Assembly (NCBI GenBank): GCA_947464185.1
Contig: CANHVY010000006.1
Span: 1-64,000, forward strand
Source of the DNA: Burkholderiales bacterium
Lineage (GTDB): Bacteria; Pseudomonadota; Gammaproteobacteria; Burkholderiales; Burkholderiaceae_C
Length of the DNA: 64,000 nt
Direction of reading: 5' to 3'
The notes under the pieces were generated by a model. That model was given only the letters and a program-made list of their open reading frames with translations, made no database searches and was not told the origin of the DNA. Positions 1-64,000 of this stretch are shown here, piece by piece. The number at the start of each line of letters is the position of its first letter. The first letter of the stretch is position 1. The position numbers and the translations under genes are program-made.

Positions 1-74
1 ACCATTTGGCGCAGCATGTCCACATCGGGGCCCTTCTCGGCCAGCTCGGCCAGTGCCATAGTTGCGTTGGTCAT
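1..74 (-). mobile_element. IS256-family (mutator-type) transposase, N-terminal part only; runs off the window start
   Basis: Minus-strand reading from ATG at 74: MTNATMALAELAEKGPDVDMLRQMV, resembling the N-terminus of IS256-type transposases. Element end probably near 230-260 (ttacaccacttcctgggacg), not verified. Confidence 0.6.
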
Positions 75-249
75 CGTGGTTCTCACTTCAAGGATCAAGG
101 TTGGTATTCGCACCTCAACCCTATCCGAGATCACGATGACCACCCCAGCTGGGGGAGCCGCCGCCGCGCGGCAAGCCGCTACGGGTTACGCCCTACGGGC
201 TTCACCCTTCGCGCCTTGCCGCGGTTGAAGACTTACACCACTTCCTGGG

Positions 250-441
250 ACGCAGCCAGGCCTCCAGCACGGCCGCGTTGCCTTCGCGCAGCGGATGCAC
301 CCGACACTCCAGCCAAGTCAGACGGCTCAGGGCAACGGCCACAGATGGCTCACGACCCGTAAGGTCTGACAACGCGCGTCTTGCGCGGGATGCGAAGGGC
401 TCAGCACCCTCGACCAGGGCCAGCGGCAAGGGCTGGCAGAC
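250..441 (-). pseudogene. PIN-domain (VapC-like) toxin remnant, truncated at both ends
   Basis: Minus frame LVEGAEPFASRARRALSDLTGREPSVAVALSRLTWLECRVHPLREGNAAVLEAWL resembles a PIN toxin core. The N-terminal DTN/DSA motif is missing and the C-terminus runs into the IS-like end. Confidence 0.5.
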
Positions 442-507
442 GCGAAATGCGGAGGCCCTGCACAAGGTCATGCAGCGCTGAAGTGGTAACAATCACGACC
501 CCAAACC

Positions 508-2862
508 ATGACCTCCCTCCACCCCATCCTTCAGGCACTTCAATCTCTTGGCGGCCCGAGGCCTCGGGCCAAGGCGACGACCCAGGAGCCGCAGGCGGCC
601 GCCTTCTTTGCGGAAGGTCGCTTTCCGGGTGAAGAACTCGCGGTCCAGGTGACGGGACATGGACCGCTGACCAAGCCTTTGACAGCTGCGCAGGCGAAAC
701 ATCTGCACAGCCTGAGCCAGCCGTCGAAGTTCGGCCATCGCGAGCGCACGCTGCTCGACAAGGCCGTTCGCCACTCGGGCGAGATCGATGCCGATGACAT
801 CGAACTTGTGCCGGACTCGGCAGGATGGACCCAGCTCCTGGAGCAGGTCTCCCAGGCTCTGGGCAGCGGGCCACTCGAGGCCTGGATGCACAAGTTGCTG
901 ATCTACGGAGCGGGCCAGTTCTTCAAGCCACACCAGGACACCGAGAAGCGCGAGGGCATGGTGGGCACCCTGGTACTCATCTGGCCCAGCGCGCACATCG
1001 GCGGCGGCCTGCGCGTCCAGCATGCGGACCAGTCCGCCACCTTCGCCTCGCAGCATCTGCAGACCGAAGAGATTCGCTGGTGCGCCTTCTATGCCGACTG
1101 CAGGCACGAGGTACTGCCCGTGGAAGAAGGCTGGCGCGTGGCGCTGACCTATGACCTGGTGGTGCCCGCCAAGGTGCGCAATGCGCCGGTCGGCGCCCCC
1201 AACGCAGCCTTGCTGGACGCACTGCGCGGGCAATTCAATGCGGGCGGCAGCAACACCCTGCGCCCCTGGGTGCTGATGCTGGACCACGAGTACACCGAGC
1301 ACGGACTGCGCTGGCACCTGATGAAGGGCGAGGACCGCGAGCGCGTGGCCGCATTGCGGGCTGCGGCAGACGCGCTGGGCCTGACCGTTCATCTGGCGCT
1401 GATGGAGGTGCAGGAGAGCTGGACCGCCGTGACCGAGTACCGCGGCCGGCACCAGCGGGGCGGCGCCGTGCAGCCCGATGAGCTCATCGAGCGCTCGGCC
1501 TCACTGGACTTCTGGGTGGACCGGGATGGCCGGGTGGGGCCTCATGCACGGCTGTCCATTCAGGAGTCAGACACCGAAAGCTTCACCGAGACCGGGCCTG
1601 AGCATCGCGTCAACGAGGAGTACGAGGGCTACATGGGCAACTGGGGCGAGACCCTGGACTACTGGTACCGCCGCGCGGCCCTGGTGATCCAGTCGCCCGC
1701 AGCCGCCGAACGCTCGCGCTTTGCACTGGACTTTTCAGGCGCGCTGAAGGATCTTCGGGCGCTGGCGCGGGGCGCTGAGGACTCTCGCCAGCAAGCGGCA
1801 GCTCAAGCTCAGCGGGTGCACGATCTCCTGATGCGGCAGGTGATGTCCAAAGGGCGCAAACTGTTAGCCGCCTACGCTGACATCGCGGCCGTGCTGCCCG
1901 AAGACGAGGCGGCGCTGGACCTTCTGCATGACTTCAACCCCGCCACCTTTCTGCCCCGGGATTCCAGAACACTAAAGGTGCTGCTGAAGGGCCGAGGCGA
2001 GGATTGGCTGCTGCAACTCATCAAGGCCTGGGGCAGCCCGAAGGACGCCTGGAGGCAGGGACTGCAGTTCGGGATGTCCGTGACGCATCAAGAGGAGGAA
2101 GAAGACGACGACGTTGACTTCGGGGAAGATGGGGATGACGTTGACGATGACGTTTCAGTGGCCCGCAGCCCGTACGCGCGCCTCTGGCCGGCCAAACTCC
2201 CGCACTTCGTGGGCGCATGCCTGAAGGCGGAGCTGACCCCCACCGTCGTCGAGGCTCTGCTCGAATCCCTGTGGATGCTCAATCTGCGACAACAAGACGA
2301 GCAGGAATCCAGGCAATCACCCGCCGCCCGCAAGGCTTCCCAACACGCCCGCCTCCAGGCGGTGGTGGAGCTTCTCCAGGCGTTCAGAGCCGCGCCAGCG
2401 CCACAGGCCCACCTGAACCATCTGAGAGAGCATGTGCTGGGCCAGCCCGCGCTGTATCCGCTCACCGAACTCGCCCCGTTGGCTCTGGCGTTCGGACCCG
2501 AAGGCGCTTCGCTGAAGGCTGAGGTGATGGATGCGTTGCGCACGGCTCTGGCCCGCCCTCTGCGAGCCGAGGGAGATCACTCCGTGGCGGACATCGAGTG
2601 GACCTGCCGCTGCGCCGACTGCAAACCCGTTCACGCCTGGGCGGCGTCGCCCACCGCTGAAGCTGTGATCCTGCCCATGGCCCAAGCGCGCCGCGATCAT
2701 GTGGAGCGCAAACTCCAGGATGCGGGTGCGCCCTTCAAGACGGAGACCCTGCGCCAGGGGTCGCCACACAAACTCAAGCTTCAAAAACCTGGCCAACTGC
2801 ACCAGCAGGAGGCAGCGCTTCGTGAACGGTGGCAGCGCGAGTTGCAGCGATTGAGCTCCTGA
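508..2862 (+). CDS. 2OG-Fe(II) oxygenase (prolyl 4-hydroxylase-like) with long C-terminal extension
   Basis: 784 aa. HQD...H facial-triad pattern (FFKPHQDTEKREG...DCRHEVLPVEEGWRVALTYDL). Acidic tract near residue 530; C-terminal CRCADC motif. Confidence 0.75.
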   Translation: MTSLHPILQALQSLGGPRPRAKATTQEPQAAAFFAEGRFPGEELAVQVTGHGPLTKPLTAAQAKHLHSLSQPSKFGHRERTLLDKAVRHSGEIDADDIELVPDSAGWTQLLEQVSQALGSGPLEAWMHKLLIYGAGQFFKPHQDTEKREGMVGTLVLIWPSAHIGGGLRVQHADQSATFASQHLQTEEIRWCAFYADCRHEVLPVEEGWRVALTYDLVVPAKVRNAPVGAPNAALLDALRGQFNAGGSNTLRPWVLMLDHEYTEHGLRWHLMKGEDRERVAALRAAADALGLTVHLALMEVQESWTAVTEYRGRHQRGGAVQPDELIERSASLDFWVDRDGRVGPHARLSIQESDTESFTETGPEHRVNEEYEGYMGNWGETLDYWYRRAALVIQSPAAAERSRFALDFSGALKDLRALARGAEDSRQQAAAQAQRVHDLLMRQVMSKGRKLLAAYADIAAVLPEDEAALDLLHDFNPATFLPRDSRTLKVLLKGRGEDWLLQLIKAWGSPKDAWRQGLQFGMSVTHQEEEEDDDVDFGEDGDDVDDDVSVARSPYARLWPAKLPHFVGACLKAELTPTVVEALLESLWMLNLRQQDEQESRQSPAARKASQHARLQAVVELLQAFRAAPAPQAHLNHLREHVLGQPALYPLTELAPLALAFGPEGASLKAEVMDALRTALARPLRAEGDHSVADIEWTCRCADCKPVHAWAASPTAEAVILPMAQARRDHVERKLQDAGAPFKTETLRQGSPHKLKLQKPGQLHQQEAALRERWQRELQRLSS

Positions 2863-2927
2863 GGCCGTCGACCTGTTGAGTCAGCTCAGACACGCTGCCT
2901 GGCGCAGAGCGCGCGCAAAATACGCGC

Positions 2928-4070
2928 ATGAACATCTCCCGCTTCGCCTTTCCCACCCCCATCCACTTCGGCGCCGGCGCACGCAAGTTGGTGGCCGCGC
3001 ACCTGCTGGAGCAGGGCGTGAAACGTCCGCTGATCGTCACCGACCGGGCGCTGGCGCAACTGCCGGTGATGGCCGAGTTCCGCAGCCACCTGGCCGGCCT
3101 GGACGTCGCGGTCTACGACGGCGTGTTCGGCAACCCCACCTGCGCGCAGGTGATGGCCGGCGCCGCCGCGTTCAAGGCGCACGGAGCCGACGCCGTCGTC
3201 GGCTTTGGCGGCGGCGCCGCGCTGGACGTGGCCAAGGTGGTGGGCGTGGCGGCCACGCACGAGGGCGACATCCTCGAGTACGTGTGGGACCACCCGCAGG
3301 TGCGGCCCATCGTCAATGCCCTGCCCTGCTTCATCGCCCTGCCCACCACGTCGGGCACGGGCTCTGAAGTGGGCCGCTCGGCGGTGGTGTCCGAGAACGA
3401 CACGCACCACAAGCGCACCGTCTTCAGCCCGAAGATCCTGGCGCGCGCCGTCTTTGCCGACCCGGAGCTGACCTTCGCCCTGCCGGCCCACGTGACGGCG
3501 GCCACGGGCATGGACGCCCTGACGCACAACATCGAGAGCTACCTCTCGCTCGCCTACCACCCGCTGTGCGACGGCATTGCGCTGGAAGGCTTGCGCGTAG
3601 GGGCGCGGGCGCTGGCCACGGCCGTGAAGGAGCCGACGAACCTGCAGGCCCGCGCCGACATGATGATGAGCTCGATGATGGGCGCCATCGCCTTCCAGAA
3701 GGACCTGGGCTCGGTGCACGCCTGCGCGCACGCCCTCGGCGCGGTGGTCGACATGCACCACGGCCTGGCCAACGCGCTGATGATCGACACCGTGCTGGAC
3801 TGGAACCGCGAGGTGGTGCCCGCCAAGTTCGACGAGATGGCGCATGTGGTGGGCGTGAACAGCAGCGGGGGCGGCGGCACCGGCTTCATCGCCTGGCTGC
3901 GCCAGCTCAAGGCCGATATCGGCATCACCGGCGGGCTGGCCCAGCGCGGCGTGACGCTGGACCACCTGCCGCGCCTGGTGCCCCTGGCCGCCACGGACTT
4001 CACCGGCGGCACCAACCCGCGCCCCGCCACCGAGGCTGACTACGAGCGGCTGTTCCGCGCGGCGATGTGA
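2928..4070 (+). CDS. Iron-containing alcohol dehydrogenase
   Basis: 380 aa. GFGGGAALDVAKVVG, PTTSGTGSE and HALGAVVDMHHGLANA motifs typical of Fe-ADH. Confidence 0.9.
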   Translation: MNISRFAFPTPIHFGAGARKLVAAHLLEQGVKRPLIVTDRALAQLPVMAEFRSHLAGLDVAVYDGVFGNPTCAQVMAGAAAFKAHGADAVVGFGGGAALDVAKVVGVAATHEGDILEYVWDHPQVRPIVNALPCFIALPTTSGTGSEVGRSAVVSENDTHHKRTVFSPKILARAVFADPELTFALPAHVTAATGMDALTHNIESYLSLAYHPLCDGIALEGLRVGARALATAVKEPTNLQARADMMMSSMMGAIAFQKDLGSVHACAHALGAVVDMHHGLANALMIDTVLDWNREVVPAKFDEMAHVVGVNSSGGGGTGFIAWLRQLKADIGITGGLAQRGVTLDHLPRLVPLAATDFTGGTNPRPATEADYERLFRAAM

Positions 4071-4080
4071 GGAGCCCCCG

Positions 4081-4881
4081 GTGAACCCCAAACCCCTGCT
4101 GATCGGCGTTTCCGCCCGCATCCACTACCCCACCGACCACGACGCGCTGCCCCGCGTCTTCACCAAGACCCTGCACTTCCTGGAGCAGTCGGTGGCGCAC
4201 TGGGTGCTGTCGGGACATGCGATGGCGGTGATGGTGCCCGCGGTCACGCGCGACAGCATCGTCGAGCGCACCGACCTGAACCTGGACGACTACGCCCAGA
4301 CGTTGGACGGCTTGGTGCTGCAGGGCGGCAACGACATCGCGCCCACGGCCTATGGCGAACAGCCCCTGGACCCCGCCTGGGCGGGCGACCCGGTGCGCGA
4401 CGCGTATGAGATGGAGCTGATCCGCGCCTTCGAAGACGCCGGCAAGCCGGTATTCGGCATCTGCCGGGGCTTCCAGCTCATCAACGTGCTGCACGGCGGC
4501 TCGCTGTGGCAGGACATCATCTCGCAGCGCCCGGGCGCCTTCGACCACCGCGCGCTGCAGCGCTACGAAAAGCACTACCACCCCATCGAGATCGTTCCCG
4601 GCACCCGGCTGTCGCAGCTCTACCCCGGTATCACGCAGGCCAGCGCCAACAGCATCCACCACCAGGGCGTGAAGGATCTGGCGCCCGGCTTCGTCGTCGA
4701 GGCGTGCTGCCCTCTGGACGGTACGGTGGAGGCGATCCGTCGCACCGAGGGCTCCTACGTGGCTGCCGTGCAGTGGCACCCCGAGTTCCACCAGGCCGGC
4801 GAGCCTGAGCACTTCGACGACTCGGCCATGCTCACCGACTTCCTCAACGCCTGCCGCTCGGTGCGCGACGGGAGCGCTTGA
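4081..4881 (+). CDS. Gamma-glutamyl-gamma-aminobutyrate hydrolase family protein (class I glutamine amidotransferase fold)
   Basis: 266 aa. FGICRGFQLINV nucleophile elbow and QWHPE catalytic His-Glu. Confidence 0.88.
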   Translation: MNPKPLLIGVSARIHYPTDHDALPRVFTKTLHFLEQSVAHWVLSGHAMAVMVPAVTRDSIVERTDLNLDDYAQTLDGLVLQGGNDIAPTAYGEQPLDPAWAGDPVRDAYEMELIRAFEDAGKPVFGICRGFQLINVLHGGSLWQDIISQRPGAFDHRALQRYEKHYHPIEIVPGTRLSQLYPGITQASANSIHHQGVKDLAPGFVVEACCPLDGTVEAIRRTEGSYVAAVQWHPEFHQAGEPEHFDDSAMLTDFLNACRSVRDGSA

Positions 4882-4917
4882 TCTGATGGCAGGTTGAGCC
4901 AATTCAGCGTCGCCAGC

Positions 4918-4949
4918 GTTCGCGCCCTTCGACCTGGCTCAGGGCGAAC
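4918..4949. repeat. REP-like imperfect hairpin (GTTCGCgcCCTtcgacctggctcAGGGCGAAC)
   Basis: Inverted arms in the intergenic region. Similar to dispersed TTCGAC..GCTCAGGGCGAAC repeats common in Proteobacteria. Confidence 0.5.
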
Positions 4950-5020
4950 GGGGTTTGCGCCGCAGCCTTCATCTGGCCTTCACCCAGCGTTAAGCCGATC
5001 AAACCTACACACCGCCCAGC

Positions 5021-6397
5021 ATGCCCACCCTGAACATCCACAACCCCTCCACCGGCGCCGTGATCGACGCGATCCCGGCTGATGACGCCACCTCGGTGGC
5101 CGCCAAGGCCACCGCTGCACGCGCTGCACAGCCCGCCTGGGCCGCCCTGCCCATGGCCGAGCGGCTGATCTGCATCACGCGCTTTAGCGCGGCCGTGGTG
5201 GCGCAGTTGGAGACGCTGGCCACCACGATGACGCGTGAGACCGGCAAGCCCATCAGCCTGTCGCGCAACGAGCTCAACGGGCTGCTGCCTCGCCTGGACT
5301 TCTTCGTCGAGCAGGCCGAAGGCGCGGTGCGCGACGAGCACGTCTTCGACGGCGGCGGCATGCACGAGCAGATCTCGCACACGCCGCTGGGCGTGGTGGC
5401 CAACATCTCGGCCTGGAACTACCCCTGGTTCGTGGGCTGCAACGTTATCGTGCCGGCGCTGCTGACCGGCAATGCCGTGCTCTACAAGCCGAGCGAACAC
5501 GCCGCCCTCACCGGCCTGGCCATCACGCGGCTGCTGCACGAGTCCGGCGTGCCGGCTGGCGTCATGCAGTGCGTGGTGGGCGGTGGTGACATGGGAACGT
5601 CCCTGCTGGCGCAGCGCATCGACGGCCTGTTCTTCACCGGCAGCCACGCCACGGGCCAGCGCATTGCCGCGGCCCTGGCCACGCGGCTGGTCAAGGTGCA
5701 GCTCGAACTCGGCGGCAAGGACCCGATGTACGTGCGCGCCGACGTCGACGTGCAGGCTGCCGCCGAGAGTCTGGCCGACGGGGCCATGTACAACACCGGC
5801 CAGGGCTGCTGCTCGGTGGAGCGCATCTACGTGCACGAGGCCGTGCACGATGCCTTCCTTGCGCACTTCGTGCAGACCGTCAAGGCCATGAAGGCCGGGG
5901 ACCCGATGGACGCCGGCACCTACATCGGCGCCCTGACGCGTGAGCCGCAGATTGCGGTGCTGCAGGCCCAGGTGGAAGACGCGGTGGCCAAGGGCGCGCA
6001 ACTGCTGTGCGGCGGCCGGCGCAGCGCCGGCCCCGGATGGGGATTCGAGCCCACGGTGGTGGCCGGCTGCAACCACACGATGGAGCTGATGCGCGAGGAG
6101 AGCTTCGGCCCCATCGTCGGCATTCAGAAGGTGGCCTCCGACGAGGAGGCCGTGACGCTGATGAACGACACCCGCTACGGCCTGACCGCTGGCGTCTACA
6201 CCAAGGACGAAGCCGCGGCCCGCGCGCTGCTGGCGCAGGTGTACGCCGGCACGGTGTACTGGAACTGCTGCGACCGCGTCAGCCCGCGCCTGCCCTGGAG
6301 CGGTGTGGGCGATTCGGGCATCGGCCTCACCCTGTCCACCTACGGCATCCAGACCTTCACGCGCTCCAAGGCCTGGCATTTGCGGCAGCCAGCCTGA
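5021..6397 (+). CDS. Aldehyde dehydrogenase family protein
   Basis: 458 aa. FFTGSHATG, LELGGKDPMYV and NTGQGCCSVERIYV (catalytic Cys) motifs. Confidence 0.92.
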   Translation: MPTLNIHNPSTGAVIDAIPADDATSVAAKATAARAAQPAWAALPMAERLICITRFSAAVVAQLETLATTMTRETGKPISLSRNELNGLLPRLDFFVEQAEGAVRDEHVFDGGGMHEQISHTPLGVVANISAWNYPWFVGCNVIVPALLTGNAVLYKPSEHAALTGLAITRLLHESGVPAGVMQCVVGGGDMGTSLLAQRIDGLFFTGSHATGQRIAAALATRLVKVQLELGGKDPMYVRADVDVQAAAESLADGAMYNTGQGCCSVERIYVHEAVHDAFLAHFVQTVKAMKAGDPMDAGTYIGALTREPQIAVLQAQVEDAVAKGAQLLCGGRRSAGPGWGFEPTVVAGCNHTMELMREESFGPIVGIQKVASDEEAVTLMNDTRYGLTAGVYTKDEAAARALLAQVYAGTVYWNCCDRVSPRLPWSGVGDSGIGLTLSTYGIQTFTRSKAWHLRQPA

Positions 6398-6479
6398 TGC
6401 CCCACAGCCAAGGCTCGAGGGCAACCCTGCGAGTTGGCCGGTCGCCAGCATCCGTTAGGGCTGATCCTGGAGAAACGCC

Positions 6480-7148
6480 ATAACGCAGACCCTGGCCCTC
6501 TTCGACCTGGACCACACGCTGCTGTCGGGCGACAGCGACGTGCTGTGGTGCGACTGGCTGATGCGCGAGGGCGTGCTGGACCGCGCCAGCTTCGAGCCGC
6601 GCAACGCGGCCATGGAGTCCGGCTACCAGGCCGGCACCGTGAGCGTGGCGGAGTTCTGCGGCTTCTATGTCGGCACGCTGACCGGGCGCAGCCTGACTCA
6701 ATGGGAGCCGCTGCGCCAGCGCTTCCTGGCCGAGGAGATCGTGCCGCGCATCCCGCCCGCAGCACACCGCCAGGTCCAGCAGCACCAGCAAGCCGGCCAC
6801 ACCGTGGTGCTGACCACGGCGACCAACCGCGTCATCACCGAAGGGACCGCTCGGCATCTGGGCATCGACCACCTCATCGCCACGGAGTGCGAGGTGGGCG
6901 CCGATGGCCGCTTCACCGGCCGCGTGGCGGGCACCCCCAACATGCGCGAGGGCAAGGTGACGCGGCTGCAGGCCTGGCTAACCGAACGCGGCACCACGCT
7001 GGACGCACTGGACAGCGTGGCCTACAGCGACTCGATGAACGACGCCCCGCTGCTGTCCGCCGCCCGGCGCGCCGTGGCGGTAGACCCTGACCCGCGCCTG
7101 GCCGCGCTGGCCGCCGAGCGCGGTTGGATGGTGCTGCGCTGGCGGTGA
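6480..7148 (+). CDS. HAD-family hydrolase (SerB-like phosphatase), apparent ATA start
   Basis: DxD motif LFDLDHTLLSGDSD lies upstream of the first ATG/GTG start (6540). GGAGA Shine-Dalgarno at 6469-6473 is placed for a start at 6480, which reads ATA. Confidence 0.8.
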   Translation: MTQTLALFDLDHTLLSGDSDVLWCDWLMREGVLDRASFEPRNAAMESGYQAGTVSVAEFCGFYVGTLTGRSLTQWEPLRQRFLAEEIVPRIPPAAHRQVQQHQQAGHTVVLTTATNRVITEGTARHLGIDHLIATECEVGADGRFTGRVAGTPNMREGKVTRLQAWLTERGTTLDALDSVAYSDSMNDAPLLSAARRAVAVDPDPRLAALAAERGWMVLRWR

Positions 7149-7179
7149 ACACCACGACCGGGCGTGGACGGCAGCCCGT

Positions 7180-7314
7180 CTGCAGAGAAGTGACTGCCGT
7201 GCGTCGATGCGGCTCAGCTCGCCGGCCCAGTCAAGGATGCCCGCATCCGCCGTCACCAGCACTGCAGCGCTGGCCAACCATCCACACCAGGACGTGCGTG
7301 TCGAGCAACAGCAT
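7180..7314 (-). pseudogene. VapC/PIN toxin remnant with internal deletion and frame change
   Basis: ATG at 7314 overlaps the antitoxin stop (TGATG): MLLLDTHVLVWMVG..., then in another frame AVLVTADAGILDWAGELSRIDAR (PIN C-terminus). Confidence 0.8.
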
Positions 7315-7547
7315 CAACGTGTGTCCTGCGCGTCCCAAGGCTCCTCGAGCGGGGAGAGGAGGTCGCCTTCGATGCGCAGGCCGCGGTGGAGGCCGAAGGG
7401 GCTGTCAACCCTCGGCCCGCCAAAGGGCCGCAGTTCAGCCACGGGCCGGTCGTTCTTGGTGACCACCCACACCTCGCCCGTGCGGGCCACTTCGTCCATC
7501 AGCGCCAGGCACTTGGCCTTGAACTCAGAGGCTTGTATCGTCTGCAT
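7314..7547 (-). CDS. Phd/YefM-family antitoxin
   Basis: MQTIQASEFKAKCLALMDEVARTGEVWVVTKNDRPVAELRP is typical of Phd/YefM antitoxins. Start chosen at 7547. Confidence 0.85.
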   Translation of the reverse strand: MQTIQASEFKAKCLALMDEVARTGEVWVVTKNDRPVAELRPFGGPRVDSPFGLHRGLRIEGDLLSPLEEPWDAQDTR

Positions 7548-7738
7548 GATCTTGTTCCTCACGCGCTGGATTTCTTTCGAATCTCCGACAGCAGTGCAAA
7601 TGGTCACCTCGATGACCAGTCATCTTGTTAACCGTTTCCAACAGACGCCCCAGGTGCAGCGGCCCAACGACGTGATCGAGCTGCGCTGGGTGCAGGTGAG
7701 GTGAGCGATCGTTCGCCGGGCTGACCGGCCAGGCAGGC

Positions 7739-8305
7739 TCAATGCCTGCAGCGGCCATGCCGGTGCCGAAAGTCCCATGGCGCTTCGGCTGCGGGGTCGG
7801 CATGGGCACCCAGTGCAGCAGCACGCGCTGAGGCCTCCTGCCTGCGGTACAGGCTGCGACCGCGCGAGTCTCGCCAGGCCCAGGCGTGACCCTGGGCAAC
7901 GAGGGCGCCGTTGATGTCAATGCCCGCCACGTAGACCGTGCCCAGGGTTCGGCGGTAGTCGTCCTGGCCATGGGTGCGCAGCGTGGCCGGTCGCCCTTGC
8001 ACCTGCTGGCGCAGCGCCGCCGTGGCCTGGCGGCCCCAGAGCTGGCAGGTCTCGGGCGCATCAATCCCGCGCAGCCGCACGGCCACCAGGGGCTGACCCA
8101 CCTCGTCGGGCTGGAACCACAGGGTGTCACCGTCCACCACACGGCTGACCTGGCCCTGCAACTGCCGGGGCTCCGCCTGGGCAGGCGTGGCGACCATCCA
8201 CAGCGTCAGCCCCAAGCCCAGTGCCGAGGCCAGCATCCACAGCAAGCCCATGCGTGCAGCACCCCACAGCAGGCGAGGCAGGCGGAACCAGGTCGCCTGC
8301 TTCAT
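7739..8305 (-). CDS. Thermonuclease (SNase-like) family protein, N-terminal hydrophobic segment
   Basis: VSRVVDGDTLWF...VRLRGIDAPETCQLWGRQA pattern. Confidence 0.85.
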   Translation of the reverse strand: MKQATWFRLPRLLWGAARMGLLWMLASALGLGLTLWMVATPAQAEPRQLQGQVSRVVDGDTLWFQPDEVGQPLVAVRLRGIDAPETCQLWGRQATAALRQQVQGRPATLRTHGQDDYRRTLGTVYVAGIDINGALVAQGHAWAWRDSRGRSLYRRQEASARAAALGAHADPAAEAPWDFRHRHGRCRH

Positions 8306-8369
8306 GGCGCTCTCCAGCAGGCCTCAGGCCGCGCCACCCCGGGCACGGCGGCCAGGCAGGCGGGTGGTG

Positions 8370-9401
8370 CTACTTCTTCCCCAGGCCCATCGCACGGCCC
8401 ACCTCGGTGTAGACCTGCACGCGCTGCTTCATGAACGCGTCCATCTGGTCCACGCCGACATTGACCAGTTCGAAGCCGCTCTTGGCCGCGAGTTCCTTCA
8501 TCTCCGGGTCGGCGTTCAACGCGGCCCACAGGTCCGACAGGCGCTTGCGCGCTTCGGGTGGGGTGGACTTGGGCACGCCGATGCCGCGGAAGGCGCCGTC
8601 CACCCAGTCCACACCCAGCTCCTTGAAGGTGGGCACGTCGGGCATCAGGGGATGGCGCCTGTCCATGGCCACGGCCAGGGCGCGCACGCGGCCTTTGTTG
8701 TTGATGGCGAAGGCGGTGTAGGACATGGTGCCGTCCACCTGCGCACCGAGCACGGCGGTGGCCAGGTCGCCGGTGCCCTTGTAGGGCACGTAGGTGGTCT
8801 TGACGCCGAAGTCGCGGTTCAGGCGCTCGTGAGCGGCGTGGTTGGCCGAGTTCAGGCCCGACCCGGCCAGATTCAGCTTGTTGGGCTGTGCCTTGGCCAC
8901 CCTGATGAAGTCGGCGAAGGTCTTGATGGGGCTCTGCTCGGGCACCACCAGGGCGTCGGGCGTGTAGTGGAACCAGTAGACCGGGGTGACGTCCTCGGTC
9001 TTGTACTGGACGTTGCCCTCCATGGGCTGCAGCACGGTGTGCGGCAGGTTCACGCCCACCACGGTGACACCGTCGCCCGGCAGCGTGTTCATCGTGGTCC
9101 ACATCAGCGCGCCGCCGGCCCCGGCCTTGTACTGCACCACGGTCTCCGTGGCCGGGCAGCGCTTCTTCAGCACCAGCTGCTGGTGGCGGGCCGAGAGATC
9201 GGACTCTCCCCCAGGCGGGAAGGCCTGCCAGTACATCAGGTTCTTGTCCGGGCAGGGCTGGGCCAGGGCGGGCGTGCTGAGCAACGCAGCGCCGGCGCAC
9301 ACGCCCAGCGCAGCCAGCAGCACGGGGGTGACACGACGGGTGAATCCACGGTCGATGCCACGGTGGATGCCGTGGGCAATGCAAAGGGCAAGACGGGTCA
9401 A
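8370..9401 (-). CDS. Tripartite tricarboxylate transporter substrate-binding protein (Bug/TctC family)
   Basis: Signal-like N-terminus; VQYKAGAGGALMWTTMNTLPGDG, VPYKGTGDLATAVLGAQVDG, MPDVPTFKELGV. Confidence 0.85.
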   Translation of the reverse strand: MTRLALCIAHGIHRGIDRGFTRRVTPVLLAALGVCAGAALLSTPALAQPCPDKNLMYWQAFPPGGESDLSARHQQLVLKKRCPATETVVQYKAGAGGALMWTTMNTLPGDGVTVVGVNLPHTVLQPMEGNVQYKTEDVTPVYWFHYTPDALVVPEQSPIKTFADFIRVAKAQPNKLNLAGSGLNSANHAAHERLNRDFGVKTTYVPYKGTGDLATAVLGAQVDGTMSYTAFAINNKGRVRALAVAMDRRHPLMPDVPTFKELGVDWVDGAFRGIGVPKSTPPEARKRLSDLWAALNADPEMKELAAKSGFELVNVGVDQMDAFMKQRVQVYTEVGRAMGLGKK

Positions 9402-9493
9402 GGCAGGCTCCTGAAGCGAAAGAGGACCACTCCAATGTGCCCCATGCCGGCGGCGCTGTCAGGCGGGGAATCCCCAAGCGCCCCACACTGACG

Positions 9494-10564
9494 TCAGGCC
9501 TGCCGCAGCCGCTGGCACACCGCCGCCGTCACCTGGGCGGTGGTGGCCATGCCCCCCAGGTCGCCTGTGTGCAGGGTCGCGTCGGCGGTGACGGCCTCGA
9601 TGGCGGCCATGAGCGCGGCCGCGGCCCGCGCCTCACCCAGGTGCTCGAGCAGCATCACGCAGCTCCAGAAAGTGCCCACCGGGTTGGCCAGGCCCTTGCC
9701 CATGATGTCGAAGGCTGATCCGTGGATGGGCTCGAACATGCTGGGGTAGCGGCGCTCGGGGTCGATGTTGCCCGTGGGCGCGATGCCGAGGCTGCCGGCC
9801 AGCGCGGCGGCCAGATCGCTCAGGATGTCGGCGTGCAGGTTGGTGGCCACCACGGTGTCGATGGAGGCGGGCCGGTTGACCATGCGCGCGGTCATGGCAT
9901 CCACCAGCTCCTTGTCCCAGCGCACGTCCGGAAACTCGGCAGCGACCTGCAGCGCGATCTCGTCCCACATCACCATGGCGTGCCGCTGGGCGTTGCTCTT
10001 GGTCACCACCGTCAGCAGCTTGCGCGGGCGCGACTGCGCCAGACGGAAGGCGAATCGCATGATGCGCTCCACGCCGGCACGGGTCATCAGGGAGACATCG
10101 GTGGCCACCTCGATCGGGTGCCCTTGGTGCGCGCGTCCGCCCACCCCGGCGTACTCGCCCTCGGAGTTCTCGCGCACGATCACCCAGTCGAGGTCTTCAG
10201 GCCTGCAGCGCTTGAGCGGCGCATCGATGCCGGGCAGGATGCGCGTGGGCCGCACGTTGGCGTACTGGTCGAAGCCCTGGCAGATCTTCAAGCGCAGGCC
10301 CCACAGCGTGATGTGGTCGGGGATCTGCGGGTCACCAGCAGAGCCAAACAGGATGGCGTCCTGTCCTCGCAACGCCTCCAGGCCATCGGCGGGCATCATC
10401 TGGCCGTGGGCGCGGTACCAGTCCCCTCCCCATCCGAAGTTCGTGAACTCCAGGCGGAAGGTGCCCAGCCGGTCGGCCAGGGTCTGCAGCACCTGCTGCC
10501 CGGCGGGGATCACTTCCTTGCCAATGCCATCCCCCGGGATGGTGGCGATGCGATAGGTCTTCAT
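9494..10564 (-). CDS. Tartrate / D-malate / isopropylmalate dehydrogenase family protein
   Basis: 356 aa. IPGDGIGKEV, VIVRENSEGEYAGVGGR, NLHADILSDLAAALAGSLGIAPTGNI, FEPIHGSAFDI. Confidence 0.9.
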   Translation of the reverse strand: MKTYRIATIPGDGIGKEVIPAGQQVLQTLADRLGTFRLEFTNFGWGGDWYRAHGQMMPADGLEALRGQDAILFGSAGDPQIPDHITLWGLRLKICQGFDQYANVRPTRILPGIDAPLKRCRPEDLDWVIVRENSEGEYAGVGGRAHQGHPIEVATDVSLMTRAGVERIMRFAFRLAQSRPRKLLTVVTKSNAQRHAMVMWDEIALQVAAEFPDVRWDKELVDAMTARMVNRPASIDTVVATNLHADILSDLAAALAGSLGIAPTGNIDPERRYPSMFEPIHGSAFDIMGKGLANPVGTFWSCVMLLEHLGEARAAAALMAAIEAVTADATLHTGDLGGMATTAQVTAAVCQRLRQA

Positions 10565-10688
10565 GCTTGCTCCTGATCATCTGCGTGGCAGCCAAGGCCT
10601 GCAGTGTCGCCCGAGCCAAAGCGTCGTGTCGCACCTGCGGGGACAACGCAGACAATCGCGATTCCTGAGCCTTGAACCCGCGCCCGCC

Positions 10689-11879
10689 ATGAACGCACCC
10701 CTGCCCCTGCCTGCCCTGGACGAAGTCCGTGCCCACGAAGCCGAGATGATCGCCATCCGGCACCGCATCCACCAGAACCCCGAACTGGCGTACCAGGAGA
10801 ACGCCACCGCCGATCTCGTGGCCGAGTGCCTGCAGCGCTGGGGCTACGAGGTGCACCGCGGCCTGGGCGTGACGGGCGTGGTGGGCACGCTGAAGGTGGG
10901 CAGCAGCACGCGGCGCATCGGCCTGCGCGCCGACATGGACGCGCTGCCCATCCAGGAAGACAGCGGCAAGCCCTGGGCGAGCAAGGTCTTCGGCAAGATG
11001 CACGCCTGCGGCCATGACGGCCACACCGCCATGCTGCTGAGCGCGGCACGCCACCTGGCCGCCACGCAGCGCTTCGACGGCATCCTGCATGTGGTGTTCC
11101 AGCCGGCCGAGGAAGGCCAGGGCGGCGCGCGCCAGATGCTGGAAGACGGCTTCCTGGATCTGTTCCCCTGCGAGGCGATGTTTGGCATGCACAACGCGCC
11201 AGGCCTGCCAGCGGGCAAGTTCGCCGCGATGCCGGGCTTTGCGCTGGCCAGCTCTGACTCGGCCATCATCAAGGTGCGGGGTCGGGGTGGCCACGGCGCC
11301 ATGCCGCAGCATTCCACCGACTGCGTGGTGGCGGCCAGCAGCGTGGTCATGGCACTGCAGACGATCGTGTCGCGCAACGTGCCGCCGCTGCAGGTGGGCA
11401 TCGTCACCGTCGGGGCCTTTCTGGCGGGCGACGCGCCCAACGTCATTCCCGGCGAGGCCGAGCTGCGCCTGACCGTGCGGGCGTTCCACCCCGACGTGCG
11501 CGACCTGCTGCAGCGGCGCATCACCGAGATCGCCCAGGCCCAGGCCGCAGTACACGGTTGCACGGCCGAGGTGGACTACCAGCGCCGCTACCCCGTGCTG
11601 CACAACCACCCCAAGGAGACCGCCTTCTGCACGCAGGTGGTGCGCGACTGGCTGGGCGAAGACGGCCTGCTGCACGCCGAACCCGTCACCGGCAGCGAGG
11701 ACTTCGCCTTCTTTCTGGAGAAGGTGCCGGGCTGCTACGTCTTCATCGGCAACGGCGTCGGTTCCGAGGGCGGCTGCATGGTGCACAACCCGGGCTACGA
11801 CTTCAACGACGCCTGCCTGTCCACGGGGGCCAGCTACTGGGTCAAGCTGGCCGAGACGTACCTGAAGCAGGGCGGCTGA
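10689..11879 (+). CDS. M20-family amidohydrolase (hippurate hydrolase-like)
   Basis: RHRIHQNPELAYQE, LRADMDALPIQE, HACGHDGHTAMLL, QPAEEGQGGARQML. Start at internal ATG 10689. Confidence 0.9.
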   Translation: MNAPLPLPALDEVRAHEAEMIAIRHRIHQNPELAYQENATADLVAECLQRWGYEVHRGLGVTGVVGTLKVGSSTRRIGLRADMDALPIQEDSGKPWASKVFGKMHACGHDGHTAMLLSAARHLAATQRFDGILHVVFQPAEEGQGGARQMLEDGFLDLFPCEAMFGMHNAPGLPAGKFAAMPGFALASSDSAIIKVRGRGGHGAMPQHSTDCVVAASSVVMALQTIVSRNVPPLQVGIVTVGAFLAGDAPNVIPGEAELRLTVRAFHPDVRDLLQRRITEIAQAQAAVHGCTAEVDYQRRYPVLHNHPKETAFCTQVVRDWLGEDGLLHAEPVTGSEDFAFFLEKVPGCYVFIGNGVGSEGGCMVHNPGYDFNDACLSTGASYWVKLAETYLKQGG

Positions 11880-11928
11880 GTTCCGCCACGGAATTCGGCA
11901 GCACACGAAGACACAGGCACGACCGCCC

Positions 11929-12666
11929 ATGGACGGAGCCCGCATCCTGCTGGTGGAGGACGACGAACGCCTGGCGCAACTGGTGTCCGACGCCCTGACC
12001 AAGGCGGGCTGGCAGGTCACTCACGCGGCCCGGGGCGACGAAGGCGAAGCCCTGATGCGTCGCGAGCGTTTTGACGTCGTGCTGCTGGATGGGCACCTGC
12101 CCGGAAAGGACGGCTTCGACGTGCTGCGGGACGTGCGCCGGGACTTCACGGGCCGCATCGTGATGCTGACCGCGCGCGATGACGATATCGACCAGGTGCT
12201 GGGCCTGGAGGGCGGCGCCGACGACTACATCACCAAGCCTGTGGCCCCGCGCGTGCTGCTGGCGCGGCTGAAGGCGATGCTGCGGCGTGAAGCGCCCACA
12301 GTGGGTACCGCGGGCACAGCGGGTACAGCGGGTACAACGGGCGCAGCCGCTGGGGCAGACCGGCGCGTCATGCGCTTCGGCACCCTGGAGCTGAACCCCG
12401 CCGCGCGGGAGGTCACGCTCGCAGGCCAGGCGCTGGCGCTGACCACCGCGGAGTACGAACTGCTGCACTTCCTGGCCGAGCGGGCCGGGCAAGTGGTGTC
12501 GCGCGACGACATCATGCAGGGGCTGCGCGGCCTGGAGTTCGACGGCCTGGACCGCGCCATCGACGCTCGCATCTCGCGACTGCGGCGCAAGATTGGCGAC
12601 GATGCGGACACGCCCTCGCGCATCAAGACCGTGCGCGGCCAGGGCTACCTCTTCGTGCCGGGATGA
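11929..12666 (+). CDS. OmpR/PhoB-type response regulator
   Basis: REC (ILLVEDDERL, VVLLDGHLPGKDG, KPVAPRVLL) plus winged helix (LTTAEYELLHFL..RAIDARISRLRRKIG). Confidence 0.92.
   Translation: MDGARILLVEDDERLAQLVSDALTKAGWQVTHAARGDEGEALMRRERFDVVLLDGHLPGKDGFDVLRDVRRDFTGRIVMLTARDDDIDQVLGLEGGADDYITKPVAPRVLLARLKAMLRREAPTVGTAGTAGTAGTTGAAAGADRRVMRFGTLELNPAAREVTLAGQALALTTAEYELLHFLAERAGQVVSRDDIMQGLRGLEFDGLDRAIDARISRLRRKIGDDADTPSRIKTVRGQGYLFVPG
12302..12350 (+). repeat. 9-bp degenerate tandem repeat encoding (AGT)n interdomain linker
   Basis: ggtaccgcg ggcacagcg ggtacagcg ggtacaacg ggcgca; protein TVGTAGTAGTAGTTGAAAG. Confidence 0.8.
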
Positions 12667-14030
12667 CCTCGGCACCCGCTGCGACGGCGAGGACCCCTGG
12701 AGCCCGCGTCGCCCGCGTGGCCGCCGGGCTGGCCCTGGCGGTGATGGCGATGCTGCTGCTGGTGCAAGCCCTGGTCGCCCTGGCGGTGAAGGAGGTCACG
12801 GACGACTACGTTCGCCGCTTCATGGGCGGCACCGTGCTGATGCTGCAGCACGAGCTGGCACCCCTGGACGACGCCACCCGCGCCCAGCGGGTGCGCGAGC
12901 TGGACGAACGCTTTGCCTACCCGGTGGCCCTGGCGCCGGCCCAGGGTTTCACGGCAGAGGAGCGTGCCCGGCTGGCGGCCGGCGAGCTGCTGGTGACGGG
13001 GTTCAATCGGCGCGTGGTGGCGGCCCTGCCGGCTGGCACGGCGCAGCCCACGCCAGGAACCGCTCTGGCGTCCGAACAGGTGCTGGTGCTGGGCCCGCTG
13101 GACCCGGACTGGAACCCCGAGCACCGGCTGAACCTGCCCCGGGAACTGTGGCTGCAGATGGCCGCGGCGGTGGTGCTGGCTGCCGTCGTGGGACTGAGCG
13201 CCTGGGCGCTGCTGCGCCCCGCCTGGCGCGACCTGCGTGCCTTGCAGCGCACGGCCGACGCACTGGGCGCCGGGCGCTTTGACATCCCCATGCCAGCGCT
13301 GGCCAGCCGCCTGTTCGCCCCCGTGGGTCGCGGCATGCGCGCCACCCTGGAGCGCCTGGCCGGGGCGCTGGCGGCCCAGCGCGAGCTGACCGGCGCGGTC
13401 TCGCATGAGCTGCGCACGCCCCTGGCGCGCCTGCGCTTTGCCTTGGACGCGCTGGTGGACGAAGAAGATGCCGCCCGGCGCGCCGACGCCGTGGCGGCCT
13501 GTGAACGGGACATCGACGAACTCGAGGCGCTGATCGACGCGAGCCTGACACTGGCGCGCCTGGAAATGGGCGCCGTGGCCGCCGCACCGGTACCGGGCGA
13601 CCTGACGGCCCTGCTGGAGCAGGAACTGCAGGCCCTCGCGCCCCTGTTGGAAGGCAAGACCGTGGGCACGCACTGGGCCCTGCCAGGCCCGGTGGAGTTC
13701 GACGCGCGCCTGCTGCCTTATGCCCTGCGCAACGGGGTGCGCAATGCCGTCCGTCATGCCCGCTCGCGCATCGAGCTCTCCGCCTGGGTCGAAGGCGGCC
13801 GGGTCTTCGTGGCGGTGGACGATGACGGGCCCGGGGTACCACCGGAGCAGCGCGAGGCCGTGTTCCAGCCCTTCAAACGCCTGGACGGCGAGCGCGAGCG
13901 CCGCAGCCGCGGCTGGGGCCTGGGCCTGGCGATCGTGCGCCGCGTGGCCGAGGCCCATGGCGGGCAGGCCCGGATGCAAAGCGCCCCGCTGGGCGGGGCG
14001 CGCTTGTTGATCGACTGGCCGACGCCGTAA
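12663..14030 (+). CDS. Sensor histidine kinase
   Basis: SHELRTPLARLRFALDALVDEEDA; DDDGPGVPPEQREAVFQPF; GLGLAIVRRV. ATGA overlap with the response regulator. Confidence 0.92.
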   Translation: MTSAPAATARTPGARVARVAAGLALAVMAMLLLVQALVALAVKEVTDDYVRRFMGGTVLMLQHELAPLDDATRAQRVRELDERFAYPVALAPAQGFTAEERARLAAGELLVTGFNRRVVAALPAGTAQPTPGTALASEQVLVLGPLDPDWNPEHRLNLPRELWLQMAAAVVLAAVVGLSAWALLRPAWRDLRALQRTADALGAGRFDIPMPALASRLFAPVGRGMRATLERLAGALAAQRELTGAVSHELRTPLARLRFALDALVDEEDAARRADAVAACERDIDELEALIDASLTLARLEMGAVAAAPVPGDLTALLEQELQALAPLLEGKTVGTHWALPGPVEFDARLLPYALRNGVRNAVRHARSRIELSAWVEGGRVFVAVDDDGPGVPPEQREAVFQPFKRLDGERERRSRGWGLGLAIVRRVAEAHGGQARMQSAPLGGARLLIDWPTP

Positions 14031-14069
14031 GGCGTCGCCGGCCACTGCAGGGGGCCGGACCGAAGCCGG

Positions 14070-14612
14070 TCACATCGCCTGCACGGTGTGCGAGGTGGTG
14101 ACCTTCAGCCAGGCGCCGGGATGCTGCGGCAGGTTCACCAGGTACTCACGCCCGTCCCACTCGTAGCGCACCGAGTAATCACGCACCTGCTCGCGCATGG
14201 TGGTCACCGGCTGGCAGACCTGGACCGTCTTCACCGTCGTGGTGGTGTTCTGCTCGGCCATGTTGCGCGCGATCTGCGCGCCCACGGTGCTGCCCGCGGC
14301 CACCGCCACCACCTTGCCGCTGCCCTTGCCGATGGGTGACGCGATGGCGCCGCCAATCAGCGATCCGGCCAAGGTGGTCCCCCAGCCCGCCTGACCCGGG
14401 GTGGTCACCACCTGCTGCTGCTCGGTGCAGTGCTGGCTCTGCTCGCTGAAGCGCTCGGTGTTCGCCGTGACGCTGATGACGCGGGCCAGGGACGCGCTGG
14501 ACACACGGTGATCACCGCTGCGGAAGTCTTGCGCCAGGGCTGCGGTGACGCCCACGGTCAGGGTGGTGGCCACCAGGGCGAGGGCGAAGGCGCGGGGGGT
14601 GAACTTGCTCAT
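14070..14612 (-). CDS. Glycine-zipper 2TM-like outer-membrane/periplasmic protein
   Basis: MSKFTPRAFALALVATTLTVGVTAALAQ signal; GWGTTLAGSLIGGAIASPIGKGSGKVVAVAAGSTVGAQI glycine zipper. Confidence 0.7.
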   Translation of the reverse strand: MSKFTPRAFALALVATTLTVGVTAALAQDFRSGDHRVSSASLARVISVTANTERFSEQSQHCTEQQQVVTTPGQAGWGTTLAGSLIGGAIASPIGKGSGKVVAVAAGSTVGAQIARNMAEQNTTTTVKTVQVCQPVTTMREQVRDYSVRYEWDGREYLVNLPQHPGAWLKVTTSHTVQAM

Positions 14613-14781
14613 GGGAATCTCCTTGTTGCTGCACTGTGGCGACACACCGTGTGTCGATGGAAGGCATTGTGGAAACCCCTGGCACGCTTGTCTGTGGCGC
14701 CTGTGTGGGCGCTTCGTGACAATCTGTGACAGTACCCGGCGCCAGCCGCCCCGTCCCTCATGGTTTGAACAGGTTGCACCC

Positions 14782-15468
14782 ATGACACCCTTGCGCATGA
14801 TTTCCTCCATGGCCACCCGCCAGGTGCTGGCCGAGCTGATCGCTGGCCATGAGCGTGCCGGTGGTGGCCCCACGACCCTGGAGGCCGTGGGCGGGGTAGA
14901 CGCGGCCCGGCGCGTGCAGGAAGGCGAAGTCTTCGACCTCGTGGTGCTGGCCGCCAACGCCCTGGCGGCCCTGGAGAGTGCTGGCAAGACGGTGGCCAGC
15001 AGCACCGTGGCCCTGGTGCGCTCAGGTGTCTCGGTGGCCGTGCCGGCGGGGGCACCGCAACTGGACATTGGCACGGAAGACGCGCTGAAGGCGGCCGTAC
15101 TGGCCGCGCCGACGCTGGGATACTCCACCGGCCCCAGCGGCACGCACCTGCTCAAGACCTTCGAGCGCTGGGGCATCCTGGAGACGGTGCGCCCGCGCAT
15201 CGTCCAGGCGCCACCGGGCGTGCCGGTGGCCCGCCTGGTCGCGCAAGGTGAGGTGGCGCTGGGCTTTCAGCAGTTGAGCGAACTGCTGCATGTGCCAGGC
15301 ATCGCCATCGTCGGCCCCTTGCCGCCGGGCGTACAGATCATGACCACCTTCTCAGCAGCGCTGGCGGCCACGTGCCGGCAACCTGAAGCGGCGCAAGAGC
15401 TGCTGGCCTTCATGGCCTCACCCGTGGCGGACGAGGCCAAGCGGCGCCAGGGGATGGAACCGGCCTGA
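14782..15468 (+). CDS. ModA-like substrate-binding domain protein lacking an obvious signal peptide
   Basis: ARRVQEGEVFDLVVLAANALAALESAGK; GPSGTHLLKTFERWGI; GFQQLSELLHVPGIAIVGPLP. Confidence 0.7.
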   Translation: MTPLRMISSMATRQVLAELIAGHERAGGGPTTLEAVGGVDAARRVQEGEVFDLVVLAANALAALESAGKTVASSTVALVRSGVSVAVPAGAPQLDIGTEDALKAAVLAAPTLGYSTGPSGTHLLKTFERWGILETVRPRIVQAPPGVPVARLVAQGEVALGFQQLSELLHVPGIAIVGPLPPGVQIMTTFSAALAATCRQPEAAQELLAFMASPVADEAKRRQGMEPA

Positions 15469-15505
15469 ATATCAGGCCCGCATGCCGTCGTCTGCGGCCC
15501 GCACT

Positions 15506-16336
15506 TCAAGCGGTGACGATCCAGCCCTCCACCGGGTCCACCTCTGCCGGCAGGCCGTAGCCGGGCTGCGCGGCCGCCCAGGCCGCCTGCACCAGGCACA
15601 ACACGGCATCCAGCCGGTCGCCCGAGGCGTCGTCCACCAAGCTGTCGCGCTGCGCATGCGTGAGTTTCAGGCGCAGCCCCAGCCGGGTGCGGCCCTGCTC
15701 CAGGGCGTCCACGATGTCCTTGCGGGCGATCAGCCGGTCGGCGCTGTCCTGGTTCTTGTACGAGCGGTTGCCGATCAGCTCGTACGCCAGCCAGCCGGGG
15801 TAGCCCTCCAGGCCCACGCGAGCCTCGTCGCCTGCATGCAGGCCGGGCAGGCTCAGGCCCGCGGCCAGCAGGCGCGACAGCCCCTCGAAGTACATGAAGC
15901 CCACGGGCACGTAGCGGGTCTGCAGCGGGCTGGTGGAGCTGATGCCGGGCAGCGCACCGTCGGTGCGCCGGTGCAGCAGGCGCTGGCCGGCGGGCCGGGT
16001 GTTGCCCCAGGCATCGACCAGGGCGCGGAAGCCCATGCGCGTGGTGCAGCGCCGCCGCAACTCGGCCATCACGCCCTGCGCAGAAGCCCCCAGCGCCAGA
16101 TGCTCCACAAAGGCCCTGGGCAGGCCGAAAGGAAAGTCAAACGCCCCCAGCCAGGGGCCGGGTTCGGCCAGGGCCGCCTCGAAGGCGCTGAAGTCCGTGC
16201 ACACGTCCAGGCGTTCGAAGCGCAGCACCGGTCCTTGAAGGCGGCCCCGGGCCACGGTGATGGGCTTGCGGCGCGACGGCGCGCTGGTGAAATCCACGCC
16301 CAGCAGTGCGGGGGTGTCAAAGGTCGAAAGGAACAT
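15506..16336 (-). CDS. DUF429-like protein
   Basis: LLGVDFTSAPSRRKPITVA...LGAFDFPFGLPR; VGLEGYPGWLAYELIG; GDRLDAVLCLVQAAWA. Confidence 0.7.
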   Translation of the reverse strand: MFLSTFDTPALLGVDFTSAPSRRKPITVARGRLQGPVLRFERLDVCTDFSAFEAALAEPGPWLGAFDFPFGLPRAFVEHLALGASAQGVMAELRRRCTTRMGFRALVDAWGNTRPAGQRLLHRRTDGALPGISSTSPLQTRYVPVGFMYFEGLSRLLAAGLSLPGLHAGDEARVGLEGYPGWLAYELIGNRSYKNQDSADRLIARKDIVDALEQGRTRLGLRLKLTHAQRDSLVDDASGDRLDAVLCLVQAAWAAAQPGYGLPAEVDPVEGWIVTA

Positions 16337-16445
16337 CGCTCAATTGTCCGCCGGCAGCCTGATGCGCAAATCCTCTCCGTAACCAGTGACCAGCACGCCG
16401 TACCCAGCACCCAGCGGCCGGTTCACCGGCGCTACAGTGCCTCGG

Positions 16446-17498
16446 ATGCATGCCCCCAACCCCTCTCCCCTGAACACCCACCCTGTCCTCGCCGAAGCCA
16501 CCCGCGGCGGCATCGTCGAATCCTTCCACCGCGGCGCCCTCGCCATCGTGGATGCCGACGGTGCCGTCCACACGGCGCTGGGCGACGTGGAGCGGCCGAT
16601 CTTTCCGCGCTCGGCCGTGAAGGTGCTGCAGGCCCTGCCCCTGGTGGAAAGCGGCGCGGCAGACCGCCTGGGTCTGACGGATGAGGAACTGGCCATCGCC
16701 TGCGCCTCGCACGGCGGCGAGGAGCGCCACGCGCGCACGGCGGCGGCCATGCTGGCCAAGGCCGGCGTGGACGTGAGCGCACTGGAATGTGGTGCGCACT
16801 GGCCCTACAACGACGCAGCCGTGAAGGCGATGGCCGCCGCCGGCACCCAGCCCACCGCCCTGAACAACAACTGCTCGGGCAAGCACTCGGGCTTCGTCTG
16901 CCTGGGCTGCATGCTGGCCGACGGGCGTGACGTGGCGGGCTTTCTGCGCGGCTACGTGAAGCCCGAGCACCCCGTGATGCGCGAGGTCACCGCCGCGTTG
17001 CAGGACAGCACGGGCTTTGACCTCGCTACCGCCGCGCGCGGCACCGACGGCTGCTCCATCCCCACCTACGCCATCCCGCTGCGCCACCTGGCGCATGCCT
17101 TCGCCCGCGTGGCCACAGGGGTGGGAATGCGCGAAGGGCACGCGCGCGCCGCCCGCCGACTGCGCGAAGCCGTGTCCCGCGCACCCTACATGGTGGCCGG
17201 CACCGGGCGCTTCGACACCCGCGTGATGGAACGCCTGGGCGAGCGCGTGTTCTGCAAGGTGGGCGCCGAAGGCGTGTATTGCGCGGCCCTGCCGGAGCTG
17301 GGCCTGGGCGTGGCGCTGAAGATGGACGACGGCAACACCGCGCGCGCCTGCGAGGTGGTGATGGCCGGCATCATCGAAGCACTGCTGCCGCTGAATGACG
17401 GCGACGCCGCCTTCATGCGCACCTTGAGCGAGGTGTCGATGAAGAACTGGAACGGCATCGAGGTGGGCACGCTGCGGGCGGCGGCGTCCTTCAGGTAG
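16446..17498 (+). CDS. Asparaginase (L-asparaginase II type, thermolabile family)
   Basis: VAEATRGGIVESFHRG-like start, FPRSAVKVLQALPLVESGAAD, NNNCSGKHSGFV, TDGCSIPTYA. Confidence 0.88.
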   Translation: MHAPNPSPLNTHPVLAEATRGGIVESFHRGALAIVDADGAVHTALGDVERPIFPRSAVKVLQALPLVESGAADRLGLTDEELAIACASHGGEERHARTAAAMLAKAGVDVSALECGAHWPYNDAAVKAMAAAGTQPTALNNNCSGKHSGFVCLGCMLADGRDVAGFLRGYVKPEHPVMREVTAALQDSTGFDLATAARGTDGCSIPTYAIPLRHLAHAFARVATGVGMREGHARAARRLREAVSRAPYMVAGTGRFDTRVMERLGERVFCKVGAEGVYCAALPELGLGVALKMDDGNTARACEVVMAGIIEALLPLNDGDAAFMRTLSEVSMKNWNGIEVGTLRAAASFR

Positions 17499-18186
17499 AG
17501 GATCGTGCCACTCCACGTTGAATCACGATACGCCTGTACCCAACCTCGATCTCACCCCCTGCCTGAAGACGCAGCAACGCCTCATTGACGCGTTGACGCG
17601 ACGCCCCAACGGCACGGGCCATGTCCTCTTGTGTCAGGCGCAACCTCACCCGACCGTCAGGCAGTTCTTCGCCGTTCTCGGTAGCGAAGTGCTCCAGTGC
17701 AGCCCGCAGTCGGTCATCCAGGCGACTCTGGGACTGGGCCGCCACCAGTTCAAGGGCTTCGCTCAGTCGCGACCCCAGAAAGCGCGACATCGCGATGCCC
17801 GCCTCGGGGTCGCGGCGAAGCACTCCCAGTACGGCATCAACTGCAATCCACAGCGCCTGACTTTCACCGCTCGACACCAGATCCGTCTGAAACGGCAATC
17901 CCGTCAACACGGAGGCTACGCCGACGGCCTCGCCAGGCTCGACCCATCGAATCAGGTGCTCATCGCCGTTAGGACCGTGGGTCACGGCACGCAATCGGCC
18001 ACGCTGCAGGACCAGCATGCCCGTCACGGGCTGGCCTCTCTGCATGATCAAGGCGCCATCGCGAAACTGCCTCAACACCGCCTGCCGGCGCAAGATGTCA
18101 ACTGCCTCTGCGGGCAATATCTGCCACAGATGCAACCGGTAGGGTGACACTGAAGCCCGGGCACCAGGAACAGGATAGGGATTCAC
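17491..18186 (-). CDS. Crp/Fnr-family transcriptional regulator (copy 1)
   Basis: cNMP-like domain plus C-terminal HTH (RLTQEDMARAVGASRQRVNEALLRLQAGG). GTG start; paralogous to 23266-23949. Confidence 0.88.
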   Translation of the reverse strand: MNPYPVPGARASVSPYRLHLWQILPAEAVDILRRQAVLRQFRDGALIMQRGQPVTGMLVLQRGRLRAVTHGPNGDEHLIRWVEPGEAVGVASVLTGLPFQTDLVSSGESQALWIAVDAVLGVLRRDPEAGIAMSRFLGSRLSEALELVAAQSQSRLDDRLRAALEHFATENGEELPDGRVRLRLTQEDMARAVGASRQRVNEALLRLQAGGEIEVGYRRIVIQRGVARSST

Positions 18187-18191
18187 CCGCG

Positions 18192-18213
18192 GATTGTCAC
18201 GTATGCGGCAATC
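18192..18213. promoter_or_regulatory. Candidate Crp-family operator GATTGTCACGTATGCGGCAATC
   Basis: GATTG-N12-CAATC inverted repeat, 5 nt from the regulator GTG; 19/22 identical to the site at 23955-23976. Confidence 0.6.
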
Positions 18214-18288
18214 TGAAAGAACGACCAGCCGTCTAATCCTCTGGCTGGGTGCGTTTCGACGCTCGGCTGCACCGTTGGAGGATGGCAG

Positions 18289-19278
18289 ATGATCAAGACC
18301 GTTCGACTTGCCGGATGGATCACTGGGCTGCTGTTGGCCCTGCCTGCGTGGTCCCAGACCACCACGCTGAGGATTCAGGACTATCCCGGCCTGGGCAATT
18401 TCCTCGTACGCGTCGCCAATGCCAACGGACTGTGCGAGAAACAGGGGTTGAAGTGCGAGCTAAAGACCATCCCGGCGGCGCCCCTGGGTATCCAGACACT
18501 GCTCTCAGGCGACTTGGATGTGGCCTTCGGCCCCCCTGAGGTGGTGGTCCAGGCCGCACACAAGGGCGCCGACCTCAAGGTGATTGCGAGCGGCGCGCGT
18601 GAGCCCATCTTTTTCCTGATGGCGGCAGCGGGCCTGGAAACACCCAACGCAGGCAAAGGCTACCCGGGGATGATGCAGGACTTCAAGGGCAAGCGCGTAG
18701 GGGTGACGGCCCGAGGCAGTGGCGCGGAGTTCCAGCTGGTGGACATGCTCAAGGATGCGGGCATGAGGGCAGAGGACGTGACCATCGTGGCGGTTGGTGC
18801 ACCCAACACCGCCTTTCCGGCCATGGTGAACAAGCAGATCGATGCGCTGGTGCTGTTCACCCCCATGGACGGCTTCTGTGAAGTCAGCAAGGCGTGCCGA
18901 GTGGTGCTGGACCCGCGCAAGGGTCAGGGTCCGGCTGACATCCTGAACCTGCGCGGCGCCGCCAGCGTCCAGACTGTCAGGGCCGAGTTCGCGGCCCGCA
19001 ACCCGAAGGCCGTGGAGGCCTATGTGCGTGTCCTTCGCGAAGCGGAGGTCTTGGCGCGCAATCCGGCGCAATTCGACGCCATGCTCAAGATCGCGCGTGA
19101 CACATTCCCCATCAACGCACCAGGCGGAGAAAGAGTGCTGGAGGTGGCCCTGCGCAACAGCATGCCCGGCTTTGGTGCTGACGTGGACCCCAAGGCGCTG
19201 CAACACGCTGCGCAGTACCTGCACAGCAACGGACAGATCGACAGGTTGGTCGACACCTCGAGACTGCTGCAGCGCTGA
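18289..19278 (+). CDS. ABC transporter substrate-binding protein (NitT/TauT family)
   Basis: 329 aa. MIKTVRLAGWITGLLLALPAWSQ signal; GKRVGVTARGSGAEFQLVDMLKDAGM. Confidence 0.85.
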   Translation: MIKTVRLAGWITGLLLALPAWSQTTTLRIQDYPGLGNFLVRVANANGLCEKQGLKCELKTIPAAPLGIQTLLSGDLDVAFGPPEVVVQAAHKGADLKVIASGAREPIFFLMAAAGLETPNAGKGYPGMMQDFKGKRVGVTARGSGAEFQLVDMLKDAGMRAEDVTIVAVGAPNTAFPAMVNKQIDALVLFTPMDGFCEVSKACRVVLDPRKGQGPADILNLRGAASVQTVRAEFAARNPKAVEAYVRVLREAEVLARNPAQFDAMLKIARDTFPINAPGGERVLEVALRNSMPGFGADVDPKALQHAAQYLHSNGQIDRLVDTSRLLQR

Positions 19279-19320
19279 TCCTCCGTACGGAGCCAGGCTC
19301 CCCTGCAGGCCGCCGATTTC

Positions 19321-20112
19321 ATGATGTCCCCCCCTCAAGCGGGCCCGGCCATTCAACTGGACAGCCTGCACCTGAGCTTTGACGGTCAGTCGCCCGTGCT
19401 GGACGATGTCTCGCTGCGGGTCGATGAAGGGGAGTTTGTTTCGCTGGTCGGGCCGAGCGGTTGCGGGAAGACGACGCTGCTCAACCTGTGTGCGGGTCTG
19501 GTGTCTCACGAGGGACCTGGTCAGTTGCAGGTGATGGGGCTTCCGCCCCGACAGGGCAATCCCGACGTCGCCTACATGCTGGCACGAGACAGCCTGCTGC
19601 CGTGGCGCACGGCACTGGACAACGCAGCCTTCGGCCTCGAGGTGCGGGGGGTGCCCAAGCTGCAGCGGCTTGAGCGGGCGCGCACCTTGCTGGCTGAGGT
19701 GGGTCTGGCAGGACAAGAGCAGATGTTGCCCAAGGCCCTGTCGCACGGCATGCGCCAGCGCACCGCACTGGCACGCACCTTCGCCATGGACGCTCCCTTG
19801 CTGCTGATGGACGAACCCTTTGGCGCCCTGGATGCACAAACCAAGCTCCAGCTGGAGGACTTGCTCTTGCGACTGTGCCACCAGCATCGGCACTCCGTCC
19901 TCTTCGTGACCCATGACTTGGCCGAGGCCGTGGCCGTGTCGGACCGGGTGGTGGTGATGTCCTCGCGGCCCGGCCGCATCGTGGCCGACGTGCTCATCGA
20001 CCTGCCTCGTCCGCGATCGATCCGTGAGCTGCAGAAGGACCCGCACTTTCACGAGCTCTACGCCCTGCTGTGGTCGCACCTGGAGTCCGGATGGGCACGC
20101 CATGAGGGCTGA
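19321..20112 (+). CDS. ABC transporter ATP-binding protein (NitT/TauT family)
   Basis: VGPSGCGKTTLLNL; LSHGMRQRTALARTFAMDAPLLLMDEPFGALDA. Confidence 0.95.
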   Translation: MMSPPQAGPAIQLDSLHLSFDGQSPVLDDVSLRVDEGEFVSLVGPSGCGKTTLLNLCAGLVSHEGPGQLQVMGLPPRQGNPDVAYMLARDSLLPWRTALDNAAFGLEVRGVPKLQRLERARTLLAEVGLAGQEQMLPKALSHGMRQRTALARTFAMDAPLLLMDEPFGALDAQTKLQLEDLLLRLCHQHRHSVLFVTHDLAEAVAVSDRVVVMSSRPGRIVADVLIDLPRPRSIRELQKDPHFHELYALLWSHLESGWARHEG

Positions 20113-20881
20113 AGATGGTGTGAAGGACGGTTCGAGCCTTTGGCGGCGCGCTGGGCTGCACGTGGCATTCGTTGCGGTGCTGCTGGGCCTTGGGGAACTG
20201 GCCGCCGAACGACGTTGGCTGGACCCCACCTTCTTCGGCCAACCCAGCGGCGTGGCGAAGTTCCTGTGGCTCAACGCGACGTCCGCCAAGCTGTGGACAG
20301 ACCTGGGCTGGACCATGGCCGGCGTGGTGTCCTCCTTCGCACTGGGCAGCACGGCCGCCTTCGCGGTGGGGCTGGCTTTCGTGCGTTGGCCTTCGCTGGA
20401 GCGCTTCGCTGAACCCTACTTCAGCGCGCTGAATGTCATGCCTCGCATCGCGCTGGCGCCCCTGTTCATCCTCTGGTTCGGGCTGGGCCTGGGCAGCAAG
20501 ATCGCCGTGGGGTTTTCTCTGACCTTCTTTATCGTCTTGTCGGCCACGGTGGCGGGCATCAGAGGTGTGAGTCCCGACCACGTGACGCTGTGCCGCACTT
20601 TGGGAGCGCGTGCCACCACCACCTTCTTCCAGGTCACGCTGCCGGGCGCCGTACCGGTTATCTTCTCGGGCCTGCGCCTGGGCCTGATCTATGCGCTGCT
20701 GGGTGTCATTGGCGCGGAAATCATCGCCAGCGAGAAGGGCCTGGGCCAGTGGCTGGCTTATCTCAGTTCCACCTTTGACGTCAACGGCGTCATGGCCCTG
20801 CTGCTCGTTCTGGCATTGCTGGGCGTGGCGATCGTGCGGCTGATGACATGGCTTGAGAAGCGGCTGCTGCACTGGCAGTGA
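20102..20881 (+). CDS. ABC transporter permease (NitT/TauT family)
   Basis: Multiple TM segments; TLGARATTTFFQVTLPGAVPVIFSGLRLGLIYALLGVIGAEIIAS (EAA-like loop). Confidence 0.92.
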   Translation: MRAEDGVKDGSSLWRRAGLHVAFVAVLLGLGELAAERRWLDPTFFGQPSGVAKFLWLNATSAKLWTDLGWTMAGVVSSFALGSTAAFAVGLAFVRWPSLERFAEPYFSALNVMPRIALAPLFILWFGLGLGSKIAVGFSLTFFIVLSATVAGIRGVSPDHVTLCRTLGARATTTFFQVTLPGAVPVIFSGLRLGLIYALLGVIGAEIIASEKGLGQWLAYLSSTFDVNGVMALLLVLALLGVAIVRLMTWLEKRLLHWQ

Positions 20882-20894
20882 GAGGGCAATTCGC

Positions 20895-21863
20895 ATGAAA
20901 TTCAGACACATCCAGGTAGATCCAGTCACACCTTGCATTGGCGCCCACCTCACAGGGGTAGACCTCAATGCCGTGCGCAATGACGACGTCTACGAGGAGA
21001 TCCAGCAGGCGCTGTGGCAGCACGGGGTCATCTTCCTGCGCGGCCAGGCGCTGAAGCCGGAGAACTACCTGCGGCTCGGTCGCAAGTTCGGCGAGATGGA
21101 GGAGCACGAGTTCTTCCCTCATCTCCAGAACTTCCCTCAGATCCAGCTCATCGCGCATGAGGGCCATGAGGCGCCGGAAACCGATCGCTGGCACACCGAC
21201 GTCACCTTTCGCAAGAAGCCCAACCTGGTGTCCATGTTGCGCATCACGGACATGCCACCCGCAGGAGGTGACACGATGTGGATGAGCGCAGGAGCAGCCT
21301 TCGACGCGCTGGGCGCACCTCTGCAACAACTGTTGCTGAGCCTCCAGGCCGAGCATGATCTGCCCTGGCACTTCCGCCGCATCAATGCTTACGAGCGGCT
21401 GGCCAAGAAGCAGGCAGACGCCGCTCTCAAGGCTGGGCATCTGGCGCCTGCGAAGCCGAGCGTCGAGGCCTTGGCTGCAGCGCTTGCCGAGCGCGAAGCC
21501 AAGATGATCAAGGACAACCCGACTGCCGTGCACCCTGCGGTCATCTCGCATCCGGTCACAGGCCGCAAGACCCTGTTCGTGAACAGCATCTGGACCAAGC
21601 GCCTGCTGGGTCTTCACATGGACCTGTCCGAATCTCTGCTGAACATGCTCTTCGAATGGATCAAGAAGCCCGAGTTCACGGTTCGCTTCCGCTGGGAGAA
21701 GGACTCCATCGCGATCTGGGACAACGCAGCGACGCAGCATTACGCCGTGTTCGACTACGCGCCGCACTACCGTGCCGGTCAACGTCTCACCTGTGGCAGC
21801 TTCACGCCTGCGCTGCAGGCTGCACCCGCTCCGAGGCGAAAGGGACAACGCAACGCCGATTAG
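20895..21863 (+). CDS. TauD/TfdA-family 2OG-dependent dioxygenase
   Basis: ETDRWHTDVTFRKKPNLVSML (HTD); ATQHYAVFDYAPHYRAGQR C-terminal His/Arg. Confidence 0.92.
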   Translation: MKFRHIQVDPVTPCIGAHLTGVDLNAVRNDDVYEEIQQALWQHGVIFLRGQALKPENYLRLGRKFGEMEEHEFFPHLQNFPQIQLIAHEGHEAPETDRWHTDVTFRKKPNLVSMLRITDMPPAGGDTMWMSAGAAFDALGAPLQQLLLSLQAEHDLPWHFRRINAYERLAKKQADAALKAGHLAPAKPSVEALAAALAEREAKMIKDNPTAVHPAVISHPVTGRKTLFVNSIWTKRLLGLHMDLSESLLNMLFEWIKKPEFTVRFRWEKDSIAIWDNAATQHYAVFDYAPHYRAGQRLTCGSFTPALQAAPAPRRKGQRNAD

Positions 21864-22001
21864 CGTAATCGTGTTGCCAGAGACCGCAGCGCAGATCACC
21901 CATGAGCCGGCGCACAGGACGCGCACGACGCCGTGGGTCGTCTGCACGGCCGACGACAGCCGGTGGTAGGCTCGGCATCCTTTTAGGCGGCACATTCCGC
22001 C

Positions 22002-23180
22002 ATGGAGTTCTTCATGCCCGGCTTGCTTCCCCACGTTGACCCTGATGGCCTGCTCGAATACTCGGTGGTCTACACCGACCGTGCGGTCAACCACATGTCG
22101 AAGAAATTCCAGCGCACCATGTGCGCGATCTCCGGCATCCTGAAAGAGGCGTACGGCGCCCGTTCGGCCATCGTGGTGCCAGGCAGCGGCAGTTTCGGCA
22201 TGGAGGCCGTGGCGCGCCAGTTCGCACACGACCAGCACGTGCTGGTGCTGCGCAACGGCTGGTTCAGCTTCCGCTGGTCGCAGGTGTTCGACGCCGGGCG
22301 CATCCCTTCCTCGTGCACCGTCCTCAAAGCGCGGCGCCAGCGTCCCGGGCCGCGCGAGCCGTTTGCCCCGGCCCCGCTGGACGAGGTGTTGCAGACCATC
22401 CGCAAGGAGAAACCCGCCGTGGTGTTCGCGCCGCATGTCGAGACATCGGCCGGCCTGATCCTGCCCGACGCCTATCTGCGTGCCGTGGCTGACGCAGTGC
22501 ATGAGGTGGGTGGGCTGTTCGTCCTGGACTGCATCGCTTCCGGCGCCATCTGGGTAGACATGAAGGCCTGCGGCGTGGACGTGCTGGTCAGCGCCCCGCA
22601 AAAGGGCTGGAGCGGCTCGCCCTGCTGCGCCTTCGTGATGCTGTCTGACCTGGCGCGTGAGCGCATCGACGGCACCACGAATTCCAGCTTCGCGCTGGAC
22701 TTGAAGAAGTGGCTGCAGGTCATGGAGATCTACGAGGGCGGTGGCCACGTCTACCACACCACCATGCCCACCGACGCGCTGGAGGCCACCCGCAAGGCGA
22801 TGGAAGAGACGCGCGAACGCGGATTCGAACGGCTGCGCCAGCAGCAGTGGGAACTGGGCGAGGCCGTGCGCACGCTGATGCAGCGTCACGGCTACCCCAG
22901 CGTGGCCGCAGACGGCTTCCGCGCCCCGGGCGTGGTGGTCAGCTACACCGACGACGCCGATATGCAAAGCAGCAAGGCCTTCCTCGGCCTGGGCCTGCAG
23001 ACCGCCTCGGGCGTGCCGCTGCAGTGTGACGAAGGCGCCGATTTCCGCACCTTCCGCATCGGCCTGTTCGGCCTGGACAAGCTGGGCCAGACCGAGCGGG
23101 CTGTGAAGCCGCTGGAGCAGGCGCTGCAGGCCATTGCGCAGGTACGCGCCGAGGCTGTTACGCCGGCCAAGGCGGCCTGA
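22002..23180 (+). CDS. Class V aminotransferase (serine/alanine-glyoxylate type)
   Basis: VVPGSGSFGMEAVARQF; FVLDCIASGAIWVDMKACGVDVLVSAPQKGWSG (PLP Lys). Confidence 0.9.
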   Translation: MEFFMPGLLPHVDPDGLLEYSVVYTDRAVNHMSKKFQRTMCAISGILKEAYGARSAIVVPGSGSFGMEAVARQFAHDQHVLVLRNGWFSFRWSQVFDAGRIPSSCTVLKARRQRPGPREPFAPAPLDEVLQTIRKEKPAVVFAPHVETSAGLILPDAYLRAVADAVHEVGGLFVLDCIASGAIWVDMKACGVDVLVSAPQKGWSGSPCCAFVMLSDLARERIDGTTNSSFALDLKKWLQVMEIYEGGGHVYHTTMPTDALEATRKAMEETRERGFERLRQQQWELGEAVRTLMQRHGYPSVAADGFRAPGVVVSYTDDADMQSSKAFLGLGLQTASGVPLQCDEGADFRTFRIGLFGLDKLGQTERAVKPLEQALQAIAQVRAEAVTPAKAA

Positions 23181-23265
23181 AGCCGCGGGGTCTTCAAGCC
23201 AATGCCGCAGTAGCGACACCGTCCACCGGTCGTCGAAAACGGCCGGGTGCTGTGCGGGTGCGCTC

Positions 23266-23949
23266 TCACACAGGCCAGCGGCGGATGTCGATGCACCGGT
23301 ACCCCAACTCGACCATGCCCTGGGTCTGGAGACGCTTCAAGGCTTGATTGACTCGCTGGCGCGAGGCGTCCACTGCACGGGACAGATCTTCCTGTGTCAG
23401 AAGCAGCCTCACTCGGCCCTCGGGCAAAGGTTCGCCGTTGCGTTGGGCAAAGTGTTGCAAGGCGGTCAGAAGACGGTCATCCAGGCGCAGTTGCGATCGT
23501 GCGGCCAGCAGGTCCACCGCCTCGCTCAGGCGAGCGCTCAAGAACCGTGCCGCGGCGATCCCCGCCTCGGCGTCGCTGCGCAGCACTTCCAGCACCACCT
23601 CGCGTCCGATCCACAGGGCCTGGCTGTCGCCGCTGGAAATCAGGTCCATCTGAAATGGCGATTCCGTCAGTACGGTGGCCATACCCACGGCCTCGCCCGA
23701 CTCGACCCAGCGGAGGAAGTGTTCCTCTCCATTCGCACCGCCCGTCACCGCCCGCAGGCGCCCGCGCTGCAACACCAGCAGGCCCGAAACGGGCTGCCCG
23801 CGGAGCATGAGCAAGGCACCATCAGGGTACTGCCGCACGCTGCCTTTGCGACGCAAGGCCTGAGCAGCGGATGCGGGCAGCATCTCCCAGAAGTCCACCC
23901 GAAAGGGTGATGTGGGCACCTTGGGAATAGCAATGGGATTGAAATTCAC
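23266..23949 (-). CDS. Crp/Fnr-family transcriptional regulator (copy 2)
   Basis: Closely similar to copy 1 (RGQPVSGLLVLQRGRLRAVTGGANGEEHFLRWVESGEAVG). GTG start in the position equivalent to copy 1. Confidence 0.88.
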   Translation of the reverse strand: MNFNPIAIPKVPTSPFRVDFWEMLPASAAQALRRKGSVRQYPDGALLMLRGQPVSGLLVLQRGRLRAVTGGANGEEHFLRWVESGEAVGMATVLTESPFQMDLISSGDSQALWIGREVVLEVLRSDAEAGIAAARFLSARLSEAVDLLAARSQLRLDDRLLTALQHFAQRNGEPLPEGRVRLLLTQEDLSRAVDASRQRVNQALKRLQTQGMVELGYRCIDIRRWPV

Positions 23950-23954
23950 CTGAA

Positions 23955-23976
23955 GATTGTCACCTACGCAGCAATC
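23955..23976. promoter_or_regulatory. Candidate Crp-family operator GATTGTCACCTACGCAGCAATC
   Basis: Same inverted repeat, same distance to regulator start and to downstream ATG as copy 1. Confidence 0.6.
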
Positions 23977-24052
23977 TTTTTTGCCCTCACGCCATGTAAT
24001 GTGCCTGCTGGCCCGATGGCCAAGTGCTGGTAACCCGACGAGAGGATGACCC

Positions 24053-24376
24053 ATGTTCAAGACCATTGCGTCGGAGCCGCAGGGCCTTCACCTGACCCTG
24101 TCAGAGGCGCTGCTGAACATGCGGGTCGAGGGGATCAAGAAGCTGGAGTTCGCGGTGCGCTTCCGCTGGGAAGGGGATGCTATCGCCAGCTGGCACCACA
24201 CCGCTGCGCAGCACCACACCGTGTTCGACTTTGCGCCGCATCACCGCGCCGGCCAGCGTCTGCCCTGCGGCAGCTTCACCCCCACCCGGGTACCAGCGCC
24301 TGCGACGCGCCAAACGCGGCGCTCAGGCCACGCTGCCTCATGGCCGCCTGTTCGGCGGCGGGTCGTGCGGGCATGA
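24053..24376 (+). pseudogene. Fusion remnant: start of ABC binding-protein gene joined to the C-terminal part of a tauD-like gene
   Basis: MFKTIASEPQ start resembles MIKTVRLAG. Then GLHLTLSEALLNM...VRFRWEGDAIASWHHTAAQHHTVFDFAPHHRAGQRLPCGSFTP parallels the C-terminus of the 20895 TauD. Confidence 0.8.
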
Positions 24377-25416
24377 ACAAGACAGATCCACAGGGCACGG
24401 GAAGTGCCGAGTCATCGTCAAGCCCCCCGGAGGCCGAACAGGGCCTGGGACCCGCGCTACCCAAGGTCGCCTTCGTCGATGACGACCCCGATCTGCTGGA
24501 CGGCCTGCGGCGGAGCCTGCGCCGGCTGAACCTGGGTTGGTCTGTGTCCTTCTACCGGGACCCCGGCGTGGCGCTGGCGGCGCTACGAGAGGCTCCGGTC
24601 GACGTTGTGGTGCTGGACATCCGCATGCCCGATATGAATGGAGTCACGCTGGCGGGCAGGCTGGCCAGGACGTGTCCGCAGACCCTGTCCATCGTGCTTT
24701 CCGGCTCGACGGACTTCGATGTCGCTATCTCGTCGATCAACGTCGGCCGCATCTTCCGCTACCTGATCAAGCCTTGCCCGACGCCGACACTGGTGTCGGC
24801 CGTGAAGGCCGCCTTGGACAGCCGGTCCGCTGCTGCTTCCTCCACCGACCAGGCGGTCTCCGCGAAGGCCGCGATCGACCTGCTGAAGTCCGGGGTCATC
24901 GTCCTGGGGCCCCGGGGGCAGGTGCTGTTCACGAACCAGCGCGCTGGCAGCCTGCTGTCCTGGCGCGACGGTCTCACCGTCGACAACTCAGGCGTCTGCC
25001 GGGCCTCCGACACCGAGGACACCCGTCGCCTGCACCAGGCCGTGCGGGCCGCCCGCGACAAGGGCCTGTCTGATGCACTGACGCTGCAGTCCCGACAGCA
25101 TGGGCCGCTGCGCATCGTCGTTCGCCCAGGTGAGGACGAAGGAAACGCAGGGCCGGTGACCTGCCTGTACCTGTTCGCCGAGGATGACGATCCCGCCATC
25201 GACCCTCACCTGCTGCGCGGCATGTTCGGCCTGACGCCCTCGGAAAGCAGGCTGGCGGCGGCGCTTGCCAGCGGCCTGTCCCTCGAGGCCACGGCCGAAC
25301 GTGAAGCCTGGACGCTGAGTTCGGCGCGCAGCTATCTGAAGACCGTGTTTGGCAAGGTCGGTGTATCGCGTCAGGCCGATCTGGTGCGGGTTGTGTTGAG
25401 AAACACCGGCCAATAG
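24373..25416 (+). CDS. Response regulator: REC, central PAS-like region, C-terminal LuxR-type HTH
   Basis: VAFVDDDPDLLDGL, VVVLDIRMPDMNG, FRYLIKPC; LTPSESRLAAALASGLSLEATAEREAWTLSSARSYLKTVFGKVGVSRQADLVRVVL. Confidence 0.85.
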   Translation: MNKTDPQGTGSAESSSSPPEAEQGLGPALPKVAFVDDDPDLLDGLRRSLRRLNLGWSVSFYRDPGVALAALREAPVDVVVLDIRMPDMNGVTLAGRLARTCPQTLSIVLSGSTDFDVAISSINVGRIFRYLIKPCPTPTLVSAVKAALDSRSAAASSTDQAVSAKAAIDLLKSGVIVLGPRGQVLFTNQRAGSLLSWRDGLTVDNSGVCRASDTEDTRRLHQAVRAARDKGLSDALTLQSRQHGPLRIVVRPGEDEGNAGPVTCLYLFAEDDDPAIDPHLLRGMFGLTPSESRLAAALASGLSLEATAEREAWTLSSARSYLKTVFGKVGVSRQADLVRVVLRNTGQ

Positions 25417-25457
25417 CCGCGCTTGAGCAAGCCCGGCGACGGACCGTCGCGACCGTG

Positions 25458-28400
25458 CTACGCCGAGACGGGCAGGCTCACGGTGAAGCGTCCGCCGCCC
25501 AGCGGCGAGTCGCCCACCCAGATTTCCCCACCGTGCTGCTCGACGATGCCGCGGCAGATGTCCAGCCCTCTGCCCGTGCCCTTGCCGACATCCTTGGTCG
25601 TGAAGTAGCGGTCGAAAATGCGGCTTCGCAGGGCCTGCGGGACGCCAGGGCCGTTGTCGTCGACATGCACCACCACCGCGCCCGATTCCACGCCCAGGCT
25701 GATGCGCACGACGCCCCTGCGGCCATCGGACGCGGTCCTGACCGCGTCGCAGGCATTGGTCGTCAGGTTGACGAACACCTGGCTGATTTGTCCGGGGCTG
25801 CCTCGAAGCACCGGAATCGCGCGCTCACCGTGTAGCGAGACGTCGATGTCGTGCTTCCAGTTCCCTCGCGTGACGACCAGGCAGTGCTCCAGCACGGTGC
25901 GCAGGTCGATGCGCTCGTCGGGCGCCAGTTCCGGGTAGGCCGTGGTGCGGACCGCCTCCACGATTTCGGCCACCCTCCGACTGCCGTTCAGTGACTGCTC
26001 AAGCGCAAGCGGTATCTCCTTGAGCAGAAACTCCAGGTCCGCGTCGGCCGCCTGCCGTGCTGAACCGGCGCCACCCTGGCGCTGCAGTGCGGAGATCAGT
26101 TCGGCGAACGAATCCCTCAGGAAATGCAGGTTGTCGCTGATGTACTGCATTGGCGTGTTGATCTCGTGCGCGATGCCTCCTGCCAGCGCGCCCAGGGCCT
26201 CGAACTTCTGTGCCTGCTGCAGGTCCTGTTCGAGCTTGCGTGCCCTCAGTGCGTCGTCGCGCCTGCGCAGGGCTTCCGCGATCAGCGGGGCAAAGCGCTG
26301 GAACAGCAGCGCCTTGCTCGGGTCCAGGACCTTCGCCACAGTGCCCGCCGCCACCAGCAGGTAGGCGCCGCCCCTGGGTTCGACGCGTGCCGTGGCCAGC
26401 CAATGCAGCCGGGCGGAAGGCCACTGGTCGACCAGATGGCTGTAGACCGGCACAGCCGACAGGTCGCCCACCAGCCGGTGCAATCTCCCGGCCAGGTGGT
26501 TGACGAGTGCCCTGTCCTGACGGAAGTCCTCCCACCAGGCCGGGTGCCCGAGGCACTGCAGATCCTGCCGTTCATCCAGCGGCAGCAAGGCGATGCAGTC
26601 TGTCTCCATGGCCTGGGCCAGTTGCTCCAGCAGGTGGATCGGGCCGTCGGCCAGGTCCTGCGTCTCGCTGAAGCTGCGCAGGGCTTCCACCAGCAATTCG
26701 CTGGCCAGTCGCATCTGCCGGTCGCGCTCGTGCAGCCTCTGCATCTCCAGCAACGCACCGGCAAGCTTGGCCTCTGACGCCACCTGCTGCTGCACCACCG
26801 CATCCTGGATATGGCGACGTTCCTTCTCCTGTCGCAGCTTCTCGGTTGCCTCGTGACGCGCGACCTCCAGCTTCGCTCGGCCGCGCAGGTTGCGGGAGAT
26901 GTCGGAGAAGAAGCCAAGCAGCTTCTCCTCGCGGGGCGTGTAGTGGTATTTCCTGCTCAACGAATGGAAGCCCAGGAACCCTTCGCAGCCTTCAGCCCCG
27001 ATGAGGGGTATCGCCACCAGGCTCTTGACGCCATCAGGGTCCAGGAGCTTGCGCAGTCCGTCGGCGGCGGGCAGCGCCTCCACGCTCGGGATGCTCACGA
27101 TGCGGTTGGCCCGGTGGGCGTTCACCCACTCAGTCAGGTTGGCCAGCGGCACAGCCTGGCTCCTGTGGCGCCGCAGAGCGGTGCCGTCGGCGTACCAGTC
27201 GTGCGTGTTGCAGGCCGTGAAAGCATCCCAGTCATAGGAGTAGATGTAGGCTCGGTCCGCCTCCATGTAGCTGCCGAGCTGGCCCAGGGCTTCCACGATC
27301 GCGGTATCGACCTGTTCCACCGGGGTGTTGAGGTAGCGCGATGCAATGCCCATCAGCAGATCGAGCAACGAGGTCTCCGCCTCGAGATTCTTCTTGAGTT
27401 CGCCCACATCGCGCGTGATCAGCACCACTGCCCGGTCTGGTGTCCTGGTCAGCGATGCCTCCTGGTAGGAGATAGGCGCCCGTGAACCCACCGCTCGCAG
27501 ATACCCGCGCCAGCGGCCCAGATCCTCCAGGCTGGCATGCGCCTCCAGCGCGACGGCTTCTCGGTCGGCCGGTGGGCAGATCTGCCACCACTCCCGGCCG
27601 ATCCAGGCCCCGGGGTGGTCTGCGCCGAACGACCGGATGAAGGCCGAGTTCACGTAGGTCAGCCGTCCGTCGGCATCGGCCATGGCGATGGCGTCCTGGG
27701 AGGCGTCCATGGCGGCCACCCTGTGCCAGACCGCCTGCTGTTCGGCCCGCTTGAGCTGCGTGATGTCGCTTCTCAGGGCGATGAAACCGCCCTGGGAAGT
27801 GCGCAGCTTCACGCTTCGCACCCAGCGGCCGTCAGCGAGCTCCAACTCCGCGGACCACCTCCCTTGCGCCTCCAGCATCGCCAGCCTTTCGGCCAGCCAG
27901 ACCTCCTCCTGGCCCTTGGCCTGCGGATACTCACCCCGCAGAAGCTCTTCCCTCATCAGAGCTTGCAGCGTGACTCCAGGCAGCATGTCGGCCACCAGGG
28001 GGTGCAGGTCGAGATAGGCCCGGTTGTGCAACATGAGCGGCCCGTCTGGGCTGAACATGGCGAACCCATCAGGCAAGGCCTGGACGGCGGCCTGCAGCAT
28101 GGCGCTGGCCGCCTCGGCCTGGGCGGCAAGGTCCTTCAGCCCCTGCGCCTGGCGCCTTTCTTCCGTGATGTCGGTCTGGACCGCGACGTATCCGTCGAGA
28201 AGGCCTTCAGCCGTCAAGACAGGTTGAATGTCCAGGTGCAGCCAGTACTCCCGGCCCGACTTGCTGCGATTCAGGATCTCGGCCCGGACCGGCCGCCGGG
28301 CGCTCAGGCCGGCGCGGATGCTGTCGATGGTTGCGGGGTCCGTGCCCTCGAACTGCAGCAGTTCTCCGGGCCGCCGCCCCATCACCTCCTGCAGCGTGTA

Positions 28401-28934
28401 GCCCGAGGTGCGCGTGAAGGCTTCGTTCACCCACTCGATGCGCTGCCTGGCGTCCGTGACGACGACGAGATTCGACGTCCGCCGGGCCACCTGCGCCAGG
28501 CGGTCCAGCATGCGCGTGTTGCGGACGTCGGCGCTGGCATCGCGCACCATCACGCAATAGCCCTCGGGCCTGTCCTGCCCGCCACTCCAGCGGGGACAGA
28601 CCCGCAGTTCCATCAGGCAGCCCTCGTCCCCGGCACCGCCCTCCAGCATGCGCTGGGCAGGCCGGCCACTTCTCATGCAATCGCGCAGGGCCTCCCCTGC
28701 CGCGAGCCGGAACCCGGGCCGCAGATGCAGGTCCAACTCAGCCCCCGGCTCCAGCGCGAGCGTGCTGCCCAGTTCGTCCAGCAGGTGAAGGTCACCGGAA
28801 CAGCTGCCCGTCAGCTTGCCCCGGTCATCGAGGTCGATGACCAGCGTGCCCCCAGTGGACGCAGGCAAGGGCGGCGTCACCAAGGATTCCTGGGGCCAGC
28901 CCGGGCGACCCGCCTGCACCACTTGCCTGCTCAA
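25458..28934 (-). CDS. Multi-PAS, GAF-containing hybrid-type sensor histidine kinase (1158 aa, no REC seen)
   Basis: Several PAS blocks (e.g. VVTDARQRIEWVNEAFTRTSGYTLQEVMGR), GAF, then LGALAGGIAHEINTPMQYISDNL and VHVDDNGPGVPQ..GKGTGRGLDICRGIV. TTG start overlaps the FIST stop (TTGA). Confidence 0.9.
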   Translation of the reverse strand: MSRQVVQAGRPGWPQESLVTPPLPASTGGTLVIDLDDRGKLTGSCSGDLHLLDELGSTLALEPGAELDLHLRPGFRLAAGEALRDCMRSGRPAQRMLEGGAGDEGCLMELRVCPRWSGGQDRPEGYCVMVRDASADVRNTRMLDRLAQVARRTSNLVVVTDARQRIEWVNEAFTRTSGYTLQEVMGRRPGELLQFEGTDPATIDSIRAGLSARRPVRAEILNRSKSGREYWLHLDIQPVLTAEGLLDGYVAVQTDITEERRQAQGLKDLAAQAEAASAMLQAAVQALPDGFAMFSPDGPLMLHNRAYLDLHPLVADMLPGVTLQALMREELLRGEYPQAKGQEEVWLAERLAMLEAQGRWSAELELADGRWVRSVKLRTSQGGFIALRSDITQLKRAEQQAVWHRVAAMDASQDAIAMADADGRLTYVNSAFIRSFGADHPGAWIGREWWQICPPADREAVALEAHASLEDLGRWRGYLRAVGSRAPISYQEASLTRTPDRAVVLITRDVGELKKNLEAETSLLDLLMGIASRYLNTPVEQVDTAIVEALGQLGSYMEADRAYIYSYDWDAFTACNTHDWYADGTALRRHRSQAVPLANLTEWVNAHRANRIVSIPSVEALPAADGLRKLLDPDGVKSLVAIPLIGAEGCEGFLGFHSLSRKYHYTPREEKLLGFFSDISRNLRGRAKLEVARHEATEKLRQEKERRHIQDAVVQQQVASEAKLAGALLEMQRLHERDRQMRLASELLVEALRSFSETQDLADGPIHLLEQLAQAMETDCIALLPLDERQDLQCLGHPAWWEDFRQDRALVNHLAGRLHRLVGDLSAVPVYSHLVDQWPSARLHWLATARVEPRGGAYLLVAAGTVAKVLDPSKALLFQRFAPLIAEALRRRDDALRARKLEQDLQQAQKFEALGALAGGIAHEINTPMQYISDNLHFLRDSFAELISALQRQGGAGSARQAADADLEFLLKEIPLALEQSLNGSRRVAEIVEAVRTTAYPELAPDERIDLRTVLEHCLVVTRGNWKHDIDVSLHGERAIPVLRGSPGQISQVFVNLTTNACDAVRTASDGRRGVVRISLGVESGAVVVHVDDNGPGVPQALRSRIFDRYFTTKDVGKGTGRGLDICRGIVEQHGGEIWVGDSPLGGGRFTVSLPVSA

Positions 28935-30127
28935 CGCCCGAACACGATGGAGGAAATCATCAGGTTGCCGTGTTGCACCGGCCCCTGCGACATCACGCCC
29001 TGCTCGCCGAAGGTGAAGCCCACCACCATGGGAACGCCGGGGGCCGTGCGCTTCAGAGTGGCCTGAATCTCGTCGAGCCGGTCACGCACCTGCAGCATGC
29101 AGCCGCCGCAGTAGTACATCACCATCGCCTTGATCTGGGCGGGGTCGAGGTCGGCGTACCGGCTGGCCGAGCGCAGGACGCTGCTCGCCCGATTGACCAG
29201 CGTCCCGGTCGTGCCCTTCATGAACACTAGTTCGTCACCCACCGCGACGCGCGTGAACAGTGTCAGCGAGCCATCGGCGCAGATGTTCTCCGGGTGCGAC
29301 AGGGTATAGACGGGCATGTCCCTCAGGGCCCCGACCTGCCGGCCCAGCGGTGTCAGCGCCGAGGCCATCAGGATGTTGATACTGCCAGTGGTGGGCCGGC
29401 GGATTGAACCCTCAGTCCAGCGCTCGAAGACATCGGCCGCGGGCTTTCCTTCGATCTCCAGGATGCGCCGGCCCTCGGCGCGGGTGATCACACCGCGCTG
29501 CTCTGAAGGAGCGTAGGCGCTCTCGAATGCGGCGTAGACGCCCACGCTGGGAAACAGCACGCTCACCATGGCCCCGGCGGCCCGGGGCTCGTCACCGTCC
29601 AGGATGCGCCAGCTGCCGCTGATGTCATTGTCTGCGGCCGAACCTCCGATGATGGGTGTCTCCACCCCGACCACGGACTTCACGCCGGCCAGGAAGTCCT
29701 CTTCGTCGCCCGGTGTGGCACAGACGAGCACCAGTGCCGGAATCTCGCCAGGGCGCCCTGCATCCTGCAGCGCGCGTTGCGCCAGGTGCCTGCCCACGGA
29801 TTCAGACCCCTCCGACAGCTCGCCCGCGGCCAGCCCGTAGTCGCCAGAGGAATCGCTGATGGCCAGCAGAGCCAGGCCCCCGTCAGGCGCCATCGCGACG
29901 AGGGCGTCGGTCATGCCGCCCAGGCAGGACGTTGCCGCGTGCAGGCGCACTCCCGGCCAGCGTTCCCGGAGGACGCGGCCGATCTCCTGGAGCGACAGAA
30001 CGCAGTTGGCGTGCACCACAACGAAATCGGCCCTGGAGATACCGGCTGCCGTAACCTGCGCCACGCATTCGGTCGCTGCGGACGTTGCGTTGGTTTGCGT
30101 GGAGCACGCGCTTGCTGCCTTGAACAT
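28931..30127 (-). CDS. FIST-domain sensor protein
   Basis: ~398 aa. GVRLHAATSCLGGMTD, IIGGSAADN, GVPMVVGFTFGEQGVM typical of FIST N/C domains. Start 2 bp after the REC-EAL stop. Confidence 0.85.
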   Translation of the reverse strand: MFKAASACSTQTNATSAATECVAQVTAAGISRADFVVVHANCVLSLQEIGRVLRERWPGVRLHAATSCLGGMTDALVAMAPDGGLALLAISDSSGDYGLAAGELSEGSESVGRHLAQRALQDAGRPGEIPALVLVCATPGDEEDFLAGVKSVVGVETPIIGGSAADNDISGSWRILDGDEPRAAGAMVSVLFPSVGVYAAFESAYAPSEQRGVITRAEGRRILEIEGKPAADVFERWTEGSIRRPTTGSINILMASALTPLGRQVGALRDMPVYTLSHPENICADGSLTLFTRVAVGDELVFMKGTTGTLVNRASSVLRSASRYADLDPAQIKAMVMYYCGGCMLQVRDRLDEIQATLKRTAPGVPMVVGFTFGEQGVMSQGPVQHGNLMISSIVFGR

Positions 30128-30129
30128 GT

Positions 30130-31353
30130 TCACATACCTCCTGCCGGCTGGCCACACTGCCAGGCGAGCGCATCGAATCTGCCATGCGTTGAAAGACATT
30201 GCTTCAACAGTTGCTGCACCGTCAGGCCCGGCGCGAAGAGAAAGCCCTGGAACTGGTGGACCCCCAGCCCGTGGAGCAGCGAGGCCTGCGTGAGCGTCTC
30301 GACGCCTTCGGCCACGACCTCCAGATGAAGTGCTCGCGAGAGATCGACGATGGAGCGCACGATCTCGCGGTGCCTGGCGTTGTGCACCACGTCGGCAACG
30401 AAGGACCGGTCGATCTTCAGCATGTCGACATCGAGCTGCCTGAGCAACTCCAGCGAGGCATGGCCCGTACCAAAGTCGTCCAGCGCGGTGCGCGCACCCA
30501 AGCCCTGAAGGGCGCTCAGCAGGTCCCGCGCCGGTTCCGTCTGCTCCAGCTTGTGGCTTTCAGTGATCTCAACCTCCAGGCGATTCAGGGGCATGCCGGA
30601 CCCGGCGATGGTCGAGCGTATGTCGCCCATCAGGTCATAGGTGCCGATGCTGGCAGCGGAGACGTTGACCGAAATCGACAGCTCGGCCCCCCCGTCCTTC
30701 AGCGTCCGCCATGCTCTGCCGGTCTCACGCAGCACCCAGCGGGTGATGCCGTCAATCAACCCCATGGCTTCGGCCACGGGAATGAATTCGGCCGGCGGCA
30801 CCGGGCCACGCCGGGGGTGGTGCCAGCGCAGCAGCGCTTCGGTAGCCACCAGCCGCCCGTCTGTTGCATCGATGCGCGGCTGCAGCAGCAGCCTGAACTG
30901 CGCGTCATGATCCGCATCTGCCAGTTCGGCGGCGATCCACTGCTGCCTCGGGTTCAGCGGTACCGCATGCCGCGCGGCGGCGGCCTTGGCGCTGCCGATC
31001 GCCTTGCGCAGGACCTGCTGCAACTCCGCCGCGGGCGTAGGCTTCTGCAGGAAGGCGATGACGCCGGCACGGTTGATGGCCTCCATCAGGGCTGACCGGT
31101 CTCCATGGCCGCTCAACATCACCCGTGGGATAGCCGGCGCAATCTGGCGCGCACGCTCCAGCAGCGTCACCCCGTCCATGGCGCTCATGGCCAGATCGCT
31201 GACGATCGCGGCGTAGCGCTCACCCCCGGCCAGACGGCGCAACGCCTCGTGGGCGCAGGAAACCGGATCGATGGTGAAGTAGCGGCCCAGTGCGCGGCGG
31301 ATGCCATCGAGCACTTGCAGTTCATCGTCGACGATCAGTATGCGGTCCATCAA
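30130..31353 (-). CDS. REC-EAL response regulator (predicted c-di-GMP phosphodiesterase)
   Basis: REC: RILIVDDELQVLDG, AIVSDLAMSAMDG. EAL: ATEALLRWHHP, VEITES, TALDDFGTGHASL, DMLKIDRSFV, VAEGVET. Confidence 0.92.
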   Translation of the reverse strand: MMDRILIVDDELQVLDGIRRALGRYFTIDPVSCAHEALRRLAGGERYAAIVSDLAMSAMDGVTLLERARQIAPAIPRVMLSGHGDRSALMEAINRAGVIAFLQKPTPAAELQQVLRKAIGSAKAAAARHAVPLNPRQQWIAAELADADHDAQFRLLLQPRIDATDGRLVATEALLRWHHPRRGPVPPAEFIPVAEAMGLIDGITRWVLRETGRAWRTLKDGGAELSISVNVSAASIGTYDLMGDIRSTIAGSGMPLNRLEVEITESHKLEQTEPARDLLSALQGLGARTALDDFGTGHASLELLRQLDVDMLKIDRSFVADVVHNARHREIVRSIVDLSRALHLEVVAEGVETLTQASLLHGLGVHQFQGFLFAPGLTVQQLLKQCLSTHGRFDALAWQCGQPAGGM

Positions 31354-31555
31354 TACGCGGCCATGACAAGGTGGAAGTTCCAGGCGGGCTGCTCAGCCCT
31401 GCGGCTTGAAGAAAGACTCGACAGACCGTGCAGCGCCTCCTGTGGGCCTTGACTGTGACAGCGCCGCCAGGCCGCTGCCATCCCCGTTTGAGGGGTCATG
31501 CTGTCGTCGGACTGGACCGCCGGGTCTCGGGGTGCGGAGTGCCGCACGGCAGGCT

Positions 31556-31720
31556 GCCCTGGGCCTGCAGACCGCCTCAGACGCACCGCTGCAGAGCGAC
31601 GAAGGCGCCGACTTCCGCACCTTCCGCATCGGCCTGTTCGGCCTGGACAAGCTGGGCCAGACCGAGCGGGCCTTCAAGCCGCAGGAGCAGGCGCTGGGCA
31701 CGATTGCGCAAGGCCGGTGA
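31556..31720 (+). pseudogene. C-terminal fragment of a class V aminotransferase
   Basis: [52 protein letters not shown]. 59 bp (31613-31671) identical to 23043-23101. Confidence 0.9.
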
Positions 31721-31808
31721 CCGGCATCGCGGCCAGCAATGGCAGCTTGAACCAGCAAGCAGCCACCAGACTGGAGGCCTGCATCGCCCTTGTTACCAAC
31801 AAGGTCAA

Positions 31809-31888
31809 TTTGAACTAACACGTTCACCAAAAGAACTCTTTAGTTCACAATGCAAACTCGTTAGTTCAAAATCAGTCCGTTTGAACTG
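31809..31888. promoter_or_regulatory. Cluster of four TTTGAACTAA/TTAGTTCAAA-type half sites upstream of the fasciclin gene
   Basis: TTTGAACTAA 31809-31818, TTTAGTTCAC 31839-31848, TTAGTTCAAA 31861-31870, TTTGAACTG 31880-31888. Confidence 0.65.
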
Positions 31889-31919
31889 CCGTAATGTTCT
31901 CTCCACTGAAGGAATCTTC

Positions 31920-32387
31920 ATGTTCAAGAAACTGATCGCTCTGTCTGCCGCCACCGTCTTCTCGTTTGCAGCGAACGCCGCCAACCACGGCAAAGACATC
32001 GTTGACACCGCTGTGGCCGCCGGCCAGTTCAAGACCCTGGCGACCGCCCTGCAAGCCGCAGGCTTGGTGGAGACTCTCAAGGGCAAGGGTCCGTTCACGG
32101 TGTTTGCGCCCACTGACGAGGCATTTGCCAAAATCCCGAAGGCTGACCTGGACGCCCTGCTGAAGGACAAGGCCAAGCTGACCGCCGTGCTGACGTACCA
32201 CGTCGTGCCCGGCAAGGTGATGGCCAAGGATGTCAAGGCTGGCAAAGTCAAGACGGTCCAAGGAAGCGAGTTGACGGTGGCCACCATGGGTGGCGTCACG
32301 GTCGACAATGCCAAGGTCATCAAGACCGACATTGCCGCCAGCAACGGCGTGATCCACGTGATCGACACCGTGGTGTTGCCGAAGTAA
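31920..32387 (+). CDS. Secreted fasciclin-domain protein
   Basis: Signal [67 protein letters not shown]. Confidence 0.95.
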
Positions 32388-32416
32388 TCGCATCTCAACG
32401 CGGCTTGGATTTTGGA

Positions 32417-32441
32417 AGCGGCCCACGGGCCGCTCTTTTTT
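32417..32441 (+). terminator. Rho-independent terminator after the fasciclin gene
   Basis: AGCGGCCC-AC-GGGCCGCT stem followed by CTTTTTT. Confidence 0.85.
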
Positions 32442-32600
32442 CGCCTGAGCTTGCCGCTGCTGCCCAAGACCAGGCTCGCGAGATCGACCCCATTAGTCCA
32501 TGCTGCCTGATGGACAGGCCTGGGCTGGGGAAAGTCACCTCCCCGAGGCGCAATCGTTGACCCGGGAACCGAACGGCCCAAGGCGCGCCCGCTGGCTGGC

Positions 32601-34891
<2,291 letters not shown>

Positions 34892-34950
34892 GTGGCCGGG
34901 CCGTCCCTGGCGCGGCCTTCTTGTGTCAATTGGGGAAAGTCTGACTCAAG

Positions 34951-34967
34951 TTTGGCGAAAAGCCAAA
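34951..34967. promoter_or_regulatory. Inverted repeat TTTGGC-gaaaa-GCCAAA upstream of the flagellin gene
   Basis: Perfect 6-bp arms about 60 bp upstream of the flagellin start. Confidence 0.35.
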
Positions 34968-35112
34968 TCGGGGCCGCGCTGCAGCGTGTGGAAGTTCACC
35001 CTTCCGCCTGGGCGGCCCTCGCCGGTCGGTGCAGACCCGGACACGGTCTGGCGCCAGCACCCGTGGTGCAATCCGGTTCACTCTCGTGACCAACCCTCCC
35101 CCTGAACCTGCC

Positions 35113-35796
35113 ATGCTCCAACTCCTCATCGCCAACAAGAACTACTCCTCCTGGTCCATGCGGCCCTGGGTGCTGATGCGCCAGGCGGGCATCGCCTTCG
35201 AGGAAGTGATGGTGCCGTTCGACGACTTCGCGCAAGCTTCGCCCTTCAAGCAGCGGGTCCTGGCGCTCAATCCCGTCGGCAAGGTGCCCGTCCTGGTGGA
35301 CGGCTCGCTGGCCGTGTGGGACTCGCTGGCCATCGCCGAAACGCTGGCCGAGCGATTCCCCGAGAAGCGGCTGTGGCCAGTCGAGCCGGCAGCGCGTGCC
35401 CGGGCGCGCAGCATCTGCGCCGAGATGCACGCCGGCTTCAGCAGCCTGCGCAGCCACTGCCCGATGAACATCGAGGCCTCGCTGCCGGAGATCGGCGCCA
35501 TCGTCTGGCGCGACCAGTCAGGCGTGCGCGCTGATGTCGCGCGCATCCAGTCCATGTGGGAAGGCCTGCTGCTGCAGCACGGCGGGCCCATGCTCTTTGG
35601 CGAGTTCTCGATCGCCGACGCCTACTACGCCCCGGTATGCATGCGGCTGCGCACCTACGCGCTGCCCGTGTCAGACACGGTGCGCGCCTACATGGACCGC
35701 GTCAGCGCCCTGCCGGCCGTGGCCGAGTGGATCGCCGACGCGCTTGCCGAAGCTCGCTTCGTCATCGAGGACGAGCCCTACCGGGCCAGGCGCTGA
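35113..35796 (+). CDS. Glutathione S-transferase family protein
   Basis: NKNYSSWSMRPWVLMRQAGIAFEE; NPVGKVPVLVDGSLAVWDSLAIAETLAERFP. Confidence 0.93.
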   Translation: MLQLLIANKNYSSWSMRPWVLMRQAGIAFEEVMVPFDDFAQASPFKQRVLALNPVGKVPVLVDGSLAVWDSLAIAETLAERFPEKRLWPVEPAARARARSICAEMHAGFSSLRSHCPMNIEASLPEIGAIVWRDQSGVRADVARIQSMWEGLLLQHGGPMLFGEFSIADAYYAPVCMRLRTYALPVSDTVRAYMDRVSALPAVAEWIADALAEARFVIEDEPYRARR

Positions 35797-35810
35797 ACCC
35801 GCCCTCGCCC

Positions 35811-37382
35811 TCACCACTGCCCATAGAACACCCCCGCCTTCTTGTGCGCTGCCGTGCTGCGCTCCACCGCCTCGTCGCTGAGGGTGGTGCGGTGCTTGCG
35901 TCGGCCCAGAAAGTCGAGCAGTTGCCCACGCAGTTGCTGGCGCTGGCCTTCGGTGGAGGCCTCGCGGCCCAGATCGTCGAACTGGTCCGGATCTGCCCTC
36001 AGGTCCCACAGCTGCTCGGGCAGGTCCAGCCAGTTGACATAGCGGTGCGCGGCCGTGCGGATGGAGAAGGCGCGTGACTGCTGCGGCGTGCGGCCCAGCG
36101 CCAGGCGGGCGCCCTTGAAGGCGTAGTCCAGCTCGCTGTAGACGAAGTCGCGCCAGGGCGGCTGCTGGCCGTGCAGCAGGGGCAGCAGGCTGCGTCCTTC
36201 CACGCGGTGGCCGGGCACCGGGATACCCAGGGTTTCCAGGATGGTGGGCACCACGTCCACGCACTCCACGAAGCGTCTGTCCACCTGGCCGCGTGTGACG
36301 TCGGCCTCGCGCCGTGGGTCGGCCACGATGAAGGGCACGCGCTGCACGGTGTCGAAGAACTGCTCCTTCTCGCCCAGCCAGTGGTCGCCCAGGAAATCGC
36401 CGTGGTCGGCGCAGAAGATCACCAGGGTGTCGTCCAGGCGGCCCATGCCCGCCATCTCGTTGAACAGGCGCCCCAGGTGGTCGTCCAGTTGCTTGATGAG
36501 GCCCTGGTAGGCCGGGCGCACGCGGCGCACCACCTCGTCCCGCGCGAAGGTGGCGCTCTCCTCGTGCTGGCGGTAGGCGGCCAGCACGGGGTGGGCGTTG
36601 TCCAGTTCGGAGGCGCGCTTGACCGTGGGCAGGCAGTGCCCGTAGCGGTACAGCGCGTGGTACGGAGCCGGCGCCATGTAGGGCCAGTGGGGCTTGACGT
36701 AGCTCAGGTGAAGCACCCACGGGCGGCTGCCCTGATCGCGCATGAAGCGCAGGGCCTGGTCGGTCATGTAGGCCGTCTCGGAGTGCGCCTCCTGCACGCG
36801 CGCAGGCAGGTGCACGTTGCGCATGTGCCAGCCGCTGACCACCTGGCCGCCTTCGTCGATGGCCGAGATGACGTAGTCGCTCCAGGGGTTGGCGCTGTCG
36901 TAGCCCCGGGCCCGCAGCCAGGCACCGTAGCCGTCGGCGTCACCCGTCTCGTGGTGGCCGTCGTGGCGGTCGATCTCGCGAAAGCCCCCGCGCGACAACA
37001 GATGGCCCAGTTCGCTCTGCCCCTCGATGGACAGGCGCTTCAGGCCCTCCACGTCCGGCATCACGTGCGTCTTGCCCGCCAGCCACAGGTCCGGGCACTC
37101 GTCACCGCGAGCACCGGCGTGGGCGCGGATCATCTCGCCCAGCGTCACCTCGCCCAGGGGCAGCGGCACGCGGTTCCAGGTCGCACCATGGCTGACGGGA
37201 TAACGGCCGGTGTAGTAGCTCATGCGGCTGGGGCCGCACACACCGCTGCTGACATAAGCCTGCGAGAAGCGCACGCCACGCGCAGCCAGGGCGTCGAGGT
37301 TCGGCGTGTGCAGGTGCGGGTGGCCGGCGCAGGACAGGTGGTCCCAGCGCAGCTGGTCGGCCATGATGAAGAGGACGTTCAT
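35811..37382 (-). CDS. Type I sulfatase family protein
   Basis: MNVLFIMADQLRWDHLSCAGHPHLHTPNLDALAARG; VCGPSRMSYYTGR (formylglycine-type CxPSR). Confidence 0.92.
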   Translation of the reverse strand: MNVLFIMADQLRWDHLSCAGHPHLHTPNLDALAARGVRFSQAYVSSGVCGPSRMSYYTGRYPVSHGATWNRVPLPLGEVTLGEMIRAHAGARGDECPDLWLAGKTHVMPDVEGLKRLSIEGQSELGHLLSRGGFREIDRHDGHHETGDADGYGAWLRARGYDSANPWSDYVISAIDEGGQVVSGWHMRNVHLPARVQEAHSETAYMTDQALRFMRDQGSRPWVLHLSYVKPHWPYMAPAPYHALYRYGHCLPTVKRASELDNAHPVLAAYRQHEESATFARDEVVRRVRPAYQGLIKQLDDHLGRLFNEMAGMGRLDDTLVIFCADHGDFLGDHWLGEKEQFFDTVQRVPFIVADPRREADVTRGQVDRRFVECVDVVPTILETLGIPVPGHRVEGRSLLPLLHGQQPPWRDFVYSELDYAFKGARLALGRTPQQSRAFSIRTAAHRYVNWLDLPEQLWDLRADPDQFDDLGREASTEGQRQQLRGQLLDFLGRRKHRTTLSDEAVERSTAAHKKAGVFYGQW

Positions 37383-37433
37383 GGGCGCGGCGCACGGGTG
37401 ACGCCCATCATCAGCGTCATCACGCCACCCGGG

Positions 37434-38390
37434 TCAATCGGCCTTGAACCCGGACGCCTTGACGACAGGCCCCCAGCGTTCGGTATCGCGCTTCATCAGG
37501 GCGGCCAGGTCGGCAGGCGTGCCGCCGACCGGCTCGAGGCCGAGCTTGCCGAAGCGCTCGCGCACCTCGGCCGCCGCCAGCGCCTTGTTGATCGCTGCGT
37601 TTTGCTGACGCACGACGGCCTCGGGCGTCCTGGCTGGCGCGTACACCGCGAACCAGCTCGCCCCCTCCACGCCCCGCAACCCCGACTCGGTGAAGGTGGG
37701 GACGTCGGGCAGCAGGGGGCTGCGCGCCGCACCGGAAGTGGCCAGGATGCGGGTCTTGCCCGAGCGGTGCAACTCGATCTGGTCGACCAGGGTGTCGATG
37801 GCCGAGCTCACCTGGTTGCCCACGAGTGCGTTCATGAGCGGTCCGCCTCCGTTGAAGGGCACGTGGACTATGTCGAGGCCCGCCCCCCGCGCCATCATCA
37901 CGCCGAAGAAGTGGGGCAGGCTGCCCGGGGCCGGGCTGCCGAAGTTGGTCTTTTCGGCGTTGGCCTTGAACCACTGCAGCAGTTCGGGCACGGTCCTGGC
38001 CGGATGGCTGGCGTTCACCGACAGGCCGAACTGGAAGTTGGCCAGGTGCGCCACCGGCGCGAAGTCGGCTACGGGGTCGTAGGGCAGTTTGCTGAACACC
38101 AGCGGCGCCAGCACCGGCACGACGATCGGCGCCAACATCAGGGTGCCGCCATCGGGCGCGGCGTTCTTGAGTTGCTCCGCGGCGATTCGCCCCCCCGCGC
38201 CGGGCCTGTTCTCGACCACCACCGGCTGCCGCAGTTCGGCCGACATTCGCTCTGCGATCAGACGCGCCGCGATGTCGGCAGAGCCTCCGGGGGCGAATCC
38301 GACCAGGAGCTTGACCGGCCGGTCGCTCTGGGCGTGGGCAGCGGGCAGCAGGCTGGCAGCAGCCAGGGCGGTGAATTCGCGGCGCTTCAT
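37434..38390 (-). CDS. Bug/TctC-family substrate-binding protein
   Basis: KLLVGFAPGGSADIAARLIAERM; VVENRPGAGGRIAAEQLKNAAPDGGTL. Confidence 0.9.
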   Translation of the reverse strand: MKRREFTALAAASLLPAAHAQSDRPVKLLVGFAPGGSADIAARLIAERMSAELRQPVVVENRPGAGGRIAAEQLKNAAPDGGTLMLAPIVVPVLAPLVFSKLPYDPVADFAPVAHLANFQFGLSVNASHPARTVPELLQWFKANAEKTNFGSPAPGSLPHFFGVMMARGAGLDIVHVPFNGGGPLMNALVGNQVSSAIDTLVDQIELHRSGKTRILATSGAARSPLLPDVPTFTESGLRGVEGASWFAVYAPARTPEAVVRQQNAAINKALAAAEVRERFGKLGLEPVGGTPADLAALMKRDTERWGPVVKASGFKAD

Positions 38391-38469
38391 GGGATGTCTC
38401 CTCGGCAAAGTCTCACATCACCCGGGTTGTACCGGGGTTGTGGAACGCAATCTAGCCGCTCAGAATGGA

Positions 38470-38482
38470 TTGATCTAATCAA
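38470..38482. promoter_or_regulatory. Candidate MarR operator TTGATCTAATCAA
   Basis: 5-bp inverted arms with 3-bp centre, between divergent MarR and Bug genes. Confidence 0.5.
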
Positions 38483-38503
38483 CTCCTGCAAGGGTTTACA
38501 CGA

Positions 38504-39037
38504 GTGTCTGACGCGCCTTCTGGCACGGCCCGCCGCCCACGCATGGCGGACCCACAGGCGCTAGGCGACCTGTTGCTGTATTGCCTGAGCCGCCTGGCCG
38601 GCGCAGCCGGCACGTCCGCCGTGCGCCTTTGCGAGGGGCGCTACGGCATCACCCGGCGTGAGTGGCGCATGCTGGCCCTGCTGGCAGAAGGCGGGGTGAT
38701 GCATCCCTCCGCACTCTCCGTGCAGGCCCAGCTCGACCGGGCCCGCACCTCTCGCGCGCTGTCGGCGCTGGTAGCCAAGGGCTGGGTGCGCCGCACGGTG
38801 CAGGCCAGTGACCAGCGCTATGCCCATGTGGAGCTCACCGACAGCGGGCGGCGGCTGCACGCGCAACTCTTCCCCGAGATCGCGGCGCTCAACCGCGAGC
38901 TGCTGAGCGTGCTGTCGCCCGAGGCCATCGGCACGCTGGAAGCCATGCTCGATCGCTTACAAATCCAAGCCGACCACCTCGCCGCCACCTGCGCCTTGCC
39001 CAAGGCGGGACGCCAGCGCGGCAGGGCGAGACTCTGA
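38504..39037 (+). CDS. MarR-family transcriptional regulator
   Basis: GITRREWRMLALLAEGGVMHPSALSVQAQLDRARTSRALSALVAKGWVRRTVQASDQRYAHVELTDSGRRL. Confidence 0.93.
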   Translation: MSDAPSGTARRPRMADPQALGDLLLYCLSRLAGAAGTSAVRLCEGRYGITRREWRMLALLAEGGVMHPSALSVQAQLDRARTSRALSALVAKGWVRRTVQASDQRYAHVELTDSGRRLHAQLFPEIAALNRELLSVLSPEAIGTLEAMLDRLQIQADHLAATCALPKAGRQRGRARL

Positions 39038-39104
39038 CTCAGGAGAACCCGGAGAAGTCTGATCCCCTCCAGCGCCGCAACATCTTGGCCATCGACCAGG
39101 ATCG

Positions 39105-39254
39105 ATGCATCGGTCCGTATATCTGGGCCACACGAGTGAGGGGCACCGCCTGCACATCACCTTCACATTGCGAGGTGCGGGATCCTTGATCCGGGTGATT
39201 TCGGCACGGGATATGCACCGCAAGGAGAGAGCTGTTTATGACCAAACGCCGTAA
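39105..39254 (+). pseudogene. BrnT-like toxin C-terminal remnant
   Basis: 49-codon frame MHRSVYLGHTSEGHRLHITFTLRGAGSLIRVISARDMHRKERAVYDQTP*, the BrnT-type C-terminus, overlapping the start of the BrnA-like gene. Confidence 0.75.
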
Positions 39255-39507
39255 GCCCATCCCCCGCTTCGGGACCGAGGGGCAGGAACGTGCGTTCTGG
39301 GAAAGCATGGGTCAGGATTCCACCGGCTTCGTCGATTGGGGCGGCGCGCAACGGGTGACACTGCCCAACCTCAAGCGTTCGACCAAGACCATCTCGCTGC
39401 GCCTGCCCCAGCACCTGCTGGACGCCGTGAAGGCCGCGGCCAACGCCCGCGACGTGCCCTATCAGTCCCTGATCAAGGTCTGGCTGCAGGAGAAGGTAGG
39501 TACTTAG
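39238..39507 (+). CDS. BrnA-like antitoxin
   Basis: KRSTKTISLRLPQHLLDAVKAAANARDVPYQSLIKVWLQEKV, RHH-type; position directly after the BrnT fragment. Confidence 0.85.
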   Translation: MTKRRKPIPRFGTEGQERAFWESMGQDSTGFVDWGGAQRVTLPNLKRSTKTISLRLPQHLLDAVKAAANARDVPYQSLIKVWLQEKVGT

Positions 39508-41697
39508 GCGCGCTCTGGCGCCCCAGCGCTGACCCCTTCCACCGCGACTTCAGCAGAACATGACCGTTCCACGTCCTGGGCAGCGAGCAGCCCCGCCGCT
39601 CGGTCCAATGGCACCACGGTAGCCAGCGTCGTGCCGCCTCGCGGCTGCAGGCGCGGCGGGAAGACTGCGATCTTCTGCGCCGGCGCCAGGCGCGTCTCGC
39701 GCCCGGGCTCAAGGTCGCGCTCGTTCACGCCAGCCACCGGAGCGCGCGCCACGCCGTCGACGATCTCCAGGTCCCACCACCAGCGCTTGACGGGATTACG
39801 CTCGCCGCCGCCCGTGCGGTCGTCGTGTTCAATGAGATCACGCCGAGCTGCCGCGCTTTCGATGGCCTGCCACAGCCGTTGCTCGTACTCCACCAGGTCT
39901 TCGCTGTTGAAGGGGCAGGTCTTCATGCAGCGGCCGCAGGCCGAGCCCTTCATGTTGGTCAGCCGGTACTTGCCGCACTTCTCCACGTCCGGCTTCCAGA
40001 TTTCATAGCCGTTGAAGACAGTCTTGGGGCCGTAGGGGATGGCGTTGCAAGGGCATTCGCGCGCGCACTTCAGGCACTGCGCGCAGGTGTCCTGCAGGCC
40101 GAAGTCGATGGGCTGGTCCACGGCCAGGGGCAGGTCGGTGGTGAAGACTACCGACTTCGAGCGCGGACCGATGAAGGGGTTGAGCACCAGCTCGCCAATG
40201 CGTGACAACTCGCCCAGCCCGGCCATCAGCACGGCCGGCAGGTGCAATACCTCGGAGTGGGCGTTGGAGTGGGCGCGGGCGCCAAAGCCCATGCGCCTCA
40301 CATGCGCGGCCATCAGCCCGGCAATCAACGCGCCGCGCAGGTAGGCCCGCATGGACTGCGCGCCAGAGATCCAGTCGTCGCCCGAGGCGCCCTCCATGGT
40401 CTCGAAACCCTGGTCGATCAGCATCACCACCGCAAACCGGTGGTAGGGCTCGATGGGCCGGCCTTCTACCTCGTCATGGGAATACCACATCCAGGGCTCG
40501 GCCTCGCAGATGCCCACGAAGTCCGCCCCGAGGAAGTGGCCCAGCGCCTTGATGGACTGCGCGTTGCGCAGGGGGTCTGACAGGTTCCCGCCCCAGCCCG
40601 TGGGCTGCAGCTTTTCGCGCGAGCCCTGCAGCGGCACCAGTCCCCGGATGAGCGGCGTCATCGCCAAGGCCAGCGGGTGCTTGATCGCAAAGCGGCTGCG
40701 CTCCTGCTGCGCGCGCGGGCCCAGGTCACCGGCCAGGGCGCGGGTGAACAGGTCGGCGCGCTTGGGCACGCGCTGGATGCGCGCGCGGTCGATCATCGTG
40801 GTGGGTTGCGCCACGCGGCGAATGCGCTCCATGGGCGAGCGCCCCAGGTGCACGGGCCGCTGCGCCAGGTCATCGTCCTCGAAACCCGGCCGCGTGCCGC
40901 CCACGCCGAGCCAGGCCTCGGTGTCGGGCCAGTCCAGCGATTCGTCGGCCGCGATGGGCACATCGCAGGCGATGTCCAGATCGGTGGTGACCACGCCGAT
41001 GCGAAAGCCTCGGCGCGAGAACGGCATTTGCAGCACCCCATCCACGGCGCGTGCCACGCCAGCGCGCTGGGCCAGCGCCGGCAGGTCCAGCGCGGTGTCA
41101 CATGCCACATGCCACATGCCCGCGGGCCTGCCAGCCCAGCGTCCGCAGATAGCCCGCCAACACGGCTGCCACCTCGGCGCAGCGCAGGTCAGTGCGCTCG
41201 ACGTTGCTGCCCCGGACCCAGGCGTCCCCCGGCTCGCCCTCTGCCGGCTCGCGGCCGAACTCGATGAGGAAGACCAGGGCGTGGGTGTGAGCAGGGGTGT
41301 CAACGGGGGTGTGGGTAGCAGCTTGCGCGGCCGTGGCAGATGCAGTGGTGGCGGTGGGCGCATAGCCACCCGCACTTCCCCGTTCGGCGAGATTCAGGCG
41401 GCAAACCCCCGCCAGCGTCGCGTCCAGGAAATAGACCGCGGCCTTCAGGTGCTGCTGGCGCGCCACCAGGTCATCCGGGATGGGCGCGCGGGCCGAAGCT
41501 ACGGCACCGTCAAGCACAGGGGACAACAGGCGACGGTACTCGGGAACGCTGCCTGACACCGCATGGACACCCGGACTGCAGCCCTCCCCCGGCTGCACGG
41601 CCGGTTGCGGGGGCGCTTCAGGGTCGCGCCGCAGGCGTTCGGTGGGCAACACGCCCATGTGAACGGGCCGGTCGCGGTGGGAGTGCAGGCGGGACAT
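39504..41697 (-). pseudogene. Reductive dehalogenase domain protein (two 4Fe-4S clusters), frameshifted at 41099-41119
   Basis: Downstream frame has DTCAQCLKCARECPCNAIPYGP and EKCGKYRLTNMKGSACGRCMKTCPFNSEDL. The upstream frame (ORF 41098-41724, start about 41697) has the N-terminal domain and ends ARGHVACGM*. Removing one 7-bp unit joins them as ARGHVACDTALDLPALAQ. Confidence 0.85.
41099..41119. repeat. Tandem repeat (CACATGC)x3 inside the reductive dehalogenase gene
   Basis: Three perfect 7-bp units read directly; unit length not a multiple of 3. Confidence 0.95.
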
Positions 41698-41801
41698 GGG
41701 CGGGGCGGGTGGACAGGACCTCAACGGTTGAGCAAGGCCCCTACAGGTGCATGGGTCTTCGTCAAGCGCGGAGTATGCGGCGCCCGCACAATCGACCCAC
41801 C

Positions 41802-42629
41802 ATGACCGATCTCGTCACCCGCCGCCTGCTGGTGGACCTGCAGACACCGTTGCCGCGCCACTGGAACGGGGGCGACGCCTTCCGCACGGCGCTGTTCAAC
41901 GCGCTGTCCATGAGCTTCCCCGCCGGCGAGCAGTTCTTCATCGACTCGGTCAAGCGCGGGCTGGCGCGCCTGGAAGGCCCGGCGCGCGAGCGCTTCGAGG
42001 CCGAAGCGCGGGGCTTCATCGGCCAGGAGGCGACACACCGGCGCATCCACCAGTTGTTCAACGAGCACCTGACACGCCAGGGCCTGGTCAACCACTGGGA
42101 GCCACGCATCCACCGCCGCCTCAAGCGCCTGGAACGCCTGGCGAGCCATGAGCCGCGCGCCTGGCTGGCGGTGACCGCCGCCACCGAGCACCTCACGGCC
42201 TTGCTGTCGGAGTACCTGCTGTCGCACCCACAGGCGCTGGAAGGCGCGGAACCCCGCCTGCGAGACCTGTGGCTGTGGCATGCCAGCGAAGAGAACGAGC
42301 ACCGCTGCACCGCTTTCGACCTGTACCGCGCGCTGGGCGGGAACGAAACTTGGCGGCTGCGCCTGTTCCGCCTGGTGAGCTGGCACTTCGCCACCGACGT
42401 GCTGCGCCAGACCCTGCACAACCTCTGGCGCGACGGCACCTGGCGCCAGGCTGCCACCTGGTCCAGCGCCTGGCGCACCCTGTTCGGCCCGCAAGGCGTG
42501 GTGCTCACGCAATGGCGCGGGTGGCGTCGCTACACCGCGCCCGACTTCCACCCCAGCGAAGCCGATGGCCTCAAGGCGCAGCGCTGGCTGGCCGAGCACG
42601 CGGACCTGGCGCCGCGCGTGCGGGGCTGA
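41802..42629 (+). CDS. Metal-dependent hydrolase (PF10118-like, di-iron ferritin-like)
   Basis: FSFPAGE-like SMSFPAGEQFFIDSVKR; FIGQEATHRRIHQLFN; WLWHASEENEHRCTAFDLY. Confidence 0.85.
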   Translation: MTDLVTRRLLVDLQTPLPRHWNGGDAFRTALFNALSMSFPAGEQFFIDSVKRGLARLEGPARERFEAEARGFIGQEATHRRIHQLFNEHLTRQGLVNHWEPRIHRRLKRLERLASHEPRAWLAVTAATEHLTALLSEYLLSHPQALEGAEPRLRDLWLWHASEENEHRCTAFDLYRALGGNETWRLRLFRLVSWHFATDVLRQTLHNLWRDGTWRQAATWSSAWRTLFGPQGVVLTQWRGWRRYTAPDFHPSEADGLKAQRWLAEHADLAPRVRG

Positions 42630-42665
42630 GCGCAAGCTGCAGCCGGCCCTTCGGGTCGCCCGGCC

Positions 42666-44036
42666 TCAGGCGCGGCTCCGCTCCACCACGGTGCGCACGT
42701 CTGCCGCCGCACCCACACTCCAGCAGGCCTCGATCAAGGCCTGCACACGTTCCGCACCCAGCACCTCGTCGGCCTGGCCGTGGAACTTGGCCTCCAGGTC
42801 GGCATCGCTCATGGGGCGCTGCAGCGAGCCGATGGCGTGCTCGATGAAGACATGCTCGCGCCGGCCGTCGCGCAGCACGGCGGTCACGTCCACCTGCTCT
42901 TCGCGGATGGCGTCGTCCAGCGTGGCCACCACCTTGCGGCGCAGCGCCACCAGGGGCTCGCTGGTCACCACGGCGTCGGCGAACTCACCCTCGCCGGCGC
43001 GGCCGAACGTCAGGCCCGCGGCGCAGCCGTGGTAGATGCTGAACTTGGCCTGCAGACCGTCGGCCGGCTCCTTCTTGCCGCACAGCTCCAGCACCAGCGA
43101 GTGCACCTTCAACTCAATGCGCTCCACCTCCTCAGGCTTCACACCGCGCGCGCGCAACTGGGCGCAGGCATCGATGCCCGGGTGCACGACGATGCCGCAG
43201 GCAAAGGGCTTGTAGGCGTTGAACGAGATCTCGAAGCGCTGGCCCAGCTCGTCGGTGATCTCGCGCCAATCGTGCTTGGTGGACACCACCTGCATCAGGC
43301 CGCGCGGGGCTTCCAGCGCGCGCGGGCTGGCGGTGTAGCCGTGGCGCGCCATCAGTGCCGACATCAGCCCGACGCGCGCGGCTGCACCGGGGTGCAGCGG
43401 CTTGGTCATGGAGCCAAACTGCTCGCGCAGGCCCACGGGCTGCGAAGCGGCAATGCCCAGCGCCATCTGGGTGCGCTCCACGTCCAGGCCCATCAGGCGG
43501 GCGCAGGCCGCCGCAGCCCCCAGGGTGCCGGTGGAGCCGGTGATGTGCCAGCCGCGGTCGTAGTGCTCGGGGTACATGGCGTTGCCCACGCGGCAGGAGA
43601 CGTCGATGCCCAGCACCAGAGAGTCGATGAGCGCACGGCCGCTGGCGCCCGTCACCTCTGCCAGCGCCAGCAGCGCCGAGGCCACGGGGCCGGCAGGGTG
43701 GATGATGGTCTTGAGGTGCGTGTCGTCGAAGTCGAAGGTGTGCGAGGAGATGCCGTTGACCAGCGCGGCGCTGGCCATGTCCACACGCTCGGCGCGGCCC
43801 AGCAGCGTGGCCTGCGGTGCAGGTTGCAGCATCTGCACGGCCGCCAGCGCTGCGGCGACGGACTCGTGATGCGAGGCCCCCACGGCGCAGCCCAGCCAGT
43901 TCAGGAACGTACGGTGCGCCTCGTGGTCCACCGCGTCACTCCAGCCCCGTGACGGGTGGTTCGCGACGAACTCGGCCAGGATGCGGGTGACGGGCGGGGC
44001 GTGATGGTCGGCGGCGACCTGGGTGTTGCGGGCCAT
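42666..44036 (-). CDS. MmgE/PrpD family protein
   Basis: FLNWLGCAVGASHHESV; SHTFDFDDTHLKTIIHPAGPVASALLALAE; ACARLMGLDVERTQMALGIAASQPVGLREQFGSMTKPLHPGAAARVGL. Confidence 0.93.
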   Translation of the reverse strand: MARNTQVAADHHAPPVTRILAEFVANHPSRGWSDAVDHEAHRTFLNWLGCAVGASHHESVAAALAAVQMLQPAPQATLLGRAERVDMASAALVNGISSHTFDFDDTHLKTIIHPAGPVASALLALAEVTGASGRALIDSLVLGIDVSCRVGNAMYPEHYDRGWHITGSTGTLGAAAACARLMGLDVERTQMALGIAASQPVGLREQFGSMTKPLHPGAAARVGLMSALMARHGYTASPRALEAPRGLMQVVSTKHDWREITDELGQRFEISFNAYKPFACGIVVHPGIDACAQLRARGVKPEEVERIELKVHSLVLELCGKKEPADGLQAKFSIYHGCAAGLTFGRAGEGEFADAVVTSEPLVALRRKVVATLDDAIREEQVDVTAVLRDGRREHVFIEHAIGSLQRPMSDADLEAKFHGQADEVLGAERVQALIEACWSVGAAADVRTVVERSRA

Positions 44037-44140
44037 GGGAACGGTCTCGGTCGGTCGTGGTTCAGGAGCGGGACGCACGCCTGTGAAGGCTCTTGGCGCG
44101 CCCGCGTGATCTCTGCGGTGTTGCGGCGCTCAGGCGGCGC

Positions 44141-45136
44141 TCAGGCGTCCAGGTCGATCTTGCGGTCCTTGGCCACCTTGGTCCAGCGCGCGATGTCCTC
44201 GCGGATGAACTGGCCAAAAGCGTCGGGCCTCATCGGCCAGGGCTCCACGGCCTCGGCAGCCAGCTTGTCCTTGAGATCGCCACCGGTCAGCACCGAGCCC
44301 AGGCTCTCGTTCAGGCGCGCCACCACAGCCGCGGGCATGCCCGCGGGGCCGACCACGCCGTACCACTGCAGCGCGTCAAAGCCCTTGAAGCCGGCCTCGA
44401 TCATGGTGGGCACCTCTTTCAGCGCCGGGTGACGCGTGTTGCCGGTAACCGCCAGCGGCCGCACGCGGCCACTGCGGATGTGCGGCAGGCCAGCAGCCAG
44501 CCCCGGGAACATGGCCTGCGTCTGGCCCGCCAGCAGATCGGTGAAAGCCGGGGCGATGCCCCGGTAGGGAATGTGCACGGCGAAGGTGTCCGTGGCCTGC
44601 TTGTACAGCTCCATCGTCAGGTGCGTGAGCGAGCCCTGCCCGGCCGAGCCGTAGCTGGCGCGGCCCGGGTTCTTCTTCAGCCACTGCGTGAACTCTGCGA
44701 TGGTGGACACCGGCAGGCTGGCGTTGACCACCAGCACGTTGGGTGTGGCGCCGATCATGGCCACGGGCGTGAAATCCTTGATCGGGTCGTAGGGCAGCTT
44801 GCTGCGCGTGGCCGGGCTGGTGCCGTGCGTGGCCACATAGCCCTGCAGCAGGGTGTAGCCGTCCGGCGCGGCCTTGGCCGTGGTCTGGCAGGCAATCGCT
44901 CCGCCGCCGCCGCCGATGTTTTCCACGACGAAGTTCTGGCCCAGTGCGCGGCCCCAGCGCTCGGTGACGGTGCGCCCCACGAGATCGCTGCCGCCACCAG
45001 CGGCCACGGGCACGATGTACCTGATGGAGCGGCTGGGAAAAGCCTGCGCCAGCGCGGCCGTCCACGGCGCGCCCAGGCTGCAGGCGCCCACGGCGGACAG
45101 GGCGGGCAAGGTGGTGAGGAGTCTTCTGCGTTGCAT
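44141..45136 (-). CDS. Bug/TctC-family substrate-binding protein
   Basis: FPSRSIRYIVPVAAGGGSDLVGRTV; FVVENIGGGGGAIACQTTAKAAPDGYTLL. Confidence 0.9.
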   Translation of the reverse strand: MQRRRLLTTLPALSAVGACSLGAPWTAALAQAFPSRSIRYIVPVAAGGGSDLVGRTVTERWGRALGQNFVVENIGGGGGAIACQTTAKAAPDGYTLLQGYVATHGTSPATRSKLPYDPIKDFTPVAMIGATPNVLVVNASLPVSTIAEFTQWLKKNPGRASYGSAGQGSLTHLTMELYKQATDTFAVHIPYRGIAPAFTDLLAGQTQAMFPGLAAGLPHIRSGRVRPLAVTGNTRHPALKEVPTMIEAGFKGFDALQWYGVVGPAGMPAAVVARLNESLGSVLTGGDLKDKLAAEAVEPWPMRPDAFGQFIREDIARWTKVAKDRKIDLDA

Positions 45137-45185
45137 GGGGTGTCTCCAGCGAAACGGGTGAGCGAAACGGGTGAACCAGAAAAAG

Positions 45186-45887
45186 TCAGGCTTCGAAGCC
45201 GCAGCGCTGGCGCAGCTCGGCCGTGTCAGGTGCGGTCATCATCTCGATGAAGCGGATGGCCAGCGCAGGGTGATCGGCGCGGGCGGGCACGGCCGCGGTG
45301 TAGACCGTGGCCAGCTCGAACTCGGGCGGCAACAGGCCCACCAGGTCCACGCCCGGCGTGAACAGGATCTCGGTCACCTGCGTGCAGCCGATGGGGTGGG
45401 CGGCCGGCGAGGCGGCGAGCTCCCGCATGGCGGTGGCGCCGTTGGGAAAGGTGCGGATGCGCGGCTGCAACTCGGCGTCCAGCCCCAGCTCCCGCAGCAC
45501 CTTCGCAAAGTGAATGCCGGCGGTGGCGCGCTGCGGATCCGGGAAGTGCACCACGTCGGCCGCCCGCAGCGCCGCCGCCAGGACTTCGGGCGTGGCCACC
45601 GCTGGGTGCGGCGTGCCCGTGCGCACGGCCACACCGGTGCGCACCCGCCCCAGCGGGGCGCGGATGTCGGGCCGCAGCAGGCCCTCGGCGATGAGCGTGC
45701 TCACGATGGCGTCGCTGGACACGAAGAGGTCGCAAGGCTCGCCCGCGGCAAAGGCCTCCTTCATCGCGCCCACGGCGCCGAAGCGGCCATCGGTCTGGGC
45801 CCCCAGCTCCTGCAGCAGGCGCGGCTGCAGCGCGGTCACGAGGCCCTGCGCAGCGCCGGCGCACAGCAGGTGGAGCGTCGTCGTCAT
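45186..45887 (-). CDS. ModA-like substrate-binding domain protein lacking an obvious signal peptide
   Basis: LHLLCAGAAQGLVTALQPRLLQELG; AFAAGEPCDLFVSSDAIVSTLIAEGLL; IGCTQVTEILFTPGVDLVGLLPPEF. Confidence 0.75.
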   Translation of the reverse strand: MTTTLHLLCAGAAQGLVTALQPRLLQELGAQTDGRFGAVGAMKEAFAAGEPCDLFVSSDAIVSTLIAEGLLRPDIRAPLGRVRTGVAVRTGTPHPAVATPEVLAAALRAADVVHFPDPQRATAGIHFAKVLRELGLDAELQPRIRTFPNGATAMRELAASPAAHPIGCTQVTEILFTPGVDLVGLLPPEFELATVYTAAVPARADHPALAIRFIEMMTAPDTAELRQRCGFEA

Positions 45888-45892
45888 GGCCT

Positions 45893-46876
45893 TCAGTCCA
45901 CCTTGATGCCGGCCGTCTTCACCAGGTTGGACCACTTGGCGATGTCGTCGTTCAGGTACTTGGTGAACTCGTCCACGCCCATGGTCAGGGCGGCAGAGCC
46001 CTGGGCGCCCCACTGGCGGCGCAGCTCGGGGTTGGAGGTGATCTTGGAGATCTCGGCGTTCAGGCGGTTCACGATGGCCGCAGGCGTGCCCTTGGGCGCC
46101 ATCACGCCCAGCCAGATGGTGGCTTCATACCCCGGCACGCCGGCCTCGGACAGCGTGGGCAGGTCCGGCATGATGGCCGAGCGCGTGCGGCCCGTGGTGG
46201 CCACGGCCTTGACCTTGCCGGCCTTCACCTGCTCCACCATGGTGGGGATGGCGTCGAACATCAGGTCCACCTGGCCGCCCAGCACGTCGGTGCGGGCCTG
46301 CGCGCTGCCCTTGTAGGGCACGTGCACGATCTTCACGCCCGCCATGGCCTTGAGCAACTCGCCAGCCATGTGGTACGGCGTGCCCGGGCCGGAAGAGGCG
46401 TAGGTCATGCCGTCCGGCTTGGCCCTGGCGGCGCGCAGCACATCGGCCACCTGCGCCGAGGGCAGGCCGGAACGGGCCACCAGCACCAGGTCGGATGCGT
46501 TGATGGGCGCCACACCCACGAAGTCACGCATCAACTGGAACGGCTTGTTCGGAATCAGCGATTCATTGACCGTGTGCGTGTTGCTCATCACCAGCAGGGT
46601 GTAGCCGTCCGGTGCGCTCTTGGCCACGGCGTCGGTGCCGATGATGGAGCCGGCGCCGGGCCGGTTCTCCACCACGAAGCTCTGGCCCAGGGCCTCCTGC
46701 AGCCGCTGCGCCACGATGCGGCCGAAGACGTCGGCCGAACCGCCCGTGGCAAAGGGCACCACCAACCTGACGGGCTTGGCGGCCGGCCACTCCTGGGCAA
46801 AGGCGGCGCCGCTTGCCAGCGCCAGGGCCGCGCTCGCCACGCAGGCGATGCGGCGGATCAGATCAACTCCGCTCAT
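45893..46876 (-). CDS. Bug/TctC-family substrate-binding protein
   Basis: VRLVVPFATGGSADVFGRIVAQRL; FVVENRPGAGSIIGTDAVAKSAPDGYTLL. Confidence 0.92.
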   Translation of the reverse strand: MSGVDLIRRIACVASAALALASGAAFAQEWPAAKPVRLVVPFATGGSADVFGRIVAQRLQEALGQSFVVENRPGAGSIIGTDAVAKSAPDGYTLLVMSNTHTVNESLIPNKPFQLMRDFVGVAPINASDLVLVARSGLPSAQVADVLRAARAKPDGMTYASSGPGTPYHMAGELLKAMAGVKIVHVPYKGSAQARTDVLGGQVDLMFDAIPTMVEQVKAGKVKAVATTGRTRSAIMPDLPTLSEAGVPGYEATIWLGVMAPKGTPAAIVNRLNAEISKITSNPELRRQWGAQGSAALTMGVDEFTKYLNDDIAKWSNLVKTAGIKVD

Positions 46877-47281
46877 GAAGTACTCCAGTTCGATGAAGGC
46901 AGGCCGCGGCCGGGCCGCCGTTCGGCCGGAGCGCATTGTGCGGTGTTGGCAGGCGTGGGGTCGCGACCGGCCAGGCCCGGTTCAGGAAGACGCCGCCCGC
47001 GCCGAGCTGCCGCGCCGCCACGGCAGCACCCCCATGCCGCCGCCGCGGCTGCCAGCACCTTGCCGGCGCCCACCCACTCGGCTTACAGCCCCAGGCCGAG
47101 CAGCCATTGATGGGGGAGCTTACGGGGGCAGGTCACCAGGTCACCAAGAACGCAAGCACGGCCAGCAGGTGCGCGCGCACGCCACCGCCCTTGCTGTCTG
47201 CGCGGCGCGCGCGGTGCGTTGATGGGACGTCCGGCCGCAGCAGGTCACGTCACGTCAGCGGCAGTTCCGACTGGCCTTGGG

Positions 47282-48403
47282 CTATTTGGGTTCAAGGCAC
47301 AGGATCATTTCATCGGCGCTCAGTCGTGCAAGCCGTGGGCCGTGCTTTTTTGATGCGGGCCCACCCAGGGTGCTAAACACACTGGTCACGCTCTGCGTCT
47401 TGACCTTAAAGAGCTTGGACGCGGCGCTCTTGATCATGCTGGCGTCGATGCCGTTTGAGCATTCATGGTCCGGAAAAGTAATGATTGCTGACACGTCGCG
47501 CTGAGCCAGCGATGCCAGCAGTTCTTTGATCGCGGGTAGAGATGTAGTTTTCTGGCTGTACCGCGAACTAGGCCGTTCATTCAACGGTGGGTAGCGGCCA
47601 ACGCCGAAAACGGGGCTTGTGACCCCTGCCGCGATTGCTTCGAGCACATGATAGAAGCGGCTGTACTGGACGGCAGAGTACGGAGGGTCGATGAAGGCTA
47701 GATCGCCAGGCCTAAGCTGTAAGGCGATCTGGTTGGCATCGCCAACATGAGCTTCTCCGGCCACCTGCGCATGGAGTGGGGTGATCTGACCAAGCGCCGC
47801 CTGAACGTCGGCGCACAGATCGCGGTGCCAACTAATCTGCAGGTACTTGAGCGCCGTATCTGTGGGCTGAAATGGCTGTGCTGTATGACCAGGGGATGCT
47901 GCGCATTTGCTCGCTGCTATCACAAGCGCGGCAAGGCAAATTTCCCGCTCGGGAGAACTTGCGGGAACGGTGTCTCGAAGCGCTTGAATCCATGCTGCCT
48001 GAACGGGACTGTAGTAGTGCCCAGCATAGGCATAGACCAGGCTACTCTTGTCAAACTGGTTTGACCAGTTTCGAGCCTCTTTGACGAATGAGGCGTCAAT
48101 GTCGCTGGGCGCCAGCGCACCGAAGGCGTCGAAACGCGATGTCGCCGGGCGCAGCCAGTCGTTCCAGAGTTCGACGGGATCAGCAGCGCTGTCTCGCTGG
48201 ATTACGGCCCCAGCAAGAACTGCGCTGTAGCGTTGCAGATCAAACGCCCAAGTCTCGATCCGATAGCGTTCTGCCACGTGCCAAGCAACTGAAGCAGAGC
48301 CCGTGAAGAGGTCAATGAATCGCTTGTGTCGACCAACCATCCCATTCAGCGCTTCACCCAGACCGTTGCCGAGCATTGCTCGCTTCGAGCCCATGTATTT
48401 CAA
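47282..48403 (-). CDS. D12-class DNA adenine methylase
   Basis: KYMGSKRAMLGNGL; FIDLFTGSASVAWHVA (motif I); LAFIDPPYSAVQYSRFYHVLEAIA (DPPY motif). TTG start overlaps the upstream stop (TTGA). Confidence 0.88.
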   Translation of the reverse strand: MKYMGSKRAMLGNGLGEALNGMVGRHKRFIDLFTGSASVAWHVAERYRIETWAFDLQRYSAVLAGAVIQRDSAADPVELWNDWLRPATSRFDAFGALAPSDIDASFVKEARNWSNQFDKSSLVYAYAGHYYSPVQAAWIQALRDTVPASSPEREICLAALVIAASKCAASPGHTAQPFQPTDTALKYLQISWHRDLCADVQAALGQITPLHAQVAGEAHVGDANQIALQLRPGDLAFIDPPYSAVQYSRFYHVLEAIAAGVTSPVFGVGRYPPLNERPSSRYSQKTTSLPAIKELLASLAQRDVSAIITFPDHECSNGIDASMIKSAASKLFKVKTQSVTSVFSTLGGPASKKHGPRLARLSADEMILCLEPK

Positions 48404-49698
48404 AGACTAGTGCTCCAAGCAAGTAGCGCGTCAGCTCTTGACAGCAAGTGGGTATCCATGCTGCGCGTGGAGGTCGAATGCAGCTGAAACGGCAACGGCG
48501 TTGGCGGACCTTCTAGCTGACTCAGGTGCTCGAAGTCCATCCATTTCTCCTCAGGTCGTGTCCCGGAGTCGGGGTCGAAGAGCCCGGCGTGTGCGAGCCA
48601 GTCTTTGAGCCAATCTCTTGCAGGAGTCTTTGGGTGGTTGGCCAGCGCACTGTTGGGCATCAGTGTCGCCAAACGAAGCAAGAAAAACGCGCGCGCGATC
48701 ATGTTTGCGGGCTTTAGATCGCTGGCAAACGCAAGCTGAAAAATCGGAGAAGGCAATGTGCCCTCATCGAAGAAGGCGGTCAGTAGTGTGCGGGGCGTGC
48801 CCGTGACTCTTTCTAGGTCCTTTACGAGGCGTTGTCGCCAAGTGGCGCGGGCAGCGTCGTCAACCGCAACCTCGTCGTCATTCAGCTCCGCATCAACGAG
48901 GTACCTGACAAGCTCTTGCTCGAAACGTAGGCCAAAGCCGGTTGGCTCTGCCAGGGCCCACAGATCACGCACGAACTCGAAATCCGACACCTGCATCGAC
49001 TGAAGAGGGACCCTTGCTGTCGGCGTCTCGTAGCTTGCTTGATTTCTCGCCGTGTGCTCGTTCCCCATCGCAAGATCAAGCGCCCAGCGATTCAACGTCG
49101 TGTTCGCTGCGATTCGGCCAACGGATGCCTTGAGATCCCCAATCGTTACGGACGGCAGGATCTTCAGTTGCCCGAGCAATAGCCCTTCGGCGGACGGCGT
49201 CTTGGCCCAAGCCTCCCAAAGTTTCCAGACCACTTCGTGCGTCCGCATGGTTCGCCAAGACGGCACTTTCGACGTCCCTCCGCGCTCCAAATAGCTGTTG
49301 TCTCGGTTGCTGACGCGCATGCCATGAGAGGAGAGGAGCGATATGGCTGCTCTCAGCTCGCCGTAGTAGGCGAAATGAATCGCTTGGGCTGGGGCGTTGC
49401 CGAGCATCGATGCAAGCGCAGCGGACAGAAAGCGCCATCCCTCTGTCAAATGCACGAGCGCATCAACGGCGAGAGCCGCTGGGGTCGTTGGCGGCTCGGT
49501 TGCTGGCAGCAGAGGAGCACCAAAGGGCTGCGCGGCTCGGCTAAAGCCGGCGTAGCTGCTCTGTATCAGGCCTGGGTCGCACAGGTCGATCGGGATCAGG
49601 CTTGCTGGCACCAATGGCCTAGTCGGAGGCGCATTGCGATGTCGGCGGTTCTGAGGCTGGTTTCGTTGCGCATGGCTGCGGCGATGGCGGTTACTCAT
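48400..49698 (-). CDS. Hypothetical protein (432 aa) of methylase/DGQHR operon
   Basis: Long ORF overlapping both neighbours (8 bp and 4 bp); no confidently recognised family. Confidence 0.75.
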   Translation of the reverse strand: MSNRHRRSHAQRNQPQNRRHRNAPPTRPLVPASLIPIDLCDPGLIQSSYAGFSRAAQPFGAPLLPATEPPTTPAALAVDALVHLTEGWRFLSAALASMLGNAPAQAIHFAYYGELRAAISLLSSHGMRVSNRDNSYLERGGTSKVPSWRTMRTHEVVWKLWEAWAKTPSAEGLLLGQLKILPSVTIGDLKASVGRIAANTTLNRWALDLAMGNEHTARNQASYETPTARVPLQSMQVSDFEFVRDLWALAEPTGFGLRFEQELVRYLVDAELNDDEVAVDDAARATWRQRLVKDLERVTGTPRTLLTAFFDEGTLPSPIFQLAFASDLKPANMIARAFFLLRLATLMPNSALANHPKTPARDWLKDWLAHAGLFDPDSGTRPEEKWMDFEHLSQLEGPPTPLPFQLHSTSTRSMDTHLLSRADALLAWSTSL

Positions 49699-51238
49699 TG
49701 CCCCAGCCCAGAATTGCCAGTGCCCGCGAAGCGGCCTCGCTGACGTGCTCGTTCTTTGACTTCGAGGCCGCAGTCAAGGCAGCCTTGTTTAGCGCCTTGT
49801 AGCCACTGCTGCCACGATACTGACCCTGCATGACCTTGTCTTGCTCGGCCATGCCGGGAGCGGCGCTGGTTCTCCAGTCGACGTCGTCGACCAATGCGGT
49901 CGCCACCGCATGAACAAAAGTTGTCAGATTTCGATTCGATTCCAACTGCTTCAGAGCCTTTCCAACGAGTTCATCGTTGGGCTCAGATTCATCCTCGGAT
50001 CCTTCGATCTCCAGCAGCCCTACCTTGTCATAAACCAACTGCGCTAGGGAGTTGTACGCAAAGCTGACCGCGCGGAAGCCCTGGTCAGTAGCCAGCAGAG
50101 TAAAGGGGCCTGCAAATGCGTAAGTCGCTGCATCTTCCCCTGACTTGCCTGCGCTTGCGGCAAGCGCAAGCTTCCATGGCGCCTTCGAGGCGGCCGTAGC
50201 TGTACGCATTGCGCTCCAGCACAATATCAAAAACGCCGCTTGCTCCGGGCGTCTCCAGCGGATGATGTAGCGGGCTCCGTTCTTGTCGATGGAGCCAAAT
50301 AGGCCCCCCAACTTAGTGATGTCTTCCGGGTCGGCCCCTGCGTCATTGCCCTTCGCCCAAGTCCGCACGAACGTTGCCATCAGCGAGCGTATCGCTGCAG
50401 CATTTGAAACGTGCCCATCGACCCGCTTGCCGAAAAGCTCAATGCGTTCCTTCCAAGGGCTGGACGGATTGCGCCAAAGAACTTCGGCCAGCTCTTGCGA
50501 TCTATGCTCTTGGTAGATCTTGATCGACTCGCCTCGCTTGAGCCACTCTTGATCCCGCAGTTCGGGGTACAGATCGAATGCCAAACTCGTATTGATGCGC
50601 TTCGGCTCAACGTTGATGACCCAGAAAAGGTACGCCTGCCAAGTCAGTGGCAAGTTGTCGAAAATGACGACCGGAACCTCGTAGTCATCGGGCAATGAAA
50701 TCAGGTCCGTCGCGAGCAGCCGATGCTGCCCGTCGACAATTTCCAATGGCGGTAGTGCCTGGGCCGGATCAACATCGCCGACTGGGAAGTTCAGCTCGTA
50801 ATGCTGACCATTAATGGAGATTCTTACGATATCGGCGAGCGCGACGGTGCGCTCTCTGCCCTTCCTTGTGCGGATCTCGTTAAGGCCGAGCACGTTGACC
50901 AAGATGCTCGTAGGGAGCCACCCTGGATTGACCAACTCGGTGTGGGCGGCTGGGTCCAGGCCGCCTTCAGTAGAAAGAGGAAATCCGTACTCAAGATAAC
51001 GGCCAATTTTTGATAGCCGGTCCTCATCATGCGTGCGCTGATAGCCAGCAGTCTTGCTGGCTCGACGATCTTCGACGGTTCTTGGCTGAACGCCGCTTAG
51101 GGCGCGCAGGGTCTTAAGCGATAGCGAGCCGACGTAGAAATGCGTCGGGGGCTTCGGACGATTACCTCCCCAGGTCGCCACGTCCCACGTCTGTAGCCAT
51201 TGGTTGACTCGAAGTAATGGCCTGATATTTCTAGTCAT
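49691..51238 (-). CDS. DGQHR-domain (DndB/DpdB-like) protein
   Basis: LPPLEIVDGQHRLLATDLISLPDDYEVPVVIFDNLP motif; start chosen MTRNIRPLLRVNQW at 51238. Confidence 0.8.
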   Translation of the reverse strand: MTRNIRPLLRVNQWLQTWDVATWGGNRPKPPTHFYVGSLSLKTLRALSGVQPRTVEDRRASKTAGYQRTHDEDRLSKIGRYLEYGFPLSTEGGLDPAAHTELVNPGWLPTSILVNVLGLNEIRTRKGRERTVALADIVRISINGQHYELNFPVGDVDPAQALPPLEIVDGQHRLLATDLISLPDDYEVPVVIFDNLPLTWQAYLFWVINVEPKRINTSLAFDLYPELRDQEWLKRGESIKIYQEHRSQELAEVLWRNPSSPWKERIELFGKRVDGHVSNAAAIRSLMATFVRTWAKGNDAGADPEDITKLGGLFGSIDKNGARYIIRWRRPEQAAFLILCWSAMRTATAASKAPWKLALAASAGKSGEDAATYAFAGPFTLLATDQGFRAVSFAYNSLAQLVYDKVGLLEIEGSEDESEPNDELVGKALKQLESNRNLTTFVHAVATALVDDVDWRTSAAPGMAEQDKVMQGQYRGSSGYKALNKAALTAASKSKNEHVSEAASRALAILGWGNE

Positions 51239-51299
51239 TGGCACTCCCCGTACCTTTCCTACGACGACTCGATCTCCGGAGCGACCCTTAGACCGAGAA

Positions 51300-51639
51300 C
51301 TACCGTTCCGCCTTGGCAGAAAGACCCGCCTGACGCGCTGCCTTGGACGCCCGATAGCCGCCGCCGCACCATTACCACCCGGGCCCAAGCTCCGACAACC
51401 GCCAAAGTGTAGTCAAGCGGATCTTTGGCCTCGTGGAACGCCTTGGCATCGTCAACGATGGGCATGAGGTCCGCCACGATGCCCACCAGCGCACTCTTGA
51501 GCGCGTCTTCCAGGCTGCCGCCCTTGATGGCCGCGCTCGTCAATGCGCGGCCCGTGGCGTTGATGAGGTGGTAGGTGAGCTTCTCTGAGAAGGCAGGCAA
51601 AACCTGCAGCGCGGACCCCCCTCTTTCGTTCGGTAGCAT
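51300..51639 (-). pseudogene. Polymorphic-toxin/hemagglutinin-type pretoxin remnant with frameshifts
   Basis: EKLTYHLINATGRALTSAAIKGGSLEDALKSALVGIVADLMPIVDDAKAFHEAKDPLDYTLAVVGA, then LGPGGNGAAAA and SKAARQAGLSAKAER* in other frames. Confidence 0.6.
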
Positions 51640-51714
51640 TCGCAACCTTTCAACCCTGGGCCGATCCCATTCCCTGCTGTGGCGCACGGTGGTGCGGGCG
51701 GCGGTCTCCTCATC

Positions 51715-52593
51715 ATGCGCATTGCCACCTACCAATTCCAGGGCCAGCGCCACGTCGGCCTGGTCGACGCCTTGGCCCGCACCGTCACGCCCCTGGCTTT
51801 GTCGGCGGCAGAAGCCGCACGCGGCGCCCTGCCGCTGGTGGAGCGTGCCGCCCGCGGTGAGGCCCTGCCCGGTGCTGCCGGCGCGGCCGTGCCGCTGGAC
51901 GCGGTGACGCTGGAGTCGCCCATCCCGCTGCCGCGCCGCAACGTGTGGTGCGTGGGGCGCAATTACCACGCCCACGCCAAGGAACTGCGCGAGACGGTCT
52001 TCAAGAACAGCAACGCCGACCCGCAGGCCTGGCCCATCGTCTTCACCAAGGTGCCCGAGTGCGTGGTGGCCACCGGCACCGACGTGCGCCTGCCAGGGGC
52101 CGCCGTGTCCAGCCAGATCGACTACGAGGCCGAGCTGGCCATCATCATCGGCAAAGGGGGCCGCAACATCTCCAAGGCCGAGGCGCTGTCGCACGTCTTC
52201 GGCTACACCATCGTCAACGATGTGACCGCGCGCGACGTGCAGATGCGCCACCAGCAGTGGGACCTGGGCAAGAGCTTCGACACCTTCTGCCCCATGGGCC
52301 CGTGGATCGTGACGGCCGACGAACTCGACGGCACCGACACCCGGGTGCGCTGCTGGGTCAACGGCGACCTGCGCCAGGACGCGCGCACCCAGGACCTGAT
52401 CTTTGACCTGCCCACGTTGATCGAGACCTGCTCGCGCGGCATCACCCTGCTGCCGGGCGACATCATCGCCACGGGCACGCCAGCGGGCGTGGGCATGGGC
52501 CTGAACCCGCCGTCCTGGCTGAAGCACGGCGACACGGTGGTGATCGAGATCGACGGCATCGGCCGGCTCAGCAACCGCTTCGTGGACGCCTGA
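51715..52593 (+). CDS. Fumarylacetoacetate hydrolase family protein
   Basis: VGRNYHAHAKE; IDYEAELAIIIGKGGRNI; GYTIVNDVTARDVQ; GDIIATGTPAGVGMG. Confidence 0.93.
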   Translation: MRIATYQFQGQRHVGLVDALARTVTPLALSAAEAARGALPLVERAARGEALPGAAGAAVPLDAVTLESPIPLPRRNVWCVGRNYHAHAKELRETVFKNSNADPQAWPIVFTKVPECVVATGTDVRLPGAAVSSQIDYEAELAIIIGKGGRNISKAEALSHVFGYTIVNDVTARDVQMRHQQWDLGKSFDTFCPMGPWIVTADELDGTDTRVRCWVNGDLRQDARTQDLIFDLPTLIETCSRGITLLPGDIIATGTPAGVGMGLNPPSWLKHGDTVVIEIDGIGRLSNRFVDA

Positions 52594-52647
52594 GCGGCGC
52601 CGCTGCGACCCACCACGACCAGATCTGACTCCCCAAGAGAACCCACC

Positions 52648-53634
52648 ATGCAACGACGCCACCTGATCACCGCCGCCGCAGCCACCACGCTGGCCGCCAC
52701 GTTCGGCGCCCGCCCCGCTGCCGCCCAGAGCGCTTGGCCGGAAGGACGCAACATCACCATGATCGTGCCCTTCCCGCCGGGGGGCGTGGCCGATACCGTG
52801 GCACGCCCGGTGGCCGAGGCCCTGGCGCGCGAACTCAAGGCCACCATCGTGGTGGAGAACCGCGCCGGCGCCGGCGGGGGCCTGGGCATCGCCGCGGCTT
52901 CGCGTGCGGCGCCCGATGGCTACACGCTCCTGATGAGCCTGTCGTCCATCTCCATCCTGCCCGAGGCCGACCTGCTGTTCGGCCGCAAGCCTGCCTTCAC
53001 GCTGAACCAGTTCCGGCCCATCGCCCGCTTCACGGCCGACCCCACCGTGCTGGTGGTGCGCGCCGAAGCCCCGTGGAAGACGCTGGCGGAGTTCGTGGCC
53101 GATTCGAAGAAGAAGCCGGGCGGCTACAACTACGGCAGTTCCGGCAACTACGGCACCATGCACGTGCCCATGGAGATGCTCAAGGCCAGCGCGGGCTTTC
53201 CTGCCAACCACGTGCCCTTCACGGGCGCCGGGCCGGCGGTGCTGGCCCTGCTGGGCGGGCAGATCGACGCCGTGGCCAGCGGCCCGTCCACCGTGGCGCA
53301 GCACATCAGAGCCGGCAAGCTGCGGGCCCTGGGCCACTGGGGCGACAAGCCGCTGCAGTCGCTGCCCGAAGTGCCCAGCCTCACGCAACTCGGCCAGCCG
53401 GTGAGATTCGCGCAGTGGGCCGGCCTGTTCGTGCCCGCGGGCACGCCGGAAGACATCATCCTGAGGCTGCGCGCCGCTTCCCGCAGGGCCGCGGCCGACC
53501 CGGCGGTGGTCGCCACCATCGGCAAGGCCGGCAGCCCCATCGAGTACCTGGACGCGCCCGAGTTCCAGGCCTACTGGGACGCCGACGCCCGGGCCATGGC
53601 CGAGGCGGTCAAGCGCATCGGCAAGGTGGAGTAG
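52648..53634 (+). CDS. Bug/TctC-family substrate-binding protein
   Basis: ITMIVPFPPGGVADTVARPVAEAL; IVVENRAGAGGGLGIAAASRAAPDGYTLL. Confidence 0.92.
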   Translation: MQRRHLITAAAATTLAATFGARPAAAQSAWPEGRNITMIVPFPPGGVADTVARPVAEALARELKATIVVENRAGAGGGLGIAAASRAAPDGYTLLMSLSSISILPEADLLFGRKPAFTLNQFRPIARFTADPTVLVVRAEAPWKTLAEFVADSKKKPGGYNYGSSGNYGTMHVPMEMLKASAGFPANHVPFTGAGPAVLALLGGQIDAVASGPSTVAQHIRAGKLRALGHWGDKPLQSLPEVPSLTQLGQPVRFAQWAGLFVPAGTPEDIILRLRAASRRAAADPAVVATIGKAGSPIEYLDAPEFQAYWDADARAMAEAVKRIGKVE

Positions 53635-54429
53635 TCAGTAGCCCTCGGCCGCGCGCTGCGCGGCCTGCTCGATGCGCGGCCAGGTGTTCATGAGGTGCTC
53701 GCGCATGGCCTGGGCCATCGCGTCAGCATCGCGCGCGGCCAGCGCCTGCGCCATGGCCTCGTGCTCGGCCATGGCGGCGCCCCAGTTGTCGGGTACGCTG
53801 TTGCCCACATAGCGGATGCGGCGCATGCGCTGCGCCAGGGTGGCGTGCGTGGCGGACAAGGTTTCGTTGCCGGCCAGCGCCACCACCGCCTCATGGAAGC
53901 GCTGGTTGAGCGCAAAGTAGGGCTGCCGCTCGCGCCGGCGGAAGTGCTCGCGCATCTGCTCGTGCAAGGCAAGCACCGCGTTGATGCGCTCCTGCGGCGC
54001 GCCGCAGGCCTCGCGGGCGGCGAACTCCTCCAGCAGCGCGATGACGCGCAGCATGTCTTGCGCATCCTTGGCGGAGAAGGCGCGGACGATGGCGCCGCGC
54101 AGGGGCTGCATCTCCACCAGGCCTTCCGCGGCCAGCACCTTCAAGGCTTCGCGGATGGGCGTGCGCGACACCCCCAGGTTCGCCGCCAGTTCCAGCTCGG
54201 GCACCCGCTCGCCCGGGCGCAACTGGTTCTCGACGATCAGGTCGCGCAGCCGGGCGGTGACCTCATCGTGTAGGCGCGGCCGGCTGATGGCCGGCGCGGG
54301 CGACAGCGGGGGCGCGACGGCCGGATGCAGGTCAGCCGGTGGTGCATCGGTGGAATCAACGGCAGGGAAAACCACGATCGGATTCTGCTGGGGTTTCGCT
54401 ATTCTCGTTCCGTAATTACGGATTACCAA
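53635..54429 (-). CDS. GntR-family regulator with FCD domain; true start probably internal to this ORF
   Basis: LHDEVTARLRDLIVENQLRPGERVPELELAANLGVSRTPIREALKVLAAEGLVEMQPLRGAIV; FCD-like C-terminal domain. Confidence 0.92.
   Translation of the reverse strand: MVIRNYGTRIAKPQQNPIVVFPAVDSTDAPPADLHPAVAPPLSPAPAISRPRLHDEVTARLRDLIVENQLRPGERVPELELAANLGVSRTPIREALKVLAAEGLVEMQPLRGAIVRAFSAKDAQDMLRVIALLEEFAAREACGAPQERINAVLALHEQMREHFRRRERQPYFALNQRFHEAVVALAGNETLSATHATLAQRMRRIRYVGNSVPDNWGAAMAEHEAMAQALAARDADAMAQAMREHLMNTWPRIEQAAQRAAEGY
54409..54422. promoter_or_regulatory. 14-bp perfect palindrome TCCGTAATTACGGA (candidate GntR operator)
   Basis: Perfect dyad between the divergent GntR gene and the amidohydrolase operon. 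Confidence 0.65.
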
Positions 54430-54520
54430 TCACGGGTTTCCCCCATCGGCGCCTGCACCGACCGCCGCCCCTGAAGACTGTCCTGCCGCGCAGCCCCTTT
54501 CTGCCCAGCCGTCCATCACC

Positions 54521-55426
54521 ATGGCACGCCGCATCGTCGACGCCCACCACCACTTCTGGGACCTGGGCCGCAACCGCCACCCCTGGCTGTGCGACGAGCC
54601 ACCCATTGCCTTTCGCTATGGCGACTACGCCGCTCTGCGGCGCAACTACCTCCAGGCCGACTACCTGCGTGACGCGGCGGCCGCTTCGATGGACGTGCAG
54701 GGCACGGTCTACGTCGAAACCGAGTGGGACCCGGCCGACCCGCGCGGCGAGATGCGCTACGTCGAGAGCCTGATAGGCGAGACCGGCCTGCCCACCGTGG
54801 CCGTGGCCCACACCCGGCTGGATGCACCCGAGGCCGCCGAACTCCTGGCCTACCACGCGGCCTTCCCCTTCGTGCGCAGCATCCGCCACAAGCCACGCGC
54901 CCACCCGCGCCCTGGGATGGCCGAGCCGGGGGGCATGACAGACAGTGCCTGGCGGCGCGGCTTCGCGCAACTGGCGCCGCTGGGCCTGCGCTTTGACCTG
55001 CAGACGCCCTGGTGGCACATGGGCGAGGCCGCGGCCCTGGCGCGCGACTTCCCCGACACCACCCTCATCATCAACCACGCCGGCCTGCCGGCGGACCGCA
55101 GCGCCGAAGGCCTGGCGGCTTGGCGCACAGCAATGGCACAGGTGGCCGGCTGCCCCAACGTGTGCGTGAAGATCTCGGGCATCGGCGTGCCAGGCCAGGT
55201 CTGGACGGCCCAGGCCAACGGCGCCATCGTGCGTCACCTCATCGAGGTCTTTGGCGTGACGCGCTGCATGTTCGCCAGCAATTTCCCGGTGGACAGCTTG
55301 TGCGGCAGCTTCGAGGCCATCTTCGGCGGCTTCGGGGACATCGTGGCGGACCTGTCTGACGACGAGCAGGACGCCCTCTTCCGCCGTAACGCGATCCGCA
55401 TCTACGACATGGGCTTGGCCGAATGA
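54521..55426 (+). CDS. Amidohydrolase family protein (TIM-barrel, amidohydro_2 type)
   Basis: RRIVDAHHHFWDLGRNRHPWL; TTLIINHAGLPADRS; CMFASNFPVDSLCGSF. Confidence 0.92.
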   Translation: MARRIVDAHHHFWDLGRNRHPWLCDEPPIAFRYGDYAALRRNYLQADYLRDAAAASMDVQGTVYVETEWDPADPRGEMRYVESLIGETGLPTVAVAHTRLDAPEAAELLAYHAAFPFVRSIRHKPRAHPRPGMAEPGGMTDSAWRRGFAQLAPLGLRFDLQTPWWHMGEAAALARDFPDTTLIINHAGLPADRSAEGLAAWRTAMAQVAGCPNVCVKISGIGVPGQVWTAQANGAIVRHLIEVFGVTRCMFASNFPVDSLCGSFEAIFGGFGDIVADLSDDEQDALFRRNAIRIYDMGLAE

Positions 55427-55484
55427 GTGCCCCTCGCCGCTACGGAGCGCTGATGTCCAAGCACGTGCATGAAGGGAGCGTCGA

Positions 55485-56399
55485 GTGAGCGCCGACGACA
55501 CACGCACAACGGATCGCCCCGCGCTCGCCTACATCGGCCTGGGGCTGATGGGCGGGCCCATGAGCGCGCACCTGGTGTCACGCGGCTGGACCGTGCGCGG
55601 CTACGACACGGTGCCAGAGCGGCGGGACGCCGCCGCAGCGCGCGGCGTGCAGGTCTGCGCCAGCGCGCGCGATGCTGCTCAAGGTGCGGGCCTGGTGCTG
55701 CTGAACCTGCCCACCACCGATGCCGTGGAAGAGGTGATGTTCGGTGCGCAGGGGCTGGCGCAGGTGATGCTGCCGCCGCAGCGCGTGGTGGACTTCTCCA
55801 CCATCGCCGTGGACCGGGGGCGCGACTTCATCGCCCGCCTGCAGGCGCAGGCAGGCTGCGGCTGGGTGGACGCGCCCGTGTCCGGCGGCCCGGCCGCCGC
55901 AGGCGCCGGCACGCTGACCGTGATGGCCGGCGCCCATGAGGACGACCGCGCCGCGGTGGCGACGCTGATGTCCGACGTGGTCGCCCGCTTCACAGTGCTG
56001 GGCCTGCCCGGCAGCGGCCTGGTGGCCAAGATGCTCAACCAGCTGATGGTGGGCTGCCTGCACGCCACGGTGGCGGAGTTCACGCTGATGGCCGAGACCG
56101 CCGGCATCGAGGCAGACCTGGTGCCCCAGGCCCTGGCCGGCGGCCATGCCGACGGCGTTCTATTCCAGCAGATCTACCCCCGCATGCGCAGCCGCGACTT
56201 CGCGCCGCGCGGCTACGTCCGGCAACTGCTGAAGGACCTGGACATGGTGCTGGCCTTCGCCAAGGACCTGCAGGTGCCCACCCCCATGACGGCGCAGGCT
56301 CAGACCCTGTACCGCATGCTGGCCCACCTGGGCCACAGCGAGCTGGACACCTCGGCAGTATTCAAGCTGTACGAACGCGAACACGGCCCGCCCAGCTGA
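55485..56399 (+). CDS. NAD(P)-dependent oxidoreductase, 3-hydroxyisobutyrate dehydrogenase family
   Basis: LAYIGLGLMGGPMSAHLVSRGWTVRGYDT; WVDAPVSGGPAAAGAGTLTVMAG; GSGLVAKMLNQLMVG. Confidence 0.93.
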   Translation: MSADDTRTTDRPALAYIGLGLMGGPMSAHLVSRGWTVRGYDTVPERRDAAAARGVQVCASARDAAQGAGLVLLNLPTTDAVEEVMFGAQGLAQVMLPPQRVVDFSTIAVDRGRDFIARLQAQAGCGWVDAPVSGGPAAAGAGTLTVMAGAHEDDRAAVATLMSDVVARFTVLGLPGSGLVAKMLNQLMVGCLHATVAEFTLMAETAGIEADLVPQALAGGHADGVLFQQIYPRMRSRDFAPRGYVRQLLKDLDMVLAFAKDLQVPTPMTAQAQTLYRMLAHLGHSELDTSAVFKLYEREHGPPS

Positions 56400-56472
56400 C
56401 CCGGCCTGGCTTGACCCTGCCCCACCTCAACCCACCCCACCCAACCACAACCGCAAGTAGAGGAGACACACC

Positions 56473-57462
56473 ATGAAACTGTTCAAGACCCTGAGCCTGG
56501 CCGCCGCGGCCGCCCTGCTGATGGCCGGCGCCGCGCAGGCGCAGATCAAGCTGCGCTACGCCCACGTGGGCGTGGCCAATGCCCCGCAGACTTTGTATGC
56601 CGATGAGGTGGCCAAGCTCGTCAAGGAACGCACGCAGGGTCGGGTGGAGATCCAGGTCTTCGCCAACTCGCAGCTCGGCGGCGTCGGCGAGATGGTGGAC
56701 GGCATCAAGTCCGGCGCCATCGCCATGGGCCACCACGACTTCGCCTCACTGGGCAAGATCCTGCCCAACACGGCCGTCTTCAACGCGCCCTTCATCTACC
56801 GCGACGCCGCGCACGCGCTGCGCGCCACCGATTCGCGCAGCTCGGAGGCCCTGAAGGCCATCAACGCCGAGTTGGTGCAAAAGGGCGGGATGCGCATAGT
56901 GGGCAGCTTCTTCCAGGGCACGCGCCACCTCACCTCCAAGGAACGGGTGCTGTCCCCCGCCGACATGAAGGGCAAGAAGTACCGTGGCGTGCCCGTGAAG
57001 CTGTGGTCGTCCATGCTCACAGGCATGGGTGCCGTGGCCACGCCGGTGGAGGTGTCGGAGCTGGCCACCGCCCTGGCCACCGGCCTCGTGGTCGGCCAGG
57101 AGAACCCGCTGCCCAACATCTTCAACCTCAAGCTCTTCGAGGTGCAGAAGTTCGTCATGCTCACAGGCCACATGCAGTCGGTGCTGTCGGTGTTCGTCAA
57201 CGAGAAGATCTGGGCGGGCGTACCTGCAGCCGACCGCAAGATCATCGAGGACACCATGGCCGAGGTGGGGCAGAAGACGCTGGACTGGGACAAGCAGACC
57301 TTCGACCGCTACCGCAAGGACCTGGAGGCCAAGGGCATGACCTTCATCTCCGACAAGGAAGGGCTGCAGCTGGACGCCTTCCGCCAGGCCGTGATCGGGC
57401 AGGTCAACAAGGACTTCCCGGAGTGGACCACGCTGATCCAGCAGATCCAGGCCGTCAAGTGA
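56473..57462 (+). CDS. TRAP transporter substrate-binding protein (DctP family)
   Basis: LRYAHVGVANAPQTLYADEVAKLVKERTQGRVEIQVFANSQLGGVGEMVDGIKSGAIAMG. Confidence 0.92.
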   Translation: MKLFKTLSLAAAAALLMAGAAQAQIKLRYAHVGVANAPQTLYADEVAKLVKERTQGRVEIQVFANSQLGGVGEMVDGIKSGAIAMGHHDFASLGKILPNTAVFNAPFIYRDAAHALRATDSRSSEALKAINAELVQKGGMRIVGSFFQGTRHLTSKERVLSPADMKGKKYRGVPVKLWSSMLTGMGAVATPVEVSELATALATGLVVGQENPLPNIFNLKLFEVQKFVMLTGHMQSVLSVFVNEKIWAGVPAADRKIIEDTMAEVGQKTLDWDKQTFDRYRKDLEAKGMTFISDKEGLQLDAFRQAVIGQVNKDFPEWTTLIQQIQAVK

Positions 57463-57527
57463 GCCTGGGGCCGCGGCAGGTCTTGCACCCCGCCGCGGCC
57501 TGACCCATCGCCTCACCGGGAACTTCC

Positions 57528-58010
57528 ATGTCCGCCTTGCGCCGAATGACCGTCGTGGCCTGCCTGCTGTTGCTGGCCGCGCTGATCTTCACCCCCAGCC
57601 TGCAGATCGTGATGCGCGGCGTTTTCAACGTGCCCATGTCGGGCGCGGAGGAACTGACCCGCTACTTCCTGATCGCCTTGACTCTGGTGGGGGCAGCGCA
57701 TGTCACGCACGAGGGTGGACAGATCCGCATGCAGGAGTTCCAGGCCCTGCTGCCCGCACGGCTGCGCTTTGCGGTGCAGTTGCTGATTGAGGTGGCGGCC
57801 GCGGGGATGTTCGCGCTGATGGCCGTGGCGTCGGTGGTCTCCATCCGCAACAACCTGAACAACCAGACCGCCACACTGGAGATGCCCTACTGGCTGTTCA
57901 TGGCGCCGATGACCATCGGCATGACCCTGCTGACGCTGGAAAGCCTGGCCCTGCTGCGGCGCACCTGGCGCCAGGGCCACGCCGACAACAAGCAGACCAC
58001 CCTGGCCTGA
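57528..58010 (+). CDS. TRAP transporter small permease (DctQ family)
   Basis: 160 aa, about four TM segments; RGVFNVPMSGAEELTRYFLIALTLVGAAHVTHEGGQIRM. Confidence 0.9.
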   Translation: MSALRRMTVVACLLLLAALIFTPSLQIVMRGVFNVPMSGAEELTRYFLIALTLVGAAHVTHEGGQIRMQEFQALLPARLRFAVQLLIEVAAAGMFALMAVASVVSIRNNLNNQTATLEMPYWLFMAPMTIGMTLLTLESLALLRRTWRQGHADNKQTTLA

Positions 58011-58038
58011 CCGACCCCCTTCTGACGCACGCACCCCC

Positions 58039-59319
58039 ATGAGCGGATTCCTCGTCGTCCTCGCGTTCCTGGCGCTGTTCATGCTGGGCTTCCCGGTGGT
58101 GCTGGCCATCGGCCTGCCCAGCATCGCTTACCTGCTGCTCAACGACCTGCCGCTGCAGATGGTGGCGCAGCGCACGCTGTATGCGCTGGACTCCTTCCCG
58201 CTGGTGGCCGTGCCGGTGTTCCTGTTCGTGGGCAGCCTCATGAACACGGCCGGCATCTCCAAGCACATCTACCGCTTTGCAGACACGGCCGTGGGCCGGC
58301 TGCCCGGCGGACTGGCGCAGGTCAACATCTTCGGCAGCCTGGTGTTCGCCGGCATGTCGGGCTCGGCCCTGGCCGACATCGGAGGCATCGGCCGCATCGA
58401 AATCGACGCCATGAAGTCCAAGGGTTTCAACCCCGCCTTTGCCAGCGCGGTGACGTCGTCGTCGGCCATCGTGGGGCCCATCTTTCCACCCAGCATCCCG
58501 CTCATCCTCTACGGCACCGTCACCGGCGTGTCGGTCATTCAGCTGCTGCTGGGCGGCATCCTGCCTGCCCTGCTGTGCGTGGCCGCGTTGATGATCATGA
58601 CGGCCTGGCTGTCGGTGCGCCGCGGCTACCCGCGCGCCGACCGTTGGCCCGGCTGGGCCCGGCTGTGGGCCGACATGAAGCCGGCCCTGCCCGCGCTGAT
58701 GGCGCCGGTCATCCTGATCGGTGGCATGCTGGCGGGCTGGTTCACCCCCACCGAGATTGCCGCGGTGACCGTGGCCTACGCGCTGCTGATCAGCAGCCTG
58801 TTCTACCGTGAGCTGACCTGGGCGCGCCTGATCGGCGCCGCCCTGGAAACGCTGCGCGCCTCCTCAGCCATCCTGATCATCGTGGCCGTGGCCGCACTGT
58901 TCGGCTGGGTGCTGTCAGTGGAGCAGGTGCCGCAAGCCATGACGAAGTTCATGCTCTCGATCTCCACGGAGCCCTGGGTGCTGCTGCTGCTGGTGAACGT
59001 GCTGCTGCTGGTGGTGGGCATGTTCCTGGACAGCACCACCGCCATCCTGGTGATCGCCCCCATCATCGCCAAGCCCCTGATGGCCGCGGGCGTGGACCCG
59101 GTGCACCTGGGCATGGTGGTGATCTTCAACCTGATGATCGGCCTGCTCACGCCGCCCATGGGGCTGGCGCTGTTCCTGGTGGCCGACATCGCCAAGGTGC
59201 GCATGCAGGACGTGCTGCGCGAAATGCTGCCGTTCTACGTGCCGCTGGTGGCCACGCTGCTGCTGATCACCTTCGTGCCGGCGATCACGCTGTGGCTGCC
59301 GCGCCTGGCGGTGGGTTGA
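58039..59319 (+). CDS. TRAP transporter large permease (DctM family)
   Basis: 426 aa; FAGMSGSALADIGGIGRIEIDAMKSKGFNPAFASAVTSSSAIVGPIFPPSIPLILYG. Confidence 0.95.
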   Translation: MSGFLVVLAFLALFMLGFPVVLAIGLPSIAYLLLNDLPLQMVAQRTLYALDSFPLVAVPVFLFVGSLMNTAGISKHIYRFADTAVGRLPGGLAQVNIFGSLVFAGMSGSALADIGGIGRIEIDAMKSKGFNPAFASAVTSSSAIVGPIFPPSIPLILYGTVTGVSVIQLLLGGILPALLCVAALMIMTAWLSVRRGYPRADRWPGWARLWADMKPALPALMAPVILIGGMLAGWFTPTEIAAVTVAYALLISSLFYRELTWARLIGAALETLRASSAILIIVAVAALFGWVLSVEQVPQAMTKFMLSISTEPWVLLLLVNVLLLVVGMFLDSTTAILVIAPIIAKPLMAAGVDPVHLGMVVIFNLMIGLLTPPMGLALFLVADIAKVRMQDVLREMLPFYVPLVATLLLITFVPAITLWLPRLAVG

Positions 59320-59411
59320 GGGACTGACCGGTCCCGGGTGCGCCTACTGGCGGGCCCGGACCTGAACTCCTGCCCCGAACTTCCGACCTGAACTTCCCCA
59401 CAAGGATTCAC

Positions 59412-60353
59412 ATGAAACCCACCATCGCCCTGTTCACCGGCGACCCCGCCGGCATCGGCCCGGAACTGGTCGACAAGCTCCTGGCCGACCCGGGCACCCT
59501 GGCCAAGGCCGACGTCATCCTCATCGGCCAGCGCGGCCAGGTGCGGGTGCCAGACGGCGTGCGCTGGCACGACTGGGCCGGCGCGGAGGCCCCGGCCTTC
59601 CCGCGGGCCCAGGCCACGGCCGACAACGGCGGCTACATGCTGCAGGGGCTGGAGGTGGGCGCACGCCTGGCGCAGTCAGGCGCGGCCGACGCCTTGTGCT
59701 TTGCGCCGCTGAACAAGGGCGCGCTGCGCGCCGGCGGCATGCACCAGGAGGACGAGCTGCGCTGGTTCTCGGAGTTGCTGGCCTATGACGGCATCTGCGG
59801 CGAGCTCAACGTGCTGGCGAACCTGTGGACGGCGCGTGTCACCTCGCATGTGGCGCTCAAGGAGGTGAGCGAACTGCTGGCGCCGCACAAGGTGGCGGAC
59901 GCCATCAGCATGATCCACCGGGCGCTGCAGGCCTCGGGCAAGGCCAGCCCACGCATTGCGGTGTGCGGCCTGAACCCGCACAACGGTGACAACGGCAACT
60001 ATGGCGACGAGGAAGGCCGCATCATCGAGCCCGGCGTGCGCCTGGCGGCGGAACGCGGCTTCCCGGCCGACGGCCCCTTCCCCGCCGACACCACCTTCGT
60101 GCGGGCCATCCGTTCCGAGGGCGGCTACGACGGCGTGGTGACGATGTACCACGACCAGGGCCAGATCGCGATGAAACTGATGGGCTTCGAGCGTGGCGTC
60201 ACCGTGCACGGCGGCCTGCCCATCCCCATCACCACGCCGGCCCACGGCACGGCCTACGATATTGCCGGGGCCGGCAAGGCCAACCCCGGCGCCATGCTCA
60301 ACGCCTTCGATCTGGCCTGCCGCATGGGCATGAGCCGGTGCACCAGTCACTGA
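59412..60353 (+). CDS. PdxA-family dehydrogenase (4-hydroxythreonine-4-phosphate dehydrogenase-like)
   Basis: IALFTGDPAGIGPEL; GLNPHNGDNGNYGDEE; VTMYHDQGQIAMKL; TTPAHGTAYDIAG. Confidence 0.92.
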   Translation: MKPTIALFTGDPAGIGPELVDKLLADPGTLAKADVILIGQRGQVRVPDGVRWHDWAGAEAPAFPRAQATADNGGYMLQGLEVGARLAQSGAADALCFAPLNKGALRAGGMHQEDELRWFSELLAYDGICGELNVLANLWTARVTSHVALKEVSELLAPHKVADAISMIHRALQASGKASPRIAVCGLNPHNGDNGNYGDEEGRIIEPGVRLAAERGFPADGPFPADTTFVRAIRSEGGYDGVVTMYHDQGQIAMKLMGFERGVTVHGGLPIPITTPAHGTAYDIAGAGKANPGAMLNAFDLACRMGMSRCTSH

Positions 60354-60373
60354 AATCTGCAGGAGACCGCACG

Positions 60374-61345
60374 ATGCAACGCAAGACCTTCACCGCCGCG
60401 CTGATCACCCTGGCGGCAGCCCTGTCCCTGCCCGCCGGCGCGCAGACGGCCTACCCCACCAAACCCGTCAAGCTGATGGTCGGCGCCGGCCCGGGCGGGG
60501 GCACCGACATCATCGCCCGCCTGCTGGCCGAGAAGTTCGCGGAAGGCCTGAAGGGCACCTGGGTGGTGGAGAACAGGCCCGGCGCCTCGAACACGATTGC
60601 CGCGGACATCACCGCCAAGGCCCCGGCCGACGGCCACACGCTGCTGGTGGCCACCAACACCGGCCAGGCCATCGCCCCGCACCTGCTGAAACTGGCCTTC
60701 GACCCCTTGAAGGACCTGGTGCCCCTGGGCCTGATCGCCACCGTGCCGAACGTGCTGGTGGTGGGCGCACAGGTGCCCGTAAAGAACGTGAGCGAACTCG
60801 TGGCTGCGATGAAGGCCAAGCCCGGGGACTTCAAGTACGCCTCCTCGGGCGTGGGCAGCACCCAGCACATCGCAGGCGAGGCCTTCGACATGGCCGCGGG
60901 CACCAAGAGCCAGCACATCCCCTACAAGGGCAGCAGCCAGGCGCACCTGGACATCATCGGCGGCAGTGTGCAGATGATGTTCGACACCACCTCCTCCGCG
61001 ATGGCGCAGATCAAGGCCGGCAAGTTCAGGCCCCTGGCCGTGACCACGCCTGCCCGCTCGCCCCAGCTGCCCGAGGTGCCCACGCTGGCCGAAGCGGGTG
61101 TGCGCGGCGCCGAGATGAGCACCTGGTATGCGCTGTATGTCACCGCAGGCACCCCGCCCGATGTGGTGGCCCGGCTGCAGGCCGAGCTGGCACGCGTGAT
61201 CAGGCTGCCGGACGTGGACGCCCGCCTCAAGGGCCTGGGCGGCGAGCCGTCGACCATCACGCCCGCGCAGTTCGCCGAGCTCAATCGTCAGGAATTCGAG
61301 CGCTTCGGCAAGCTGATCCGCGACGCCAAGATCAAGCTGGATTGA
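60374..61345 (+). CDS. Bug/TctC-family substrate-binding protein
   Basis: VKLMVGAGPGGGTDIIARLLAEKF; WVVENRPGASNTIAADITAKAPADGHTLL. Confidence 0.92.
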   Translation: MQRKTFTAALITLAAALSLPAGAQTAYPTKPVKLMVGAGPGGGTDIIARLLAEKFAEGLKGTWVVENRPGASNTIAADITAKAPADGHTLLVATNTGQAIAPHLLKLAFDPLKDLVPLGLIATVPNVLVVGAQVPVKNVSELVAAMKAKPGDFKYASSGVGSTQHIAGEAFDMAAGTKSQHIPYKGSSQAHLDIIGGSVQMMFDTTSSAMAQIKAGKFRPLAVTTPARSPQLPEVPTLAEAGVRGAEMSTWYALYVTAGTPPDVVARLQAELARVIRLPDVDARLKGLGGEPSTITPAQFAELNRQEFERFGKLIRDAKIKLD

Positions 61346-61418
61346 CACCCGCCTGAGCACCGAAAGGCGCCATCCACTGGCCTCCGCGGATTGCGCCCAG
61401 GGCGCGACACCTCCCGCG

Positions 61419-62420
61419 TCAGCGGTCTTGCGCTGCCGGCAGCCGCACCACCAGGTTGCCCACGAGCTGGCCAGACTCCACGGCCTCGTGGGCGGCCACG
61501 ATGTCGTGCAGGTCCACGCGGCGGGCGATCGGGTGCTGCAGCAGCCCGTCGTCGAGCATCCCGCGCAGCGCGGCCTCGGCAGCGGCGCGGTCGGCCACGC
61601 TCAGGGCGTAGACGATGAAGAAGTGCCAGGACAGGTTCTTCACGATGAGCGGGAAGAAGGGGAACTCGAACCCCGCATTGCCGCTGCCGTAGACGACGGC
61701 GCAGCCACCGGGCTTGAGCATCTCGGCATCGAGCAGGCCGTTGGCCGCGACGTCCACCTCGATGACGCGGTCCAGCCCTTCACCGCCGGTCAGCTCGGCC
61801 ACGCGGGCGGCCAGGGGCTCGTCACGGTAATTGATCGTGGCGTGTGCACCAGCCGCCAAGGCCACCTGGGCCTTGTGCGCCGAGCTGACGCTGGCAATCA
61901 ACTGGCGTGCGCCCAGCAGGCGCGCGAACTGGACGGCGTAGTGCCCGACCGCCCCCGCGCCACCGGCCACTAGCACGCGCTGGCCGGCCACGCCGCCGTA
62001 GCCGCGCACCGCGTGCAAGGCCGTCAGCGCGGGGATGCCGAAGCAGGCGCCCGCCTCCTTGGGCACGCCATCGGGCAGCTCCACCGCCTGCGCCGTGGGC
62101 AGGACGGTGCACTCCGCCGCCGTGCCGTCAGGGCGGCCCCAGGCGGCGTTCCAGACCCAGACGCGCCGGCCCAGGCGTTCCACAGGCACCCCGGAGCCCA
62201 CGGCCTCGATCACGCCGGCACCGTCGCTGTGCGGGGTGACGCTCGGAAACGGCATGCCGCGGCCGCGAAGGTCCGCCCGTGACTTCACATCCGTGGGGTT
62301 GACGCCCGACCAGTGCAGGCGAACCTTCACCTCCCCGGGACCAGGCTCGGGTTCGGGCAGGTCGCCCAGCTGCAGCACCTCGCGCGCAGCGCCGGTGCGG
62401 GTGTAGAAGGCTGCTTTCAT
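61419..62420 (-). CDS. Zinc-type alcohol dehydrogenase / NADPH:quinone reductase-like (MDR family)
   Basis: MKAAFYTRTGAAREVLQLGDLPEPEPGPGEVKVRLHWSGVNPTDVKSR; GQRVLVAGGAGAVGHYAVQFARLLGA. Confidence 0.93.
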   Translation of the reverse strand: MKAAFYTRTGAAREVLQLGDLPEPEPGPGEVKVRLHWSGVNPTDVKSRADLRGRGMPFPSVTPHSDGAGVIEAVGSGVPVERLGRRVWVWNAAWGRPDGTAAECTVLPTAQAVELPDGVPKEAGACFGIPALTALHAVRGYGGVAGQRVLVAGGAGAVGHYAVQFARLLGARQLIASVSSAHKAQVALAAGAHATINYRDEPLAARVAELTGGEGLDRVIEVDVAANGLLDAEMLKPGGCAVVYGSGNAGFEFPFFPLIVKNLSWHFFIVYALSVADRAAAEAALRGMLDDGLLQHPIARRVDLHDIVAAHEAVESGQLVGNLVVRLPAAQDR

Positions 62421-62524
62421 GAGCGGATCCTGAAGCAATGGCTGGCGGTGCGGGTGAAGGCGCGGGTGGCAAGTCGCGGCAGTCCACGCTTCGCAGGCGG
62501 GGCTCCGCGCCGCCACACTGCGGC

Positions 62525-63241
62525 ATGATGCCAGCCATGCCAAGCGATGCCCGTCCATTGCCGCCGGCCACGGCCCGCGTCTGGGCCTGGCTGGAGGGCC
62601 ACCCCTTGATGACAGGTTTCATGCTCATCGGCGGCGCGGCGGCGGCCCTGCAGCTGGGGCACCGCAGCACCGAGGACCTGGATTTCGCCTGGGTGGGCCC
62701 ATCGGACGCCCTGCCTCGCACCCAACTTCAGGAACTGCAGCGCCTCATGGCCGCGCAAGGCTGGCCGTGGCGGGACGCGCAGCGCCCGGAGAACGTGCGG
62801 CGTGCGTTGGAAGCCGGGATGCACCTGGCCGACTACCAGCAGGTGCACCGCGTCGGTGAATCGGTCCAGTTGACACTGGTCAGCCTGGACCCACCGCTGC
62901 GTGCGCTGTTGCTGACTCCCGAGCGGGCGCAGCGTCGGATCGCCTCCCTGGAAGATCTGCTGCTCACCAAGCTGTACGCAGCGTCGCGGCGATCGCGGTC
63001 CAGCGACTGGGTGGACCTGCACGCCCTGATGACACGGCACGGCTACCACCTGGGCCATGCGGTGACGCTGTTTCGCCGCCTGGACCGGCCCGACCTGTTC
63101 CAGTCGCTGCTGGCGCGGTGGCGCGAAGGCCGGGCCGAACAGGGGCCGCAGCCCCCCGAGGCGGTGCGGCAATACCTGCGTGCACAGGTCGAGGAGCTGG
63201 ACCGGCGCATGGAGCAAGCCTGGCCCGGGGCTTCAGGCTAA
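62525..63241 (+). CDS. AbiEii-like nucleotidyltransferase family protein
   Basis: FMLIGGAAAALQLGHRSTEDLDFAWVG (GG..HR..DLDF pattern); SLEDLLLTKLYAASRRSRSSDWVDLHAL. Confidence 0.7.
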   Translation: MMPAMPSDARPLPPATARVWAWLEGHPLMTGFMLIGGAAAALQLGHRSTEDLDFAWVGPSDALPRTQLQELQRLMAAQGWPWRDAQRPENVRRALEAGMHLADYQQVHRVGESVQLTLVSLDPPLRALLLTPERAQRRIASLEDLLLTKLYAASRRSRSSDWVDLHALMTRHGYHLGHAVTLFRRLDRPDLFQSLLARWREGRAEQGPQPPEAVRQYLRAQVEELDRRMEQAWPGASG

Positions 63242-64000
63242 GCGCGGACCTGCTGCGCCCGCTGCGCCGCCAGCACCTCGGCGCGCACGCACTCGGTCAA
63301 CTCTTCCTTCAGCGCGGCGAAGGCCGGGGTGGTCTTCATCGAGTAGTGCCGTGGGTGCGGCAGGTCCACGGGGCGGTCGAGCTTGATGCGGCCCGGGCGC
63401 GCGCTCATCACCACCGTGCGGCTGGCCATGAACACGGACTCGTCGATGTCATGGGTGACGAAGAGCACGGTCTTGCGCTCGGCCTCCCAGATGGACAGCA
63501 GCAACTCCTGCATCAGCTCGCGCGTCTGGTGGTCCAGCGCGCCGAAGGGCTCGTCCATCAGCAGGATGCGCGGCCCGTTGGCCAGGGCGCGGGCGATGGC
63601 CGTGCGCTGCTGCATGCCGCCCGAGAGCTGCTTGGGGTAGTGCTGCTCGAAGCCCGTCAGGCCCACCTTCGCGATGAAGCCATGGGCGATCTCGAGCTGC
63701 TGTGCGCGCGGCAGTCCGCGTTCGCGCAGGCCGAAACACACGTTGTCCAGCACGTTCAGCCAGGGGAACAGGGTGTAGCTCTGGAACACCATGCCGCGGT
63801 CGGCACCGGGGCCCTCGATGCGCTGGCCGTCGAGTTGCACCTCACCGGCCGTGGGGTGGTCCAGCCCGGCCACGATGCGCAGCAGCGTGCTCTTGCCGCA
63901 GCCGCTGGGGCCGAGGATGGTGACGAAGTCGTTCTCGGCCACGTCCAGATCGGTGGACTGCAGGGCCAGGGTGCCGCCCCCGGCGCCGTCAAAGCGGCGC
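63238..64000 (-). CDS. ABC transporter ATP-binding protein (NitT/TauT family), 5' end beyond window
   Basis: LGPSGCGKSTLLRIVAGLDHPTAG; LSGGMQQRTAIARALANGPRILLMDEPFGALDHQTR. Reading frame open to the window edge (RRFDGAGGGTLALQSTDLDVAEND). Confidence 0.93.
   Translation of the reverse strand, partial: RRFDGAGGGTLALQSTDLDVAENDFVTILGPSGCGKSTLLRIVAGLDHPTAGEVQLDGQRIEGPGADRGMVFQSYTLFPWLNVLDNVCFGLRERGLPRAQQLEIAHGFIAKVGLTGFEQHYPKQLSGGMQQRTAIARALANGPRILLMDEPFGALDHQTRELMQELLLSIWEAERKTVLFVTHDIDESVFMASRTVVMSARPGRIKLDRPVDLPHPRHYSMKTTPAFAALKEELTECVRAEVLAAQRAQQVRA

Follow-up and report, generated by a model that had tools for sequence, protein, structure and literature searches.

Within the 64,000-nucleotide stretch of a Burkholderiales bacterium that we analysed (contig CANHVY010000006.1 of assembly GCA_947464185.1; hereafter the window), four genes form a compact signalling locus. 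They encode a response regulator with an EAL output domain (REC-EAL), a FIST protein, a histidine kinase and, converging on the kinase gene, a second response regulator (REC-HTH) (Table 1). All four were located where the initial annotation had placed them, with coordinates and Pfam domains in agreement, and the tight packing that it had described also holds, as the REC-EAL and FIST genes are separated by a gap of 2 bp while the FIST stop and the kinase start overlap in the sequence TTGA. The convergent stop codons of the kinase and REC-HTH genes are separated by 41 bp, and folding of this gap was no better than that of shuffled sequences. Scans for promoters and terminators gave little information, with 1 promoter-like match (shuffle mean 0.5) and 5 terminator-like matches (shuffle mean 3.4).

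Table 1. Features of the FIST-kinase locus (positions in the window)
Feature	Position	Strand	Evidence
Degenerate C-terminal tauD-like copy, one cassette side	24083..24313	+	66% identity to intact gene aa 253-329
Convergent response regulator, REC + weak PAS-like + divergent LuxR-like HTH, 347 aa	24373..25416	+	Pfam Response_reg; orthologs
Histidine kinase, 1158 aa, TTG start, without receiver domain	25458..28934	-	Pfam; orthologs
Kinase: HATPase_c catalytic domain (aa 1047-1156)	25467..25796	-	Pfam 1.3e-23
Kinase: DHp/HisKA region, H-box GGIAHEINTP, phospho-acceptor His923, phosphatase-type HExxT motif	26076..26195	-	Pfam + sequence
Kinase: cryptic FIST-partner domain (aa 717-906), coiled coil + GAF-like fold, directly before DHp helix	26217..26786	-	HMM, AlphaFold
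Kinase: Pfam-recognised GAF domain (aa 548-678)	26901..27293	-	Pfam; missing in Rhodocyclaceae ortholog
Kinase: three PAS regions (aa about 154-261, 286-399, 407-457)	27564..28475	-	Pfam
FIST protein, non-NosP subfamily, 398 aa, M1 at 30127	28931..30127	-	Pfam FIST + FIST_C
REC-EAL response regulator, predicted c-di-GMP phosphodiesterase, 407 aa	30130..31353	-	Pfam Response_reg + EAL
Degenerate C-terminal aminotransferase copy, other cassette side	31559..31747	+	79% identity to intact gene aa 330-392

REC-EAL matched Pfam Response_reg and EAL (5.7e-63), and alignment with the EAL domain of MorA (4rni) bore out the earlier description of its catalytic motifs as canonical (EALLRW, N, ExTE, DDFGTG, KIDRSF, AEGVE and QG). 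The protein is predicted to be an active phosphodiesterase. The kinase has the architecture PAS-PAS-PAS-GAF-[FIST-partner GAF]-DHp-HATPase, in which the HisKA match is weak (16.3 bits, below the Pfam cut-off of 26.9) and the H-box is plain in the sequence. The convergent gene had been described as REC-LuxR, and the first half of this description was confirmed, the receiver matching Response_reg (4e-18) with the acidic pair and the D, S and K residues present in the alignment. The LuxR HTH is divergent and had no Pfam match in the window protein, its sole database support coming from an ortholog in a Rhodocyclaceae genome (GerE, E=0.014, 15.4 bits with a cut-off of 23.5). A weak PAS-like segment lies between the receiver and the HTH. 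This regulator is not co-transcribed with the kinase, an observation that, like its divergent HTH and the low HisKA score of the kinase, speaks against the overall reading proposed below.

We found the four genes in identical order and orientation in a Rubrivivax MAG (L004; 90-96% identity) and in a Rhodocyclaceae MAG (L005; 55-65% identity), whose flanking genes differ from those of the window. Gene by gene, the identities were 92% and 57-58% for REC-EAL, 96% and 55% for the kinase and, in the same place, 90% and 65% for REC-HTH. Chance does not account for the arrangement, since it persists in an unrelated context where identity has dropped to 55-65%, and all four genes are under purifying selection (dN/dS of about 0.23-0.25 each, compared with the Rubrivivax MAG). 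The FIST subfamily itself is sporadic, occurring in 8/399 genomes of the order, 6/369 of the class and 3/301 of the family (counts that include the window genome), a distribution that points to horizontal movement of the cassette. On its two sides, the window cassette has degenerate C-terminal copies, one of the adjacent tauD-like gene and one of the adjacent aminotransferase gene; the Rhodocyclaceae cassette has neither. The base composition of the window cassette does not stand out, and no clean empty site was found in congeners, where the Crp neighbour had no clear ortholog and only the fasciclin gene aligned.

The protein at the centre of the cassette belongs to the FIST family, with both FIST and FIST_C above the Pfam cut-offs. 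Across 14 members of its subfamily, H278-P279, C340 and C343 (C340-x-x-C343), F371-T-F-G-E-Q-G377 and H386-G-N-L-M-I-S392 are invariant, the last two motifs including E375 and M390. No solved structural relatives were found by sequence, using either the single sequence or a profile. The best match of its AlphaFold model (pLDDT 80.9) was the FIST domain of human FBXO22 (E=6.1e-10), followed by cyanuric acid hydrolases, and the structural relationship between FBXO22 and these hydrolases has already been described (PMC11185555). FBXO22 acts by protein binding and carries a reactive cysteine (PMC13316043); it is a FIST protein working without a described haem (PMC11185555, PMC13316043).

What the FIST protein senses could be explained in two ways. 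The first is that C340-x-x-C343 and the invariant E375 respond to redox state, a metal or an electrophile, and not to haem-bound NO. The invariance of C340, C343, E375, H278 and H386 throughout the subfamily and the fold match with FBXO22, whose reactive C326 with the adjacent E362 binds aldehydes (PMC13316043), are consistent with this proposal, which we regard as a serious possibility while leaning against it: the correspondence between FBXO22 C326 and C340 is a putative one drawn from the fold match, and the conserved cysteines could be structural or haem ligands.

The second explanation is the one contained in the initial annotation, namely a gas-sensing switch of the NosP type, in which FIST would bind haem and sense NO, and NO-bound FIST would alter the kinase and hence c-di-GMP turnover. 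The kinds of genes and their order are as in the nosR-nosP-nosK operon of Burkholderia (PMC12570481), a FIST/kinase/GGDEF-EAL system of Legionella is similar (PMC8846402), FIST_N and FIST_C domains are encoded beside a kinase gene as for NosP, both receivers match the NosR-family model over their REC part, and C343 and H386 align with a Cys and a His that real NosPs also have. Against it, the window protein scored 41.8 bits with the NosP model (NCBIfam NF041558), compared with a curated equivalog cut-off of 450, and is about 21-23% identical to true Burkholderiales NosPs, one of which (L035, 23% identical) reached 451.5 bits and another (L036, 21% identical) 432.5 bits, just below the cut-off. 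Moreover, the His of the NosP 'QHF' motif has no counterpart in the window protein, the subfamily motifs differ, no haem ligand could be assigned, and the genes beside the cassette include none recognised as belonging to NO metabolism. On the basis of the score we rejected membership in NosP, and we consider this switch improbable. The haem/NO label is an extrapolation, and, judging from sequence, the window FIST represents a separate, sporadic, non-NosP subfamily.

Every member of this subfamily that we examined adjoins a kinase, a hybrid kinase or a GGDEF-EAL protein with one common, mostly cryptic GAF domain. A candidate lone FIST (G469/L032) was rejected, as the next gene encodes a GAF hybrid kinase. 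The N-termini of the partner proteins have in common a coiled coil followed by the GAF-like domain. In the window kinase this domain is internal, preceded by the three PAS regions and the first GAF domain and immediately followed by the DHp helix with His923. We built an HMM of the partner domain from 13 other FIST partners, with the window kinase and its two orthologs excluded. Its match to the window kinase covered aa 717-906 and scored 58.5 bits, compared with 6.7 for the best of 2000 shuffled kinases, and after removal of the five nearest homologs the score was still 24.3 bits versus 7.6 for shuffled sequences. The segment itself had no Pfam match; its homologs score as GAF/GAF_2 in Pfam, and its AlphaFold model matches GAF structures. 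Sequence conservation is low, the window domain being only 11-30% identical to those outside the two orthologs. The same HMM scan gave no match for the kinase beside a real NosP or for the GGDEF-EAL protein beside another FIST of the window genome.

We also searched whole genomes for the partner domain, scoring in full the best 8-9 candidates per genome. Among these candidates from 399 Burkholderiales, the domain was found at 153-212 bits in 8/8 genomes carrying the FIST subfamily, each time beside FIST, and the other 391 genomes yielded no strong match (0/391), with no candidate above about 36 bits. Because four of these eight FIST genomes were already represented in the first model, a second, Burkholderiales-only model was used for the class sample. 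There, once more with the 8-9 best candidates of each genome scored in full, the five remaining FIST genomes, G469/L032 among them, gave the five highest scores (74 to 24.5 bits, the next being 20.1), and each of the five matches adjoins FIST. The pairing of the FIST subfamily with the partner domain is obligate in the genomes sampled. The distances of FIST proteins and partners also correlate (r=0.87, 0/20,000 permutations), a result that linked descent alone could give likewise; the stronger argument for pairing is that partners differing in kinase type, in output and in the position of the domain all retain it. That FIST may modulate the kinase, as previously proposed, now has independent genomic evidence, since the subfamily is always paired with a specific GAF domain, here directly before DHp. 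We consider this predicted step well supported by genomics because the partner-domain matches coincide with FIST-bearing genomes.

On the output side, it is plausible that the kinase acts on both regulators, as both travel with it and have a matching residue in alpha-1 of the receiver. This helix reads LDGIRR and LDGLRR in the two window regulators and LAGLRR in both Rhodocyclaceae regulators, so that the variable residue (D or A) matches within each genome. Small as this observation is, recognition of both receivers by a single kinase would predict it. Alternatively, REC-HTH could be a neighbour served by another kinase, the system consisting of the three co-directional genes only, in line with its position on the opposite strand and an HTH too divergent for Pfam; this seems hardly probable to us given the place that it keeps in the Rhodocyclaceae MAG despite different flanks, the purifying selection, the alpha-1 residue common with REC-EAL in each genome and the absence of any close relative from 24 congeners and 16 other genomes.

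Taking these results together, the reading that we favour, and hold to be probable, is that of a horizontally spread FIST-kinase cassette in which FIST acts via the cryptic GAF domain and the kinase drives REC-EAL and, very probably, REC-HTH. In this model, soluble FIST would most likely bind the cryptic GAF domain before the DHp helix of the co-encoded kinase, and its docking would shift the kinase between autophosphorylation and phosphatase activity. The three PAS domains and the second GAF domain would provide further inputs. The kinase would then phosphorylate or dephosphorylate REC-EAL, altering c-di-GMP hydrolysis, and very probably act also on the convergent REC-HTH, altering transcription. 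FIST-GAF binding, phosphotransfer to both response regulators and horizontal spread are what we infer from the genomic evidence described above. Control could have either sign here, considering that the effect of NO in some NosP systems is the reverse of that in others (PMC12570481). A bolder extension, which we offer as speculation and think rather unlikely, is that FIST signals through its invariant cysteines, and not through haem and NO, to a dedicated GAF 'receiver' found in kinases, hybrid kinases and GGDEF-EAL proteins, the signal here branching to c-di-GMP on one side and to transcription on the other.

How FIST proteins transfer their signal to partners is poorly known (PMC8846402). 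The constant association of one FIST subfamily with a single GAF-type domain, across partners with different outputs, marks this domain as a candidate docking site, and FIST signalling thereby becomes testable with two small purified fragments. The data are also a warning that not every FIST protein beside a kinase should be labelled an NO sensor. Operons that bring FIST together with a kinase and a c-di-GMP response regulator are already known. The subfamily to which this FIST belongs, the GAF domain with which it is obligately partnered and a cassette of four genes whose second output is transcriptional are new here. For the partner domain the novelty is provisional, no description having been found in the literature searched, with most subscription journals outside the scope.

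Among known systems, HnoX-HnoK-HnoB of Shewanella oneidensis (PMC8846402) is comparable in that a stand-alone sensor tunes a kinase controlling a receiver-linked phosphodiesterase, the sensor there being H-NOX (HNOB) and not FIST. NosP-NahK-NarR of Legionella pneumophila (PMC8846402) likewise joins a FIST auxiliary protein, a kinase and an EAL-containing response regulator; however, its sensor is a NosP, NarR is a GGDEF-EAL response regulator, and no convergent transcriptional regulator is described there. At the level of structure, the FIST domain of FBXO22 (PDB 8ua6, 8ua3) shares with the window model a three-repeat fold, whereas FBXO22 is a eukaryotic ubiquitin-ligase substrate receptor with about 12-13% identity to the window FIST. 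The nosR-nosP-nosK operon of Burkholderia pseudomallei/thailandensis, in which NosP binds NosK, resembles the window in gene order and, as in the window, brings together FIST, an HExxN/T kinase and a c-di-GMP-type response regulator in one operon (PMC12570481). On the contrary, its response regulator has a degenerate HD-GYP output where the window has an intact EAL domain, and NosK is without a recognised sensory domain while the window kinase has three PAS domains, a GAF domain and the cryptic partner GAF. Finally, the window FIST is of another subfamily, and the window cassette adds REC-HTH as a second regulator.

On each side of the cassette lies a degenerate copy of the C-terminal part of a nearby gene, tauD-like on one side and aminotransferase on the other, as if the cassette had taken the place of the middle part of a diverged duplicate of this gene pair. 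Degenerate tauD-like and aminotransferase copies likewise bracket the cassette in the Rubrivivax MAG (L004). For the adjoining Crp-like gene, dN/dS against L004 was ~0.9, a value based on few changes, in contrast to 0.08-0.25 for the genes neighbouring it; a clear ortholog was not found among the congeners searched.

Features around the cassette and additional FIST genes of the host genome (G000)
Feature	Location	Orientation
tauD-like gene, nearby	window 20853-21863	
Aminotransferase gene, nearby	window 22002-23180	
Crp-like gene	window 23266-24066	
Degenerate tauD-like copy	window 24083-24313	as intact gene
Degenerate aminotransferase copy	window 31559-31747	as intact gene
FIST L026	G000 contig C15:7702-8718	
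FIST L027	G000 contig C66:3755-4297	

Both additional FIST proteins belong to other subfamilies than the cassette FIST; one adjoins a PAS-GGDEF-EAL protein and the other a PAS-HisKA_3 kinase. A member of the cassette's own FIST subfamily is present with a hybrid kinase in Aeromonas caviae (L068, NZ_AP026896.1), in a 4.9-Mb record of chromosome size yet deposited as a plasmid, which is probably a mislabelled chromosome.

The orthologous kinase of the Rhodocyclaceae MAG (L005:9213-12113) lacks the Pfam-recognised GAF of the window kinase (aa 548-678) and retains the cryptic FIST-partner GAF.
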